Below are positions 1 to 64,000 of a stretch of 64,000 nt of DNA, one piece after another. Source of the DNA: Anseongella ginsenosidimutans (GTDB taxonomy: Bacteria > Bacteroidota > Bacteroidia > Sphingobacteriales > Sphingobacteriaceae); assembly GCF_008033235.1 (NCBI RefSeq), contig NZ_CP042432.1:124001-188000 (forward strand). Direction: 5' to 3'. The notes beneath the pieces are model-generated. The model saw only the letters and a program-made list of their open reading frames with translations. It was not told where the DNA came from and searched no databases. Position 1 is the first letter of the stretch. The number at the start of each line of letters is the position of its first letter. Position numbers and translations under genes: made by a program.

Positions 1-252
1 ATTTATCAGCAGGTCAATTTGCTTCCACTCTTGCGGAAGGCTTTCCACGGCCGCGTTTACCGCGGCGCGATCCCGAACATCAAAAGGAAGAAGATGGGAT
101 ACCGTTCCGTAACGCCCCGCAAGCTGCTCCGCCAGCTCCGTTAACCGGTCTTCCCTTCTGCCATTCAAGATCAGGTTATACTTGTTGCGGGCAAAGATCG
201 AAGCACAGGCTTTCCCTATGCCTGAAGTGGCCCCTGTTATCAATACAATCAT
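1..252 (-). CDS. SDR-family NAD(P)-dependent oxidoreductase, C-terminus outside window
   Basis: Reading the minus strand from the ATG at 252 gives a Rossmann-fold start with the nucleotide-binding motif TGATSGIGKA near residues 6-15, followed by a NGRRE segment and, later, a D-V-R stretch. This is typical of short-chain dehydrogenases, which oxidise or reduce a small alcohol or carbonyl substrate with NAD(P)H in the cytoplasm. Only 84 codons lie in the window; the catalytic YxxxK is beyond the left edge, so the substrate cannot be inferred. The gene lies 15 bp downstream of the porT-like gene on the same strand and may share its transcript. Confidence 0.85.
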   Translation of the reverse strand, partial: MIVLITGATSGIGKACASIFARNKYNLILNGRREDRLTELAEQLAGRYGTVSHLLPFDVRDRAAVNAAVESLPQEWKQIDLLIN

Positions 253-267
253 TGGCATAGGGCGAAT

Positions 268-1074
268 TTATTCAAAATGAATCGTAAACTGAACCAGTTC
301 GGCAAATAAACCCGCCAAAGGACGGCTGTACAAATTGTCGTCGTTATTAAGTACGTTCCCGAAAGAACGGGATATTTTCAGTTCCGGAGAGCATTTGAAA
401 AATTCATAATACAAGTCCATGCCAATGCCGGCTTCCCAGGCAAAGTAATTCCGGTCAATAAAAAGCGAGTTCTCCGCATCTGCGGGAAACTCATCCGCAT
501 TGCTCATGGCTTCGTCATACTTTTTCCGAGAGGTCACGTCCATGCAGAATTTAGCTCCGCCGATCACGTAAGCACGTACATTTCCCTGCCGGTTGGATTT
601 GAATTTCAATAGCAGGGGATACTGCAGGTTTGTAAAACGAATATTCAGCCGCCGGTCCTCGGGCACAAGTACATCGGCCGGAGGCTCATTATTGCCGGGC
701 TGCCCGCCGGCTTCTTCCCGCTGGTAGATATACTCGATATCCCTGTCCACGAAAATAATATTCGGCGTGAACCGCAAATCAAAATTACGGTGCAAATTCA
801 GATTCGCCAGCAGTCCCAGGCTGAAGCCAGGCTTTCCTATGGATTTAATTGCTGCCAGTGGCGGGACAGTCGTAGTTTCTTCGTTTACATTGGTGTATTG
901 AAATTCTTCCATGTAATCACTTCGCTTGATCACATTGAAGCTGCCGTAATTTAATGCCAGGGAAAATCCGAAATTATACGGCTGCTGATCAATATTCCCG
1001 CCGTCATTGATAAACTGGGCCACGCATGGAAGCCACAGGAATATACTCAGGACAAGGACGCAGCATTTTTTCAT
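268..1074 (-). CDS. porT: PorT-family outer-membrane beta-barrel protein (type IX secretion)
   Basis: The protein has a signal peptide (MKKCC start, hydrophobic core, cleavage near CVAQ) and then alternating beta-strand sequence of about 245 residues, as in PorT/SprT outer-membrane barrels. Family members are needed for type IX secretion and gliding. The ATG at 1074 overlaps the stop of menG (ATGA), and a porT-like gene directly after menG/ubiE is a common Bacteroidota arrangement as I recall it, which supports the name. An upstream in-frame start at 1098 would lie inside menG and put extra charged residues before the signal peptide, so 1074 is preferred. Assignment as true PorT rather than a generic porin-like barrel is inference. 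Confidence 0.75.
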   Translation of the reverse strand: MKKCCVLVLSIFLWLPCVAQFINDGGNIDQQPYNFGFSLALNYGSFNVIKRSDYMEEFQYTNVNEETTTVPPLAAIKSIGKPGFSLGLLANLNLHRNFDLRFTPNIIFVDRDIEYIYQREEAGGQPGNNEPPADVLVPEDRRLNIRFTNLQYPLLLKFKSNRQGNVRAYVIGGAKFCMDVTSRKKYDEAMSNADEFPADAENSLFIDRNYFAWEAGIGMDLYYEFFKCSPELKISRSFGNVLNNDDNLYSRPLAGLFAELVQFTIHFE

Positions 1075-1799
1075 TTCTTTCCTGTATAGATGGCGCAAAT
1101 CCCAAGCGTCAGATGCCGTACCTTTGTTTCCCGGAAACCGCCCTTCTCCATCAGCAAAGCGAAATCTTTCCCGTCGGGAAATGCAGCTACTGATTCCGGG
1201 AGGTAAGAATAGGCCTTTTTATCCCTGGAAAACAAACGCCCGAAGAAAGGTAATATTTTAAACGAATAAAAACTATACAGCTGCTTTACGGGAAACGCCC
1301 TGGGTTTTGAAAACTCCAGTACGACCAGCTTCCCTCCCGGCCGCAATACGCGGTACATATCCGCCAGTCCGTTCTCCAGGTTTTCGAAATTACGCACCCC
1401 AAAGCCCACGGTTACCGCATCAAAGGAATTGTCGGAAAAAGGCAGCTTCTCCGAATCGGCCTTGCGAAGCTGCACTATCTGCTCCACCCCGCGTTTCAGC
1501 GCTTTTTCCCGGGCAATCGCCAGCATCCCTTCAGAGATATCCACCCCGGTGATCTTCCCAGGCTTCAAACGCAGGGCTTCAAAAGCAAGATCGCCCGTTC
1601 CGGTAGCCACATCCAGGATGCGCCGCGGATGTATTTCCTTCAATTCGTCAATTGCCTTCCTGCGCCAGGAACGATCAATTCCCGCGGAAAGAAAATGGTT
1701 CAGAAAATCATATTTTCCCGCAATGTTATTGAACATTTGGGCCACCTGCTCCTTTTTTCCGGTGGCAAGTTCTTTATAAGGTTTCACAGTCCGGGACAT
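1071..1799 (-). CDS. menG: Demethylmenaquinone methyltransferase (MenG/UbiE)
   Basis: This is a class I SAM-dependent methyltransferase of 242 residues. Motif I (LDVATGTGD) lies at about residues 62-70, followed by GVDIS, and the family signatures FNNIAGKYDFLNH (residues 23-35) and VTVGFGVRNF are present. It methylates demethylmenaquinone in the last step of menaquinone synthesis, the usual quinone of Bacteroidota, hence menG rather than a ubiquinone role. The start at MSRTVKPY fits the family; a longer frame to 1859 adds an atypical leader. A -7-like box TATCTTTA ends four bases before this ATG, so the mRNA may be nearly leaderless. The gene overlaps porT by 4 bp and is probably co-transcribed with it. 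Confidence 0.93.
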   Translation of the reverse strand: MSRTVKPYKELATGKKEQVAQMFNNIAGKYDFLNHFLSAGIDRSWRRKAIDELKEIHPRRILDVATGTGDLAFEALRLKPGKITGVDISEGMLAIAREKALKRGVEQIVQLRKADSEKLPFSDNSFDAVTVGFGVRNFENLENGLADMYRVLRPGGKLVVLEFSKPRAFPVKQLYSFYSFKILPFFGRLFSRDKKAYSYLPESVAAFPDGKDFALLMEKGGFRETKVRHLTLGICAIYTGKK

Positions 1800-1928
1800 G
1801 CGGTAAAGATAGGGGCAAAATTCCAGCCAGGCAACAGATCCGTTGTCAGGCGGGCGCATACCGGCCCGGCATCGCTGTCATAGGGCTGTCAGTGATCGTA
1901 TTTTTCTTTGGGAAAAATTTAAAAGAAA

Positions 1929-2552
1929 ATGCAAAAAACAGATCTGACCAAACTGTACAAATCCTATTACTCAGCTAAAAACACACCCGAGCTGGTGGAA
2001 ACCGAAGCGGCCGCATTCCTCTCCCTGGCGGGAAAAGGGGACCCTTCGGGCGAAAGCTTCGCCGCTGATATACAGGCCTTATATGCTACCGCCTACACGC
2101 TAAAGTTTATGTACAAGGCGACGGACCAGGATTTTGTCGTGGCTAAACTGGAAGGCTTATGGGATTTTGATGAGCAACTATATTCCGGATTTTCCCTCTC
2201 GGAAGCTCCTATAAAAATACCCAGGAAGGACTGGAGGTACCGCCTGCTGATCCGCCTTCCGGAATTTGTCCGCCCGGAAGATATCACGGAAGCTGCTAAC
2301 CGCGTTCTTTTAAAAAAGCAATTGGACCGCGCCCTCGATATTTCCTTTTTCAATTTGCCCGAAAGCAAAGCCGTACAAATGCTTCATACCGGCCCTTTTG
2401 ACAAGGAAGTGGAAACGCTCCGGCAAATACAGGCATTTATCAGCGCCCGCAACCTGCAGAAAAACGGCCTGCATCACGAGATCTATCTTTCCGATTTCAG
2501 AAAAACGCCGAAGGAAAAATTAAGAACGATCCTGCGGGAACCGGTGAAGTAA
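1929..2552 (+). CDS. GyrI-like small-molecule-binding domain protein
   Basis: A 207-residue cytoplasmic protein that matches single-domain GyrI-like (SOUL/GyrI, AraC effector-binding fold) proteins of Bacteroidota. Visible hallmarks are the N-terminal DLTKLYKSYYSAKNTPELVE segment, the central LEGLWDFDE stretch, and the C-terminal MLHTGPFDKE-VETLRQIQAF and HHEIYLSDFRKTPKEKLRTI blocks. Such proteins bind or hydrolyse small amphipathic molecules; no DNA-binding domain is present. It stands alone on the plus strand, divergent from menG, with a 69-bp gap after the methyltransferase frame. The specific ligand cannot be inferred. Confidence 0.8.
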   Translation: MQKTDLTKLYKSYYSAKNTPELVETEAAAFLSLAGKGDPSGESFAADIQALYATAYTLKFMYKATDQDFVVAKLEGLWDFDEQLYSGFSLSEAPIKIPRKDWRYRLLIRLPEFVRPEDITEAANRVLLKKQLDRALDISFFNLPESKAVQMLHTGPFDKEVETLRQIQAFISARNLQKNGLHHEIYLSDFRKTPKEKLRTILREPVK

Positions 2553-2570
2553 GAATTTCGCGGCGGCGAA

Positions 2571-2696
2571 GCAGGGATTGCCGGGCGGTGTAGTAGGGAT
2601 TGCGGCGATGCAGCTGGGATGGCAGGCAGTGCAGCAGGAATGCGGGCGGTGCAATAGGGATTGCGGCGATGCAGCTGAATTGCGGGCAGTGCAGCT
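2571..2696. repeat. Degenerate 20-bp tandem repeat array
   Basis: Six units of 19-21 bp plus a partial seventh, starting at 2571, 2590, 2610, 2631, 2651, 2671 and 2691. The approximate consensus is GCAGYNGGRATTGCGGGCRGT. Units two and five are nearly identical, as are one and four in their second halves. The array lies just after the stop of the GyrI-like gene and before the converging phosphoesterase gene, and no plausible coding frame uses it. Confidence 0.75.
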
Positions 2697-2722
2697 CTTT
2701 GCGATCACGGGCGCATTTTGCG

Positions 2723-2816
2723 GTCAGGGTCCTGCTTTGTTCCGATCCGAAGGCTAAAAGCGGAAAAGCACATGATCCCTTACTTCGTCAGGGTCCTGCT
2801 TTGTTCCGATCCGAAG
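2723..2816. repeat. Perfect 30-bp direct repeat at the phosphoesterase 3' end
   Basis: The same 30 bases occur at 2723-2752 and at 2787-2816, 64 bp apart from start to start. The second copy encodes the last residues of the metallophosphoesterase (GFGSEQSRTL region, read on the minus strand); the first copy is noncoding and lies downstream of its stop. The arrangement looks like a short duplication or template-slippage event. Confidence 0.85.
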
Positions 2817-3691
2817 CCCTTTATTTCCAGGCGGTCGTCGAAAACGGAAACCACGGCACAGGCATTCTCTTCTTCTTCTACGATTCCCCGGAAGCTTATA
2901 TAGTGGACCCCGTTTTTTGGAAAATATTGGCTTTTATGCACGTGCCCGTTGAACCAGGCCACCACTTGCGGAGAAGCTTCGGCCAATTCGCGGAGCCGGG
3001 CTGCATTCCACAACAGCTCGGAAGCTCCATTCGGGTAAAGAGGATAATGACAGGCCACGATGACCTGTTCGCCCCTTCTTTCGGCCAATGCCAGTTCTTT
3101 TTGCAGCCATTTAATCTGTTGCCCGCCTACTGCCCCATTCCAGTCGCGGGCATTGGGCGCCCCCTCTTCCTTCAGCTTTTCCAGCATTGCTTTGGCCCGC
3201 ATGTATTTTTCACTTCCGGGCGCATTGGCAAAGAGGCTGACATCATTCCCGTTCAGGATAATGAAGCGCCATTTCTTTTTTGAAAAAGAATAATAGGCCT
3301 TGCGTAAACCCATTTTGGGAAGCACTTTCGACCTTTCAGCAGCCTTTACACTAAAATCATGATTCCCTAAAACATGATAAAGGGGCATTTGCAACTTCCC
3401 CGTGATCGCGTTCAAGGTATCAAAATGCCGGAATCCCTTGTCAATAAAATCCCCCAGGTGCAGCACAAATGCAACCTTTTCCCGGTTAAACACCGCCACT
3501 GCCTCCCGAAGCTTCCCGGGCGAAGACCGGTAATGGCGCGTTCCGGCGTTGTCCTGGTTGGCATACTGCACATCGGTCATGACGCCAAATGTGAACAGCG
3601 GCTCGCTTTGCTGGGCCAAGCCCGGCTTTATTCCTGTAAAGGTAAAAACGACGGCAAAAAGAAGGAAGGTAAGTTTCCGTGATCTGATCAT
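2780..3691 (-). CDS. Exported calcineurin-like metallophosphoesterase
   Basis: A 303-residue protein with a signal peptide (residues 1-27, ending GLAQQ) followed by a calcineurin-like phosphoesterase domain. Metal-binding motifs are visible in order: D40-V-Q, G80-D81, the GNHD block at 109-112, a later CHYP and a GHVH near the C-terminus. The sequence resembles the Mn-dependent ADP-ribose/CDP-alcohol diphosphatase group. It probably hydrolyses a phosphodiester or pyrophosphate in the periplasm; the natural substrate is unknown. Its last codons lie in the second copy of a 30-bp duplicated sequence. Confidence 0.85.
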   Translation of the reverse strand: MIRSRKLTFLLFAVVFTFTGIKPGLAQQSEPLFTFGVMTDVQYANQDNAGTRHYRSSPGKLREAVAVFNREKVAFVLHLGDFIDKGFRHFDTLNAITGKLQMPLYHVLGNHDFSVKAAERSKVLPKMGLRKAYYSFSKKKWRFIILNGNDVSLFANAPGSEKYMRAKAMLEKLKEEGAPNARDWNGAVGGQQIKWLQKELALAERRGEQVIVACHYPLYPNGASELLWNAARLRELAEASPQVVAWFNGHVHKSQYFPKNGVHYISFRGIVEEEENACAVVSVFDDRLEIKGFGSEQSRTLTK

Positions 3692-3755
3692 GGAGACAAT
3701 TTACGCAAAAAAGTCAACGGCAAACTACATACGTGCCATCTGACGCTGGCCAACC

Positions 3756-4904
3756 CTACTCATTCCTCAGAGAATCCGCCGGGTTGGCCAGCGCGGCCTT
3801 TATCGACTGAAAGCACACTGTGAAAAGGGCAATGATCAAGGCCAGTAGTCCAGCCAGCGCGAACATCCACCATTGCAGCGAGATCCGGTAGGCGAAATCT
3901 TCCAGCCATTGACCCATAATATACCAGGCCAGCGGGGTTGCCAGTATAATGGCCAGCAGCACCGGCTTGATAAAGTTTCCCGAAAGCAGGGCTACAATGC
4001 CGCTGACCGATGCACCCAGGACTTTCCGGATACCGATCTCTTTAGTACGGCTTTGGGCCGAAAGAAGGCTGAGCCCCAGCAAGCCGAAGCAGGCGATAAA
4101 AATAGCCATGGCGCAGGAATAATTCACGATGCGCTGCCAGCGCAGGGCGGCACGGTAGCTTCTTAGGTTGATATCTGCCTGGAATTGAGCGTCGAAAGGA
4201 TAATATGGAAAATGTTTTCTAAAAATGGCGGCAAATTCTGAAAGATCCTTGCTGATATCACCCGGGGGGAGGCGAAGGAACAGGTCAGAACCATCGCCCC
4301 ACGCCGAACCGGCCTTGAACAGAATAAGCGGAGACATCCGGTCCAGCGCGCCGGCTTGAAAATCATTGACAACCCCAATGATTGTAAACTCTGAATCCTG
4401 GCTCGAGCTTATCTTCCGGCCGACAGGACGATCAATATCAAACTTTTGCACAAATGCTTCATTCACGAGTACGTTGGAATGGTGTTCCCGGCTATCAAAG
4501 TTCCGGCCGGCCTTTAACCTTATCTCAGCGGTTTCCAGGAAATTCTCGTCCACAGCCATTGAGTAGGAAAGTAACCGGCCAGTTCCTGCTTCCATTTCTA
4601 AACCAGAATTTGTCCTTAGTGCGCCAAGGGCGGCGGATCCGAAGCGGATGTGCTGCCGCAATTCATTCTTCAGGCTAATACCCCCACCGTCCATATTAAC
4701 GGGTAAACTTACCTTCAACAAGTTTTCCTCATTATAGCCAAGGTCTTTTCCTTGCAGGAACCTCGACTGGAGGTTGATGACCAGGCAGCCTGTGATAAGC
4801 AGCAAGGCCAGCGCAAATTGGATCACGACCAGCGAGCGGGCAAAAAGCCGGTTTCCCGGAGCGGCGTGCGGGTTCCGGAGTGCGCTCACCGTCTTGATTT
4901 TCAA
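3756..4904 (-). pseudogene. N-terminally truncated MacB/FtsX-type ABC transporter permease
   Basis: The 382-residue frame corresponds to only the second half of the roughly 780-800-residue Bacteroidota ABC permeases. It starts at the junction helix (ARSLVVIQFALALLLI), continues through a MacB-like periplasmic domain and ends with a complete FtsX domain (SRTKEIGIRKVLGASVSGIV) and the usual DSLRNE tail. Only a TTG is available as a start, and the few codons upstream (PALYA after a TGA) look like the remains of the preceding YPALYL motif. The next gene ends 55 bp upstream, so about 400 residues have been deleted rather than frameshifted. It is probably a non-functional remnant; no ATPase partner is nearby. 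Confidence 0.75.
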
Positions 4905-4958
4905 TGCGTATAGCGCCGGTCAACTATTCCGAAGGCCAGCAGCACGGCTCTGGCGCAG

Positions 4959-6590
4959 CTACAAACCCAGCACCTCTACGCCCTGTTCAAACACCACGTC
5001 CACGGGGATGCCGGCCTCGCCGAGGCGGTCCAGGTCGGACTGCAGCTGAGGCGTGATACGGCCTTTTTCTTCTACCAGTTTGGCCACGCCGGCGTAATCG
5101 CCGTTGCCCTGCAGCGTCAGGATCAGGCGGGAAAGGCTGTCGGCGGCCATTTTCATTTTCGCGTAGTCAACGCGGTAGGTGCCGTTTGCCAGCCGCTGGA
5201 AAGCGTCCTGCTCGCGGAAGTAGTTAAAGCGGATCATATTGGCCACGCCGTGAGCGCTGGAAGCCCCGAAACGGACGGACCGGAAAATACCGGCCATGAA
5301 AGTGGTCATATAATCTTCAGGGCTGCCTTCCAGTTCGTTCTTTTCGAGCAGCTGCATGATCATGTACAGTCCCAGGATATCGGCTTTCCCTTCTTCCAGG
5401 GCGGAGGCATGTTCTTTTAGCGCTTCGCGCACCGTGCCTTTGTCTGTCAGCGTGTTTTTAATACCCAATCCATGCGCTACTTCATGAAACATCGTATTGG
5501 CGAAAAAGGCGTCGAAGGTCACATTTGCGCGCTGCGCAGAATCAATCAGGAGGCCGGTAATGGGGAGCATGATCTTATCGAATTTCGCCTGCATGGCATT
5601 CTTCAGCTGGAGCCTGCGTGTACCCTTCTGTAATTGAACCTGTTCATCGTTGGGCAGGTTAATGGCGATGGTCTTGCTGCCCGCGTTGCAGTCCCCGGCA
5701 TAATAAATGACATCATAAGCGTTCAAATCGGCGTCGCTCCCCGGCTTTTCCTGTTTGTAGCGGTCTTCCACGGGCAGGTTTTGCTGAAGCTCCGGAAGAT
5801 AAGCGGCGTACTTCTCAAGCCGCTCGCTCCATTCCCTGTCTTTCAGCAGCACGTAGGCTTCATGGGCCGCTTTGTATCCGAAAAGCCGGTCTTCATATGT
5901 TTCTATGGGGCCAATGACCACTTCAATGGTATTGTCCTTCATGTCCATCCAGGCCAGGTCACTCCGCCGGTAGCGGTCGGTTCGCAGGGCTTCGGCCCTC
6001 AGCTCAAGGTATTTTTTAAGGCCTTCGTCTTCAGCGAGTGCAGCGGCCTTTTCCAGCAGGCCGGCTGCGTACTGCACCTGCTGGGAGAATAGTTCATGAT
6101 AGGGAATCGTGTACAACTCCCCGGCGTTATCCCGCCGGAGGACGGTGTACAGGCTGTCTTTTCCGGGAAGGTCCGCCTGTTCAAATTCTTCTTTCGTCAT
6201 ATCCTCAGGGTAGAAATTAGCCCCTTCGGGTTTTTCCCCGATGCCTTCAATAAAAGGCGCGTTATTGTCCAGGCGGTCCCAGGGGCCGTAGTTGATCCGC
6301 ACATATTCGCGCGTAGCCTCGTCCTCCAGGGAATTCAGCAGGCTATCCGGATCTCCGTAAGCTTCCCGCCAGAACAGGCTGTCCATCACTTTTGCCGCCT
6401 CGATCAGCAAGGGAATCATTTCCCGCTGGTTCCCGCTCAGCCCGGAAAGGTCGGCGGTTAACCTGACACTAACATATTGTTCCAGTTTTTCCTGCATATT
6501 CTGATCATCAGCCATGTTTTCCCCTGGTTTTTCGCAAGAAAAGGCGCCGGATAACAGGATACCGGCAAGAAGGATGTAAGGTTTCTTCAT
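4959..6590 (-). CDS. M49 (dipeptidyl-peptidase III-like) zinc peptidase lipoprotein
   Basis: A 543-residue protein with a lipoprotein signal (lipobox LSGAFSC near residue 19). The zinc site is visible as H369-E-V-A-H373 and, about 30 residues on, EEGKAD (E399/E400). The conserved spacing and second motif place it in the M49 family, whose members remove dipeptides or act as related metallohydrolases. The motif here is the short HExxH form rather than the HExxxH of classic DPP III, as seen in other Bacteroidota members to my knowledge. Membrane-anchored peptide degradation is the likely role. A -7 box TATATTTG lies 22 nt upstream of the ATG. Confidence 0.85.
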   Translation of the reverse strand: MKKPYILLAGILLSGAFSCEKPGENMADDQNMQEKLEQYVSVRLTADLSGLSGNQREMIPLLIEAAKVMDSLFWREAYGDPDSLLNSLEDEATREYVRINYGPWDRLDNNAPFIEGIGEKPEGANFYPEDMTKEEFEQADLPGKDSLYTVLRRDNAGELYTIPYHELFSQQVQYAAGLLEKAAALAEDEGLKKYLELRAEALRTDRYRRSDLAWMDMKDNTIEVVIGPIETYEDRLFGYKAAHEAYVLLKDREWSERLEKYAAYLPELQQNLPVEDRYKQEKPGSDADLNAYDVIYYAGDCNAGSKTIAINLPNDEQVQLQKGTRRLQLKNAMQAKFDKIMLPITGLLIDSAQRANVTFDAFFANTMFHEVAHGLGIKNTLTDKGTVREALKEHASALEEGKADILGLYMIMQLLEKNELEGSPEDYMTTFMAGIFRSVRFGASSAHGVANMIRFNYFREQDAFQRLANGTYRVDYAKMKMAADSLSRLILTLQGNGDYAGVAKLVEEKGRITPQLQSDLDRLGEAGIPVDVVFEQGVEVLGL

Positions 6591-6612
6591 CGGATTTGAT
6601 TATTGGTTGAAA

Positions 6613-6620
6613 CAAATATA
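6613..6620 (-). promoter_or_regulatory. Bacteroidota -7 box upstream of the M49 peptidase
   Basis: TATATTTG on the minus strand matches the Bacteroidota -7 consensus TAnnTTTG and ends 22 nt before the ATG at 6590. I do not see a convincing -33 TTG at the usual distance, so the call rests on the -7 box alone. Confidence 0.5.
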
Positions 6621-6726
6621 GAAATTTTACGTTCGCCGGGCTTTCGCGGCTTTCCGCTGGTTTTCGTTTCCCGCGGGGCAAAGGCATATCCGTGAAAGCC
6701 AGGGCGGAAGCAAGCGCTGAAATCCT

Positions 6727-6734
6727 TACCTTTG
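6727..6734 (+). promoter_or_regulatory. -7 box placed four bases before the engB start codon
   Basis: TACCTTTG ends only four bases (CAGC) upstream of the engB ATG at 6739. With the usual distance from -7 box to transcription start in this phylum, transcription would begin at or next to the ATG, giving a leaderless mRNA. The same octamer and spacing occur at rlmN. Confidence 0.5.
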
Positions 6735-6738
6735 CAGC

Positions 6739-7350
6739 ATGGAAATCCGTTCAGCTGAATTTATTTGCAGCAATACGAAGGTGGACAAGCTTCCGCTGCC
6801 GGACAAACCGGAACATGCGTTTATCGGCCGGTCAAACGTGGGAAAATCTTCGCTGATCAATATGCTTACCGGCAAAAGAAAGCTGGCCAAGACTTCCCAG
6901 ACACCCGGGAAAACACAGCTCATTAATCACTTTCTGATCAACGGCATCTGGTATATGGTTGACCTCCCCGGCTATGGCTATGCCCGGACCTCCAAAAAGA
7001 ACCGGCGTTCCTGGGAAGGGTTTATTACCGATTACCTGGAAAGAAGGCCGAACCTTCAATGTGTGATGGTGTTGATCGATTCGCGGCTGGAACCACAGGC
7101 CATTGACCTGGAATTTATTAACTGGCTGGGCAGCCGGGGGGTCCCCTTTTCGCTGGTCTTTACAAAAGCCGATAAGCAGTCGAAGCAGAAAACGATCCAG
7201 AATATCCGGCTTTTCGAACGGGAAATGCTAAAAACATGGGAAACCGTACCGGAAATATTCATTACCTCTGCCGAAAAACAATTGGGAAAAGAAGAATTGC
7301 TGGAATTTATAGAAGGGGTGAACCAGGCTTCGCAAACTAGTGAGGAATGA
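6739..7350 (+). CDS. engB: Ribosome biogenesis GTPase YihA/YsxC (EngB)
   Basis: A 203-residue single-domain TRAFAC GTPase. G1 is GRSNVGKSS at residues 30-38, G3 is DLPGYG from D75, G4 is TKAD at 142-145, and a SAEK-like G5 follows near residue 175. The length and order match EngB, which assists late assembly of the large ribosomal subunit and is usually essential. Its stop overlaps the start of the downstream prenyltransferase (ATGA at 7347-7350), so the two are likely translationally coupled. Confidence 0.95.
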   Translation: MEIRSAEFICSNTKVDKLPLPDKPEHAFIGRSNVGKSSLINMLTGKRKLAKTSQTPGKTQLINHFLINGIWYMVDLPGYGYARTSKKNRRSWEGFITDYLERRPNLQCVMVLIDSRLEPQAIDLEFINWLGSRGVPFSLVFTKADKQSKQKTIQNIRLFEREMLKTWETVPEIFITSAEKQLGKEELLEFIEGVNQASQTSEE

Positions 7351-8210
7351 AGAAATACCTGTCGCTCGTCAAATTCAGCCATACTGTTTTTGCCATGCCT
7401 TTTGCCTTTATCGGCTTCTTCCTGGCCATACAAAACACGGGGGCAAAATTCAGCTGGGTAAAATTTCTGCTGATGCTGGCTTGTATGGTTTTTGCACGAA
7501 GTGCGGCAATGGCCTTTAACCGCTACCTGGACCGCCATATCGATGCTAAAAACCCCCGTACCAGCGTCCGGGAGATCCCCCGGGGAGTGATCAGCGCCCG
7601 TTCGGCCCTGGTGTTCACCCTGCTGAACTGCCTGTTATTCCTGGCAGCGACCTGGTTCATCAACCCGCTTTGCTTTTACCTGGCTCCCCTGGCCTTGCTG
7701 ATTGTGCTGGGCTATAGCTATACCAAGCGTTTCACGGCATTGTGCCACCTGGTACTCGGGCTGGGGCTTTCCCTTGCGCCCATTGGAGCCTACCTGGTCA
7801 TTACGGGTCAGTTCGCCTTGCTTCCCATCCTGTTTTCCCTGGCCGTGATCACTTGGGTAAGCGGCTTCGATATTATATATGCTTTGCAGGACGAAGAATT
7901 TGACCGGGAAGAACAATTACATTCTATCCCCGTGCTGCTGGGCAAAAGGAAGGCATTGAGCTTTTCCATAATTTTACATGGTTTGTCGGCGGCTTTCGTC
8001 GCTGCGGCCGGGATACTGGGAGATTTCTCCTGGCTGTACTGGACCGGCGCCCTGGTATACGGGGGAATGCTTGTTTACCAGCACAGCCTGGTAAAACCGC
8101 ATGACCTGAGCAGGGTGAACATTGCCTTCATGACGGCCAACGGCATTGCCAGCGTCGTCTTCGCCCTGTTCTTCCTGGCTGATATCTTTTTAATAAACCC
8201 CTTACAATGA
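7347..8210 (+). CDS. UbiA-family prenyltransferase (menaquinone-type, MqnP/UbiA-like)
   Basis: A 287-residue polytopic membrane protein with about eight hydrophobic segments. The two Mg-prenyl-diphosphate motifs are present: NRYLDRHIDAKNPRT (NxxxD, near residues 70-84) and DIIYALQDEEFDRE (DxxxD, near 176-189). The NPRT segment and overall form are those of 4-hydroxybenzoate-octaprenyltransferase-like enzymes, used in the futalosine menaquinone route (MqnP) in many Bacteroidota. The enzyme attaches a polyprenyl chain to an aromatic ring. The exact quinone pathway is inference, since no other mqn or men genes apart from menG are in the window. ATGA overlaps join it to the genes on both sides. 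Confidence 0.85.
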   Translation: MKKYLSLVKFSHTVFAMPFAFIGFFLAIQNTGAKFSWVKFLLMLACMVFARSAAMAFNRYLDRHIDAKNPRTSVREIPRGVISARSALVFTLLNCLLFLAATWFINPLCFYLAPLALLIVLGYSYTKRFTALCHLVLGLGLSLAPIGAYLVITGQFALLPILFSLAVITWVSGFDIIYALQDEEFDREEQLHSIPVLLGKRKALSFSIILHGLSAAFVAAAGILGDFSWLYWTGALVYGGMLVYQHSLVKPHDLSRVNIAFMTANGIASVVFALFFLADIFLINPLQ

Positions 8211-9907
8211 GTACACCGAAAAGAAACTACCTCCCCGCGCAGCTGAACATTGATTTTGAAACGCTGCGTACCTTTTACGAGGAATTACTGAACAGGGAAA
8301 TTACTTCCGCGGCCTCGCTGGAACGGTGGCTGCGTGACCGGAGCGAACTGGAAGCCGCCCTGGAAGAGGATTTCGCCTGGCGCTACATAAAAATGACCTG
8401 CGACACCCCCAACGAATCCCTGCGAAAGGATTTTGAATACTTTGCCACGGAAATCGAACCTAAAATAGCGCCTTACAGTGATAAACTGAACCGGAAACTT
8501 CAGGGGTCGCCTTTCAGGGAACAGCTGGACAAGGAGAAGTATTTCGTGTATTTGCGCGCGGTAGAAAAAGAGATCAGCCTTTTTCGTGAAGAAAACATTC
8601 CTCTTTTCAGCCAGTTGCAGGTGGAGCAGCAAAAATACGGCGCTATCAGCGGCGCCATGACCGTCACCGTGAATGAAAAAGAATACACCCTGCAGCAGGC
8701 GGCCAATTTTCTCAAAGACAACCGACGCGAGCTGAGGCAGGAAGTATTTGAAAAGATCGGGAACCGCCGGCTGGAAGACAGCGGGCAGCTGGACGAACTT
8801 TTTGACAAGCTGCTGCAATTGCGCCACCAGGTTGCATTGAACGCCGGTTATAATAACTACCGCGACTACGCTTTTGCGGCAATGGGCCGTTTCGATTATA
8901 GCCCCGAAGATTGCTTCCGTTTTCATGAAGCGATTGAGAAGGAGATCGTGCCCCTGCTTCGCAGGCAGGCGGAAAAGCGCCGGAGCGACCTGGGGCTGGA
9001 CCAGCTTCGCCCCTGGGATACGGAGGTGGACACGAGCGGCAAGCCTGCCCTGAAGCCTTTTCAGGGCCCTGAAGAACTGACGGATAAAAGCATCGCCTGC
9101 TTCAGCAACCTTGATCCTTATTTCGGGGCTTGCCTGGGGACCATGAAAGCACGGGGGCTGCTGGATCTGGAATCTAGAAAGGGAAAAGCGCCGGGCGGCT
9201 ATAATTATCCCCTTTCTGAAACGGGAATGCCTTTTATTTTTATGAATTCAGCGGATTCCATGCGTGACCTTACCACAATGGTTCACGAAGGCGGGCATGC
9301 GGTGCATACCTTCCTCACCGCCGGCCTGGAACTGAACGCCTTTAAAAACCTGACGCCGGAAATTGCAGAACTGGCCTCCATGTCGATGGAATTGCTTTCC
9401 ATGCAACACTGGGACCACTTTTTTGACGAAAAAGACGATCTGCGCAGGGCGAAGAGGGAACAGCTCCATGATATTCTGAAAACCCTGCCCTGGGTTGCCA
9501 CCATCGATGCTTTCCAGCATTGGCTGTACACCCATCCCGGACACAGCGCCGCCGAACGCCGCAGCGCCTGGCTCGAAATATTCGATCGTTTCGGCGCAGG
9601 ATTCACCGACTGGACAGGATATGAGCAATTAAAAGGAAACCTCTGGCAGAAACAGCTGCATTTATTTGAAGTTCCTTTTTATTATATCGAATACGGCATG
9701 GCCCAGCTGGGCGCAATTGCAGTCTGGAAGAATTTTGCGGAGAATCCGGAAAGAGCAGTAGCGCAATATACAGCAGCCCTGAAACTGGGATACACCCGCC
9801 CTATTCCGGAAATATACCGCGCCGCGGGTATCCGCTTTGATTTTTCGGCAGCATACGTCCGCTCCCTTGCCGCTTTCGTAAGCGGGGAGCTGGAAAAGAT
9901 TTCCTGA
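8207..9907 (+). CDS. M3-family oligoendopeptidase
   Basis: A 566-residue cytoplasmic metallopeptidase with no signal peptide. The zinc motif is H360-E-G-G-H364, followed by the downstream glutamate helix in PEIAELASMSMELLS. The N-terminal helical part and C-terminal YIEYGMAQLGA block match the PepF/M3B type of oligoendopeptidases, which cleave short peptides. It is the third gene of an overlapping trio with engB and the prenyltransferase; the linkage looks like compact operon packing rather than a shared pathway. Confidence 0.9.
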   Translation: MSTPKRNYLPAQLNIDFETLRTFYEELLNREITSAASLERWLRDRSELEAALEEDFAWRYIKMTCDTPNESLRKDFEYFATEIEPKIAPYSDKLNRKLQGSPFREQLDKEKYFVYLRAVEKEISLFREENIPLFSQLQVEQQKYGAISGAMTVTVNEKEYTLQQAANFLKDNRRELRQEVFEKIGNRRLEDSGQLDELFDKLLQLRHQVALNAGYNNYRDYAFAAMGRFDYSPEDCFRFHEAIEKEIVPLLRRQAEKRRSDLGLDQLRPWDTEVDTSGKPALKPFQGPEELTDKSIACFSNLDPYFGACLGTMKARGLLDLESRKGKAPGGYNYPLSETGMPFIFMNSADSMRDLTTMVHEGGHAVHTFLTAGLELNAFKNLTPEIAELASMSMELLSMQHWDHFFDEKDDLRRAKREQLHDILKTLPWVATIDAFQHWLYTHPGHSAAERRSAWLEIFDRFGAGFTDWTGYEQLKGNLWQKQLHLFEVPFYYIEYGMAQLGAIAVWKNFAENPERAVAQYTAALKLGYTRPIPEIYRAAGIRFDFSAAYVRSLAAFVSGELEKIS

Positions 9908-10006
9908 CGCCATCTTTCCGCGGAGTTTACCGGCATCAGGACCGGCTCTGGCATTACTATTGATTCATTCATGTATGACAAATATGTCAGCCAAACTGAA
10001 TGAGTT

Positions 10007-10336
10007 ATGAAGAAGAAAGAAGAAAAGAGGATCCCGGATGAGCCAATGATCCGGGAACCGCGGAAGCCCCGGGAGAAAAAGGAGACTCCCGACAAAAATC
10101 TGATTGAAGCCCAGCTGAGGAATGAAGCGGGCGACAGGAACAGGACCGCAACGTCGGGCAAGGGAACTATCGAAGTGACCGCCCTGAGCGATCCTCCCTT
10201 GCGCAGGGAAACGAGGTCCATGCCCCGTACTTCCAAGGCAGTAACTGACGCCCTTGTAAAAAAGCCGGGAAAGAAAAAAACGGGCGCCGCCGGGGGGAAC
10301 ACCGCAAGCAGAGGCAGGCATCCCGCCGGTAAATAA
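10007..10336 (+). CDS. Small basic low-complexity hypothetical protein
   Basis: A 109-residue frame rich in Lys, Arg, Pro and Glu (for example KKKEEKR at the start and KKPGKKK near the end), with no signal peptide, membrane segment or recognised domain. It would be disordered and might bind nucleic acid, but that is only composition-based. It fits the gap between the oligopeptidase and the permease on the same strand. It could also be a chance frame. Confidence 0.45.
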   Translation: MKKKEEKRIPDEPMIREPRKPREKKETPDKNLIEAQLRNEAGDRNRTATSGKGTIEVTALSDPPLRRETRSMPRTSKAVTDALVKKPGKKKTGAAGGNTASRGRHPAGK

Positions 10337-10389
10337 CGCCCCTTTTTAAAAAAATTCCTACTTTCACCCATTGAACCAACGTATGAAAG

Positions 10390-12318
10390 ATGGGTGAACT
10401 TTTTCGCAGGAAAACTATTGCTTCCATCCTCCGGGAAGCCGACCGGCCGCATGATGACGCAGAACGCCCCGCCCTGCGGCGTACGCTGGGAGTTCGGGAC
10501 CTGATAGCCTTTGGAATTGCCGCCATTGTAGGCGCAGGGATATTCAGCACGATCGGCAAAGCCAGCGCGGACGGCGGGCCGGCAGTTATTTATCTTTTCC
10601 TGTTTACGGCGGTAGCCTGCGCATTTACTGCTTTTGCTTACGCAGAGTTTGCTTCCATTGTTCCGGTATCGGGAAGCGCTTATACTTATTCCTACGTCGC
10701 TTTCGGCGAACTGATTGCCTGGATCATTGGCTGGTCCCTGATTATGGAATATGCCATTGGGAACACGATGGTGGCCATTTCCTGGTCCGACTATCTTACG
10801 AGCCTGCTTTCTAGTGGCGGCATTGAACTGCCTCCCTGGATGACGATGGATTACCTGAGCGCCCGGAACGGCTTTCAGGACGCCGCAATATTAATGGAAA
10901 GCGGAAAAAGCTTCAACCAGCTGGATTACAGCATAAAAGCGGCCTATCACGCCTGGGAAGGAGCGCCTTCTATCGGCGGCTTTCACGTGGTCGCCGACCT
11001 GCCGGCCCTGCTGATCATCTGGATAATCACCTGGCTGGTTTACCGGGGGATCCGCGAGTCCCGCAATGCCAGCAATACCATGGTAGTGGTCAAACTGGCT
11101 ATTATCCTGCTGGTAATCGCCGTGGGGGTCTTTTATATCGACACTGATAATTGGGATCCGTTTATGCCCAATGGCCTGTCCGGCGTGCTTCGCGGGGTTT
11201 CGGCCGTGTTTTTCGCTTATATCGGTTTTGACGCAATTTCCACCACCGCCGAAGAATGCAAGAACCCCCAGCGCGATCTTCCCCGCGGAATGATGTGGGC
11301 AATCGTGCTTTGCACCCTGCTCTACATTGCCATTGCACTGGTACTCACGGGAATGGTTCATTACGATTTGCTGGCTGTAGGCGATCCCCTTGCCTTTGTA
11401 TTCGAACAACTTGACCTAAAATGGCTGTCAGGCATTATTGCCGCCAGCGCCGTGGTTGCCATGGCCAGCGTGCTACTGGTCTTCCAGATGGGACAGCCCC
11501 GTATCTGGATGAGCATGAGCCGCGACGGCCTGCTGCCAAAGGCCTTCTCCCGGATCCACCCCCGCTTCAAGACCCCGTCTTTTGCAACCATTGTGACCGG
11601 TTTCGTAGTAGCGACTCCGGTGTTATTTATGAATATGTACGTTGTGGCGGATCTTTGCAGTATCGGCACGCTGTTCGCTTTTACGCTGGTTTGCGCCGGT
11701 GTCCTTCGGATACAGTCCGACCCCGACGCCCCCAAAGGGAAATTCAAAACCCCCTATATCAATGCCCGTTACGTACTGCCCTTGCTGGCCGTTGCCCTGC
11801 TTGCCTGGGCCTTTACGTCCAACCGGGAAAACACGCTTGCCTTCCTTAAAAACAGCCCGCAGGCTTACGCTCCGCATACGATAATCACCTCTTTAAACAA
11901 CACCGAATTGGCGCAGCTAAAAAACAACGTTGCCGCAGCGGACAGCCTGGCCTTCGCCGCCAGCGGAAACGACCTGGAACGCTACCTGACCAGCCTTCCC
12001 TCAAAAGAATATGAAAAAAGGCTGGCAGGATTTGACATTCCCGCCGCAAAAAAATATGAGAGCGGCTGGAAATTATTCCGCCACAAAATACCCGCCTGGG
12101 TTTTCTTCCTGGTGTCCCTGGGCGCCCTCTATTACAGCGTCCGCAAAAATCTTTCCCTTATCCCGGTCCTGGGTATGCTCTGCTGCCTTTACATGATGTC
12201 GGAAATGGGGGTCAGTAACTGGCTCGGCTTCGGCATCTGGCTTCTCGTCGGATTGGTTATTTACTTCAGCTACGGGATTCGCAAAAGCCGCCTGCGAGCC
12301 CAGGCTACCCAGCCTTAG
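10390..12318 (+). CDS. APC-superfamily cationic amino acid permease
   Basis: A 642-residue polytopic inner-membrane protein. The first helix holds the APC signature VGAGIF (near residue 49), and the central FFAYIGFDAISTTAEECKNP block is typical of CAT-type cationic amino acid transporters. It is long for the family because of a soluble, Asn/Ala-rich segment of about 85 residues (roughly 483-567) between late helices. It probably takes up an amino acid by cation symport; the substrate is unknown. A palindrome that could act as a terminator follows the stop. Confidence 0.85.
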   Translation: MGELFRRKTIASILREADRPHDDAERPALRRTLGVRDLIAFGIAAIVGAGIFSTIGKASADGGPAVIYLFLFTAVACAFTAFAYAEFASIVPVSGSAYTYSYVAFGELIAWIIGWSLIMEYAIGNTMVAISWSDYLTSLLSSGGIELPPWMTMDYLSARNGFQDAAILMESGKSFNQLDYSIKAAYHAWEGAPSIGGFHVVADLPALLIIWIITWLVYRGIRESRNASNTMVVVKLAIILLVIAVGVFYIDTDNWDPFMPNGLSGVLRGVSAVFFAYIGFDAISTTAEECKNPQRDLPRGMMWAIVLCTLLYIAIALVLTGMVHYDLLAVGDPLAFVFEQLDLKWLSGIIAASAVVAMASVLLVFQMGQPRIWMSMSRDGLLPKAFSRIHPRFKTPSFATIVTGFVVATPVLFMNMYVVADLCSIGTLFAFTLVCAGVLRIQSDPDAPKGKFKTPYINARYVLPLLAVALLAWAFTSNRENTLAFLKNSPQAYAPHTIITSLNNTELAQLKNNVAAADSLAFAASGNDLERYLTSLPSKEYEKRLAGFDIPAAKKYESGWKLFRHKIPAWVFFLVSLGALYYSVRKNLSLIPVLGMLCCLYMMSEMGVSNWLGFGIWLLVGLVIYFSYGIRKSRLRAQATQP

Positions 12319-12326
12319 GGTACGTT

Positions 12327-12342
12327 AAACCGCGCGCGGTTT
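12327..12342 (+). terminator. Palindromic hairpin after the amino acid permease
   Basis: The perfect palindrome AAACCGCGCGCGGTTT begins 8 bp after the permease stop and is followed by TTGGGTGTTTTC. It can form a GC-rich stem with a four-base loop and a weak U-tract, so intrinsic termination is plausible but not strong. Confidence 0.4.
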
Positions 12343-12475
12343 TTGGGTGTTTTCTCTCGTTCAGGCTGATTTTTCCTGGCTGCACCCTCACCTTCGCCCC
12401 GGCGCGCGAAGGCATAGCCGGGGATTCGGCCCACGGCCTGGGGGAGCAGCGCCCCGCCAAAGAACTGAGCGTGCT

Positions 12476-14415
12476 TTATTCCACCCTGACAAGATCAATT
12501 TCCTCAGTGGTAGGAATAATAAGCGGGACTTTTTCTACGTCCACGAAGCTGGCATCCAGGCCAAAACCGCGCTCCTCGGAAAGGGAAAGTTTTTTCAGTA
12601 AGAGGAAATAGTAAAGGACCAGCCGTTCAAACAGGGGCAGGGTCCAGATGCTGGAAAAGGTCTTTTCAAGAATTACGAACCGGAAGTCGCCCGTTACCTT
12701 ATGTTTGCGCAACGACTCGTAGCGGCTTACGATATTCACTTCATTGTTTTTTACCATTTCTTCCACCACTTTCCGGAACAGCAGGTTTACCCGTTGTTCT
12801 TCGCGGAAGCCCAGCCGGAAATCGATCCGGATCAGGTGATTAGGAATGAAGGTCTGGACCTTGTATTCCCTGGAATAAGGCACATCCAGCACATCCACAT
12901 GAACCAGCCAGTAGATATCGGCGCGTTTCGGCTGTTTATGAATGATGGAATAAATGATCTTGTTCTCGATTTCGGACGGGAAATTGGCGCTCGTCAGGAA
13001 AACCAGGTTGGAAGCATATTTCGATACCGAGGTATCTTCGCTTAACTCCGCCAGTATCTGGTAATAATTTTCTATCTCGGTATAGCGCACGTAACGGTTT
13101 CGTATTTTCCGGGCCTTGTACCAGCACCACATTACCGAAAACAAGATCGACCCGGCAACGACGGTGAACCAGCCTCCGTCAACGAACTTCAGGATATTCG
13201 CCGAAAAGAAGAGGAGTTCAATGCTAAGGTAAACCAGGCAAAACGGGATCACCAGGTACAGGGGATATTTAATAGACCTGAGGTACACCGTCATGAGCAT
13301 GGTCGTTATGAGCATGGACATAATGATCGTGAGGCCATAGGCATGCTCCATATTACTGGATTTCTGAAAGATCAGCACAACGAGAACACATCCCACATAC
13401 AATATCCAGTTAGTACTTGGCACATACAGCTGCCCCTTTTCGTCAGAAGGATAATTAATCTTGACCTTGGGCCAGAGATTCAGCCGGACGGCTTCGCTGA
13501 TAAGCGTGAAAGCCCCGGTGATCATGGCCTGGCTGGCGATAACCGTGGCGATGGTGGCAATCCCTATCCCATAAATCAGGAACCATTCCGGCATGATCTT
13601 GTAGAAAGGATTCCCGGGAAGAATTCCCCCGCTGTGGTCCAATAACCACGCTCCCTGTCCGAAATAGTTTAGCAGTAAACAAGTTTTAACAAAAATCCAG
13701 CTGACCCGGATATTTTTTCTTCCGCAATGCCCCATGTCGGAATACAAAGCTTCCGCTCCCGTTGTACAAAGGAAAATAGCTCCCAGGATGGCCAGCGCCT
13801 CAGGATTACCCGCCAGTACCTTCACCGCGTAATAAGGATTGATCGCTTTCAGTACGGCGAAATTAGTGACCAGCTGGCCCGTTCCCATAATAGCCAGCAT
13901 ACTGAACCAGATAATCATCAGCGGCCCGAAAGCGCGTCCAACCAGGTTAGTGCCGAACTGCTGGAAGAAAAAGAGAACGGTAATGATTAAAATAACGATG
14001 GGAACTGTCGGCATATCGGGGTTTAATATCAACAAACCCTCAATCGCCGAAGAAACAGAAATGGGCGGAGTGATGATACCGTCGGCAAGCAGCGTAGCCC
14101 CCCGATCATGGCAGGAATTACCAGCCATTTCGCTTTTCGCCTGATGAGCGAGTAAAGGGAAAAAACGCCTCCTTCGCCTTTATTATCAGCGCTAAGCGTT
14201 ACCAGGACATATTTTACCGTGGTTTGAAGGGTAAGCGTCCAGAAGATACAGGATAGGGATCCTAAAACGAGGTCATCGGAAATTACCTTGTCCCCCACTA
14301 TCGCTTTAAAAACATATAGCGGGGAAGTTCCGATGTCTCCGTAAATTATCCCCAGGCTAATTAATAATCCGGCGACAGATAATCTGCTAAGCTGATGTGT
14401 TTCTCTTTTCAACAC
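12476..14415 (-). CDS. kup: KUP-family potassium transporter, interrupted by a -1 frameshift
   Basis: Two adjacent frames together make one Kup potassium:proton symporter. The N-terminal piece (14415 to the shift) carries [17 protein letters not shown] and runs to VIPAMIGG; the second piece resumes with [22 protein letters not shown] and continues through the membrane domain and cytoplasmic tail to 12476. The break falls in a run of six G on the coding strand (C run at 14098-14103 on the plus strand). Seven G would read MIGGATLL and give a normal 646-residue protein. As written, translation stops soon after the shift. A sequence error or a real inactivating deletion are both possible. Confidence 0.88.
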
Positions 14416-14608
14416 CTTTTCGTTTAGTCGAACCCCGGCAAAAATATGTTTTTTATTTTTAAGCCAAATGTTGTCAACTTAACAATAATTTGGCCGGTAA
14501 TTTGCGGGAAATTTTAGCTGTCCACAGTATCGGCCGGAACCGGGGAGCTTGCGTATTATTTTTGGAATAAAATTTTAGAAAAATGCGCCATGACTGACAA
14601 ATAATTCT

Positions 14609-14616
14609 TAGTTTTG
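14609..14616 (+). promoter_or_regulatory. -7 box for the T9SS-cargo/sigma-factor operon
   Basis: TAGTTTTG matches TAnnTTTG and ends 12 nt before the ATG at 14629. No clear -33 element was found. It would drive the cargo gene and possibly the abutting sigma factor. Confidence 0.4.
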
Positions 14617-14628
14617 TTAAAGATAACA

Positions 14629-15210
14629 ATGAAAAAACTTTACTCGATTCATTACTTATTTTTTCTTTTCACGCTTGTAACTACGGTAGTATTTACAAAG
14701 GTGGGAAAGGTAAGCGCTTTTGCGAATCCGGTAGAGGCTTTTGCTATCGCCGGAGCAGATTCTACCTTAAAACCTGACCCGGTACTCAAAGACAACAGAA
14801 AGAATAAACCGAAGATCTTCCAGGATCCCGTTAAAACCTATGACGACCGCCAATTGTTGTTTTTTACCACGTTTGGATTTGATGACTATTCAACGGTCGC
14901 GGTAAATATGAAAGACCTGTCGGTAGAAGCGGAAAAGATCATTTCCAATTTCAAAGTCTATCCTAACCCGCTCTATGTAAATTCCCAAAACCTCAGAATT
15001 TCCTACAACATTAAGAAAAACGCACTGGTCACTGTTAAAATGCTGGATGTGCTGGGTAACGAGGTGTCAACCTTGTTTGCCCAAAGGGTTGGCGCAGGTA
15101 GCAAGACCAGCGAATTCAATATCAGCAGCAAAGTATCGGGCGGCTTTTATTTCATCCGCCTGTCCGCGGACAGCGACCATGTGACAAAAAAAATATCGGT
15201 TGTTCAATAA
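14629..15210 (+). CDS. Small secreted protein with T9SS type A sorting domain
   Basis: A 193-residue protein with an N-terminal signal sequence (MKKLYSIHYLF and a hydrophobic core), a central stretch of about 75 residues with no recognised domain, and a C-terminal type A sorting domain of about 80 residues. The domain shows FKVYPNPL, a VKMLDVLGNEV turn, and the closing GGFYFIRL and KKISVVQ. Such domains direct export through the type IX system and surface attachment or release. The start is the ATG at 14629; an upstream TTG would add five residues before the signal. Its stop directly precedes the GTG of the sigma factor. Confidence 0.85.
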   Translation: MKKLYSIHYLFFLFTLVTTVVFTKVGKVSAFANPVEAFAIAGADSTLKPDPVLKDNRKNKPKIFQDPVKTYDDRQLLFFTTFGFDDYSTVAVNMKDLSVEAEKIISNFKVYPNPLYVNSQNLRISYNIKKNALVTVKMLDVLGNEVSTLFAQRVGAGSKTSEFNISSKVSGGFYFIRLSADSDHVTKKISVVQ

Positions 15211-15738
15211 GTGAAGCCTGCACCCGCCATTACAAAGGCGATCTTCGAAAAATTATTTAACCTGCATTACGAAGCTTTATGCCGCTGTGCTTTTCGTATT
15301 GTCCAGGATAAGCCGGCTACGGAAGATATCGTCCAGGATGTATTCTTGTCCCTGTGGAATAAGCGGGACACACTGCAAGCCGACGCAGGCCTCAGATCTT
15401 ACCTTTACAAGGCCAGCATCAACAGTTCGCTGAATTACCTGAGAAAGCAAAAAAATTCGGCTTCAAGAAATGCTGCTTTTCAGGAAGAAGTGACCGCCGC
15501 CGGCCTCTCGGCTGACCAGCATCTCCATCATAAAGAAACCGCCAATCGTATTCAGGAACTAATAAACGCCCTTCCTCCTGCCTGCAGAACCGTTTTCGTC
15601 CTGAGCCGCTATGAAAACATGAGTTACCGGGAAATTGCCGCCTCCCTGGGCATTTCGGTAAATACCGTCGAGAACCATATGTCCAAAGCATTGAAATTCT
15701 TCCGGAAATACCTGATCAGTATTTTTTTAATTTTTTAA
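15211..15738 (+). CDS. ECF RNA polymerase sigma factor, FecI-like
   Basis: A 175-residue sigma-70 family protein with region 2 (EALCRCAFRIVQDKPATEDIVQDVF, near residues 19-46) and a C-terminal region 4 helix-turn-helix (SYREIAASLGISVNTVENHMSKAL). It begins with GTG immediately after the stop of the T9SS cargo gene (TAAGTG) with no other nearby start. Together with the following FecR-like anti-sigma and TonB receptor genes it forms a classic Bacteroidota surface-signalling cassette, in which ligand-loaded receptor frees the sigma factor. Confidence 0.92.
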   Translation: MKPAPAITKAIFEKLFNLHYEALCRCAFRIVQDKPATEDIVQDVFLSLWNKRDTLQADAGLRSYLYKASINSSLNYLRKQKNSASRNAAFQEEVTAAGLSADQHLHHKETANRIQELINALPPACRTVFVLSRYENMSYREIAASLGISVNTVENHMSKALKFFRKYLISIFLIF

Positions 15739-15781
15739 GCTAACCAGTAGTGGCGCAAAGCCCATGCAGTGTTATAGGTTT

Positions 15782-16768
15782 ATGGAACTGCATAAAAAAG
15801 AGTACTGGGACCTGGTCAGCGCTTACCTCGCCGGAACTATTTCTGACGAAGAACGCAGCAGGTTGCTTCAATGGCTGGAAGAAGACCCGGCACGAACCCT
15901 TCAATTAAAGGAACTCGAAAAAATATGGGACCGTTCGAAAAACAATCCTCTGCCTGCATTTGATGTGGAGCAGGCCTGGAAAAAACTACAGCCGCAAATC
16001 AGGGAACGGAAAAAACCTGTCCTCCGCAAGGTATCCGGCTGGTCTTTCCGCGCCGCGGCCTCTGTTGCCCTGCTCATCCTTGCCGGCACGCTGGTTTACT
16101 TTTTGCTGAAGCCCGGGTATTCAGACGTGTTTATCGCTACCCTGCCGGGGGAAACAAAAAACATTGTCCTGCCTGACGGTTCGCGGGTAGTTCTTAATGA
16201 GAACAGTTCCATCAGTTACGATGCCGGGCTGGACCGGAATCGGGAAAGGCGGGTAAAGCTGAAGGGGGAAGCTTTTTTTGAAGTCAGCAAAGATCCGCAG
16301 AAAAAATTCATCGTAGGGGCGGGAGAAACCGAAACCAGGGTATTGGGAACCTCCTTTAACGTTTTATTTGATGACGCGGCACAGCAGGTAAAAGTCTCGC
16401 TGCTTAGCGGGATCGTCCGCTTTGTCCCCGGCCGGAATGAAAAGGCGGTTGGCCTGGCACCCGGCGAAGAGGTTATTTATAATAGCCGGGATAGATCGCT
16501 CAGTAAAAAGGCCTTTGAAAATGAAAATTTCCTTTTCTGGAAAAACCGGAAGCTGGAGTTCGCGGATCAGCAGCTGGAGGACGTGCTTGCGCTGGTCGGC
16601 GAATCCTACGGCGTTAGCTTCCGGATAAAAGACCCTCAACTGGGCGGGCTGCGTGTCACCTCGGCATTTGATCAAAGCAGCCTCGCCGAAGTAATAAATG
16701 TACTCGAAAATCTTCTTGATATCCGGATCGAAGGAACCGGCAATGTATATACTGTATGGGCAGAATAA
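15782..16768 (+). CDS. FecR-family anti-sigma factor
   Basis: A 328-residue single-pass inner-membrane protein. An N-terminal cytoplasmic helical domain (MELHKKEYWDLVSAYLAG) precedes one transmembrane helix (AASVALLILAGTLVYFLL, near residues 90-110), then a FecR domain with LPDGSRVVLNENSSISY and LGTSFNV, and a C-terminal DUF4974 domain (LEFADQQLEDVLALV). It should hold the ECF sigma factor at the membrane and contact the receptor's N-terminal signalling domain in the periplasm. The ATG at 15782 starts at the conserved helix; a start at 15764 is also in frame. It overlaps the receptor gene by 13 bp. Confidence 0.92.
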   Translation: MELHKKEYWDLVSAYLAGTISDEERSRLLQWLEEDPARTLQLKELEKIWDRSKNNPLPAFDVEQAWKKLQPQIRERKKPVLRKVSGWSFRAAASVALLILAGTLVYFLLKPGYSDVFIATLPGETKNIVLPDGSRVVLNENSSISYDAGLDRNRERRVKLKGEAFFEVSKDPQKKFIVGAGETETRVLGTSFNVLFDDAAQQVKVSLLSGIVRFVPGRNEKAVGLAPGEEVIYNSRDRSLSKKAFENENFLFWKNRKLEFADQQLEDVLALVGESYGVSFRIKDPQLGGLRVTSAFDQSSLAEVINVLENLLDIRIEGTGNVYTVWAE

Positions 16769-19403
16769 TCGTACTCTTGCTGGTTGTACTGCATGCTATT
16801 CCCGTCAAAGGACAGGAAAACAACCTTTCCCGCATCATAAGTGTTGACTATAAAGAACAGTCGCTGGGCAGCATCCTGGAAGACCTGAGAAAACACCAAT
16901 CGCTGCAGCTGACCTATAGCAGCGGACAGCTGAACCTGAAGGAGCGGCTTACGCTTAAAATGGAGAAGCAGCCTGCGAAAAAAGTCCTGGAAGCCCTCTG
17001 CCGCCTGGCCACGCTGGAATATTCCGTTGTAGGAAAACAGATCATTCTTAAACCACGAAAAGAATCGGAACCCGACGGAAAGTCCGGCTTAAATACCCCT
17101 TACCAAACAATCAGAGGCCTTGTGAGCGATAAAATCTCCGGCGTTCCCCTGCCCGGCGCAACTGTCATTGTGCAATCCTCCGGCCCGGCGACCGGGGTAA
17201 ACACCGGGGAGGACGGCGTTTTTCACTTAAAAAGCATTCCGGTGGGGCGGCACGAACTCACCATATCCCTTCTGGGATACGAAACGATCAGGCTTCCCAA
17301 TGTATTGCTGACTTCGGGCAAAGAGCTGTACCTCTATATTGAATTGCCTGAACTGGTTTCCAGCCTCGGCGCGGTAACAGTAAACGGAAACAATACCCGG
17401 CGCCCGCTGAATGAAATGGCCGGCGTCAGCGCCCGTTCCTTTTCGGTGGAGGAAACCGGCAGGTATGCCGCCAGCGTGTTTGACCCCGCCCGCATGGTGA
17501 TGAACTTTGCCGGCATTACTTCATCGGATGACGGAAGCAACGAGGTAATTATCCGGGGTAATTCGCCAAAAGGGGTGCAATGGAGGCTGGAAGGGATCGA
17601 GATCATGAACCCGAACCATTTCGGGGAAGAAGGCGGATCAGGTGGAGGCATCAGCATGATCAGCTCGGGAATGCTCGGCACGTCCGACTTTTTAACCGGA
17701 GCCTTTCCGGCTGAATATGGAAATGCGCTGTCAGGCATTTTTGACCTCCGCTTCAGAACAGGAAATACGGCGAAAAGGGAATATGCCATTATGGCCGGCG
17801 CGCTGGGCACTGAAGCTTCAGCGGAAGGCCCGTTTAGAACCTGCGGCAAGGCTTCTTACCTCGTAAACTATCGCTATTCCACCCTTAGCCTGCTGGACAA
17901 AGCGGGCATATCGCCTTTCGGAGAAAACGGCGTTCCCGATTACCAGGACCTGGCGTATAATCTGAATTTCCCTACTGCCAAAGCAGGAACCTTTTCCCTG
18001 TTCGGCATCGGGGGATCAGTTCGCAAAACATGATAGCGGTGAGGGACCGGAAAGAATGGGAAGAGTTCGCCGATAAATTTGACCGGAGCTTCCGTTACTA
18101 TTCAGGAAGTTCCGGCATTAAGCATCTCTGGCTGTTAAACGACCGGATTTATCTTAAAAATATCATTTCCTGGTCAGGGAGCCGCATCACAGATCGTTCC
18201 GATACGCTCAATGAGGAGTTTAATCCCGGCGTCTACGGACGTGATGCGTATGTGAATACTTCTCTTCGCTATTCGGCAATGATCAATTACAAGGGAAATG
18301 CCCGCAATACAATCCGGGCCGGAATGGTCAGTTCGCGGCTTGGCTTCAATCTTAACTCTCTTACCTATAAAAAGGATATCGGACGTTTAAGCGACTTCCT
18401 GGTTGCCCGGGGCGATGCCTGGAACCATCAATTCTATACCCAATGGAAACACGAATGGCCGGATCGCATCTCCATGAACGCGGGGATTCACCTTAATTAT
18501 TTTACCCTGAGTAAGACCTGGAGTGCGGAACCGCGGGTTGGCCTTAGTTGGTGGATCAAACCCGGTCAGCGGCTTTCATTCGGAGCCGGCCTTCACAGCC
18601 GCCTGGAACCGCTCGCTTATTATTACGGAAGAAATGAACAAGCGGACGGTTCCGTTATTTTTTCCAACAGCGCCCTTTCCCCCACGAAGGCCGTCCATCT
18701 GGTACTTGGTTACGAAAAACTGTTCAAAGGAGATCTCAGGTTTCGTACGGAAGCATATTACCAGCATTTGTATAAGGTACCTGTTTCAGGCGACCCGGCA
18801 TTCAATTTTTCGGTCCTCAATGTGCCGGACGCGTATTTCATTTACTCGCGGAATTACCATACTCTGGTTAACAAAGGTACCGGAAGAAACAAGGGACTGG
18901 ATCTAAGCCTTGAAAAATCATTCAGCCGCCAATATTATTTTTTACTGACCGCTTCGCTGTTTGATTCCAGGTTCAGGGCCCTGCCGGGAACCGAATTCAA
19001 TACCGCCTTTAACAGCCGCTATACGACCAACCTGGTGGCTGGAAAAGAATGGGGAACCGGCCCATCCGGGAAAAACCTGCTTGGTTTAAATGCCCGGATC
19101 ATGACCCACGGCGGCATGCGCTATTCCCCGGTGGACCTGGCAGCTTCCAGGGCGGCGGATGACCAGGTTATCGACGAAAGCCGCGTGAACGAAATGCAGG
19201 TTTCGCCCTATTTCCGGGCGGATATTTCCTTTTCCTACCGGGTAAACCGGCCCGGCCTTACGCATGCATTTTTTATTGACGTTCAAAACGTTATAAACAG
19301 AAAAAATGAACTTACGGTGTTTTATAACGTGGACAAAAACAACATTGAAACTATTTACCAGGCGGGACTGATCCCTTCTGTCTATTACCGAATTGAATTT
19401 TAA
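16756..19403 (+). CDS. TonB-dependent receptor with signalling domain, interrupted by a -1 frameshift
   Basis: Two frames (16756-18033 and 18030-19403) form one outer-membrane receptor. The first holds a signal peptide, a secretin/TonB N-terminal (STN) domain (residues about 22-95), a carboxypeptidase-like regulatory domain (IRGLVSDKISGVPLPGATV) and the plug (NEVIIRGNSPKGVQW). The second holds the rest of the barrel, ending RIEF with a terminal aromatic. The join lies in a run of five G at 18010-18014: with six G the text reads FGIGGISSQN and the protein is 882 residues. The second frame has no signal peptide and could not reach the outer membrane alone. The STN domain fits signalling through FecR to the sigma factor. 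The ligand is unknown; no SusD gene follows. Confidence 0.88.
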
Positions 19404-19408
19404 CAACG

Positions 19409-20062
19409 ATGAAAAAATATGTATTCTTCCTGCTGGCATGCAGCATGCTGGCAGCTTCATGTGAACAAGATTTTATTAAAGGAGAAGGACCTGTACTTAC
19501 TGAAAACAGGGACACTCCCGTCTTTACGCAGGTAAGGAGTAACGGATCGGCAAAAGTCTATATAGATTATGCCGATACCCTCAGCGTACAGGTAAAAGGC
19601 TATGCCAACCTGATCCCCCATTTTGAGACGGATGTCATTGAGGGAGTATTGCACCTGGGATTCGAAGACCAGGTACGTATCAAAAAAGACAATATTGAGG
19701 TATATATTACAATGCCTGCCGTTGAAGGCCTGGCAATAAACGGAAGCGGGGAATTCAGGTTAAGCGGAGCTTTCCCTTTCCTGCCCTTGCTGAACCTGGA
19801 GGTCAACGGTTCCGGCAATATCCGTGCGGCAGAAGCAGAGGCCGGCGAACTAAAAGCCAGGATCTCGGGATCCGGCGCCATGAAGCTGGAGAAGCTAAAA
19901 GCGGAAACGGCGGATATTTCCATTTCAGGCAGCGGAAACGTCCGCGTGCATGTGTCACAGCAATTGAATGTCCGGATCAGCGGAAGCGGGAATGTGTACT
20001 ATAGCGGAAACCCGGATATTTCCTCGGAGATATCCGGTTCAGGGAACGTGATCAAATTTTAA
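19409..20062 (+). CDS. GIN-domain (DUF2807) lipoprotein
   Basis: A 217-residue lipoprotein (lipobox LAASC near residue 18) with a head GIN domain. Repeated short beta-helix turns of the form GSGN or GSGE are visible (INGSGEF, VNGSGNI, ISGSGAM, ISGSGNV several times), giving a right-handed beta-helix. The function of the family is unknown. It starts 5 bp after the receptor gene and probably shares its transcript, so it may be a surface partner of that system. Confidence 0.88.
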   Translation: MKKYVFFLLACSMLAASCEQDFIKGEGPVLTENRDTPVFTQVRSNGSAKVYIDYADTLSVQVKGYANLIPHFETDVIEGVLHLGFEDQVRIKKDNIEVYITMPAVEGLAINGSGEFRLSGAFPFLPLLNLEVNGSGNIRAAEAEAGELKARISGSGAMKLEKLKAETADISISGSGNVRVHVSQQLNVRISGSGNVYYSGNPDISSEISGSGNVIKF

Positions 20063-20075
20063 TATCTTGGCGGCT

Positions 20076-20687
20076 ATGAAAATTATAGCCGTCGGCAGAA
20101 ATTATGCGGAGCATGCCAGGGAGTTAAACAACGCTGTGCCGGAAGAGCCGGTTATCTTTCTCAAACCCGATACGGCGCTTTTAAAGGATAATAATGCCTT
20201 TTACCTTCCGGAATTCGCACAGGAGATCCATCATGAAATCGAAGTGGTAGTGCGGGTATGTAAGGAAGGGAAACATGTACCCGAAAAATTCGCCGGCAAT
20301 TATATAAACGCTGTTGGCCTGGGGATAGATTTTACCGCCAGGGACCTCCAGCAGCGGCTGAAGGAGCAGGGACTTCCCTGGGAAAGGGCGAAAGCCTTTG
20401 ACCATTCCGCTCCCCTGAGTAGCCTCCGGCCGGTCCATGGATTGGAGGAACTCCGGTCCCTGGGATTCCGGCTGGACATTAACGGGAAAAAAGTTCAGGA
20501 AGGCAATACGGAACAAATGCTTTTCCCGGTTGCCCGCCTGGTAAGTTTTATCTCTACTTTCATCACCCTGCGCAAGGGCGATCTTATCTTTACGGGAACA
20601 CCTTCAGGAGTAGGTAAAGTAGCCATCGGGGATCATTTGGAAGGATACCTGGAAGGAGAGAAATTGTTGGATTTTTATATAAAGTAA
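20076..20687 (+). CDS. Fumarylacetoacetate hydrolase-family enzyme
   Basis: A 203-residue cytoplasmic enzyme. It shows the family's metal-binding EIEVVV glutamates in HHEIEVVVRV, the GIDFTARDLQ segment, KAFDHSAPLS and the closing FTGTPSGVGKV. Members cleave or decarboxylate 2-oxo acids (acylpyruvate hydrolase or oxaloacetate tautomerase types). At about 200 residues it is of the short YcgM/FAHD1-like form. ATG 20076 begins the usual MKIIAVGRNYAEHA start. Confidence 0.88.
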   Translation: MKIIAVGRNYAEHARELNNAVPEEPVIFLKPDTALLKDNNAFYLPEFAQEIHHEIEVVVRVCKEGKHVPEKFAGNYINAVGLGIDFTARDLQQRLKEQGLPWERAKAFDHSAPLSSLRPVHGLEELRSLGFRLDINGKKVQEGNTEQMLFPVARLVSFISTFITLRKGDLIFTGTPSGVGKVAIGDHLEGYLEGEKLLDFYIK

Positions 20688-20691
20688 CGAG

Positions 20692-22440
20692 ATGCTGCTA
20701 AGACTGAGATGGACACTTCTGCTTTCCCCCTTGCTTTTTTCCTTTTTAACGGCCAGCGCCCAGGAACCGGCTGATTCGCCTGACACGCTTTACCCGCAGG
20801 ATTATTTCCGGCTGCCCCTGAACCTGCCTGTTGCTCTTTCCGGCACCTTCGGGGAACTCAGGAGCAATCATTTTCATACCGGACTGGACTTTAAAACCCA
20901 ACAAACCACCGGACATCCCGTATACGCCGTCGCCGACGGTTATATTTCCCGTCTTGCGGAAAGCGCCTGGGGTTATGGAAAGGCGGTTTATATTGATCAT
21001 CCGAATGGATTTACTACCGTATACGGGCACCTGGAGCGTTTTATGCCGGCGGCTGCGGCCGAAATGAAACGGCATCAGTATGAACAGGAAACCTTTTCCG
21101 CAGACCTTGCTTTTCCTCCCGGTAAATTACCGGTTAAAAAGGGTGATATTATTGCGTGGTCCGGGAACAGCGGCAGTTCCGGAGGCCCCCATCTCCATTT
21201 CGAGATCAGGGACACCAGGAGCGAAGAACCTATTAATCCGTTGTTATTCGGCTTCCCGGTGCCCGATCATGTCCGGCCCTTGATTGGCGGTTTGTTTATT
21301 TATCCGTTAACTGATAGCAGCGCTGTCAACGGCTCCGGTTTCAGGGCGGGTTTCAGCGTTACCCGTACCGGGGAAAGCCGTTATGTGATTAAACCGGCGC
21401 AAACGATCACCGTCCGCGGCCGGATCGGCTTCGGGATCATTGCTACCGATCAGCTGGACGGAGCAGCCAACCGGAACGGCAATTATGCCATTGAGCTGAA
21501 ACGGAACGGGCAAACCATCTATTATTCCGAAACCGACCGCCTGAACTTTGCGCATAACCGGGCCATGAACAGTCATATAGATTACGCTGCTTACCTGCTG
21601 GACGGAAGACGGATCCAGAAAAGCCACGTTAGCCCGGGCAACCCGCTGACAATTTACAAACGCCTGAGCAATAATGGCAGCGCCTGGTTTTCCGGCACAG
21701 GGACCCATGAGATGGAATACATCGTAAGCGATGTAGCGGGAAACCGTTCCATACTTACCTTTACGCTAACTTCCACCCCGGCAGGGCCGGTAAAGAAGGC
21801 GCGCCCGGAAAACCCCGTCGCTGTTTTCAGTTATGACCGGCCGAACGTGTATGCGGCGCCCGGCTTACGACTTTCCATGGAAGAGAACACCCTTTACGAA
21901 GACTTAGCATTCACCTACTCGGCTAAACCTGCCCCGGAAGGCGCCGCCTCCCTCCTGCACCAGGTCCACGATAAAAATGTGCCGGCCCACAAGTCTTTTG
22001 ATATAGCTATTAAAACGAATCCCGGCTTCACGGACACCGCAAAGGCCCTTATCGTAAATGACCGGCGGCAGGCTTTTGCCACTACCTGGGAAAATGGCTG
22101 GGCAAAGGCCAGCGTACGGGAGTTCGGGGACTTTTACGTGAGCCTTGATACAATTGCCCCGGTGATACGGCCGGTCAACATCTCCCGCGGGAAAAATATG
22201 GCTGGCAACTCCGCCATTGTGCTGCGGATCAGCGACGATCTGTCTGGTGTGAGGTCTTACCGGGGAACCATTGACGGGAAGTGGGTCTTAATGGAGCATG
22301 ACGGGAAAACGGCCACGCTGAAACATGTCTTTGACGAAAGGACGCCGGCAAAAGGCGGATCGGCCAAACATACTTTTCGCCTGCTTGTTACCGATATGAA
22401 AAACAATACGGCTGAGTACGAAGCAGCCTTCACAAGATGA
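20692..22440 (+). CDS. Secreted M23-family metallopeptidase
   Basis: A 582-residue protein with a signal peptide (cleavage near TASAQ, residue 24) and an N-terminal LytM/M23 domain. The zinc ligands H62 and D66 (HFHTGLDFK) and the HLH motif at H167-H169 (PHLHFE) are intact, so it should be an active endopeptidase, probably on peptidoglycan cross-links. The C-terminal 380 residues are beta-rich, with a segment resembling an Ig-like fold (ISDDLSGVRSYRGTIDGKW). It starts four bases after the FAH-family gene. Confidence 0.88.
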   Translation: MLLRLRWTLLLSPLLFSFLTASAQEPADSPDTLYPQDYFRLPLNLPVALSGTFGELRSNHFHTGLDFKTQQTTGHPVYAVADGYISRLAESAWGYGKAVYIDHPNGFTTVYGHLERFMPAAAAEMKRHQYEQETFSADLAFPPGKLPVKKGDIIAWSGNSGSSGGPHLHFEIRDTRSEEPINPLLFGFPVPDHVRPLIGGLFIYPLTDSSAVNGSGFRAGFSVTRTGESRYVIKPAQTITVRGRIGFGIIATDQLDGAANRNGNYAIELKRNGQTIYYSETDRLNFAHNRAMNSHIDYAAYLLDGRRIQKSHVSPGNPLTIYKRLSNNGSAWFSGTGTHEMEYIVSDVAGNRSILTFTLTSTPAGPVKKARPENPVAVFSYDRPNVYAAPGLRLSMEENTLYEDLAFTYSAKPAPEGAASLLHQVHDKNVPAHKSFDIAIKTNPGFTDTAKALIVNDRRQAFATTWENGWAKASVREFGDFYVSLDTIAPVIRPVNISRGKNMAGNSAIVLRISDDLSGVRSYRGTIDGKWVLMEHDGKTATLKHVFDERTPAKGGSAKHTFRLLVTDMKNNTAEYEAAFTR

Positions 22441-22450
22441 TATTTAGGCC

Positions 22451-22918
22451 ATGTCAAAATTAAACCCGGGCGATAAAGCCCCCCGTTTCACCGGAACCGA
22501 TCAAAACGGAAATAAAGTTTCCCTCGAGGATTTTAAAGGTAAGAACCTGGTCCTGTACTTTTACCCTAAGGATGACACGCCGGGCTGCACTGCCGAAGCC
22601 TGTAATTTCAGGGATAATTATGCATCCCTGGTATCCAAAGGCTATGAAGTAGTAGGGGTAAGCGTGGACGATGAAAAATCGCATCAACAATTCAGGGAAA
22701 AACATGACCTTCCCTTCACCCTGCTGGCCGATGAAAACAAAAAGATCGTGGAAGACTACGGAGTTTGGGGCGAAAAAAATATGTTCGGCCGTAAATACAT
22801 GGGGACCAATCGCGTCACTTTTGTCATCGACGGCGAGGGCATCATTAAACATGCCATCAGAAGGGTTGATTCGAAAAACGCCTCCTGGCAAATCCTGGAC
22901 CTGGAAAACAAAGCTTAA
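22451..22918 (+). CDS. bcp: Thioredoxin-dependent thiol peroxidase (Bcp/PrxQ)
   Basis: A 155-residue peroxiredoxin. The peroxidatic cysteine C46 sits in YPKDDTPGCTAEAC, and C51, five residues on, is the resolving cysteine of the PrxQ type. It reduces hydrogen peroxide and organic hydroperoxides with thioredoxin in the cytoplasm. It follows the M23 gene closely and converges with the PhyH-like gene. Confidence 0.95.
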   Translation: MSKLNPGDKAPRFTGTDQNGNKVSLEDFKGKNLVLYFYPKDDTPGCTAEACNFRDNYASLVSKGYEVVGVSVDDEKSHQQFREKHDLPFTLLADENKKIVEDYGVWGEKNMFGRKYMGTNRVTFVIDGEGIIKHAIRRVDSKNASWQILDLENKA

Positions 22919-22929
22919 GCGCTGCTGCG

Positions 22930-23778
22930 CTAACTCCCGGATTCCCAGCCGGTATCTTCCAGGGCTTTGTCTTCTTCCTTCCTGAGAAAATCCCTTCCGG
23001 TGGAGGCGCCTCCTTGGGTTTCAAGCAGCGCTTCATCCGGGACAATGGCTACAGGCGTTCTGCGTGAACCGGTTTCCTCGTTATAGGCAGGGTTGCTTTG
23101 TGAAACGTACACGGAAATGATGGACCAGCGGGGCCTGTCAGAGAGGTTGGCTTCGGAACGATGCAGCAGGTTACTGTGGAAGAACAGCGCGTCCCCCGGC
23201 TGCAATTCACAGTAAACCAATTCCATTGTCTTCAATGCATTGTCCACCATGACCATATCCGCACCAACCTGTTCGCCCGCAAAACCGTGATTTACGCGGC
23301 CCATCTTGTGAGAGCCTTTTATCACCTGCAGGCAACCGTTCTCCTTATTGGCGGCGGTCAGCGCGATCATGACACTCAGCATCTGGTCAGGGAACATGAA
23401 CTGGTTTTTGTACCAGTATCCGTAGTCCTGGTGCCATTCCCAGGCCCCTCCCACCCTGGGCTCCTTCTGCATAAGCTTTGTATGAAAATGGCATACCGGG
23501 GCCTCGCTGTTCAGCAGGCAGGCCGCTGAGTTGACCATGCGCTCGCTGCGGATCATTTGCCCGTAAATATCATCACCCGGCGTGTACCACAGGGAAAGCT
23601 TTGTTTTCTTTCCTGACTGGTCGTTCAGGTCGAGCGCATGTTTGCGCATGATCTCGTCTTCCAGCGCTGCGCCGTACAGCTTATCTGTTTCCGCCTTGCT
23701 GAAGAATCCCGGTACAATCGTATAGCCAATTTCATGGAATTCGCTTATTTGCGCGGAGCTTAATCTTCTTTCGTCCAT
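22930..23778 (-). CDS. Phytanoyl-CoA dioxygenase (PhyH)-family oxygenase
   Basis: A 282-residue Fe(II)/2-oxoglutarate dioxygenase-like protein. The iron triad is visible as H116-x-D118 (EWHQDYGYW) and H206 (LLHRSEANLSDRPRW), with R215 or R217 as the likely 2-oxoglutarate anchor. Substrate unknown. It is convergent with bcp and divergent from the AraC-type regulator across a 164-bp gap, which suggests that regulator may control it. The ATG overlaps a TATCTTTA string, so the true start or promoter is less certain. Confidence 0.85.
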   Translation of the reverse strand: MDERRLSSAQISEFHEIGYTIVPGFFSKAETDKLYGAALEDEIMRKHALDLNDQSGKKTKLSLWYTPGDDIYGQMIRSERMVNSAACLLNSEAPVCHFHTKLMQKEPRVGGAWEWHQDYGYWYKNQFMFPDQMLSVMIALTAANKENGCLQVIKGSHKMGRVNHGFAGEQVGADMVMVDNALKTMELVYCELQPGDALFFHSNLLHRSEANLSDRPRWSIISVYVSQSNPAYNEETGSRRTPVAIVPDEALLETQGGASTGRDFLRKEEDKALEDTGWESGS

Positions 23779-23942
23779 AAAGATAAAATTAGCCGGAAAA
23801 GGATACCGTCTCCAGCAATTTTTTTCCTAAAAATGATACTTTTTTGACCAAAATGCGTTTATTTTACCGGACAGCCGGGGAATGACGACGGAACGTCGCC
23901 GGGAATGTTGCCGGAAGGATTGAACTGGAAATATTTTTATTT

Positions 23943-24815
23943 ATGAAACCGATGCTGGAACACCTTCCCAGGGAGGCCGAAGAATCATTCGTGGTCAGGG
24001 ACTTTAATTATTCCTGGTACCCCACCCCCTGGCATTATCATCCCGAGTATGAGATCGTACTGGTAACCGAAAGCAGGGGAAAGCGCTTTATCGGCGATAG
24101 TATTACCGATTTCGATGCCGGTGACCTGGCCCTGATCGGCCCGAACCTGCCGCATCTTTACCGGAATGACGCGGAGTATTATGCGGAGGGTTCCGCACTT
24201 CGTGCCCGCTCCATCGTGGTCCACTTCCTGGAAGATTCCATAGGGAACGATGTCCTTCGCCTTCCCGAGGCGCAGGCGATCCGGACGCTGCTGGAACGTG
24301 CCGTTAATGGCATTCAGTTCAGCGGCGAAAGCGGCGGGGAGATTGGTCGGAAGCTGCTGCGGCTGCCGCAGCTGAAAGGCTTTGAACGCTGGCTAAAATT
24401 AATGGAAATACTTCATGCAATGGCCGAAAGCCAGGATTACACTTTTATTTCGGGCCCGGGCCTGGAACAGTACAACGAAAAAGACCATGAACGCCTGCAG
24501 CAGGTATTTGAATTTGTGCTTAGCCATTTCAGGGAAGATATCCGCCTTGAACAGGCCGCCGCACTTGCCAACATGGCTCCTGCAGCTTTCTCCCGCTATT
24601 TTAAATACCGCACCCGCAAGACCTTTTCCGGCTTTTTGCTGGAATTGAAAACAGGCTATGCCGCCAAACAACTTATCCACACCAATAAAAACGTGTCGGA
24701 CATCTGCTACGAAAGCGGCTTCAACAATCTTTCCAACTTCAACAGGCATTTCAAATCCCTTTACGGCCTCCAGCCCCTCCAGTTCCGGAAACAGCAGCTT
24801 GCCCGGGGAGAATAG
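23943..24815 (+). CDS. AraC-family transcriptional regulator with cupin sensor domain
   Basis: A 290-residue regulator. The N-terminal half is a cupin-like ligand-binding domain (WHYHPEYEIVLVTES, GDLALIGPNLPHLY) and the C-terminal hundred residues hold two helix-turn-helix motifs (LEQAAALANMAPAAFSRYFK; VSDICYESGFNNLSNFNRHFK). Such proteins switch on sugar or other catabolic genes when ligand binds. Target genes are not shown; the divergent PhyH gene is the nearest candidate. Its 3' end overlaps the convergent PH-domain gene by 65 bp. Confidence 0.92.
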   Translation: MKPMLEHLPREAEESFVVRDFNYSWYPTPWHYHPEYEIVLVTESRGKRFIGDSITDFDAGDLALIGPNLPHLYRNDAEYYAEGSALRARSIVVHFLEDSIGNDVLRLPEAQAIRTLLERAVNGIQFSGESGGEIGRKLLRLPQLKGFERWLKLMEILHAMAESQDYTFISGPGLEQYNEKDHERLQQVFEFVLSHFREDIRLEQAAALANMAPAAFSRYFKYRTRKTFSGFLLELKTGYAAKQLIHTNKNVSDICYESGFNNLSNFNRHFKSLYGLQPLQFRKQQLARGE

Positions 24816-25311
24816 CGCCGGCGTAATATTCCGTCAGCGCAGCCTGCAGTTCGTCCGGCTTTTCGGTACCTATTAAATATTCAGTACCGTCTTTTTTCAC
24901 AATGCGCAGGCCCAGGTTGCCTTTGACATTATAGACCGTTCCGTATCTCATAGACACATGATATCCCAGGCCCACAAACTTATACTGAATGATCTTGCAC
25001 TCTCTGATCTCCGGCCAGGCAATCCTGTTGAGCGCGCCTGAAGGAAAATTCCATCCGAAGAAAATGCCTTCCCGGCTTATCCGCATCGTCAGCTTTGCAT
25101 AATAAAAACCGAGTAAAAGGGGCAGCACAACAAATAGCATAAGAATAACCAGCACTGTGACCGGCGCCGGGTTATCGCCCGCCGGCTGTCCGGTGATTAA
25201 CTGGTAGATCAGAACTCCGGGTATTGGAAGCACTGCCGCAAGCAAAAGCGCCCACAGCCAAATCTGCCTGAACTGTTGTTTCTCCCCGAACAAGTACTTA
25301 TTCTCTTCCAT
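24751..25311 (-). CDS. Membrane protein with two helices and PH-like domain, function unknown
   Basis: A 186-residue protein with two transmembrane helices (IWLWALLLAAVLPIPGVLIY and VTVLVILMLFVVLPLLLGFY) followed by a soluble beta-rich part resembling bacterial PH domains (RISREGIFFGWNFPSG, IAWPEIRECKI, RIVKKDGTEYLIGTEKPDEL). No enzymatic motif is present. The tail is Gly/Ala rich, and the last 65 bp overlap the AraC gene on the other strand, so the true C-terminus could differ if there is an undetected shift. Confidence 0.7.
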   Translation of the reverse strand: MEENKYLFGEKQQFRQIWLWALLLAAVLPIPGVLIYQLITGQPAGDNPAPVTVLVILMLFVVLPLLLGFYYAKLTMRISREGIFFGWNFPSGALNRIAWPEIRECKIIQYKFVGLGYHVSMRYGTVYNVKGNLGLRIVKKDGTEYLIGTEKPDELQAALTEYYAGAILPGQAAVSGTGGAGGRKGI

Positions 25312-25445
25312 ATTTTAAATATAGCGTTTTAGCAGGAACGGATCCGGAAAAATGTCCGGAAATGGTTTCCGAACGTTGGCAATTATCTGTATTATTGCGG
25401 CCTGAAAATCATTGGTGTTATCGCACCGTTTCCAAATTTAATAGA

Positions 25446-26291
25446 ATGCCTGATATTAAAAAGCTCGAGCAAATAGCGTCCCAGGTACGAAGAGATATCG
25501 TACGGATGGTGCATGGCGTACAATCCGGCCATCCTGGCGGATCACTGGGATGCACCGAATACCTGGTAGCGCTGTATTTCGAGATCATGGAACACCGGTC
25601 TCAGTTCAATATGGACGGACAGGGTGAAGACTTATTCTTTCTTTCAAACGGCCATATTTCACCGGTATGGTACAGCGTGCTGGCGCGTTCGGGGTATTTT
25701 CCCGCAGCGGAACTGGCCACTTTCAGGAAAATAGACTCGCGCCTGCAAGGGCACCCTGCCACGGAAGAAGGACTGCCCGGTATCCGCGTTGCTTCCGGCT
25801 CCCTCGGGCAGGGTTTGTCAGTGGCACTCGGGGCAGCTTTGGGCAAAAAACTGAACAACGATGAAAAGCTGGTATACAGCCTCCATGGCGACGGCGAGTT
25901 ACAGGAAGGCCAGATCTGGGAAGCAGCCATGTTTGCCGCCCATCATAAAATAGATAATATCATTTCCGTGGTTGACTGGAACGGCCAGCAGATAGACGGG
26001 CCTACTCTGGAAGTAATGCACCTTGGCGACCTCCGGGCAAAATGGGAAGCTTTCGGCTGGGAGGTAATGGACCTGCCTGACGGGAATAATATGGAAGCCG
26101 TGGTGGATACCCTTCGCTATGCGCAAACCCTGACAGGCAAAGGGAAGCCGGTCATGATCCTGATGGCCACCGTCATGGGTAAAGGTGTGGACTTCATGGA
26201 AGGATCGCATAAATGGCATGGCATTGCCCCTAGTGACGAACAATTGGAAAAAGCGCTTACGCAACTGGAAGAAACCCTGGGAGACTACTAA
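25446..26291 (+). CDS. Transketolase, N-terminal (ThDP-binding) subunit
   Basis: A 281-residue subunit with the transketolase signature [18 protein letters not shown] near the N-terminus and the thiamine diphosphate motif GDGELQEGQ with a downstream [10 protein letters not shown]. The next gene supplies the C-terminal domains, so the enzyme is of the split type. It transfers two-carbon units in the pentose phosphate pathway. The ATG at 25446 ([11 protein letters not shown]) is preferred over an upstream extension with no family similarity. Confidence 0.92.
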
Positions 26292-26292
26292 G

Positions 26293-27246
26293 ATGAAAAA
26301 ATTTACTTACACCGAAAAAAAAGATACCCGCTCCGGTTTTGGCGTGGGACTCCTGGAAGCAGGCCGTTCCAACCCTGACGTAGTAGGATTATGCGCCGAC
26401 CTGATCGGCTCCCTGAAAATGGGCGACTTTAAAAAGGAGTTTCCCGAACGGTTTTTCCAGGTTGGTATTGCCGAAGCCAATATGATGGGCCTTGCTGCCG
26501 GTTTGACCATAGGCGGAAAGATCCCGTTCACGGGAACCTTTGCGAACTTCTCTACCGGCCGGGTTTACGACCAGATCAGGCAGTCGATTGCCTATTCGGG
26601 AAAGAATGTAAAAATATGCGCTTCCCACGCCGGGATTACATTGGGCGAAGACGGGGCGACTCACCAGATACTCGAGGATATAGGGATGATGCGCATGCTC
26701 CCGCACATGACTGTGATCAATCCCTGCGATTATAACCAGACAAAAGCCGCTACCCTCGCCATTGCCGAGCATACCGGCCCGGTTTACCTTCGTTTCGGCC
26801 GTCCGGCAGTTCCTATTTTTACGCCATCCGATCAGAAGTTCGAGATCGGCAAGGCCTTGCTATTAAACGAAGGAAGCGATGTCAGCATTTTTGCCACCGG
26901 CCACCTTGTATGGGAAGCCATTGAAGCCGGCGAAAAACTTGCCGAAGCAGGGATAGATGTGGAGATCATTAATATTCACACCATTAAGCCCCTGGACGAA
27001 GAAGCCATACTGGATTCCGTAGCAAAAACCCGTTGCGTCGTTACGGCCGAAGAACACCAGATGAACGGCGGTTTAGGCGATGCCATTGCCCAGCTGCTGG
27101 CCCGTAAAAGCCCGGTACCCGTTGAAATGGTAGCGGTTAAGGACAGTTTTGGGGAAAGCGGAAAACCGGCCGAATTGATGAAAAAATACGGCCTCAGCAG
27201 CGTTAATATTGTGGAAGCCGTCCAAAATGTGCTGAAAAGGAAGTAA
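26293..27246 (+). CDS. Transketolase, C-terminal subunit
   Basis: A 317-residue subunit with pyrimidine-binding and C-terminal domains ([62 protein letters not shown]). It starts one base after the stop of the N-terminal subunit, which points to equal, coupled expression and a heteromeric enzyme. The start at 26293 (MKKFTYTEK) is chosen over a longer frame that lies inside the first gene. Its stop region carries the promoter of the following sigma factor. Confidence 0.92.
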
Positions 27247-27251
27247 TTTTG
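27244..27251 (+). promoter_or_regulatory. -7 box overlapping the transketolase stop, for the second ECF sigma operon
   Basis: TAATTTTG matches TAnnTTTG, begins with the transketolase stop codon TAA and ends seven bases before the sigma-factor ATG at 27259. The mRNA would have almost no leader. Confidence 0.45.
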
Positions 27252-27258
27252 GCCGGCA

Positions 27259-27810
27259 ATGGCTGAAAGTCCGGATGACCAACTGCTTCTTGAACGCTTT
27301 CGCAACCCCGCAACAAAAGAAGCGGCGTTCAATGAACTCGTGCTTGCCTATCAGCAGCGCATTTACTGGCATGTTCGCCGGATGGTGATTTCTCATGACG
27401 ATGCGGATGACCTGGTGCAGGAAATATTCATCCGGATATGGAAAAACCTGGAAACCTTCAGAGGCGGTTCCAAATTATTCACGTGGATCTACCGCATCGC
27501 TACCAACGAATGCATCAGTTTCCTCAAAAGGAAGAAGATGCGAAATACCGTATCTATCGATGACGAGGAAAACCTGCTGCTGGAAAAACTCCGGGAAGAT
27601 CCTTATATTAACGGAAACGACCTTCAGATAAAGCTGCAGGAGGCTATTCTCAGGCTTCCGGAAAAACAACGCATTGTTTTCAACATGAGATATTTCGGGG
27701 AGCTTCCCTATGAAGAGTTATCAGAAATACTCGGCACCAGCGTCGGAGCGTTAAAGGCCTCTTATCATCATGCGGTTAAAAAGCTGGAACAATATTTCAC
27801 CGGCCTTTAA
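27259..27810 (+). CDS. ECF RNA polymerase sigma factor
   Basis: A 183-residue sigma-70 family member with region 2 (DDLVQEIFIRIWKNLETFRG, and YRIATNECISFLKRKK) and region 4 (LPEKQRIVFNMRYFGELPYEELSEILGTSVGALKASYHHAV). It heads a three-gene set with a membrane protein and a secreted Spy/CpxP-like protein, an arrangement found widely in Bacteroidota to my knowledge. The target regulon is not visible. Confidence 0.92.
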   Translation: MAESPDDQLLLERFRNPATKEAAFNELVLAYQQRIYWHVRRMVISHDDADDLVQEIFIRIWKNLETFRGGSKLFTWIYRIATNECISFLKRKKMRNTVSIDDEENLLLEKLREDPYINGNDLQIKLQEAILRLPEKQRIVFNMRYFGELPYEELSEILGTSVGALKASYHHAVKKLEQYFTGL

Positions 27811-27853
27811 ACCTTGAGGGTGGCTTATGGTCTAAAAATCAACGTAAATAAAC

Positions 27854-28336
27854 ATGGAACCGGAATTCCTGAAAAATATCGCAAAGGAAGGGCCTTTCGA
27901 AACTCCGGAAGCCTATTTCGCCAAGCTTCACAAGGAAATCATGGGCAAGGTTCGCCGGGAAGAAGGAATGCCTTTCGAGGTTCCTCCGGCTTATTTTGAC
28001 CTCCTTCCAGCCCGTATTTCGCTGCTAACGAGCGGGCTGGCCGAACCGGTGTCGGGCACTGCAGCCGGGCATGCTGCTTATCGTCGCATGGATCATTATA
28101 TCAAAACGGCTGTTGCAGCTTGTTTTGCGTTGCTGCTAGGTATCCTGGGAATACTCCAGGTAGAAAAAAAGAACGAAGCGGATAATTCCTTCGTAAACAT
28201 TAGTAATTTTGATGAAGAGATCCTGGTCCAGGAATACCTGGAAACTTACCTTCCGGACTCAGACGATGAGTCCGGAGAAATGGAAACCTATATTCTGAAC
28301 CAGGTAGATGAAAGTTTGCTGCTACAAGAACTGTAA
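27854..28336 (+). CDS. Putative anti-sigma membrane protein
   Basis: A 160-residue protein with a cytoplasmic N-terminal part containing two similar segments (FETPEAYFAKLHKEI and FEVPPAYFDLLPARI), one transmembrane helix (TAVAACFALLLGILGILQV near residues 85-103) and an acidic C-terminal tail. The layout and position after an ECF sigma gene suggest an anti-sigma role, but no known zinc or FecR motif is present. Function is inferred from context only. Confidence 0.7.
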   Translation: MEPEFLKNIAKEGPFETPEAYFAKLHKEIMGKVRREEGMPFEVPPAYFDLLPARISLLTSGLAEPVSGTAAGHAAYRRMDHYIKTAVAACFALLLGILGILQVEKKNEADNSFVNISNFDEEILVQEYLETYLPDSDDESGEMETYILNQVDESLLLQEL

Positions 28337-28338
28337 CC

Positions 28339-28785
28339 ATGAAGTACCTGAAGATATTCCTTTTCGCCTGTCTGATCTTTCCGGCCGCGGCCCAGGCGCA
28401 GCGCCCTGGCCGGGAAGAAATAGAATCATTGCGGGTAGCTATTTTTACCAAACACATGGAACTGACCGCCGCCGAAAGCAAGGTGTTCTGGCCGGTTTAC
28501 AATAATTTCCGCGAAGAAATGGATAAGCTGCACCGAAATCGCCGGGAACGCATGGGCCGGCTTCGGAAAGAGATCGATGCTCTTAGCGATAGTCAGGTAA
28601 AAACGCTGGTCGAAGAAGAAGTAGGTTATTATGAAAAAGAGGCCGTCCTGACCCGGAAGTACAACGAACAATTTAAAAAGATCCTTCCCATTAAAAAAGT
28701 CGCTAAGCTCTATACCGCTGAAGAAGCCTTTAAACGGGAACTGATTGACCGCCTGCGGGAAAGCCGGCACCGGAGCAGAGGCTGA
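28339..28785 (+). CDS. Secreted Spy/CpxP-like protein (sensor of ECF-type sigma factor)
   Basis: A 148-residue protein with a signal peptide (cleavage near AAAQAQ, residues 17-21) and a long, highly charged alpha-helical body (MDKLHRNRRERMGRLRKEID) similar in style to periplasmic Spy/CpxP chaperone-like sensors. It starts two bases after the membrane-protein gene. It probably senses envelope stress and signals to the sigma/anti-sigma pair; this is inference. Confidence 0.75.
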   Translation: MKYLKIFLFACLIFPAAAQAQRPGREEIESLRVAIFTKHMELTAAESKVFWPVYNNFREEMDKLHRNRRERMGRLRKEIDALSDSQVKTLVEEEVGYYEKEAVLTRKYNEQFKKILPIKKVAKLYTAEEAFKRELIDRLRESRHRSRG

Positions 28786-28786
28786 T

Positions 28787-29284
28787 ATGATCCAGGTACC
28801 CGAGCTGTTCCAAACCTATTCCGGGAAGCTGATTGACTTTAGCAACGTCCGCCCGGAAGATATAGACATCAGGGATATTGCCCATGGCCTGGCACATATT
28901 ACCCGTTTCGGGGGCCAGGCGCAAAATCACATTACCGTTGCCGAACACAGCCTTACGGTAGCCGCATTGGTGCCGGCACCCTATAAGTTCGCGGCCCTTC
29001 TGCACGATGCCGCCGAGGCCTACCTGGGAGATATCCCCAAGCCCTTGAAAAACCTGTTGCCTGATTACGCACGCATTGAAAAATACCTGATGCAAATTAT
29101 CGCCGGCAAGTTCCGCTTTGACTACCCTGTTCCCAAGATCATTAAGGAAGCGGATATGCAGGCCATTCGCCAGGAGTGGGCGGAGAACGTCCTGAGCAGG
29201 CGGGATAAAAGCCTTATCCCGGAAGATATTGCCGTCAGGGAAGAATTCCTTCAGAAATTTGAGGAATACGGCCGGCTCCGCTGA
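28787..29284 (+). CDS. HD-domain phosphohydrolase
   Basis: A 165-residue cytoplasmic enzyme with an HD domain: TVAEHSL, ALLHDAAEAYLGDIPKPLK (H-D pair near residue 77) and a later EADMQAIRQEW. It resembles YfbR-type nucleotidases. It starts one base after the Spy-like gene stop; the longer frame beginning at 28745 would overlap that gene. Its 3' end overlaps the convergent small lipoprotein gene by 34 bp. Confidence 0.85.
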   Translation: MIQVPELFQTYSGKLIDFSNVRPEDIDIRDIAHGLAHITRFGGQAQNHITVAEHSLTVAALVPAPYKFAALLHDAAEAYLGDIPKPLKNLLPDYARIEKYLMQIIAGKFRFDYPVPKIIKEADMQAIRQEWAENVLSRRDKSLIPEDIAVREEFLQKFEEYGRLR

Positions 29285-29394
29285 AGGCCTTCTTCATACC
29301 TTACTTTCGGGCATTTACAACGCTGGCTGGCGCAGGCGCCTGCGAAACCTGCCAGGAGTAAAAGGAGCAGTAACTTAATCAGGTTTTGTTTCAT
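29251..29394 (-). CDS. 47-residue predicted lipoprotein
   Basis: Reading the minus strand from ATG 29394 to TGA 29253-29251 gives 47 residues: a short charged start (MKQNLIK), a leucine-rich core, the lipobox GFAGAC (C21), and a mature part with further cysteines (RCKCPK) and RYEEG. Small cysteine-rich lipoproteins of this kind (CxSxRCKCPK pattern) recur in Bacteroidota. It lies 17 bp upstream of the VanZ-like gene's end, on the same strand. It is too short for routine gene calling, so the evidence is the lipobox and composition. Confidence 0.55.
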   Translation of the reverse strand: MKQNLIKLLLLLLLAGFAGACASQRCKCPKVRYEEGLQRSRPYSSNF

Positions 29395-29411
29395 ATTGTT
29401 TCTTATGCGCC

Positions 29412-29822
29412 TCAGACAGGCTTGCGCGCAAGATACCGTTTTTTTAAGAAGCTGAAAACCCAGAGCCCCAGCAGCGCGCCCCCGATATCGAATGCCCAGT
29501 CCAGCCAGTCGGCGGAACGGTAGGTAAAGATGGTTCCCTGCAGAATTTCAATAAGCCCGCCGTAAAGAATGCAGAGCAGCAGGGAACAGACTGCCGGATT
29601 TCGCGAAAGCCATCCAAACCGGTTCTGTTCATAGAAACCCCAGCTGCTGAGTATGGCCAGCACGAAGAACATTCCGCCATGCACCACTTTATCGATCCCC
29701 TCAAAATAGTACCAAGGCTCAGCCCCGGAAGATTCCAGGTGCATATTGCACAAAAGGAAAATGATAAATGCCCAGATAAGGGCATATAAAGAAGGCCTGA
29801 GATAACCCTTTTTTTCAGGCAC
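29412..29822 (-). CDS. VanZ-like family membrane protein
   Basis: A 136-residue protein with four hydrophobic helices and the VanZ-like features [19 protein letters not shown] and GGLIEILQG. Its function is unknown; the VanZ family includes teicoplanin-resistance proteins. GTG 29822 or TTG 29825 may be the start, both overlapping the 3' end of gcvH, so translation is likely coupled. A VanZ gene next to gcvH and near sprA is a recurring Bacteroidota neighbourhood as I recall it. Confidence 0.85.
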
Positions 29823-30195
29823 CAATTTGCTCTTTATAGGTTTCCGCCGTCAGCAGCTTGTCAGCTTCTGCCGGATCCGAGACGCGGATCTTTACCATCC
29901 AGCCTTCTTCGTAGGGATCCTGGTTCACCAGTTCCGGGTTGGTATCCAGCTTAGCGTTCAGCTCCAGGACAAGGCCTGAAAGAGGCATAAAAAGATCCGA
30001 TACCGTTTTTACGGCTTCGACCGTCCCGAACACCTCGTCCCTGGCCACGGTTTCGCCTACGGAAGGAATATCAATATAAACAATATCCCCAAGTTCACCC
30101 TGGGCAAAATCCGTAATGCCGATAACCGCCGTTTCGCCTTCAATCCTCACCCATTCGTGATCCTTGGTATATTTCAGTTCTGCAGGAAAGTTCAT
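29815..30195 (-). CDS. gcvH: Glycine cleavage system H protein
   Basis: A 126-residue lipoyl-carrier protein with the H-protein lipoylation site K63 in [11 protein letters not shown], and typical [22 protein letters not shown] and NPYEEGWM-like (DPYEEGWM) blocks. It carries the aminomethyl group between P and T proteins. No other gcv genes are in the window. A -7 box (TACATTTG, minus) lies 20 nt upstream. Confidence 0.97.
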
Positions 30196-30215
30196 AACAT
30201 TGATTGATTTACTGC

Positions 30216-30252
30216 CAAATGTAAGAAGATTCGTATGAAATGCCTAAATTTG
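30216..30252. promoter_or_regulatory. Divergent -7 boxes between gcvH and the C11 peptidase
   Basis: On the minus strand TACATTTG (30223-30216) precedes gcvH. On the plus strand TAAATTTG (30245-30252) precedes the peptidase gene by 34 nt. Both match TAnnTTTG. The compact 91-bp gap means the two promoters overlap in their upstream parts. Confidence 0.45.
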
Positions 30253-30286
30253 AAGGTTCGGTACAACAAATAAATTCTTCTAAACA

Positions 30287-31411
30287 ATGCCCCGGAACCT
30301 GCTGATCCCCCTCTTCATTTCCGCTGTTTTCCTGATCTCCACCAGCTGCAAGGAAAGCGAGCCCCTTGATGCTGTTCTCCCGGAAACCACGGTTATCGTG
30401 TACATGGCGGCGGATAACAACCTGGAAGAGTATGCCCTAAACAATATCAACCAGATGGAAGCAGCCATGACCGGGGATGATAAGAACCTGCTTGTGTACC
30501 TGACCACTTCCGGTGAATTGCCCCGCGTACTGAAAATAACGCACGATACCAGCCCGGAAATCACGAGCGAAGCGGTGATCAATTACCCGGCGCAGAATTC
30601 ATCCAGCCCCGCAGTAATGACAAAAGTACTGGAAGACATCCGCGAAGCCTATCCTTCGGCGTCCTTCGGGCTCATTCTCTGGTCCCACGCCACCTCCTGG
30701 ATGCCCCCGGGGTCAAGCCCCAGCACGTTATCGTTCGGGGATGACGGAGGCGAACAAATGGATATCAAAGACTTAAAGAAAGCGCTGCCGGGAAGCTATG
30801 ACTACATCGTTTTTGACGCCTGTTCCATGGCAAGTGTGGAAGTGCTGTACGAACTGAGGAATAAGACAAATTATATCCTTGCCTCCCCAACGGAAACAAT
30901 TGCGTCCGGAATGCCTTATCACCAGGTGATGCCGCATTTTTTTGAAGGCAGCAAGGGCTTGCAAAAAGTGGCCGGCAAGTACGTGGAATATTATAAGCAG
31001 CAGGACGGCCTGTTCCGCTCCGCCACGATATCCCTGATCGATACCCGTCAACTGGCCGAACTGGCCGCGGCGAGTAAAGCAGTACTGGAAAATGCAGATT
31101 TTACGCATCACGATTACAACCGGGAAAATATCCAGCGTCTTGATTTCGAAACCCGGCCGGCAACAGAAGGCTATGACTTCCTCGATTTTTTCCAAAAGAA
31201 CCTGCCCTCATCCGGCCTGCAGCCTTTAGAACAGCAATTGGAAGAAACAGTACTGTTTAAACAGCATACAGAAGAATTCCTGGGTAAGCCTATAGCGACT
31301 TTCTGCGGCCTTAGCTGCTATATCCCCCACGCCGGCGATGATCTTATAAACAATTATTATAAGACCCTGGAATGGAGCCAGGCAAGTGGGTTCAATCTGC
31401 TGATAAAGTAA
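30287..31411 (+). CDS. Clostripain-like (C11) cysteine peptidase lipoprotein
   Basis: A 374-residue lipoprotein (lipobox LISTSC near residue 21). The caspase-fold dyad is visible: H134 in LILWSHATSW and C179 in FDACSMAS. YMAADNNLEEYALNNINQM is also typical of C11. Family members are Arg- or Lys-specific and often self-process; here it should act at the cell surface or periplasm. It lies between gcvH and sprA, where other Bacteroidota have these genes closer together, so it may have been inserted there. Confidence 0.85.
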   Translation: MPRNLLIPLFISAVFLISTSCKESEPLDAVLPETTVIVYMAADNNLEEYALNNINQMEAAMTGDDKNLLVYLTTSGELPRVLKITHDTSPEITSEAVINYPAQNSSSPAVMTKVLEDIREAYPSASFGLILWSHATSWMPPGSSPSTLSFGDDGGEQMDIKDLKKALPGSYDYIVFDACSMASVEVLYELRNKTNYILASPTETIASGMPYHQVMPHFFEGSKGLQKVAGKYVEYYKQQDGLFRSATISLIDTRQLAELAAASKAVLENADFTHHDYNRENIQRLDFETRPATEGYDFLDFFQKNLPSSGLQPLEQQLEETVLFKQHTEEFLGKPIATFCGLSCYIPHAGDDLINNYYKTLEWSQASGFNLLIK

Positions 31412-31433
31412 TAATTCCTTATAAAATATCGGT

Positions 31434-31709
31434 TCAGGCCCTTTCCAGGGCAGTTGAAAAAGTGTTCAGTTGATCGATTATACGTTCATTGCTATAGGCA
31501 ATGTCTGCGGTAACACGGCTGATATGACCGAAAACGTCAAATGCCGTTTCCATTTCCAGGCAGCCTGCTTTCACACTATCCATCAAAGCATGCTGGACAA
31601 TGATCGAAAAATCCCTCGGCATCTGTTCGTTAAAGTGCCGCAGGCTGTCTAATAAATCAACAAGAGCAGCAATTTCGGCCTCTTCCAGTTCAATTGTAAT
31701 GAGTCCCAT
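31434..31709 (-). CDS. Hypothetical small helical protein
   Basis: The frame from ATG 31709 gives 91 residues of amphipathic helix (LEEAEIAALVDLLDSLRHF, then ERIIDQLNTFSTAL), without signal peptide or known domain. A longer frame to 31787 adds a basic hydrophobic leader of doubtful value. It converges with the C11 peptidase gene. Codon pattern looks protein-like, but no homologue is recognised. Confidence 0.5.
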   Translation of the reverse strand: MGLITIELEEAEIAALVDLLDSLRHFNEQMPRDFSIIVQHALMDSVKAGCLEMETAFDVFGHISRVTADIAYSNERIIDQLNTFSTALERA

Positions 31710-31824
31710 ACATACAGTCTTGGTAAACAACTCTCTTATAATACGTATAGCAAAGCTAGCTTTTAGCATCCAAGCACCAATACCCATTAAGGGGTATTTT
31801 TATCATCCGGATTAGCGGAAATAA

Positions 31825-31849
31825 GAGAGGCCCCGTCCGGGGCCCCTCT
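31825..31849 (-). terminator. GC-rich hairpin after the collagen-like lipoprotein gene
   Basis: On the minus strand, 50 bp after the stop of the large lipoprotein gene, a GC-rich inverted repeat (AGAGG and CCCCG pairing with CGGGG and CCTCT, with a two-base bulge) is followed by CTTATTT. This fits an intrinsic terminator read from the right. Confidence 0.6.
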
Positions 31850-31899
31850 ATCAAGCTGGAGAAGCTTGCGTCTTTGCTATTTGTATGAAATCATTGTGA

Positions 31900-34722
31900 T
31901 TAAGGTAAAGGCAGCACCTTGAGCTTTACAAATTCAGGCTCAACAAAGTGAGCGGTCGGCATGCTGCCGCTGAATTCGCCCTGGTTCCAGGTGTTGTGTT
32001 GTATTACCTTGAAGGTAAGGGTGATCTCCTGCTGGATATCTGCGCCTGTATTCTGCCATTCGACAATACCGGTAACAGGATCAAGTATTACACGAAGGTC
32101 GCCTGTAGTTACGTCGATCACGTCGCCGTTGTTGTTCCTGGCCTCAACCAGAGCAAACGAGAAGCCTGAGTTTGCACCGTAAAGCGTACGCAGACCGATG
32201 TTATCAATATCGTCGCCGCCGTTCGCAAAATTACGCAGGTCGAACAAGGTAACGCCGGTATAATCCTTCATCTGAATGCTGTGGTGAAGGTCATACGTAA
32301 CAGGTTTCTTGTCTTCCAGGTGGTGGTTCGGATTCCTTTCAACAATCGGCAGAACAGGGTTCTGGAACTGTACATTGAAACTTTCTGTTTCATACAGCGT
32401 ACCGTTGATAAAGATTTGCGCGTACACAACCACGTGGTTACGATCTACCCATTTCCGTCCGTCTGCAGAATTATCAAGTGCGATCACCGTGTCCACGCCA
32501 GGCGTTTCGATGATCTGTACACCTGTTTGGTTAGGTGCGATCACGAACTTAACATCAATAACGGCGGGAGTTCCGCAAGTGCCGGCGTAAGCTGCCCTCT
32601 TTAATTGGAAACCATCCCACAGGCGTCCTGCCATTTCCCATGCGCCACCGTTTTCACGGCCGTGAATCTGCATGGTAGTTAATTCAGCATTCCACCAGGA
32701 TGAATTGCGGTTCAGCGCATGGTTCGGAGCTTGTACGTTGATGCTTCCCGAGAAGTTAACGTCCGGATAACCAGGTGCAGTAAATTTACCGGTTACCACA
32801 TAAATGCCAGGCTTGGTTGTTTTCGGTATATCGATCTCGATCATGTTTTCATCATTCGGATCGGAAACCAAACTCGTCAAGTCCAGACCTGATCCCGGAG
32901 GGACAGAAATTCCGGCGAAGGTGTACAGATTATGGAAAGCGTCCTTGCTCAGCCCGGTTTTGTTATACACGTTATCCATGTCATAGGTAAAGCCTTCGCC
33001 TGTGTAGTCACAGCTGGTAAGGATTACCTCAAGATTGGCGGGCAATTCAATCGGCGGACGATAAGTATCGCTGATTTCGAGCTTTATGTAACGGGTAACA
33101 ACAGGGCTGTTTGCGCCGGGAGCGAACAGATCCACTCTTACGACAGGGTTCTTGCCAATCGCGGCCGCGTTCGGGGCGCCCTGGTTGTTGGGGTCTTCAG
33201 CCACGCGGATCTTTCCGGTAGCAGCGTCCAGGATCTCAATATACTGCCTGGTATCTTCATTACCCTGGGGCTGGTTATACAGTACTTCGGAGAACTTCAG
33301 CGTGTAATTATCAAAGCCGTTATCGTCCATTGAATAGAGTGTACTCCCGAATCTTTCGAAGAAGCCACGGACGCTGTCAGCCAGGCTATAACCGCCGCTG
33401 GTATTCAGGTAGCTGTCGTCAACGTAATGCAGGCGGAAGTGAATATCCGGGGCATTCGTAATGTCAGCCTGGCCACCGGAAGTCAGCAGAGGCATGTTCA
33501 GGTCAGCTGTCTGGCTGCTGGTTCCGTCAGGCAGGTAAGGACGATTTACATCCGTACCTTTTTTGAACTTCTCGATCGTCACATCAGACTGGGCAATCTC
33601 TTCCCGTCCGGCTTGAATATACTGGGAAACAACAATCTTTTCGGCTGCGTCATTTTCTGTGTATTTGCCGGTGTTTTCAACTACCAGCGCCATCATATCG
33701 ATGTTTTCCGAAGGATCGGGGCCCAGGATATCGGCATTGGAGAACACGTAACCGTTTGGCCAGGCGTTGAACTTCAATTCGCCGCCCTGGTAGTTGGCAG
33801 GAATATCATGGCCCGCCAGTACGATCTTGTCATCCACCATGTCAGCGCCCGCCTTCAGGACCACGCGGTCGGCTTTCTTCGTAGCCAGTCCAAGCACTTT
33901 GAAATACTCAAAACCAACGCTGGAAGGGTTGAACTTAAAGGTCAGCGGTGCAGCGCCCTGGTAAATGATGGTTCCGCCGCCGTTAACGATCTGCGGAAAA
34001 GCGATCACAGGATTTTCCTGGAAAGCGGAAACATTTTTAGGAACAAAGCTCAGGCCGCTTACAAACAGGGAAACCCTGGGAAGCCGGACAGCATCAGTAG
34101 CCACTCCTGCCGAAGAGGTAAACACCACTTCATAAAAATCAGGATTCTCAACAACGGCAATATTGCCGGGGTACGCTTGTACGCCGGTTGCCTGTCCGTC
34201 AATATACCATTCATTATTCTGAATAGTAATTACGGGAGAATGACCATCCTGACCGTCGGCGCCGTCCTGGCCATCGTCACCTTTAGGTCCTTGAGGGCCC
34301 TGGGGGCCATCTTCACCGTCCTGACCATCCTCGCCGTCTTCACCGTCTTCACCGTCCTGGCCTTCTGCCATTACGCCGGTTTTCACACCGTCAATGGTCC
34401 ATTCGCCGTCGCCGTCAATGGCCACAACAGAGCCTTCGGATCCGTCCGCTCCATCGCTGCCGTCAGCGCCGTTGCTAATGGTATAAGTTTGTCCGTTAGA
34501 TAATGAAAGCGTCACACCGTTATCGGTCTGCGACACCGAGGTAACTACCGCTCCGGACTTAACCAGCTGGTCAAGGGCAGAAAGGGTGCTTTCATTCTGA
34601 TCGATGCTCTCCTGAAGACGATCAATGTCGTCATCATACTTTTTACATCCCGCGAAGATCACTCCCGCGAGTGTAAAAGCAGCGCACCACTTAAACAATG
34701 TTTTGGGAAATGTTTTTTTCAT
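31900..34722 (-). CDS. Large surface lipoprotein with collagen-like repeats (DUF4988-type N-terminus)
   Basis: A 940-residue lipoprotein (lipobox FAGC, C26). After a short coiled coil (DDDIDRLQESIDQNESTLSAL) comes a beta segment (VTLSLSNGQTYTI) and then a Gly-X-Y tract (about residues 84-97 and 121-163) rich in D and E (GEDGEDGEDGQDG, GPQGPQGPKG), interrupted by a beta segment ending in WTIDGVKTGV and followed by ITIQNNEWYIDG, the pattern of DUF4988-type proteins. The rest, some 700 residues, is beta-rich with no enzyme motif. It is probably an exposed stalk-and-head adhesin or carbohydrate-binding protein. Alternating runs of GAC and GGT-type codons make the tract repetitive at DNA level. 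Confidence 0.8.
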   Translation of the reverse strand: MKKTFPKTLFKWCAAFTLAGVIFAGCKKYDDDIDRLQESIDQNESTLSALDQLVKSGAVVTSVSQTDNGVTLSLSNGQTYTISNGADGSDGADGSEGSVVAIDGDGEWTIDGVKTGVMAEGQDGEDGEDGEDGQDGEDGPQGPQGPKGDDGQDGADGQDGHSPVITIQNNEWYIDGQATGVQAYPGNIAVVENPDFYEVVFTSSAGVATDAVRLPRVSLFVSGLSFVPKNVSAFQENPVIAFPQIVNGGGTIIYQGAAPLTFKFNPSSVGFEYFKVLGLATKKADRVVLKAGADMVDDKIVLAGHDIPANYQGGELKFNAWPNGYVFSNADILGPDPSENIDMMALVVENTGKYTENDAAEKIVVSQYIQAGREEIAQSDVTIEKFKKGTDVNRPYLPDGTSSQTADLNMPLLTSGGQADITNAPDIHFRLHYVDDSYLNTSGGYSLADSVRGFFERFGSTLYSMDDNGFDNYTLKFSEVLYNQPQGNEDTRQYIEILDAATGKIRVAEDPNNQGAPNAAAIGKNPVVRVDLFAPGANSPVVTRYIKLEISDTYRPPIELPANLEVILTSCDYTGEGFTYDMDNVYNKTGLSKDAFHNLYTFAGISVPPGSGLDLTSLVSDPNDENMIEIDIPKTTKPGIYVVTGKFTAPGYPDVNFSGSINVQAPNHALNRNSSWWNAELTTMQIHGRENGGAWEMAGRLWDGFQLKRAAYAGTCGTPAVIDVKFVIAPNQTGVQIIETPGVDTVIALDNSADGRKWVDRNHVVVYAQIFINGTLYETESFNVQFQNPVLPIVERNPNHHLEDKKPVTYDLHHSIQMKDYTGVTLFDLRNFANGGDDIDNIGLRTLYGANSGFSFALVEARNNNGDVIDVTTGDLRVILDPVTGIVEWQNTGADIQQEITLTFKVIQHNTWNQGEFSGSMPTAHFVEPEFVKLKVLPLP

Positions 34723-35211
34723 AAATCTGAATTTTAATTGTGCTTTTTTTAAATTGTGCTTTTTGAAAAAATGTACAGGTTAACTTAGGTATACGGCTTC
34801 TCCAGGTTCACTCCATGCAGCTCTCTTTTTGATTTAAAATGTTATTACAATATTCAATTGCAAATAAACAATATTTTATTGTATTGGCAAAATATTTTTA
34901 TTTTCCCGCCGAAGGAAGATTCGGCGCTTAAAAACCTCGTTCTTACCCATTGGAGGGAGGTTTTTATCAAACCGGCCTGAATGAAGTTTGGGTAATTGCG
35001 ACCGCAAACCTTAACAAACTGGGGTAATTTTTACCCTAAACATGCATGTTTCACGTTTTTACAGCATCCCGTTATTGCACAAAAATGTAACAACTGCAAA
35101 TACAGTTGAAAAACAACGGTCAGGTTTACAATATTTTCCGGCTAACTTTGTAAACGCCCGGGAAAACTGGCGCAACATTTGTCAAATTAATTCGAAAAAT
35201 TTTCGTGCAAT
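34723..35211. other. 489-bp intergenic region with regulatory-looking palindromes
   Basis: AT-rich spacer between the lipoprotein gene and the divergent S24 regulator. It holds a 15-bp inverted repeat GGGTAA-TTT-TTACCC at 35022-35036, a related GGGTAATT half-site at 34990-34997, and the perfect palindrome AAACATGCATGTTT at 35038-35051, then the -7 box of the regulator at 35143. No gene-like frame was found. Confidence 0.6.
35143..35150 (+). promoter_or_regulatory. -7 box for the S24 regulator
   Basis: TAACTTTG matches TAnnTTTG, 61 nt before the ATG at 35212. Palindromes lie about 90-120 bp upstream, where an autoregulator could bind. Confidence 0.5.
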
Positions 35212-35847
35212 ATGAGTAGCTGGGAGCGATTACAAGAAGTTGTTGAAAAATCGGGTTTATCAATAAATGCATTTGCATTATCAATAGGGCTGAAAAGAGC
35301 GGAGAACCTTTACCAGATCAGGAAGGGCAATCATGAGATCAGCAGGGAGCTTGCCCGCAAGATCACAGCGAAATATCCTGAGATCAATGAGGCCTGGCTT
35401 CTCACAGGAAAAGGAGGCATGCATGAAAGAGAGACGCTTTCCGCCTCAAAGAAAATCCCGCTTTATGACTCCGGCTTTGAAGATCTGCGGATGCTTCCAG
35501 ACGAAAAGGCCTCTATTGAACCCCTGTATTATATTGAGGCGCCTACCCTATCCGGAGGAGACTTTGCTACCATTTGTTATGGCAATTCCATGGAACCGGA
35601 CATACCCGCCGGCGCAATCATCACCCTGAAAGAAATTGACCCGTCCGCTGTACTGCCCGGGGAAATGTACCTGGTAATAACAAGTAATTACAGCACGGTT
35701 AAATGCGTAATGGACGTCGCAGGCGATGCCGAAAAGTTCAGGCTCATTCCCAAGAACACGGCTGAATACGGTGAGGCCATCATTAACAAAAGCGACATTT
35801 TACGCCTTTTCCTGGTAAAAGGAGTTATTTCCACCAAAGTCCTGTAG
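35212..35847 (+). CDS. S24/LexA-like helix-turn-helix regulator
   Basis: A 211-residue protein with an N-terminal helix-turn-helix (SGLSINAFALSIGLKRAENLYQIRKG, about residues 14-40) and a C-terminal S24 peptidase domain. The catalytic serine is S126 in GNSMEP and the lysine K164 in STVKCV; the 38-residue spacing matches LexA-type dyads. Phage-type repressors and stress regulators have this build. No clear Ala-Gly cleavage site stands out, so self-cleavage is uncertain. No phage genes accompany it, suggesting a housekeeping or surface-related regulator. Confidence 0.85.
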   Translation: MSSWERLQEVVEKSGLSINAFALSIGLKRAENLYQIRKGNHEISRELARKITAKYPEINEAWLLTGKGGMHERETLSASKKIPLYDSGFEDLRMLPDEKASIEPLYYIEAPTLSGGDFATICYGNSMEPDIPAGAIITLKEIDPSAVLPGEMYLVITSNYSTVKCVMDVAGDAEKFRLIPKNTAEYGEAIINKSDILRLFLVKGVISTKVL

Positions 35848-35861
35848 GGTACAGTACCTGT

Positions 35862-38800
35862 TTAACCCCCGATATTGAAGCGCAGGTTGATCCCGAAATT
35901 TGAATACGCGGTACGGTAGGAATTAGAGGTTTCCGGCCTGGTCACGTTATGGTCAAAAAATAGCCGCAGGTTAAACCGCTGGTTCACCATATAGTCAATG
36001 GAAGGCCGCACCGAGAAAGTTTTGGTCCCGCCGGCTACCTGGGCGTCTTCCTCGCCAAGCCGGTAAATCAACAGCCTGTCAGAGCGAAGGGCTACGTCCA
36101 GTTTGAAAAGCAGGTCGTTATTGAGCTGGCTTTGGCCGAACAGGGCGAAGGGCAGCCGGAAACGGGTGGTACGGTAACCCAGGCCTCCTACAATAGTCTG
36201 CTCCCTTTGCTGAGCAAGCTGCGAATTAGCGAGACTGAAACTGAGCGACCGCCCTTTCCGGTATTCGAAATTGGCGGTCACATTATTTTTGAACCGCATA
36301 TCCGCTCCTATAAGCGGGACAAAATTTTCAGCGATATTCACGTAATTCAGCTGAAATTCCGGGTAAAAGTTTTGCTGGATATCTTTTTCAAACCCGACCC
36401 CGTTCTGGTCTTTCCGGAATTGCAGAAGGCTGTTGTAGTTAGCAATCGAATAAGTGGACTGGTAGCCGTGGTTAATAATAACCGAAGAAAACAGCTCCGA
36501 GAAAAAGGGCAGCCTGCTTAAACCGTTATAGGTCACATTCCAGTTAGGCAGCGGGATATTGGGAAACTGATCGAGGGACATGTTACTTGCATCCTTGCCA
36601 AGATAGGCGGACAGGAATGCGTTTACCAGTACCTGCTGTGAAGTAGCTCCATACCCTTCGGCATAGCCTGCGCTGTCAAGCCCCTGGGAATAGGGGTTGG
36701 CCGCTCCCAGGCGCCTGGATACCGTTAACCGGTTCGCCTTAAAGGCTTCAAACAATTCCGAATAATTGGTGATCCCTCTTTCCTTTTTAAAGGCGGTCTT
36801 CAGCGCAATAGTGGAAATATTGAAGTTCCCCGTGGTTACCGGGCTGAATTCCCGGAACGTATTATTGTCCTGGTCAAATCTGAAATTGGACTGTGTATTT
36901 GATGAAAAAGTGCGCAGGCCGGTTACTTCTATCCGGAAATCAGGGAAGGGCTCTATCAAGGCACGCAGGTTCAGATCTTCCCGCCGGGTTTTATAATAAA
37001 GGGAGTTCAGATTATCATCCCTCGTAAGCCAGCCGTTCCTGGCAGCTTTAAAACGGATATCCTTCTGGCTGCCCAGGATAAAGCCCAAGCCGGGAGCGCT
37101 TCTGTCCAGGTCAAGTCCGAACAGGTTCGTGCCCGGGAGGTAACCCGGTAAAAAGGTGCCTTGTGCGATGCTGTAGGAACCACTTATATTTTTAAGGCTT
37201 GTAAGCAAGCCAAGGAAAAACTGGCCGGCGCCGCCTCCGGAACCGCCTCTTTGCACGGAATCGGCCCGTGAATTCCTTGCCGGCCGGCGGGGGCGCAGCC
37301 CGAATTTTTCATAAAGCCGTTCAAGATTGATCTGTGGATTAAGCTGGATCTGCCTTTCGTTCCGGATGGTATTTCCCAGGCTGATGGTATCGTTTAACAA
37401 GGTGGCAAGGGGTTCCGACTGCCAGTTATACTGCACGCTGTAGCGGGTATTAAGGTTCACCCAATCCAGGTAAGGAAGTTTGCTAACCGGAACGCTGTAG
37501 GTCAGGTTCAGTGCCTGGCTGAAATCCGTATTCCTGCCCAGTTTTTTCAGGTTAGACATGATGATATCCCGTGTGGCATCGGTTATGGGGCCGTCCGGCT
37601 CATCTACGATGGAAATATTGCTGGCCGTATAGTCCAGCTGCAGGGAGCTTGCCAGGTCCCAGCGCAAACCGTACAGGCGCGTTATCTGGAAATTCTTAAA
37701 GTAAGTGGTAGGCGTGCTGAAATAAGAACCGGGCTCAGCCGCGCGGATCGTGTTCTCGCTGTAGTAACGATCCATATCGATGCGAAAATCCACTACCGAA
37801 GGCAGGGGCGTAAAGTTAAAATCACCTAAAAACCCGAGGGCCTTCCCCTTGAAAAGATTTGAAAAGGGGCGAATGTTCTTTGGCGTCCCCTGGAAGTTAT
37901 AAGCCAGCGCCGCCTTGTAAGTTTTATTAAGTGAATTTGCCAGGGTAAATCCTTCCTGTTTAAATTCTGAAAACGCATACGTCAGGCTGAAATTTTCCAG
38001 ATCGTAAAAATGAGGTTTCGCCTCCGGATCAAGCCGCAGCTTCCGGACGTTGGTAAAGTTGATGCTCTTGCGCGTAACCACGTCATCGGTGATCTTCAGC
38101 AGGGAATCCTTCCTGCTGCCCGAAAGCCGGTCAAGGGCATCCTTCAATAAAATATCGGGAGAAAGGGGATTATACTCAGGCCTGCGAACATCCTGTGAAT
38201 AGGATACATACATAGGAATCTTCACTCCCAGGCTATCGGGGAAGAACTTCCCGATCTCAAAGCTGGAAGCCATGTCAAACTGGGAGTTGTCAAACCGGTT
38301 CAGCTGACCCACCTGCCTTTCAAGGGAACCAAAGCCGAAGGTACTCTTACTTCCGGAAAGCGTAATATTGGCAAAATCTGCCAGCTGGGCATTTAGCCGC
38401 GCGCTTGCCGCCCATCCCCCCTCTTCGTCAAAGCCGGAAAGACGCAGTTCGTTGACCCACAACTGGGCGGTTTTCGGAAGGCCGTCATCACCCGGATTGG
38501 TAGGTTTCTGCAGGCGGTTGCGCACCCCGATCATTATGACCCTGATCTTGCTCAGGTCTGGCTGCCCTTCTACCGTAATTCGATTATTGCCGTCATTCAC
38601 GTAAAAGGGTTCATTTACCGGCCAGCGGGCATCTTCCCGGGAAAGCTTTGCATCAATTAATTGTTCGAAACGAATATTGAGTTCATTAGCAGACGGCCAT
38701 ATCAGGGACCTGTCGGTCGTACCCGGAGGCGTGATCTGCATCGGGATCTCGTATTCATAGTAATTATCCTGGTAATCGGTGCCCAGCCGGATAAAGGCGG

Positions 38801-41800
38801 TAACATCTCCGTTCATGAGCTGATCGCCTTCGGCGTGAATGAACATCTGCAGGTTCTTATAGGACCGGAAATCAAATTCTATGTTCTTAAAAGCCGCCTG
38901 GGCAAAGCCATCGGCAAGCTCTTTTACATCCAGCACCAGGGATTGTTCGTTCTGACGCACGTTTTCACGGAAGCTGGTGGCCACCCGTTCCTGTTCTATA
39001 CCGGGAGGAAGCACATAGGGTATCGGCTGCCGGTTACCGTTTTCTTCTATATTGATCGTGGATACGTCCAGTACTGAATTATCAATAGCATTATCCGGCA
39101 GGTCCGGATCCTTTAACTGGCGGCTCAGGCTGTTTTCCGAATTGAACCTCCGCCATTCTCCTCTGAGCAGCTGCAGACGGGCCATACGCAAAATGGTGGT
39201 ATCCTGGAAACCCGTCATGAACATACGGATAAAGCGAATGGTCTTGAAATCTTCCATTCCGCCCACCATAGAAGTGTACTGCCGCAGGGGGATCTTGAAC
39301 TGGTACCAGGTAACTTCCTGGGTCTTCCCGTTCACGAGCTTTACCTGGGAAGTGACCTTATCGGTAATATAATTCCTCCCCACTTCCATATCCTCCGGGC
39401 GGACCGATACCTTGTATTGGTAATAAGATTCCGCCTGGCTGGAATTATTATCACGGTTAATGTCTTCAGCATCCGGAAGGGGCGTGGAAGCGCTGTTCTC
39501 CACGCCGAAGTCTTCCACCGACTGCTGGGCGGTCTTGGAATTACCTTCCATGCCGTTATAGCGCTGGTAACGTTCCAGGATGTAGGCGTTCTTTTCGTCC
39601 TGTGCGCCGCCCCTGTAATACTCATAATCATCCGAAGAAGGATCGTTCAATACGGATTCCAGGCCCGGCGAGCCGGAAGGAAGCACCGCCTGCAGCTGTT
39701 GCAGGAAGCCCTGGTAGAAGTCCATTTCTTCCTGGCTGTTCAGCCCGTCAAGGCCCACGTCCTGCCGGCGCCTTGCATCAGGATTATTATCAAATGCATC
39801 CGTCACCGGCTGCGTCCGCCCTATTTTGCCCCAGATTGTCTGGTCCACGTCGTCGGCTGAACCGTCCACGGGCAGGGCATTCTCCAGGCTTTTCCGCCCG
39901 TCTTTGAGGATATCCTCAGAAACGTTCCCCAGGTTAAAATAGAGGTCCCCGCCCTCCGCGCCCGGCTCATCAAGGAAAGGATCCAGCATCCAGAACTCCA
40001 CGAACTCCACGTTCAGGGATTCAAAATCACTGGTCTCTATCCGTCGCATAATCCCGCCCCATTTTGAAGTGGGATTTATGAAGGTACCGTCCGGGTTCAG
40101 GCCGGCGGTTGTATAATTATACGGCCCCCTGGTGTCGGGATAAAATGTGAGGTTAAGGGTGGAGATCACGTTGGGCTGGCTGCTGATCGACTCTTTATTC
40201 GGGAACACTTCCCGCTCCAGCACTTCCCGCACATAATGGTTGGACAGCACCTCCTTATTATTCCGGATATTGTCCGGATTCAGGTTGCTGTTCTTATTGT
40301 AGAAGATCGGATCTATATTATAATATGCCAGCAAAGCCCGGTTAAACCCGTAACTCAGGTCATTGCTTGCTGTGGCTTCGGGAAAAAGCGAGGGGGTACT
40401 GGAAATATACCAGTTGGTAGCATTCTTCAGGTCGATAATGGAGCGGCTCGTCTCGAAATCATCAATGTAGGAAACCCCTCCGCTGCTCCCGGCCACGTTC
40501 AGTGAACGCGCATGCCCGGGTACCAGGTGGGCAAATTCCGCGTCAAAAGTAATGGTGGAAGGTTGCCGCGTTTCCAGCAGGGGCAATTTATCCACCATTT
40601 TCGTCAGCCAGCGGGAATCTGACCGGTAGCTGGCATCCGCTCCCCAGATCGTATTTGAAATAGCTTCCTCGCCCACGTTTACTTTAGGCGTGAGCGGGCG
40701 TTCCTTCAGGTTCATGAAGGTTCCGCCAAATACTAATTTATCGTTTACCTGGTAATCCAGCCTTGTCCCGAAAAGCGTTTTGGACTGCAGGCCGAATAAC
40801 TCATTACTCTCCAGCTTAATGCTTACCGGCATTCCCGAATTCAGGATGGCCTCATTGAGTATACGGACGCGCCCAAGGTTATAATCTACCGTATAATCCA
40901 CTCCTTCGATCAACGGGGTGGTCCCGGCTGTTACCACAACCGAACCCTGCGGCACATTAATGGCATTAAGGGAGAATTCCGAACCGGAGCCTGAGCGGTA
41001 GGTTCCCTTGAAATAGTATTTGTTCACCTCAGCTGCCTGTTCGGCCACATACCGCGTGGAGTCGTACAGTTCCGTGAATACGTATTTATTGATCAATGCG
41101 GTTTCTCCTGGTGCAAACTGACGGGCCAGGTCCTCTCCGAAAGGTTCTACCACCGGGAAGATGATCCGACCGTTAACCGGGTCTATCGTTATGTCCCGGA
41201 GAAAGTCGAAGACACCGTCAGGCTGAGGAGCCTGCTGACCATTGATCCGGTCCAGGTTTACCAGTTGAAGAAAGGGCCTTCCCGCCGTCCTGGATCCTTC
41301 CGCGATTACCGGCTGTTCCACCCCGGTTGATTCATCCAGCCGGAATACGTCCAGCCTGAAGTCCTGCTGTTCTACCTGGAAAGCTTGCAGGGAATAGATG
41401 TTCTTCATCATCAGGTCCCAGGTAGGCAGGTTGGTTTTAAGCGTCTCGTTTTTCAGAAGCTTCGTATAGAGGACGGTCGGGCTATTCGGATCGTTAGGAA
41501 TATCGGTGGAAAATTCCCCTACCTGGTACTCCACCCCATTTACCGTATAGCGGAAAGCCACCGCGAGTACTTCATCGGCATTCAGCGGCTGGTTCAGCGA
41601 AATATAGCCCAGCGTGGGATGAAGGCTGTATTCCGTACTGTTTAGCTGACGCGCATAGGTAAGCTTCACATAATTATCGCTGGCTCCCGAACCGGCAAAA
41701 AAGCCGGCGATGCTATTGTCATTGGAGTTCCGCGAACCGGGTGGAATGATTTCCAGCAGGTTATTGGAAGGTCGCGGAAAAGAGGGGTTGGTAAATGCCG

Positions 41801-42958
41801 AGGGAAAGCGGGTGTACGAACTGCCGCCCGTAAAAATCGTGTTATAAGGATCGTTTTCGCCCAGGTCCAGGAAAGCGATGATATCGCGGGCGTTGGTAAA
41901 ATTGTTCGTTTTATTGGTAACCCAGACTTCTATTTTATTAATAACTACTCCTGAGTTAATAAAAGGTAAGTTAGCCAGGGAGCGGTTATAATTTTCCCGG
42001 AAGAATTGCGCCAGAAAATAATGCTTGTTTGCCTCGTACTCATCGGCCCGGATCTTGAACTCGTTCACCTGCGCTCCGTTGTTAAGGATAATTTCCTTTG
42101 TCTGGCTTTTCTGCTGGGAAAACACGGTAGTAACGCCCAGTTTGCCAAACTGCAGCTGGGTTTTCACCCCGAATAAAGACTGGTAACCCGTGATCAGGCT
42201 CCCGTTAATTGGAAGATTCACCTGTCCGACTTCGATCTTGCGGATGATCTCATCCTCGTACCCGGTATATTCGAACTTTATCTGGTTCTCAAAGTCAAAT
42301 TGCGCCTGGCTATTGTAATTAGTGGTCACGCGCAGTTTCTCCCCGATATTCCCCACCAGGTTCATCTGGATATTCTGGTCGAAACTGAAGCTGCCCTGGC
42401 GCCGCTGCCGCTCATTGAAAAGAGGGTTGGCGTTATTATTGAACTGCCCGCCGAAGGTTACCTCGGCCAGGCCCTGTGGCCGGATGTCCACGAAATTGCC
42501 GCCGAACAGCCGGTCAAATGCTTCTCCCCTGACTTCGAGCTTGGGAATCATCCCCTGTTCTGGACAATACTGGAAGAGCCTGTCCGCTGCAGCCAGTATT
42601 CCCGCTTGATCCTGTCCAGTTCCCGCTGCCCGTATTCGTCGAAATTCAGGTACTGCGGCATCCGGTAGGTAATATTACCAACGGTCTCTGTAATATAATA
42701 GGTCTTTGTTTCCGGATCGTAAACAATTTCCCTGTTTACGTTGGAAGGGGTCCGCAGGTCAATCCCGGAACGCGGAGCGCCCAGTACGGTAGGATAATCT
42801 TTAACTGGGTAAGGAAGGGACACCGCCGTATCGGCAGCGGGAATCGTGTCCTGCGCAGCAGCCGGGATCGTGTCCTGGGCGGCAACTGGCAGAACCGCCC
42901 CTGCCAATACTGTTACCAGTAATAAAAATGAGCGTAATATGGCAAACGTGCTTTTCAA
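35862..42958 (-). CDS. sprA: Type IX secretion/gliding protein SprA (Sov), interrupted by a -1 frameshift
   Basis: Two frames (42958-42548 and 42551-35862) form the giant outer-membrane translocon barrel. The first has a signal peptide (LPVAAQ) and the N-terminal domain ending LQRTGSSSIVQNRG; the second starts MIPKLEVRGEAFDRLFGGNFVDIRPQG, a hallmark SprA segment, and ends in a barrel strand (NFGINLRFNIGG). The break lies in a four-G run on the coding strand (C at 42552-42555). Five G would read NRGMIPKL and give about 2365 residues, close to the 2400 of known SprA. As written, ORFs overlap by ATGA; the second lacks a signal peptide. SprA forms the T9SS channel in the outer membrane and exports cargo such as the CTD protein at 14.6 kb. 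Confidence 0.93.
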
Positions 42959-42966
42959 GTCTTTCT

Positions 42967-43562
42967 TTATAAAAGCTTCAGGGCATTCTTAATCAACAAT
43001 TCTACAGGAGCATTAGCCGCATCCTTCAATACAGCGGCAAGGGCTTTTTCAGCGGCATTTTTTGTAAACCCAAGCATGACCAGCGCAGAGAGCGCCTCTT
43101 CCCTGGCAGTACTGCTAAGCGGCGCCTGGATAAGGGAGGACCGGCCTTCCTTTTTCAGCTTGTCCTGTAATTCCAGGATAATACGCTGCGCCGACTTCGG
43201 CCCGATCCCTTTCACGCTCTTGATCAGGTTCACATTCCCGCCGATAATCGCCTCCTCCAGCTCCGCGGGAGAAACGGAAGAGAGTATCATCCGCCCCGTA
43301 TTAGGCCCTATCCCCGAAACGGAAATCAGGTGCGAAAATAATCTCCGCTCCCCTTCTTCGGCAAAACCATAAAGGGTATGGGCATCTTCCTTCACATGAA
43401 AAAAGGTAAAAAGCTTTACAGCCCGGTCTGCATCCGCCGGCTGTTTCACCAGTTCCGAATAAGTATGCAGGGAAATATTAATATGATACCCTATCCCCCG
43501 GTTTCAATTACTGCGTAGGTGGGGCATAAAAAGTTAAGTTTTCCCTTAATATAGGCGATCAT
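42967..43562 (-). CDS. ruvA: Holliday junction helicase subunit RuvA, interrupted by a -1 frameshift
   Basis: From ATG 43562 the minus strand reads MIAYIKGKLNFLCPTYAVIE-TGG and then meets TAG. One base earlier in frame the text continues IGYHINISLHTYSELVKQPAD and on to the helix-hairpin-helix domain (SVSGIGPNTGRMILSSV, KGIGPKSAQRIIL) and the C-terminal domain III. The break is in a five-G run (C at 43495-43499); six G restores a 198-residue protein, normal for RuvA. RuvA binds four-way junctions and guides RuvB. The stop-to-sprA gap is 8 bp, so they form one operon. Confidence 0.9.
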
Positions 43563-43596
43563 GTTATGGTTTAAGGTTCAAAGTTTATAGTTTGTA

Positions 43597-43666
43597 GTTC
43601 AAGGTTTAAAGTTCAAGGTTTAAAGTTCAAGGTTTAAAGTTCAAGGTTTAAAGTTTAAGGTTTAAA
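43597..43666. repeat. 14-bp tandem repeat, five units, upstream of ruvA
   Basis: GTTCAAGGTTTAAA is repeated four times exactly from 43597 to 43652 and once more with a single change (T for C) to 43666. It is part of a 422-bp noncoding spacer (43563-43984) between ruvA and maeB. The spacer has no gene-like frame. Confidence 0.9.
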
Positions 43667-43673
43667 GTTTTTC

Positions 43674-43943
43674 GTTTGTAGTTTTTAGTTTATAGCTCAT
43701 GGCTTTTTAGGTTTGGTTTTGGGCTTCTTTTTTTTAGGCTGGGCTTGATTATTCCGTTCGATTTAAAATTTTCGAGTTGACGCAGCTTTAGGATTTCTTT
43801 ATTTCAAATAACTCACGTTAATGCTAAAAAAACTTAAACTCCTCCTAAAAACTATAACTGCATCCCTTCTAAAAACTAAAAACTAAAAACTAAAAACTTC
43901 AAACTAAAAACTGTATCCCCTCTAAAAACTAAAAACTACAAAC
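43674..43943. repeat. 18-bp perfect inverted repeat spanning the ruvA-maeB spacer
   Basis: GTTTGTAGTTTTTAGTTT at 43674-43691 is the exact reverse complement of AAACTAAAAACTACAAAC at 43926-43943, with 234 bp between the arms. Confidence 0.85.
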
Positions 43944-43976
43944 TAAAAACTGTGGCCTTCTAAAAACTAAAAACTG
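43856..43976. repeat. Shrinking AACTAAAAAC-rich repeat block downstream of maeB
   Basis: Units begin with AACTG and continue with a short pyrimidine-rich linker (CATCCCTTCT, TATCCCCTCT, TGGCCTTCT type) and then runs of CTAAAAA. Starts fall at 43856, 43909, 43948 and 43972, so the units get shorter (53, 39, 24 bp). The block ends 9 bp before the maeB stop. Confidence 0.75.
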
Positions 43977-43984
43977 TTTAATCA

Positions 43985-46267
43985 TTATTTTTTATTTAAT
44001 GTATCTTTTTCCTGTGCATCCACTACCGCGATGGTGATCATGTTGACTATTTCCCTTACGGAGCTTCCCAACTGCAGGATGTGGACCGGCTTTTTCATGC
44101 CCAGTAAAACGGGGCCTACGGCTTCCGCGCCTCCTACCTCCTGCAAAAGTTTATAGGCAATATTGCCGGATTCCAGGTTAGGGCAGATCAGCGTATTGGC
44201 AGCTTCGCCCGAAAGTGCGGAAAAAGGGAAATTATCCTCCAGCATTGCGGCATTGGTGGCAAAATTCGCCTGCATTTCGCCCTCCACGACCAGGTCAGGG
44301 TAAGCGGCATGCAGGCGGGCTACAGCTTCGCGCATTTTCCGCGGAACTTCGCCTTCATTGGAGCCGAAGTTGGAATAGGAAAGTAAAGCAATCCGCGGCT
44401 TTACATTGAATTTTCTCACTGCGTTCTCGATGAGGAGCGTAATATCCACGATGTCCTCTATGCTTGGGTCTTCATTGACCGTGGTATCGCCGATGAAAAT
44501 GGGGCCTTTACGTGTGAGAAGAAGATACATGCCGGCCACCTTGCGTACGCCGGGCGCTGTGCCGATGATCTGAAGAGCGGGGCGAATGGTTTCCGCATAA
44601 TTCTTCGTTAACCCGGAAACAAGGGCGTCCGCTTCGCCAAGTTCTACCATGGCGGCTCCGAGGTAATTGCGGGCATTCCGGATCAGTTTGCGCGCCTCGC
44701 CTTCGGTCATCCCGCGGCGCTGGCGCTTTCTATAAAGAATTCCGGCATATTCATTCACCTTTTCCTGGCTAACCTCGGCCGGGTCGATAACCGGAGCGTC
44801 GTAAACATCCAGGGAATTTTCTTCCAGGAGCCTGTGGATCTTCTCGCGGTTACCCAGCAGGATGGGGCGGGCGATCCCATCTTCAATAACGATCTGGGCC
44901 GCTTTAAGCATTTTATACGTGTCGGCCTCGGCGAAAACCACGCGTTTAGGGTTGGATCTTGCCTTGTTGCTAACGGCCCGCATCATGGAATCATCCAGGC
45001 CCAGGCGCTTGCGCAGCTCCGCTTTATACTGATCCCAGTCGGTGACAGGCTGGCGGGCTACTCCGGAATCCATTGCCGCCCGGGCAACAGCCGGCGCCAC
45101 ATTAGTGATGAGCCGGAAATCAACCGGTTTGGGAATAATATATTCTTTTCCGAAAGTAATATTCTGTTGATTATAGGCCAGGTTTACCGCTTCCGGCACG
45201 GGACGTTTTGCCAACCCGGCAATGGCCCGGACGGCGGCCAGTTTCATTTCCTCGTTTATGGCGGTAGCGCGGACATCCAGCGCTCCCCGGAAAATATAGG
45301 GGAAGCCCAGCACGTTATTCACCTGGTTGGGATAGTCCGAACGGCCGGTGGCCATGATAATGTCTTTGCGGGTTTTAACCGCCAGCTCGTAACTGATCTC
45401 AGGGTCGGGGTTGGCCATGGCAAATACGATGGGATTTTTTGCCATGCTCTTGAGCATTTGCGCCGTAAGTATCCCGCCTTTTGACAGACCGATAAATACG
45501 TCGGCCCCTTTCAGCGCCTCTTCAAGGGTGTGCAGCTTTCGGCTGGTCGCAAATTCCTGCTTAATGCTGTCCAGGTCATCCCGGTCTTTACGGATCACCC
45601 CCCTGGTATCCACCATTACGATGTTTTCCCTTTGGGCGCCGAGCGAGATATAGATACGTGTGCAGGAAACAGCGGCGGCGCCAGCGCCAGCCACCACAAA
45701 ACGCGCCTTTTCAATTTTCTTCTTCTGAATTTCCAGAGCGTTTAAGAGCGCCGCTCCGGAGATTATGGCCGTGCCATGCTGGTCATCATGCATGACAGGA
45801 ATATTGAGTTCCTCCTTTAGCCTGGACTCAATGTCAAAGCATTCCGGCGCCTTAATATCTTCCAGGTTAATTCCCCCGAAAGTCGGCTCCAATGCTTTCA
45901 CGATATTGACAAATTCATCCGTTGTCGTGGCATTCAGCTCAATATCAAATACGTCGATGTCTGCGAATATTTTAAACAGGAGGCCTTTCCCCTCCATGAC
46001 GGGCTTGGAAGCTTCCGCGCCTATATTTCCCAGTCCAAGTACCGCGGTGCCATTGCTGATCACCCCCACGAGATTGCCCTTGGCGGTGTACTTATAGACG
46101 TCTTCTTTATTTTCAGCGATCTTTAAACAGGGCTCGGCAACTCCCGGGGAATAAGCAAGCGAGAGGTCCCGCTGCGAGGAAGTAGCCTTTGTGGGGATCA
46201 CCTCTATCTTTCCAGGCCTGCCGGAAGAATGGTAATCAAGGGCGTCCTGTTTACGCGTTTTTTTCAT
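43985..46267 (-). CDS. maeB: NADP-dependent malic enzyme with phosphotransacetylase-like domain
   Basis: A 760-residue protein with the malic enzyme N-terminal half ([58 protein letters not shown]) and a C-terminal phosphate acetyl/butyryl transferase domain ([40 protein letters not shown]), the MaeB architecture. It converts malate to pyruvate and CO2 with NADP reduction. ATG 46267 ([13 protein letters not shown]) is chosen over a longer frame to 46339 that has no family similarity. Confidence 0.95.
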
Positions 46268-46288
46268 TAAGCGGTCGTTTTCAAAGGT

Positions 46289-46296
46289 CAAAAATA
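46289..46296 (-). promoter_or_regulatory. -7 box upstream of maeB
   Basis: TATTTTTG on the minus strand matches TAnnTTTG and ends 21 nt before the ATG at 46267. Confidence 0.4.
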
Positions 46297-46419
46297 CAAA
46301 TTCCGGGGGAAGCAGCGACATATAAAAAAGTCCTGACATATATGTCAGTTTTTGAGACGCGGGAGCTTCCTCTTATGGCCCTGGTAAAGCTCCCGGATAT
46401 TTTGAAATGAACGGGAAGA

Positions 46420-47745
46420 TCAACCTTCCGGGTTGATCCGGATGGTACTGCCTGCGCGGAGGCTGGAAGCGCTGCGGATGCCATTGAGTTCTTTAAGAAC
46501 CGCTACCGATGTGTTGAAGCGGGCTGCAATGCTTGAAAGCGTATCGCCCCTTCTTACCCGGTAGGTTTTAGCAAGATAGGTTTCCTCCCGGGCCGCGATT
46601 TCCTTTTCCTCAGATGAGACCAGCAGCCGCTGTCCGGGAACCAGGCGCGTACCGCGCAGATCATTCCAAACCTTCAGATCCTGAACGCTGCAGCGGAAAC
46701 GGTTAGCGATGGCGCTTAGATTATCCCCGCTTCTTACCTTGTAGTAAACCGGCTCCGCTGTTTCCTCTTCATCATTGGAGGCAGCGATCACTTTTGCCGC
46801 TCCTCCCTCTTTCTGCAGGCTTGCATACAATTCCGCCTTTGCCGGCGGCAGCCAGACGGTCTGCGGGCTGGCTCCCGACCCGTTCACAATTCGCCGCCGG
46901 TACTTGGGGTTTATCAGGTAAAGTTCCTCAGGATCCATATCCAGCGATCTGGAAAGGCTGGAAAGGGAAATATATTTTTCTATCTGCACCGGCATGGGCG
47001 TAAAGGCGAACTCGGGCGGTGCGGAATAGATGTCATGCGCTTTGGCGTAGTTCATGGCATAAGTCACGGCGATATAGGCGGGAACATAATTTCTTGTTTC
47101 CCTTGGGAGGTAGGGCATAATGGCCCAGAAATCGAGCTTCCCGCCTGCTTTGTAAATAGCGCGGTCTACATTGCCGGGCCCGCAGTTATAAGAGGCAATG
47201 GCAAGCAGCCAGTCTCCGTAGCGCCCGTACATATTATTCAGGTATTCGGCAGCTGCCTGGCTGGCCGCCACGGGGTCGCGGCGTTCGTCTATATAACTAT
47301 TCATCTGCAGGCCGTATTCCCGGGCCGTAGTGTACATAAATTGCCAGAGGCCGGTGGCCCCCACCCTGGAAACCGCCATAGGGTTCAGGGCGGATTCGAC
47401 AATGGAAAGATATTTGAGTTCAACTGGTAAACCCTTTTCTTTCAATGCCTGCTCAAAAATGGGAAAATAATATTCCGACAGCCCCATCATACGGGATACA
47501 AGCCCTTCCCTTTTATAAGTATAAAGTTCTATATGCGACCTTACGATCTCATTATAATCAAGCGGGACCGTCTTTTCAATGGAATCAAGCTGACGCTCAT
47601 AAAGAGGAATCCGATAAGCCGCTGCCGCTTCATGTTCCTGTCCTGCAACGGGAAGGGTATCCAGGGAATCCGCCGGTATAGCGGCAAAAGAAGCAAATGC
47701 GCCCGAAAAACACAGTATTAGCAGGGTTAAAGCATGTTTTAGCAT
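46420..47745 (-). CDS. mltD: MltD-like lytic transglycosylase with two LysM domains
   Basis: A 441-residue exported protein with a signal peptide (ASFAA, about residue 21), a transglycosylase SLT domain with catalytic E117 in SIVESALNP followed by GATGLWQFM and ASYNCGPGNV, and two LysM repeats (YKVRSGDNLSAIANRF and YRVRRGDTLSSIAARF) at the C-terminus. It cleaves the glycan strand of peptidoglycan with anhydro-muramyl ends. It lacks the lipobox of E. coli MltD. Own promoter box upstream. Confidence 0.92.
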   Translation of the reverse strand: MLKHALTLLILCFSGAFASFAAIPADSLDTLPVAGQEHEAAAAYRIPLYERQLDSIEKTVPLDYNEIVRSHIELYTYKREGLVSRMMGLSEYYFPIFEQALKEKGLPVELKYLSIVESALNPMAVSRVGATGLWQFMYTTAREYGLQMNSYIDERRDPVAASQAAAEYLNNMYGRYGDWLLAIASYNCGPGNVDRAIYKAGGKLDFWAIMPYLPRETRNYVPAYIAVTYAMNYAKAHDIYSAPPEFAFTPMPVQIEKYISLSSLSRSLDMDPEELYLINPKYRRRIVNGSGASPQTVWLPPAKAELYASLQKEGGAAKVIAASNDEEETAEPVYYKVRSGDNLSAIANRFRCSVQDLKVWNDLRGTRLVPGQRLLVSSEEKEIAAREETYLAKTYRVRRGDTLSSIAARFNTSVAVLKELNGIRSASSLRAGSTIRINPEG

Positions 47746-47779
47746 CAGGAACCGGTTAGTTTAGCGATTAAAAGCTGGA

Positions 47780-47787
47780 CAAATATA
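47780..47787 (-). promoter_or_regulatory. -7 box upstream of mltD
   Basis: TATATTTG on the minus strand, 34 nt before the ATG at 47745, matches the phylum's -7 consensus. Confidence 0.45.
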
Positions 47788-47837
47788 ACAATCTCTAAAA
47801 ATAACTTTAAAAACCCCGGAATAGTATAGGCGCAGCG

Positions 47838-49253
47838 TTAAAAATTGCTATTGGCAAAAGCCAGCAGGTCCTGCTCGCCAAACTTGCGCCCTATCAGTTG
47901 CAGGCCTACGGGTAAACCGTCAGGATGTGCGCCTGCAGGGATGGAAATGGCAGGCAGGCCGGCAAGCGAGGCCTGTACGGTAAAAATATCCGCCAGGTAC
48001 ATCACAATGGGGTCGTCTGTTTTTTCTCCCAAGCCGAAAGCCGGTGTAGGCGCTGTGGGAAGAAGAATGAAATCATAGTTTTCCAGGAGGCTGAAAAGCG
48101 CGTCGCGGATGAGACGGCGTACCTTCTGGGCTTTGGAATAATAAGCGTCGTAATACCCGGCGCTCAGGACAAAGGTACCCAGCATGATGCGCCGCTTTAC
48201 TTCTTCCCCGAAGCCTTCCGTCCGGGATTTCTTATAGGTGCTTTCCAGGTTTTCCGCCGAAGGGCTCCGGTAGCCGTAATGTACCCCGTCGTAACGGGCC
48301 AGGTTAGAGGAAGCTTCCGCCATGGTGAGAATGTAGTAAGCGGGGACCACAAAATCAAGATAGGGAAAATCGCATGCCTCTGCGGTATGGCCCAGTTCCC
48401 TGAGGCGGGAGATCTGCGATTCCATGCAGGAACGAACGCCTTCATCCAGGCCGGGGCTTTCAAATGCTTCCTTGAGATAGGCGATCTTTGCTTTTCCCTT
48501 GAATTCCAGTAAACTGCTGTAAGCAGGTACTTCCCGGGCGGAGGAAGTACTGTCGGCGGGGTCTGCTCCGGCAATCACTTCCAGGATCAGTGCAGCGTCT
48601 TCCACCGAATGCGTTAAGGGGCCCACCTGATCAAAGGAGGAAGCATAGGCGATAATACCGTTACGGGAAACGCGGCCGTAGCTCGGTTTCAAGCCTACCA
48701 CACCGCAGAAGGCCGCAGGCTGCCGCACGGAGCCGCCTGTATCGGTCCCCAGCGCAGCCTGGCAAAGGCCGGCCTGTACAGCCACAGCTGAGCCGCCCGA
48801 GGAACCGCCCGGAACCCGGGACGTATCGGCTGCATTTAAAACAGGACCGAAAAAGGAGGTTTCGTTAGAGGCGCCCATGGCAAATTCATCGCAATTAAGC
48901 CGGCCGATGATAATGGCGTCTTCCTGCAGGAGGCGCTCTACTACGGTAGCTGAATATACAGAGACAAAGCCGTCGAGCATACGGGAGGCCGCAGCGACCC
49001 GGTGATCTTTAAAACAGATATTGTCTTTAAGGCCAATGATAAGCCCTGCCAGCTTACCGGCCGTTCCTGCCAGTATCTTTTCCTGGATGACGTTCGCCCG
49101 GGAAGCGGCCTCTTCTGAAAAAACTTCAATAAAAGCGTTGAGATGCTGCCTTTCCCTGATCCGGGAAAGGTACTGATCTAATAGTCCGGGTAAGGTAAGG
49201 CGGCCGGCAAAGATGTGGCTCCTTACTTCCCTGATCGAGGAATCAATTTTCAA
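47838..49253 (-). CDS. gatA: Asp-tRNA(Asn)/Glu-tRNA(Gln) amidotransferase subunit A
   Basis: An amidase-signature enzyme of about 470 residues with the catalytic Lys in GLKDNICFKD and the Ser-cisSer pair in GGSSGGSAVAV. GatA releases ammonia from glutamine for transamidation of misacylated tRNA. The TTG at 49253 (KIDSSIREVRSHIFAG after the start) aligns best with other GatA starts; a GTG at 49331 would lie inside the tatA gene and add 26 residues with no similarity. gatB and gatC are not in the window. Confidence 0.88.
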   Translation of the reverse strand: MKIDSSIREVRSHIFAGRLTLPGLLDQYLSRIRERQHLNAFIEVFSEEAASRANVIQEKILAGTAGKLAGLIIGLKDNICFKDHRVAAASRMLDGFVSVYSATVVERLLQEDAIIIGRLNCDEFAMGASNETSFFGPVLNAADTSRVPGGSSGGSAVAVQAGLCQAALGTDTGGSVRQPAAFCGVVGLKPSYGRVSRNGIIAYASSFDQVGPLTHSVEDAALILEVIAGADPADSTSSAREVPAYSSLLEFKGKAKIAYLKEAFESPGLDEGVRSCMESQISRLRELGHTAEACDFPYLDFVVPAYYILTMAEASSNLARYDGVHYGYRSPSAENLESTYKKSRTEGFGEEVKRRIMLGTFVLSAGYYDAYYSKAQKVRRLIRDALFSLLENYDFILLPTAPTPAFGLGEKTDDPIVMYLADIFTVQASLAGLPAISIPAGAHPDGLPVGLQLIGRKFGEQDLLAFANSNF

Positions 49254-49281
49254 ATCTTCTGTTGAAGGATCCTCAAACTGA

Positions 49282-49461
49282 TTACTTCTTCTTGTCTTCA
49301 ATACTGTTGATGGTATTCTGAATTTCTTCACGAACGCCGCTGGAGGCGTCTTTGAACTCCTTCATTCCCTTTCCCAGGCCGCGCATCAATTCAGGGATCT
49401 TCTTCCCTCCGAAAAGCAATAGCACAGCCATGCCGATCATCAATAATTCTTGCGTTCCCAC
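49282..49461 (-). CDS. tatA: Sec-independent translocase TatA/E-type protein (first paralogue)
   Basis: A 59-residue protein: one hydrophobic helix ([21 protein letters not shown]), the conserved [16 protein letters not shown] hinge and an amphipathic basic helix ([16 protein letters not shown]). It is below the size often reported. The likely start is GTG at 49461 (GTQELL). It lies 26 bp after the next tatA and 28 bp before gatA, all on the minus strand. Confidence 0.85.
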
Positions 49462-49487
49462 GACAATGAAAATTTATCGGTTTAACC

Positions 49488-49721
49488 TTACTGCTGAGGT
49501 TGTGGAGCGGACTGCTTTTTGGCTTCGGATTTTTTCACCGAATCGTCCAGTTCTTCCTTCATACCATCCTGTGCGTCCTTAAACTCGCGTACACCGCGAC
49601 CCAGGCCGCGCATGAGTTCAGGAATCTTTTTCCCGCCAAAAAGCAACAGTACGATCAGCGAGACAACAACGATCTCACCGGCACCAATCCCACCTAAAAA
49701 CAAAAGACTGTTATGAAACAT
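49488..49721 (-). CDS. tatA: Sec-independent translocase TatA/E-type protein (second paralogue)
   Basis: A 77-residue TatA-like protein with [21 protein letters not shown], the same [16 protein letters not shown] hinge and a charged tail rich in K, E and Q ([13 protein letters not shown]). It shares nearly identical hinge residues with its neighbour, so the pair arose by duplication. The start at 49721 is preferred over the longer frame to 49754. TatC is not in the window. A -7 box TATATTTG (minus, 49748-49741) sits 19 nt upstream. Confidence 0.9.
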
Positions 49722-49757
49722 GTTGAAAAAGTTTATAATACAAATATACGACAAAAA

Positions 49758-51008
49758 TTATCTTCCGTACAACCAATACTCCGGATTCAATTTGACCGTG
49801 CCTTTCCATAGCTGGAATTCCACTTTCGTGCCTTCATCGGGAGAAGTGCGCACCACGCCTAGCGCCTGTTTCAGGATAACTTTGTCTCCCTGCTCTACCA
49901 AAACAGATTTCAGCCTGGAATACACGGTAAAATATTCCCCGTGTTTCACGATCACTGCGAGGTTACCGCCAATCTGCACAATGCTGGTAACTTCTCCTTC
50001 AAATACTGCCCGGGCTACCGCTCCCGGATCGGTTTTTATACCTACTCCAAGGTTATCCACGATCACGTTTTCCAGCACAGGATGTTCCTGCCTGCCGAAC
50101 CTGGATACGATCACCCCGGCTTCCACCGGCCAGGGAAGCTTCCCGCGATTATTGGCAAACCCTGCCGACAGCGCCTTGGCTTCCGGTGTTAAGGCAAGTG
50201 CGGAAGAACCCCGGCTAACTTCCGGCGCCGGCGCTTCTCCCCGGGCCTTCGCGGCTGCTTCCGCCTTCCGTCGGGCTTCTTCAATTTCCCGCTTGATCGC
50301 CGCAGTAATGGCAGCATCCAGGCGCCGGGCTTCCTGCTGCTGGGTGGCCAGCTTCTCTTTCAGCGTTTCCTCCTTATCCTGGAGCTGGCTCACCACGGCG
50401 GACTGCTGCTGCTTGTCCTGGTTAAGTACGTCCCGCTGCTTTTCGTTTTCGGCCAGCAGCTTTACCTGGCGGCTCTTGTTATTCTTCAGTTTTTCGATTT
50501 CCGCATTGAGCGCTGCCTGCGTTTCTTTAATGTATCCTGCCTGTTTGCGCCGGTATTCCCCGATGTCCTGCAGGTAACGGATCCTCCTGAAAGCCTGCTG
50601 AAAATCTTTGGCGGCGAAAATGAACATCAGCTTTGAATAGGAATTTTTATTCCGGAAGGCAAAACTCACCATAGAGGCGTATTCTTCCTGGAGTTTTTCA
50701 AGTTTTTCCCTCAGGGAAGCGATCTGGCGCTGGTTCCCGTAAATTTCATTATCCAGGACGTTTATCTGGGAATTGACGTTATTGATCAGCTTCTGCCGGT
50801 TCCTGATCTGGGAGTTCAGCGCCTGCAGTTCTTCCAGCGAGGCCGACTTATCCTTTTGTGTTTCGTTAAGTATACGCTGGGTATAGGCGATATCCTTTTC
50901 AAGCTGCTGCTTTCGCTTTTCCAATTCGGCCCTGGTTTGCCCGTATCCTGCCAGGGATACAAGCAGCAGCACTACAATAACGCTAATACTTTTAAACAAT
51001 GCCTGCAT
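49758..51008 (-). CDS. envC: EnvC-like murein hydrolase activator
   Basis: A 416-residue exported protein: signal peptide (LAGYGQ), a long coiled coil (about residues 25-250), and a C-terminal LytM-fold domain. The domain lacks the metal ligands of active M23 enzymes (the usual H...D and HxH are replaced, for example GVGIKT and KVEFQLW), as in EnvC, which activates amidases instead of cutting. It should work in cell separation. The gene lies 2 bp from the DUF4292 gene. Confidence 0.85.
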   Translation of the reverse strand: MQALFKSISVIVVLLLVSLAGYGQTRAELEKRKQQLEKDIAYTQRILNETQKDKSASLEELQALNSQIRNRQKLINNVNSQINVLDNEIYGNQRQIASLREKLEKLQEEYASMVSFAFRNKNSYSKLMFIFAAKDFQQAFRRIRYLQDIGEYRRKQAGYIKETQAALNAEIEKLKNNKSRQVKLLAENEKQRDVLNQDKQQQSAVVSQLQDKEETLKEKLATQQQEARRLDAAITAAIKREIEEARRKAEAAAKARGEAPAPEVSRGSSALALTPEAKALSAGFANNRGKLPWPVEAGVIVSRFGRQEHPVLENVIVDNLGVGIKTDPGAVARAVFEGEVTSIVQIGGNLAVIVKHGEYFTVYSRLKSVLVEQGDKVILKQALGVVRTSPDEGTKVEFQLWKGTVKLNPEYWLYGR

Positions 51009-51010
51009 AT

Positions 51011-51799
51011 TTATTGCATCCGTTTATACCGCCCCGGAACCGTGAACGGAAAGTCCTGGGGTTCATTCAGAGAAAAGGTATCATATGTTAAATGGATACT
51101 CAACTCCTTTTCTGACGCATCGGAAGTAAAGCTCACTGAACGCGGGATCCATTTTCCGCTGCGATTTTCAAAGTTATGATAATCGACGTTAAAATTTCCG
51201 CCGCTCGCTTTTTCCCGGATAGAAATTTTCTCTACTTTATAATCCTGGTTAAACCGGAGCAGGTAACTGAACAACTCTTCCACCCCTTCCAGCCGGTAGC
51301 CGCCGGGCATTTCCCATAACTGCCCCTTGCTCTCCATCAGGTACCGGGGCGAATTTCCTGTCAGGGCGGATTCCAGCAGGGCGAAACTGATCCCGGGATG
51401 CACATGTTCTCTTAAATAATCAAGGTCCTGGCTGACATAGGTACGTTCCAGCCTGTTAAAGAACTTTATGCTATCCGGAGTGATCATGGCCCGTGCTACC
51501 TCCAGGCCAAGGATGGCGGTAACCGAAGCCCATATCACCTTATCCTTTTGCATACGCAGGTTCAGGCTTACCTGGTAGTTCCTGTTTCCGTCTGCGATCT
51601 CCGCCTTTCCGCGTGCAGCCAGCCAGGAGAATTCCAGGTCGGAACGTTGAACGGCTTCATGGAACGCACCCACTTCCTTTTCCTTCCGCACGAGACGATC
51701 GCCTGCGTCCGCCCGGCCTTCCACGGCTTTTTTCCTTGTCTTACATCCTCCTGCCAGCAGCAGCAAAAGGATAAAGCAAGTCAGATATCTTTTATTCAT
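51011..51799 (-). CDS. DUF4292 outer-membrane lipoprotein
   Basis: A 262-residue lipoprotein (lipobox LLAGGC, about residue 19) with a beta-rich mature part (NYQVSLNLRMQKDKVIWASV, IKFFNRLERTYVSQDLDYL). DUF4292 proteins resemble LolB-like folds and are of unknown function. It sits between the TPR gene and envC, overlapping the former by 8 bp, a conserved Bacteroidota order to my knowledge. Confidence 0.88.
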   Translation of the reverse strand: MNKRYLTCFILLLLLAGGCKTRKKAVEGRADAGDRLVRKEKEVGAFHEAVQRSDLEFSWLAARGKAEIADGNRNYQVSLNLRMQKDKVIWASVTAILGLEVARAMITPDSIKFFNRLERTYVSQDLDYLREHVHPGISFALLESALTGNSPRYLMESKGQLWEMPGGYRLEGVEELFSYLLRFNQDYKVEKISIREKASGGNFNVDYHNFENRSGKWIPRSVSFTSDASEKELSIHLTYDTFSLNEPQDFPFTVPGRYKRMQ

Positions 51800-53516
51800 A
51801 TAATTCCTTCTCTCTGATCTTTTTGTCCAGCAGGCCCGACTTCCCGCCCAGTTCTTTTGCTTTATTCCACATGTTTACCGCTTCTTCTTCTTCGCCAAGG
51901 CGAAAAAGAATATCCCCGTAATGTTCCATGAAAGTAGGGCTATGGGGAAAGCCCTCGATAGCCTTTTCTATCCATTTGCAGGCCTCCTCGTAATTCCCTG
52001 CTTTATAAAGTACCCAGGCATAGGTATCCTGATAAGACACGTTACCGGGCTCAAGGCTGATCGACTGCCTGGACATTCGCTGCGCTTTTTCCAGGTGTTG
52101 CTCTCTTAATGCCAGATAATACGCGTAATTATTCATGATAAGACTATTGGAGCGGTCAAGCTGCAGAGCAGCCTCAAACGCCCTGTCGGAAGCAGCGTGA
52201 TTCCCGGTAGCATGGTAAGCATCCCCCAGATTGGAATAAAACTGGAGCTTGAGTGCGGAGTCGCCGGCCAGCTCCAATCCTTTGTTCAGGGAAGCAACCG
52301 CCTCGCGATATTTTCCAAGCTGCATATTGGCAACCCCGTTAAAAAGATAAAAATCTGCCTGTTCCGGAAAATATTCCAGGGCTTCTTTACTGGTTTTCTC
52401 TATTCCCTGGAAATTATCCTGCGCTATTTCAAGCCGGAGAAGCTGTTCCCAAAGAAGGAGGATATTTTTTTCGTATTTAACCGCTTCGCGGTACGCATTA
52501 CTTGCCTCCGCTTGCTTGTCCTGTTGCAGCAGGATATCGCCTGCTACGGCATAGGCCCGCGCGTCGCGCGGGTAAACAGCCATCAGGATGCCGGCCAGTT
52601 CTTCGCCCTGATCCCATCTGGCCAGGCTATTGCCGGGCTTTATATAATTATCAAGCAGGATCTTGATCTTGGCGTCAATCCTGAGGCCGGGGGAACGGAA
52701 TGCTCTTTTCAACTCGTCGAAGGAATCTTTATACTTTCCGTTCGTACGGTAATGATCAGCCATAGCCAGCCGTGCATACCCGTTTTCAGGCTCGATTTTA
52801 AGCGCTTTCTTGTACGAGTCCAAAGCCTTTCCCGGTCGGTTGCCGGCATCGTATAATTCCCCCAGGATAAGGTAATAACGCGCTTCGCCCGGGTATTTCC
52901 TGATAAGCCCGCTGATCTCTTCTACGGCTTTGTCCGTTTCGCCTTTTTTAAGGTAAACGCGCTGCCTGGCCAGGGTTAACTCGGTACCGGGGCCTTCCGC
53001 TGCCTCTATTTGTTCATACACTTCCAATGCCTCGGATGCGCGGGAAAGCATCAGTAAGGCATTGGCTTTATTATAATAGTGATCCATGTTCCCCGGCTGA
53101 AGCTCGATCAGGCGGTTAAAGGTCTCCACGATCGCTTCGTATTTACCTTCTTTTTGAAGGAGATCCGCCTTGAAGCCCAGGTACCAGGGCTGCCGGTCAT
53201 TCATGGCAATCGCATTATTAATCATCTTTAATGCTTCCTGCTCCGCTCCCCGGCTGTAGTGAAGGATCGCCAGCTCGTACCAGGCCGCGTCCCCGGCTGG
53301 GTTTAACTGAACACATTTGGAAAAGTGCCCAAGGGCTGCTTCTGTATTACCCAGGGTTTTTGCTTTAAGGCCGGCGAAGAATTCGTTGGAGAACAGCATG
53401 CTGTCTGGCTCGCTCATGCCGCGCATGACAGGCGCACTCCCGCGGGGCTTTTCCTGCGCGGAGCCGTATGTCCCTGAAAGGGCAATACCCAACACGATCA
53501 GCAATGGTATCCTCAT
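51792..53516 (-). CDS. Tetratricopeptide repeat protein
   Basis: A 574-residue protein with a signal peptide (LSGTYGSAQ) and about a dozen TPR units (for example YYNKANALLMLSRASEALEVY, ARYYLILGELYDAGNRPGKAL, AFEAALQLDRSNSLIMNNYAYY). It probably acts as a protein-interaction scaffold in the periplasm, perhaps with the neighbouring DUF4292 and EnvC proteins. Short stop-start overlaps suggest one operon. Confidence 0.88.
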   Translation of the reverse strand: MRIPLLIVLGIALSGTYGSAQEKPRGSAPVMRGMSEPDSMLFSNEFFAGLKAKTLGNTEAALGHFSKCVQLNPAGDAAWYELAILHYSRGAEQEALKMINNAIAMNDRQPWYLGFKADLLQKEGKYEAIVETFNRLIELQPGNMDHYYNKANALLMLSRASEALEVYEQIEAAEGPGTELTLARQRVYLKKGETDKAVEEISGLIRKYPGEARYYLILGELYDAGNRPGKALDSYKKALKIEPENGYARLAMADHYRTNGKYKDSFDELKRAFRSPGLRIDAKIKILLDNYIKPGNSLARWDQGEELAGILMAVYPRDARAYAVAGDILLQQDKQAEASNAYREAVKYEKNILLLWEQLLRLEIAQDNFQGIEKTSKEALEYFPEQADFYLFNGVANMQLGKYREAVASLNKGLELAGDSALKLQFYSNLGDAYHATGNHAASDRAFEAALQLDRSNSLIMNNYAYYLALREQHLEKAQRMSRQSISLEPGNVSYQDTYAWVLYKAGNYEEACKWIEKAIEGFPHSPTFMEHYGDILFRLGEEEEAVNMWNKAKELGGKSGLLDKKIREKELYE

Positions 53517-53561
53517 CTCAAAATAACTTCCTGCCCCCGGTGATTATTGTTCATATTTTGA

Positions 53562-53993
53562 TTAAACGCCTGTATGGCCATACCCTCCGGCGCCCCTGGT
53601 GGTATCCGTCAGCTCCGCCGCTTCCTCCCAGCCGGCTGTTTCGTGCCGGGAAATGACCATCTGCGCGATACGATCGCCGTTGTTCACGGTGAATTCGGTG
53701 TCGGAAAAATTTATCAGCAGGACTTTGATCTCTCCCCGGTAATCGGCGTCAATGGTTCCGGGCGAATTCAATACAGTGATACCCGATTTAAAGGCCAGTC
53801 CGCTTCTCGGGCGGATTTGCGCCTCGTAGCCATCCGGTAGTTCCATAAACAATCCCGTTGGAATTATTTTGCGCTCCAGGGGCCTGAGCGTTATTCCTTC
53901 TTCCAGGAATGCCCGGAGGTCCATCCCCGCGGAACTTTCGGTTTCATATGCGGGCAGGGGATGGGAAGAACGGTTAATTACTCGTATTTTCAT
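53562..53993 (-). CDS. dut: Deoxyuridine 5'-triphosphate nucleotidohydrolase
   Basis: A 143-residue trimeric dUTPase. The motifs are visible in order: [17 protein letters not shown], the [17 protein letters not shown] block, GDRIAQMVI and C-terminal [12 protein letters not shown]. It hydrolyses dUTP to dUMP, keeping uracil out of DNA. It is separated by only 6 bp from the flippase gene upstream. Confidence 0.95.
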
Positions 53994-53999
53994 GCGTGC

Positions 54000-55481
54000 T
54001 TATTTTCTGTTTAACATCCGCTTAATATTCTTTTGCTCCTTCGCGTAAATGAAACCTACGTAAAGCAGCAATAATAAGTTTCCGGCCCAGATATTACTGT
54101 CCATTACCGTGAAAGATAAAAAAGCCAATATAATTGAAATGCCAATATATTGAAGATTTTTTTTCAGCTCATAGGGAATGGGATAATTCCGCTGGCCCAG
54201 TACATAAGATAACACCATCATAAAGCCGTACGCGCCCAATGTTGCCCAGGCAGACCCGATATAGCTATACCGTGGGATCAGCCATATATTAAGCAGGATG
54301 GTACTCAGAGCGCCCAGCCCGGAGATATAAAAGCCGAAGCGGGTTTGGTCGGATAATTTATACCAAATAGACAGATTCATATAAACGCCCAGGCAAAGAT
54401 ACCCCAATAGCAGAATGGGAACTACGTTAAGGCCTTCCCAGTATTCGCTCCCGATGAAATATTTAAGCAGGCTGATATTGGTGATGATCGCCAGGAAACA
54501 AGTGGCCGAGGCGATCACAAAATACCGCATGATCACCGCATAAGTTTGCCGGGCGCCGGCCGCGGCGGAATGACTGAAAAAAAAAGGTTCGGCTCCCAGC
54601 CGGAAGGCCTGGACAAAGATATTCAGGAAAATAGCCAGCTTTGAGCAGGCTCCGAAAATACCCAGATCGCGCATGCCTTGCTGGGCGGGAAGCAGAAAAC
54701 CCATGAGAATGCGGCTGATATTTTCATTAATGATAAACGAAATATTTGCGATGAGTATGGGCCAGCTATAGGCCAGCATCTTTTTCATTAGTTCCAGGTT
54801 GACCCTGAACCTGACTTTTAATAACTCAGGCGTAAGCAGGAGAAAGGTAAGAGCGCTGGCGGCAAGATTGGCAATAAACACATAGCCGATCCAATCGGCG
54901 CCGTAGAGCTGCTGAAGTGTATCATGAAATGCCCATTTCTCCCGGATAGCATACGGAACTACCACGATCAGGAGCAAATTCAGCAGGATAAAAACAGCGA
55001 TATTGAGGAACTTGAGCAGGCTGTACCGCACGGCGCGTCCTTCTGCTCTTAACCGCGCGAAAGGCAGTACCGCCAGGTTGTCAAAAAACACGATCCATGC
55101 AAAAAGGCGAATGTAATCTGTGTATTCGCCGGCGGGAACCAGCAGGTCCTTTTGCATCAGGGCGGCCAGCCCCTGGGCGTTGGCGAAGCTGCCAGCCAGG
55201 AACAAGGCGGATAAAGCGCCCACCAGCAGGAAGCCGTTGGAGTAAACCGCCTGCTTGTCATCGTGCTTCTGCAGGTACCGGAAATAAGTGGTTTCCATCC
55301 CGAAAGCAAGAAGGGCATTGATCAGCGCAGCCCAGGCGTACATTTCGGTAAAAATGCCGTAAACCTCCTCCTGGTACACGCGGGTGTACAGCGGAGTGAG
55401 CAGGAAATTCAGCAGCCTGGCCGCAATGGTGCTGATCCCGTAAATGGCGGTTTGCCCTGCAAATTTTCTATAAACAGACAA
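54000..55481 (-). CDS. Oligosaccharide flippase-family membrane protein
   Basis: A 493-residue polytopic protein with about 12-14 hydrophobic helices, beginning MSVYRKFAGQTAIYGISTIAARLLNF and typical of MOP-superfamily polysaccharide exporters (Wzx-like). It should flip a lipid-linked sugar across the inner membrane. The cargo is unknown, though nearby epimerase, GT2 and GT39 genes point to cell-surface glycans. Confidence 0.88.
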   Translation of the reverse strand: MSVYRKFAGQTAIYGISTIAARLLNFLLTPLYTRVYQEEVYGIFTEMYAWAALINALLAFGMETTYFRYLQKHDDKQAVYSNGFLLVGALSALFLAGSFANAQGLAALMQKDLLVPAGEYTDYIRLFAWIVFFDNLAVLPFARLRAEGRAVRYSLLKFLNIAVFILLNLLLIVVVPYAIREKWAFHDTLQQLYGADWIGYVFIANLAASALTFLLLTPELLKVRFRVNLELMKKMLAYSWPILIANISFIINENISRILMGFLLPAQQGMRDLGIFGACSKLAIFLNIFVQAFRLGAEPFFFSHSAAAGARQTYAVIMRYFVIASATCFLAIITNISLLKYFIGSEYWEGLNVVPILLLGYLCLGVYMNLSIWYKLSDQTRFGFYISGLGALSTILLNIWLIPRYSYIGSAWATLGAYGFMMVLSYVLGQRNYPIPYELKKNLQYIGISIILAFLSFTVMDSNIWAGNLLLLLYVGFIYAKEQKNIKRMLNRK

Positions 55482-55489
55482 AAAGAATG

Positions 55490-55786
55490 CTATTTAGGGC
55501 CAAAGATACCTTTTTTTCGAACTACGAAATCACTGAATCCCTGCAGCACCTCGCTTTCCTGTACCTCCACGTTTTCCACGCTGGCCCGTTCCGGCCCCTC
55601 ATGGCACCATTCAAGGAACTGGTCCAGGTTTAGCGGGATCCCCTCGGCTTCGGCATACACAGAACCATCCGGCTCATTCCTCACAAAACCGGTAATACCC
55701 AGCTGGTTGGCTACGGCCTTTGTACTATCGCGAAACCAAACGCCCTGCACCTTCCCGGTGATCCGTATATTAAGATGTTTTTTCAT
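55490..55786 (-). CDS. Acylphosphatase
   Basis: A 98-residue enzyme with the acylphosphatase signature GKVQGVWFRDSTK (R19) and GFVRNEPDGSV (N37), the two catalytic residues. It hydrolyses acyl phosphates. The C-terminal part (DFVVRKKGIFGPK) is slightly longer than usual. It lies just upstream of the flippase on the same strand. Confidence 0.93.
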   Translation of the reverse strand: MKKHLNIRITGKVQGVWFRDSTKAVANQLGITGFVRNEPDGSVYAEAEGIPLNLDQFLEWCHEGPERASVENVEVQESEVLQGFSDFVVRKKGIFGPK

Positions 55787-55810
55787 GTTACTTTATATTC
55801 AAAAGCAGGA

Positions 55811-57139
55811 TCATTCGCTACCCTGCTGCCAGCGGCCTTCCTGGCTGGCTGCCCCGGTCTCCCCGGTTGGCCGGCCCGCCTGAACCAGCGGTGTTACACG
55901 CGTATTTTCGCCGGGCCGCAGGCCGTCCAGGCCGCTAAGCAGGTTAACCCCGGGCTTCTTTCCCTTTTTAAAGCTCCCCAGGTGTTCCCAGCCAAAGAAT
56001 TCAGCGCCGTTCCGCGTAGCCCATTGCAACAATTGCTCCAGGCTGATCCCCGGAAAACGGCCGGCAATCGTTTTCATTTCCTCCAGGATGCTGAGACGGT
56101 CATTGGATGCAAGACTATCGGTCCCCAGCACCAGGTTAAGCCCTTGCTCAACAAAAAGGGGAATGTCCGGAAGCCGCTGTTCAATATACAGGTTCGCATT
56201 CGGGCAAAGGCACCACCAGGCATTGCTTCCCTTGCTGGCCAGCGCTATATCTTCCGCACGTGTATAGGTATTATGTACCAGGAGTATTTTTCCGGACTCC
56301 CCCAGCCAGGGAAGCCAGGCAGCAAGCGCGGCGCAGCCATAAGGACGGAAAAAAGAAATATCAATGCCGAATTCGCGGTAGAGGCGGTTAAAATCCCCGC
56401 TCCCATCCCCGTAAAAAAGATCCTCCTCTGCGCTTTCCTGGTTATGAATGGAAAACAGTTCAGGCCCGCTGCCGTTTGCGGCCTGGCCGGCAATAAGTTC
56501 GAATAACTTTCTGGAAACGGAATAGGGCGAATGCGGCACAATTCCCGCCCTGCTGCCGGGCGCCGGGCCGAATCCGGAAGCGGCGGGAGTGCCGGATGCA
56601 TGGACGCCGGGAGAAGCCGTGCCCGTGCCTGACCCCGGGCCTGTGGTAAAAGCTTCCTTTAACCTTACCGCGTCAGACAAGATCTTCTCCGCCTTGCATG
56701 GGTCAAAACCAAACACTTCCAGGAAGGTATGGTACTGAAGCCGGGAGTTATGCTTCAGGGAGAACGACAGGTTGGAATTAGCAATATCTCCAACAGCGAC
56801 AATGCCGCCGGCAAGCATTTCACTTTCCGCCTGTTCCATTGCGGCGATAACTTCTTCCTCCGGAAAATGCCTTGAACGCTGAAGCTGCAGAATAAAATCA
56901 ACCAGGCCCCTGCCCTTCTGCACCAGGCCCTTCATTGGAGAAAGTTCCAGATGGCAATGCGCGTTGATAAATCCTGGCGTAAGCACCCCCTCCATATATT
57001 CGGCATCGGCATTTTCACTTCCCGTGTCCGGGCCTGACAGCAGGAGGTCAGCTACCGCGCCGTCCTCTTCCAGTACCAGCACGGCACCGGGATGAAGCCT
57101 GCTTCCGTCAAATACCCAGTCAGCTGTCAGCTTTCGCAT
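55811..57139 (-). CDS. Amidohydrolase-family deaminase/hydrolase
   Basis: A 442-residue metal-dependent hydrolase. TIM-barrel features include INAHCHLELSPM (metal HxH) early and VPHSPYSVS plus LGTDSLASNDRLSIL near the end. A Gly/Pro/Ala-rich insert of about 40 residues (for example PGSGTGTASPGVHASG) sits in the middle, unusual for the family. The ATG at 57139 (MRKLTADWVF) directly follows a -7 box (AAC spacer); the upstream frame adds residues from the rlmN side. Chlorohydrolase/S-adenosylhomocysteine deaminase-like activity is possible but unproved. Confidence 0.85.
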   Translation of the reverse strand: MRKLTADWVFDGSRLHPGAVLVLEEDGAVADLLLSGPDTGSENADAEYMEGVLTPGFINAHCHLELSPMKGLVQKGRGLVDFILQLQRSRHFPEEEVIAAMEQAESEMLAGGIVAVGDIANSNLSFSLKHNSRLQYHTFLEVFGFDPCKAEKILSDAVRLKEAFTTGPGSGTGTASPGVHASGTPAASGFGPAPGSRAGIVPHSPYSVSRKLFELIAGQAANGSGPELFSIHNQESAEEDLFYGDGSGDFNRLYREFGIDISFFRPYGCAALAAWLPWLGESGKILLVHNTYTRAEDIALASKGSNAWWCLCPNANLYIEQRLPDIPLFVEQGLNLVLGTDSLASNDRLSILEEMKTIAGRFPGISLEQLLQWATRNGAEFFGWEHLGSFKKGKKPGVNLLSGLDGLRPGENTRVTPLVQAGRPTGETGAASQEGRWQQGSE

Positions 57140-57142
57140 GTT

Positions 57143-57169
57143 CAAAGGTACAGAAATTCCGTACCTTTG
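57143..57169. promoter_or_regulatory. Symmetric divergent promoter between amidohydrolase and rlmN
   Basis: The sequence CAAAGGTAC, nine bases, then GTACCTTTG is a perfect inverted repeat. Each arm is a -7 box (TACCTTTG) facing outward: plus strand 57162-57169, four bases before the GTG of rlmN at 57174; minus strand 57150-57143, three bases before the ATG of the amidohydrolase at 57139. Both mRNAs would be leaderless or nearly so. Confidence 0.7.
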
Positions 57170-57173
57170 CACC

Positions 57174-58223
57174 GTGGAAACCTTGCGGGAAAAGAAAGAT
57201 ATACGTGTGCTGAGCCTGGAGCGGCTGAAAGAAGTGTTTGCGGAAATGGACGAGCCTGCTTACAGGGCCGTGCAGGTTTACGAGTGGCTGTGGAAAAAGC
57301 CGGTTTTCACTTTTGAGGCCATGAGCAACCTTCCGAAATCGCTTCGCCAGCGGCTGGAAGAAAGTTATGCCATCCGCGCCGTAAAGATCAACACTTCGCA
57401 GAAAAGCACTGATGGTACGGTAAAAAGCTCCTTCCGCCTGCATGACGGGAACCTTATTGAAGGCGTGCTGATCCCTGCCGAAGAACGGATGACCGCCTGT
57501 GTTTCTTCCCAGGTTGGCTGCAGCCTTACCTGTAAATTCTGTGCTACAGGATATATGGAGCGAAAAAGGAACCTGGATGCCGCCGAGATCTATGACCAGG
57601 TGGTGCTAATAGACCGGCAGGCGCGGGAAACCTATGGCTTACCGCTCAGCAATATCGTGTATATGGGCATGGGCGAACCCCTGCTGAATTATAAAAATGT
57701 AATGGCTTCGGTAGATCGCCTTACGTCGCCGGACGGCCTGGGCCTCTCCTATAAAAGGATCACTGTGTCTACGGCCGGCATTGCCAAAATGATCCGGCGG
57801 CTGGGCGACGACGGGGCTAAATTCAACCTTGCGCTTTCCCTTCACGCTGCCAACGACCGGAAGCGCAATGAAATAATGCCCATTAATGAGCAAAATTCCC
57901 TGGAAGCCCTTCGCGACGCCCTGAAATATTATTTCGCGGCAACGAGGAATCCTGTTACCTATGAATATATTGTGTTTAATAACTTTAACGATGAGCTGGC
58001 GGATGCGAAGGAGCTGGCCTTCTTTTGCAAACATATTCCCTGCAAGGTAAATATCATCGAATACAATCCTATTGAGTTCGCCGATTTTAAAAATACCGGC
58101 GAAGATAAGCTGGACGCATTTGCCGCCTACCTGCGGAAACAAGGAGTGAACGTGAACATCCGCCGGAGCCGGGGAAAAGATATTGACGCTGCCTGCGGCC
58201 AGCTTGCCGTGAAAGAGAAATAA
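57174..58223 (+). CDS. rlmN: 23S rRNA (adenine-2503-C2)-methyltransferase RlmN
   Basis: A 349-residue radical SAM enzyme. The cluster cysteines are C116, C120 and C123 (GCSLTCKFCATG), with a YMGMGEPLLNY block and a C-terminal mechanistic cysteine in DAACGQL. It methylates A2503 of 23S rRNA and A37 of some tRNAs. The GTG at 57174 is chosen because the promoter box lies four bases upstream; an ATG-like frame from 57138 would run through the promoter and the other gene's start. Confidence 0.94.
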   Translation: METLREKKDIRVLSLERLKEVFAEMDEPAYRAVQVYEWLWKKPVFTFEAMSNLPKSLRQRLEESYAIRAVKINTSQKSTDGTVKSSFRLHDGNLIEGVLIPAEERMTACVSSQVGCSLTCKFCATGYMERKRNLDAAEIYDQVVLIDRQARETYGLPLSNIVYMGMGEPLLNYKNVMASVDRLTSPDGLGLSYKRITVSTAGIAKMIRRLGDDGAKFNLALSLHAANDRKRNEIMPINEQNSLEALRDALKYYFAATRNPVTYEYIVFNNFNDELADAKELAFFCKHIPCKVNIIEYNPIEFADFKNTGEDKLDAFAAYLRKQGVNVNIRRSRGKDIDAACGQLAVKEK

Positions 58224-58295
58224 GAGATTATTATTATCTTGGCCGCCTGTTAAGTTGACACAGCAGTTAGCGATAAAAAAATAAATTCTTTTTAA

Positions 58296-59261
58296 ATGAA
58301 CCACGTTCTGGTTACAGGCGGCGCAGGTTTTATCGGCAGCTCTCTTTGCGAACATTTACTGAAGGATCCGGGTGTAAAAGTCACCTGCATCGATAATTTT
58401 GATCCATTCTACCCGGAAAGCTTTAAAAGGAGGAATCTGTCGGAACTCGAAAAGAATCCGCGGTTTAAGCTTGTGGAACAGGACATATCCGAACTGGGCG
58501 ACCTCGAAGTATGGCTGCCTGATGACTACGATGCTATTGTTCACCTGGCCGCCAAGGCAGGTGTGCGCCCCAGCATCCAGCAACCAGCGCAATACCAGCA
58601 GGTAAACGTTATCGGGACGCAGAATTTGCTCGACTTTGCACGTATCCGCGGCATTAAACAATTTGTATTCGGCTCTTCCAGCAGCGTTTACGGCATCAAC
58701 CCGAACGTTCCCTGGCGGGAAGAGGAAAAACTAATGCCCATCAGCCCCTATGCTTCCACCAAATTATCGGGGGAAATGATCGGGCACACGTATATGCATT
58801 TATACGGCATCCGCTTTATCGCTTTGCGCTTTTTCACCGTCTACGGACCCCGGCAACGGCCCGATCTGGCTATACATAAGTTTACCCGGGATATTTTCCA
58901 GGGCGATCCCATCACGGTTTATGGCGACGGGAGTAGCAGCCGCGATTATACTTACGTGGACGATATTGTGCAGGGAATACTGGCGGCGGTCAGGTATGAC
59001 CAGTCTTCTTTCGAGATCATTAACCTGGGCAATCACCAGGGGGTGCGGCTTAGTGAGATGATCGAAACGATCGAAAAGATAAGCGGCCGGAAGGCGACCA
59101 TTGACCGGCGCCCCGAACAACCGGGCGATGTACCACAGACGTACGCCGATATTTCAAAAGCCGGCAAATTGTTGAATTACCATCCTAAGACAAATTTCGA
59201 GCAAGGTATCCGCCGGTTTACCGCATGGTTCGAAGAGAACCAGGATTGGCTGCTTCTTTAG
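58296..59261 (+). CDS. NAD-dependent sugar epimerase/dehydratase
   Basis: A 321-residue extended SDR with TGGAGFIGSSLCEHL at the N-terminus, the catalytic PYASTKLSGE (YxxxK) and the RFFTVYGPRQRPD block typical of UDP-sugar 4-epimerases or UDP-glucuronate epimerases. It supplies an activated sugar, in keeping with the glycan genes downstream. Exact substrate unknown. Confidence 0.9.
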   Translation: MNHVLVTGGAGFIGSSLCEHLLKDPGVKVTCIDNFDPFYPESFKRRNLSELEKNPRFKLVEQDISELGDLEVWLPDDYDAIVHLAAKAGVRPSIQQPAQYQQVNVIGTQNLLDFARIRGIKQFVFGSSSSVYGINPNVPWREEEKLMPISPYASTKLSGEMIGHTYMHLYGIRFIALRFFTVYGPRQRPDLAIHKFTRDIFQGDPITVYGDGSSSRDYTYVDDIVQGILAAVRYDQSSFEIINLGNHQGVRLSEMIETIEKISGRKATIDRRPEQPGDVPQTYADISKAGKLLNYHPKTNFEQGIRRFTAWFEENQDWLLL

Positions 59262-59279
59262 CGCTGGCCTGCACCGCAA

Positions 59280-59395
59280 CCGGCACAAAATCTACCGCCG
59301 GACCCAAGCTTACCACCCGGCGCAAACCTACTGCCGGGCCCAAACTTACCACCGGCGCAAAATCTACCGCCGGGCTCAAACTTACCGCCCGGCAA
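59280..59395. repeat. 36-bp tandem repeat, three copies, between convergent genes
   Basis: Three imperfect units of about 36 bp (starting near 59280, 59318 and 59353) with the pattern CGGCGCAAAATCTACCGCC followed by GGGCYCAAACTTACC. The patch sits just after the epimerase stop and before the convergent UPF0104 gene. In one frame it reads as repeated TAGPKLTT-like peptides, but no start or homologue supports a gene. Confidence 0.75.
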
Positions 59396-59430
59396 ATAGC
59401 CCGGTACTCCGCCGCACGCCGTCTCCGGCC

Positions 59431-60300
59431 TTATTTCCTGAGCAGTTGTTGCGTATTAAAACTGAAATAGATGCCGCAAAGGGATGTCAAGGCGGTAATG
59501 CCAAAAAAGAGGAGGCTAATGGCTACCGCCTGGTGAGCATCCAGCCCGAAATATCTAGCACCAAAGAGAAATACCACCTCCCTTGCCCCCACGCCTCCGA
59601 TAGTGACCGGCAATACCGCGGCAACCGAAGAAATAAAAAATATTAACAGGTAAGCCTGGTATTCTTCGCGGATTCCCAGCGAAAGCATGATCAGCAGCAC
59701 GCAAAATGTCTGGGCCAGCTGCACGGCCAGCGAATACCAGTTGGACACGGCCAAATTCGCCCGAAAAATTGGGAAAAACCGCCGGATCATGAATTTATAG
59801 ACCAGGAAAACCAGCAACGCTCCGGCAATAGCCGCCGCTTTGACCCCGAATGGAGCGTCAACAAAAAGCAGCAGCAAAAAGCAGAGGGAACAAATCGCCG
59901 CCAGTCCGCTTAACCTGTCGAGCAGAACCGCCTGGAAAAGCTTTTTCCCCGGTACCTCGTAATGTTTATTCAGCAGGTAGATCTTGTATCCGTCGCCCCC
60001 GATCCCTCCCGGCAGGAACAGGTTATAGTACATGCCTAAGGCGTACAAACGCAGGTTGATCTTTTCCTCCAGGACCAGGCCCGTGCAGCGGAAATACGTG
60101 TTCAGCCGTAGTGAAGAAAGCGCTTTTGAGAATATAAAGAAGACTGCCGCCAGCAGCAGCCATAAGGGATGGGCCGTTCTTAATTGGGCCAGCAGGGACT
60201 GAAAGTCGATTTTCGCAAACACAAACCACAGGGCCGCGGCGGTCAGCAAAAGTTTAGCCGCCGTGAACAAGGTTTTGCGTAAGCGGGGCGCTATCTGCAT
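59431..60300 (-). CDS. UPF0104/lysylphosphatidylglycerol-synthase-like membrane protein
   Basis: A 289-residue protein with six to eight hydrophobic helices (LLLTAAALWFVFAKIDFQSL, AVLLDRLSGLAAICSLCFLLLL) and the conserved YYNLFLPGGIGGDGYKIYLL and PVTIGGVGAREVVFLFGARYFG blocks. The MprF-type flippase fold is known for lipid handling; this one lacks the soluble synthase domain. It is adjacent to the GT2 gene (4-bp gap), so a lipid-sugar role is plausible. Confidence 0.85.
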   Translation of the reverse strand: MQIAPRLRKTLFTAAKLLLTAAALWFVFAKIDFQSLLAQLRTAHPLWLLLAAVFFIFSKALSSLRLNTYFRCTGLVLEEKINLRLYALGMYYNLFLPGGIGGDGYKIYLLNKHYEVPGKKLFQAVLLDRLSGLAAICSLCFLLLLFVDAPFGVKAAAIAGALLVFLVYKFMIRRFFPIFRANLAVSNWYSLAVQLAQTFCVLLIMLSLGIREEYQAYLLIFFISSVAAVLPVTIGGVGAREVVFLFGARYFGLDAHQAVAISLLFFGITALTSLCGIYFSFNTQQLLRK

Positions 60301-60304
60301 AGGA

Positions 60305-61237
60305 TCAGCCCCCTTCGTAGACCCGGCGGATCCGGTACGTCTTTTTCCCCTGCGATTCGTAATACGTCCTGACAGTCACCTCCGCGATAAGGCCGATCGT
60401 GATGAACTGGATCCCTCCCAGCAGCAGAAGGACTCCTAAAATAAGGATGGGCTTTCCCCATATATCGTGGCCCATGATCTTCAGCACAAGCAGGTAAATA
60501 TTGATCAGCGCGCCAACGGTGAAAGCGGCAAGGCCTATGGGGCCGAAAAGGTGCATGGGCTTCTGCATGTACTTCTGAAAAAAAAGCATCAGCATGAGAT
60601 CGGCGCTTACCTTAAAGGTCCTGTTGATCCCGTATTTGGAACGCCCGAACCTGCGGGGATGATGCTTTACGTCCACCTGTACGATGCGGGCTCCCTGCAG
60701 CTGGGCCAGCACCGGGATAAAACGGTGCAATTCCCCGTAGAGGCCCAGTTCCGAAGCAATTTCGCGCCGGAAAACCTTTAGCGTGCAGCCGTAATCCCTG
60801 ATGTGTACATCGGTAAGGTTCCGGATAATAAAATTGGCCGCCTTACTGGGCAATTTTCGCATGACCATGCCATCCTGCCGGTTGGCCCGGTTCCCAGCCA
60901 CTACGTCACAATCTTCCTCCAGCATTTTCCGGAGCATCATGGGAATATCCGAAGGATCGTTCTGCAGATCCCCGTCCATCGTGGCGATAAATTCACCCCG
61001 CGCATGATCGATACCCGCGGTCATGGCCGTGCTTTGCCCGTAGTTCTTACGCAGTTCCAGCAGCGTGATCCTGGCATTGGCTTCTTCGCGGATTACCTGC
61101 CGCGTCCGGTCTGTAGAACCGTCGTCGACAAAGATCACTTCATAATCGATATCCTGAAGAGCCTGGCGGATAGCCGCCACCAGCGGACGGATATTTTCCT
61201 CTTCATTCATAACGGTGATGACAACAGATAAAGTCAT
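60305..61237 (-). CDS. Glycosyltransferase family 2, polyprenyl-phosphate sugar transferase
   Basis: A 310-residue enzyme with the GT-A fold (VVITVMNEEENIRPLV, FVDDGSTDRTRQVI, ATMDGDLQNDPSDIP) and two C-terminal transmembrane helices (PIGLAAFTVGALINIYLLVL; LILGVLLLLGGIQFITIGL). This layout matches DPM/ArnC/GtrB transferases that put a sugar on a polyprenyl phosphate. The stop of the upstream GT39 gene overlaps its start, so the two are translated together. Confidence 0.92.
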   Translation of the reverse strand: MTLSVVITVMNEEENIRPLVAAIRQALQDIDYEVIFVDDGSTDRTRQVIREEANARITLLELRKNYGQSTAMTAGIDHARGEFIATMDGDLQNDPSDIPMMLRKMLEEDCDVVAGNRANRQDGMVMRKLPSKAANFIIRNLTDVHIRDYGCTLKVFRREIASELGLYGELHRFIPVLAQLQGARIVQVDVKHHPRRFGRSKYGINRTFKVSADLMLMLFFQKYMQKPMHLFGPIGLAAFTVGALINIYLLVLKIMGHDIWGKPILILGVLLLLGGIQFITIGLIAEVTVRTYYESQGKKTYRIRRVYEGG

Positions 61238-62859
61238 AGCTCGCTGCCTGTTTTTACCGGATAAAATTTAACCAGGACGTAACGGATCCCGTTGTATTCA
61301 AAGCCGCGAAGCTCCTCATGGGGCAGGCCGGCTACTCTTTCCCCCGTTGAAAAATACAAAGCATCGTAGTCCGTAACATGATCGGTAAGTGCTACCGTTT
61401 CTCCCCTTTCCCGTTCCAGGTAATAAAGGGAACGGTGGACCTCCACGCTGGAAGTGCCGGGCTGATAATAAAAATAGAGATCATTCCCTTTGCTTTCCCT
61501 GCCAATTTCCTGCAGGGCTTCCATTTGCTCCTTCAAGCCATTCCCGGCAAACCGTTCCGGCAAGCTAAACCAGCTGAATCCTAACCGGAATACAGCAAGT
61601 ACGCAGGCAAACACCAGGATCCGCTGCGCGGGAAGCCGGATCACCAGGAAAGACAGCAGGAGCAAAAGCAGGAACAGAACAGTTGCCTTCAGATAGATCC
61701 AGGGTATCACCGCCGTTCCAAGGTCCGCAAAGGGCAGATAAAGCGTGCCCAGGCAAAGAGCCAGGGTTACCAGGATGAACAGGCCGTCAAACAGTTTTCT
61801 CCAAAAATGGGCCTCCCGGGCAAATCGCACGAAACCATAAGCGATCAGCGTGAAAATACAGGGATAGAGCATGAAAATATACTTCGGCATCGTGGCCGGC
61901 GAAAGCCAGTAAACCACGATGTTCCCCAGCAGTATCAGCAGGTTGAACTTTAAGAATGGATTGGCCATTACTTCCCGCAGAAAGCCTTTCCTGAAACAGA
62001 AAACCACCAGCAGCCCCCAGGGCGCCATGTGCAGCAGGCTTTCGAACGGAAAACGCAGGAAGAAAGAAATACTGTTCCAAACGCTTTTCTCCACTACCGT
62101 ACGCTGAATAGACTGATCCCAGAGCGTAGCCACATAGCCGTCCAGGGAATTGGACCGGGAATATACCCAGAAATAGCCCGTAAGCAGCGCGGCCAGGAAC
62201 AGGAAGCCGGTAATATGCTGTATGCTGAACAAACGCCTGAATTCCTTTTTGTACGTATAAAATACCAGGAGGGTAATGCCCTGGAAGAGAAAGGAAGGCA
62301 GCCCTTTCATCATAAATCCGAGGAAAGTAATGAAATAAGTAAGGAAAAAAAGCAGCCAATATTTCTTTTTTTCATCGAAATAAATAACCGCCATAAAGCC
62401 CAGCCAGGTAAGCCAGGAATAAAGCACGTCAATATGCCCGAACAGCGAATCGTAGGTAAGCAGCCTGCCGTTGGTCATCCAGAAAATGGCGGCCAGCGCG
62501 GCGATCTCCCGGCCCAGGTAACGTTTACTGAACAAATAAATGCTTGCGCCAAACAAGAACAGGGGGATCATGGCCGGCAGCCTTGTCACGAATTCCGAAA
62601 AATTGCCGCCAAGATGATAAGCGGCGGCCAGCACCCAATTGTAAAGCGGCGGCTTATTATAGTAATACGCTCCGCCCAGTGTGGACACAAGGTAGTCGCC
62701 GGAAAAGATCATTTCCATGGACACCACCGCCCGCGTAGGCTCGTCCGAATGAAGGGGCAGCAAGCCCAGGTTAATAAAATAAGCGGGTATCAGCAGAGCC
62801 ACACAGCAGGCGGCCAGCAATAAAGGGTTTTTCTGCAGATAGCCGGCCAGTTTATTCAT
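61234..62859 (-). CDS. Glycosyltransferase family 39 (ArnT/PMT-like) membrane protein
   Basis: A 541-residue polytopic protein with a first-loop acidic motif (LHSDEPTRAVVSMEM), about a dozen helices and a small C-terminal soluble domain (YYQPGTSSVEVHRSLYYLERERGE). It should transfer sugar from the polyprenyl phosphate made by its GT2 partner to a lipid or protein outside the inner membrane. Its ATG shares a base with the stop of the glycyl-tRNA synthetase gene. Confidence 0.9.
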   Translation of the reverse strand: MNKLAGYLQKNPLLLAACCVALLIPAYFINLGLLPLHSDEPTRAVVSMEMIFSGDYLVSTLGGAYYYNKPPLYNWVLAAAYHLGGNFSEFVTRLPAMIPLFLFGASIYLFSKRYLGREIAALAAIFWMTNGRLLTYDSLFGHIDVLYSWLTWLGFMAVIYFDEKKKYWLLFFLTYFITFLGFMMKGLPSFLFQGITLLVFYTYKKEFRRLFSIQHITGFLFLAALLTGYFWVYSRSNSLDGYVATLWDQSIQRTVVEKSVWNSISFFLRFPFESLLHMAPWGLLVVFCFRKGFLREVMANPFLKFNLLILLGNIVVYWLSPATMPKYIFMLYPCIFTLIAYGFVRFAREAHFWRKLFDGLFILVTLALCLGTLYLPFADLGTAVIPWIYLKATVLFLLLLLLSFLVIRLPAQRILVFACVLAVFRLGFSWFSLPERFAGNGLKEQMEALQEIGRESKGNDLYFYYQPGTSSVEVHRSLYYLERERGETVALTDHVTDYDALYFSTGERVAGLPHEELRGFEYNGIRYVLVKFYPVKTGSEL

Positions 62860-64000
62860 TACTGCAATAGTGTTTTCCAGCTTACCAGCCTGCCGATGAT
62901 ATCATGAAGCTGCTGAACGGGTACGCGTTCCTGCTCCATGCTGTCCCGGTGCCGGATCGTTACCGTATCGTTCTCCAGCGATTCATAGTCCACCGTTATG
63001 CAGAAAGGGGTGCCAATGGCATCCTGGCGACGGTAGCGTTTCCCGATGGAATCTTTTTCATCGTACTGCATATTGAAATCCAGCTTAAGGCTATCCATGA
63101 TGGCACGTGCCTTGTCGGGCAGGCCGTCTTTGCGTGTTAGCGGAAGCACGGTGGCCTTGACCGGGGCCAGGGCGGGATGGAATTTCAACACTACCCTGGA
63201 ATCGTTCTCCAGCTGCTCTTCCGTATAGGCATTGCAGAATACCGATAAGAACATGCGGTCAAGGCCAATCGATGTTTCTATCACGTAAGGCACGTAGTTC
63301 TTATTCAGTTCGGGATCAAAATACTGCATTTTCTTCCCGGAGAATTCCTGGTGCTGGCTTAAATCGAAGTCGGTACGGGAATGGATCCCCTCCACTTCCT
63401 TGAACCCGAAGGGAAATTCGTATTCAATATCCACCGCGGCATTGGCATAATGGGCCAGCTTGGCATGATCGTGGTACCTGTACCGGGCCTGGTCCGGGCC
63501 GAGCGCCAGGTGCCACTTCAGGCGGGCTTCTTTCCAATGGGCATACCATTCCAGTTCGGTGCCGGGACGAACAAAAAACTGCATTTCCATTTGTTCGAAT
63601 TCCCGCATGCGCATAATGAACTGCCGGGCGATCACTTCGTTCCGGAAGGCTTTGCCTATCTGGGCGATCCCGAAAGGGATCTTCATGCGGCCCGTCTTCT
63701 GCACGTTCAGGAAATTCACGAAGATACCCTGGGCCGTTTCGGGCCGCAGGTAAACCACATCATTTTCGCCGGCCGTAGCGCCCATGCGCGTGGAGAACAT
63801 CAGGTTGAACTGCCGGACGTCCGTCCAGTTACGCGTCCCGGAGACGGGACAGGCAATCTCATGTTCCTCGATCAGCTGCTTAAGCCCGGAAAGGTTGTCG
63901 GCTTTCAGAAAGCCTTCCATCTGCTCCCGGAGCTGCGCGGCTTTTTCGGTCTTGCCTTCTTTTTCGTATTTGGCAATCCGGTCTTCCAGCAGGTTATCAG
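62859..64000 (-). CDS. glyQS: Glycine-tRNA ligase, 5' end outside window
   Basis: At least 380 residues of a class II synthetase. The frame stays open to the right edge of the window (LLEDRIAKYEKEGK region). Motif 2 is visible as GIAQIGKAFRNEV, followed by FIMRMREFEQMEMQFFV, and motif 3 as the C-terminal region IGLDRMFLSV. The single-chain (homodimeric) bacterial/eukaryotic form is meant, not the alpha2-beta2 E. coli type. It charges tRNA(Gly). Confidence 0.95.
   Translation of the reverse strand, partial: DNLLEDRIAKYEKEGKTEKAAQLREQMEGFLKADNLSGLKQLIEEHEIACPVSGTRNWTDVRQFNLMFSTRMGATAGENDVVYLRPETAQGIFVNFLNVQKTGRMKIPFGIAQIGKAFRNEVIARQFIMRMREFEQMEMQFFVRPGTELEWYAHWKEARLKWHLALGPDQARYRYHDHAKLAHYANAAVDIEYEFPFGFKEVEGIHSRTDFDLSQHQEFSGKKMQYFDPELNKNYVPYVIETSIGLDRMFLSVFCNAYTEEQLENDSRVVLKFHPALAPVKATVLPLTRKDGLPDKARAIMDSLKLDFNMQYDEKDSIGKRYRRQDAIGTPFCITVDYESLENDTVTIRHRDSMEQERVPVQQLHDIIGRLVSWKTLLQ

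Follow-up and report, generated by a model that had tools for sequence, protein, structure and literature searches.

An inverted repeat between rlmN and a divergent amidohydrolase gene of Anseongella ginsenosidimutans is probably a pair of back-to-back promoters

What is a perfect inverted repeat doing in the 34-bp gap between rlmN, a housekeeping gene, and a divergent amidohydrolase gene of Anseongella ginsenosidimutans? The locus was analysed within a stretch of 64,000 nucleotides (the window), to whose positions the coordinates below refer unless stated otherwise. The rlmN gene (57174..58223, plus strand), encoding a dual-specificity RNA methyltransferase, scores 372.8 bits against TIGR00048, for which the curated cut-off is 290. 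Its neighbour on the minus strand (55811..57139) is assigned to the amidohydrolase family by PF01979 (Amidohydro_1, 100.3 bits, cut-off 25). The nearest model for this protein is the aminofutalosine deaminase family NF006269, yet the score of 99.2 bits lies below the cut-off of 320. Its residues 165-199 (window 56543-56647, minus strand) form a low-complexity segment rich in G, A, S and P, at which alignments to relatives break.

The region 57137-57176, which includes both start codons, reads CATGTT CAAAGGTAC AGAAATTCC GTACCTTTG CACCGTG. At 57143-57169 (CAAAGGTAC AGAAATTCC GTACCTTTG), perfectly inverted 9-bp arms flank 9 bp, as the sequence-only reading had described, and this repeat occupies most of the gap. 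The arm centres are 18 bp apart. The arms end at 9 bp, where TT (57141-57142) stands opposite CA (57170-57171) and no further pairing occurs. On the plus strand, CACC separates TACCTTTG in the right arm (57162..57169) from the rlmN GTG at 57174; on the minus strand, AAC separates TACCTTTG in the left arm (57143..57150) from the amidohydrolase ATG at 57139. On their respective strands, both arms match TAHHTTTG, the consensus of the Bacteroidota -7 box, and 6 of the 9 bases of each arm belong to this promoter consensus. The two outward -7 boxes that had been noted, 3 and 4 nt from the start codons, were therefore confirmed. The 11 bp between the boxes, CAGAAATTCCG (57151..57161), contain AAATT at 57154-57158, whose centre lies at about -18 of both predicted starts. 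Near -33, TTTG is absent on either strand of this region.

Start mapping in F. johnsoniae is reported to place TAHHTTTG at -12 to -5, with transcription starting 4-5 nt after its G; A+T motifs are described at -18 and -28, and the -33 motif as far less evident than the others (PMC6847099). The same box is reported for B. fragilis, as cited by PMC7366714, and for F. psychrophilum (PMC9723704). We assessed its use by A. ginsenosidimutans in a genomic sample of 464 kb (400 kb plus the window). Here, TAHHTTTG was found 13 times at 3-6 nt before the ATG or GTG of an ORF of at least 100 aa, and five permuted motifs 1-5 times. For 42 intergenic boxes leading into an ORF of at least 100 aa within 100 nt, the A+T content peaks at about -18 (0.74, 5-base mean). 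TTTG gave no clear signal near -33 in the same sample, with starts at -36 to -31 in 3 of the 42 promoter-like sites; since this motif is weak in F. johnsoniae too, it was not used as a strict criterion. The locus resembles the primary-sigma promoter of Bacteroidota as described in these reports (PMC6847099, PMC7366714, PMC9723704) in its box, in how far this lies from the predicted start, in the A+T tract at -18 and in the lack of a clear -33 element. What sets it apart is that 27 bp contain two such boxes facing outward, both of them next to a start codon. A single copy of TACCTTTG was also observed at 6727-6734 (plus strand), 4 nt before the ATG of a 203-codon ORF, which is a candidate for leaderless transcription.

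The rlmN box lies 4 nt from the start codon, which agrees with the published spacing, and transcription is predicted to begin at the first base of the GTG (57174, plus strand). For the amidohydrolase gene, a distance of 3-4 nt predicts a start at base 1 or 2 of the ATG (57138..57139, minus strand), which places the two predicted starts 35-36 bp apart. A distance of 4-5 nt would start the amidohydrolase RNA inside its ATG, at the T or the G, and an intact ATG on the mRNA requires 3 nt. The proposal of two leaderless, or nearly leaderless, mRNAs fits the published geometry as well as the conservation of the boxes described below. A similar placement is known from leaderless genes whose promoter box sits about 10-12 bp ahead of the start codon, so that the mRNA begins at that codon (PMC3160421). 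It speaks against the proposal that mapping studies of Bacteroidota find few such transcripts: leaderless mRNAs are given as 5.5% (PMC9723704) and 5′-UTRs shorter than 10 nt as about 3.7% (PMC7366714); for F. johnsoniae, 87% of leaders are given as longer than 10 nt (PMC6847099). An upstream in-frame ATG at 57138 was considered as the rlmN start and rejected, because it precedes the box and because homology and the box in relatives favour the later codon.

Conservation was assessed in 60 genomes including our own, of which 58 gave a match to rlmN and 49 a match to the amidohydrolase. By coordinates, the two genes form a divergent adjacent pair in 36 genomes, and these were examined for boxes. 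The rlmN start is preceded by a box at 2-9 nt in 30 of the 36, the exact box being absent in 6. Near the amidohydrolase start, a box is found in 7 genomes, always at 3-4 nt (3 nt in our genome, G024 and G032; 4 nt in G001, G005, G029 and G051), and is absent from that place in 29. Five genomes have both boxes. Eight permuted motifs were each found at the same places in 0-2 of the 36 genomes. Judged from this distribution, the rlmN box is old and the amidohydrolase box less so. The gap between the genes, measured from alignment-based starts, ranges from 13 to 209 bp. In the four other genomes with both boxes, among them G001 from the same genus, it measures 72, 73, 115 and 148 bp, and the alignment with G001 shows both boxes retained with 37 more bp between them than here. 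Because these gaps are wide, the wide arrangement probably came first, and the palindrome would have arisen as the gap contracted. Short gaps also exist in two genomes that carry only one of the boxes, G032 (48 bp) and G045 (13 bp), so contraction rather than expansion is probable but not certain.

The palindrome itself would suit an operator, with CAAAGGTAC-N9-GTACCTTTG as the binding site of a dimeric regulator of both genes. Its symmetry is perfect, with the arm spacing given above, and the genome (4.32 Mb) contains the pattern only once when up to 2 mismatches are allowed; with up to 3 allowed, shuffles of the window contain it 0.03 times on average. On the other hand, inverted repeats with perfect 9-bp arms and a loop of 3-20 are by themselves not rare: the window contains 10, and ten Markov shuffles contain 1-7. 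What exceeds chance is the location beside the start codons, rather than the repeat. If two boxes are drawn independently from the TAHHTTTG variants of the genome, both free letters are equal with a probability of about 0.13, so that a perfect-looking palindrome is ordinary once two boxes face outward. With exact 9-bp arms and 4-14 bp between them, the palindrome was found in 1 of 60 genomes. The search for the arm-N9-arm element in related genomes that had been suggested yielded no exact copy among the 59 relatives, and G001 lacks the palindrome although both genes and both boxes are kept. On the basis of these searches, with exact arms in the relatives, a conserved element or operator upstream of the orthologues was rejected. 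An operator is in our view quite improbable, also because the promoter consensus already explains two thirds of each arm (6 of 9 bases). Somewhat less improbable, but still unlikely, is that only the rlmN promoter is real, the amidohydrolase box having arisen by chance and its gene being read weakly or from elsewhere. The rarity of that box (7 of 36 genomes) and its distance from the start, one base below the optimum reported in PMC6847099, speak for this. However, a gap of 34 bp leaves little other room, and near the amidohydrolase gene the 7 real boxes, all at 3-4 nt, stand against 0-2 for the permuted motifs.

Symmetric DNA between divergent mRNAs also recalls the bidirectional promoters of E. 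coli, in which a single shared element is read both ways and for which steric exclusion has been described (PMC12825309). As reported there, the -10 element is shared and the starts are mostly 18 bp apart, with 10 and 23 bp also common. The locus studied here has instead two separate boxes, one per direction, with 11 bp between them, predicted starts at none of these distances, and mRNAs predicted to be leaderless at both ends. An element of the E. coli type is thus very improbable, less probable than either reading above, and the suggestion of one shared bidirectional complex is not supported. The sequence-only reading had also proposed that the two polymerases cannot bind at once and that, unless such a complex is shared, initiation at the two genes must be mutually exclusive. 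The steric part of this seems likely: with starts 35-36 bp apart, and given the E. coli precedent as described in PMC12825309, two polymerases could hardly initiate together. Mutual exclusion of the genes beyond this steric point is unsupported, as exclusion at the DNA does not entail exclusive expression. For rlmN and a metabolic hydrolase, independent firing at a low level would be the default expectation.

Taken together, we consider it likely (probability about 0.8) that the repeat consists of two overlapping, outward-facing promoters of the Bacteroidota primary sigma factor, one per gene, leaderless or nearly so and used by one polymerase at a time, with the palindrome as a by-product. 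Each promoter would be reduced to the -7 box TAHHTTTG and an A+T tract at -18 that is common to both. Transcription would begin at or within one base of each start codon, which would leave both mRNAs leaderless or nearly so. Since a complex initiating in either direction would cover the opposite box, the polymerase would engage only one orientation at any moment. The palindrome would arise because the two outward boxes spell the consensus with identical letters, and a wider gap with the same two boxes probably lost about 37 bp to yield it.

Cramped divergent box pairs are not unique to this locus. The genome contains 31 back-to-back box pairs spaced 4-34 bp apart, compared with 15 in a reversed control. 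In 25 of these 31 cases, the pair is flanked by outward-facing mechanical ORFs that begin within 150 nt and span 50 codons or more. If one start at 3-6 nt from its box is required, 9 forward and 7 reverse cases are found, compared with 0 and 0 in the control. In 6 of the 31 pairs, both starts lie 3-6 nt from their own box. These are the amidohydrolase/rlmN site and five others, which by Pfam separate a weak amidohydrolase match (27.7 bits, cut-off 25) from a DEAD-box helicase, phosphoglycerate mutase from quinolinate phosphoribosyltransferase, a CofH/MqnC-like radical SAM protein from an M16 peptidase, a class-I glutamine amidotransferase from phosphoglucose isomerase, and a B12-binding/MeaB protein from a radical SAM protein. 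One of the five shares the 11-bp spacing. Six of the 30 other pairs, four of these five and two more, were recognised in G001 among the matches listed. Spacer included, these elements are 96-100% identical between the two genomes (36/36, 31/31, 26/27, 23/23, 37/38 and 28/29); the sites in G001 were located via their boxes, so that diverged cases are missed; the spacers were not selected. The DNA 300 nt either side of the six elements is 69-84% identical, with one side at 49%.

Two further pairs were observed in or near the window. At 30216-30252, two -7 boxes have 21 bp between them and the ORFs start 34 and 20 nt downstream, possibly representing leadered divergent promoters. Outside the window, 309 bases beyond its end (G000:C1:188309-188328), two outward boxes lie only 4 bp apart and a 481-codon ORF begins 4 nt from one of them; these 20 bp are also present in G001 (C5:39082).

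Among the matches listed, many genomes of the class have double sites, in which each box has a start 3-6 nt away. Box pairs of the leaderless type looked especially frequent in some small genomes of about 2 Mb (G055, G179, G149 and G116), with at least 9 double sites in G055. In 57 back-to-back double sites, the A+T content is 0.82 at -18, 0.46 at -24 and 0.75 at -30, and the peak at -30 is, for spacings (n) near 22, partly the -18 tract of the other promoter. The distance between the boxes was examined for periodicity. An initial test on 39 double sites, after removal of duplicates, gave p=0.04 at a period of 10.5, but 0.18 over the scanned periods of 9-12.5. A count in 198 genomes followed, covering double sites flanked by ATG on either side in five spacing classes, of which only 26-28 and 31-33 had been predicted before their counting. 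The counts were at least 16 (n=10-12), 7 (16-18), at least 23 (21-23), at least 6 (26-28) and at least 12 (31-33). After removal of apparent orthologues by eye, at least 11, 7, at least 19, at least 6 and at least 12 remained in this order, and among the matches listed 13 of 55 fell in the troughs, compared with an expected 2/5 (p=0.008). Held-out genomes outside the initial set gave, with the classes listed as before, at least 10, 7, at least 15, at least 4 and at least 10, with 11 of 46 listed matches in the troughs (p=0.017). If four sites had gone unseen, all of them in the troughs, p would become 0.05, and 0.10 for the held-out set. Among the matches listed, the classes 26-28 and 31-33 alone do not differ significantly (6 and 12, p=0.12; held-out 4 and 10, p=0.09). 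One-sided tallies showed no alternation, with 98, 79, 90, 101 and 101 of the 198 genomes having a match, from the shortest to the longest class.

Box spacings in relatives may favour about 11, 22 and 32 bp. Back-to-back leaderless promoters could then be a regular, selected module of the class, with spacings in helical register that avoid about 17 and 27 bp and a shared A+T tract that one promoter uses at -18 and the other at -18 or -28. We regard this as a tentative idea, somewhat less probable than its negation. That A+T tracts are shared in dependence on register is modestly supported and should be read as a hypothesis rather than as a result. If the phased module is real, each promoter would be built partly from its neighbour, and at n=11, as in the window, a single central tract would serve at -18 of both. 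Among the matches listed, titles and abstract openings of open-licence PMC papers gave no report of back-to-back promoters in Bacteroidota or of helical phasing of divergent promoters.

A divergent control region of 34 bp is very small: neither a leader nor a -33 box nor a separate operator would fit into it. Elements of this kind recur, six of them almost identical in two species, and so provide natural material for testing how polymerases compete. The same elements would allow a test of leaderless mRNA initiation by ribosomes that do not rely on Shine-Dalgarno pairing. The well-conserved, perhaps phased, back-to-back promoters are the more interesting lead, and if the spacing preference holds, it would show which upstream contacts the unusual sigma factor needs.
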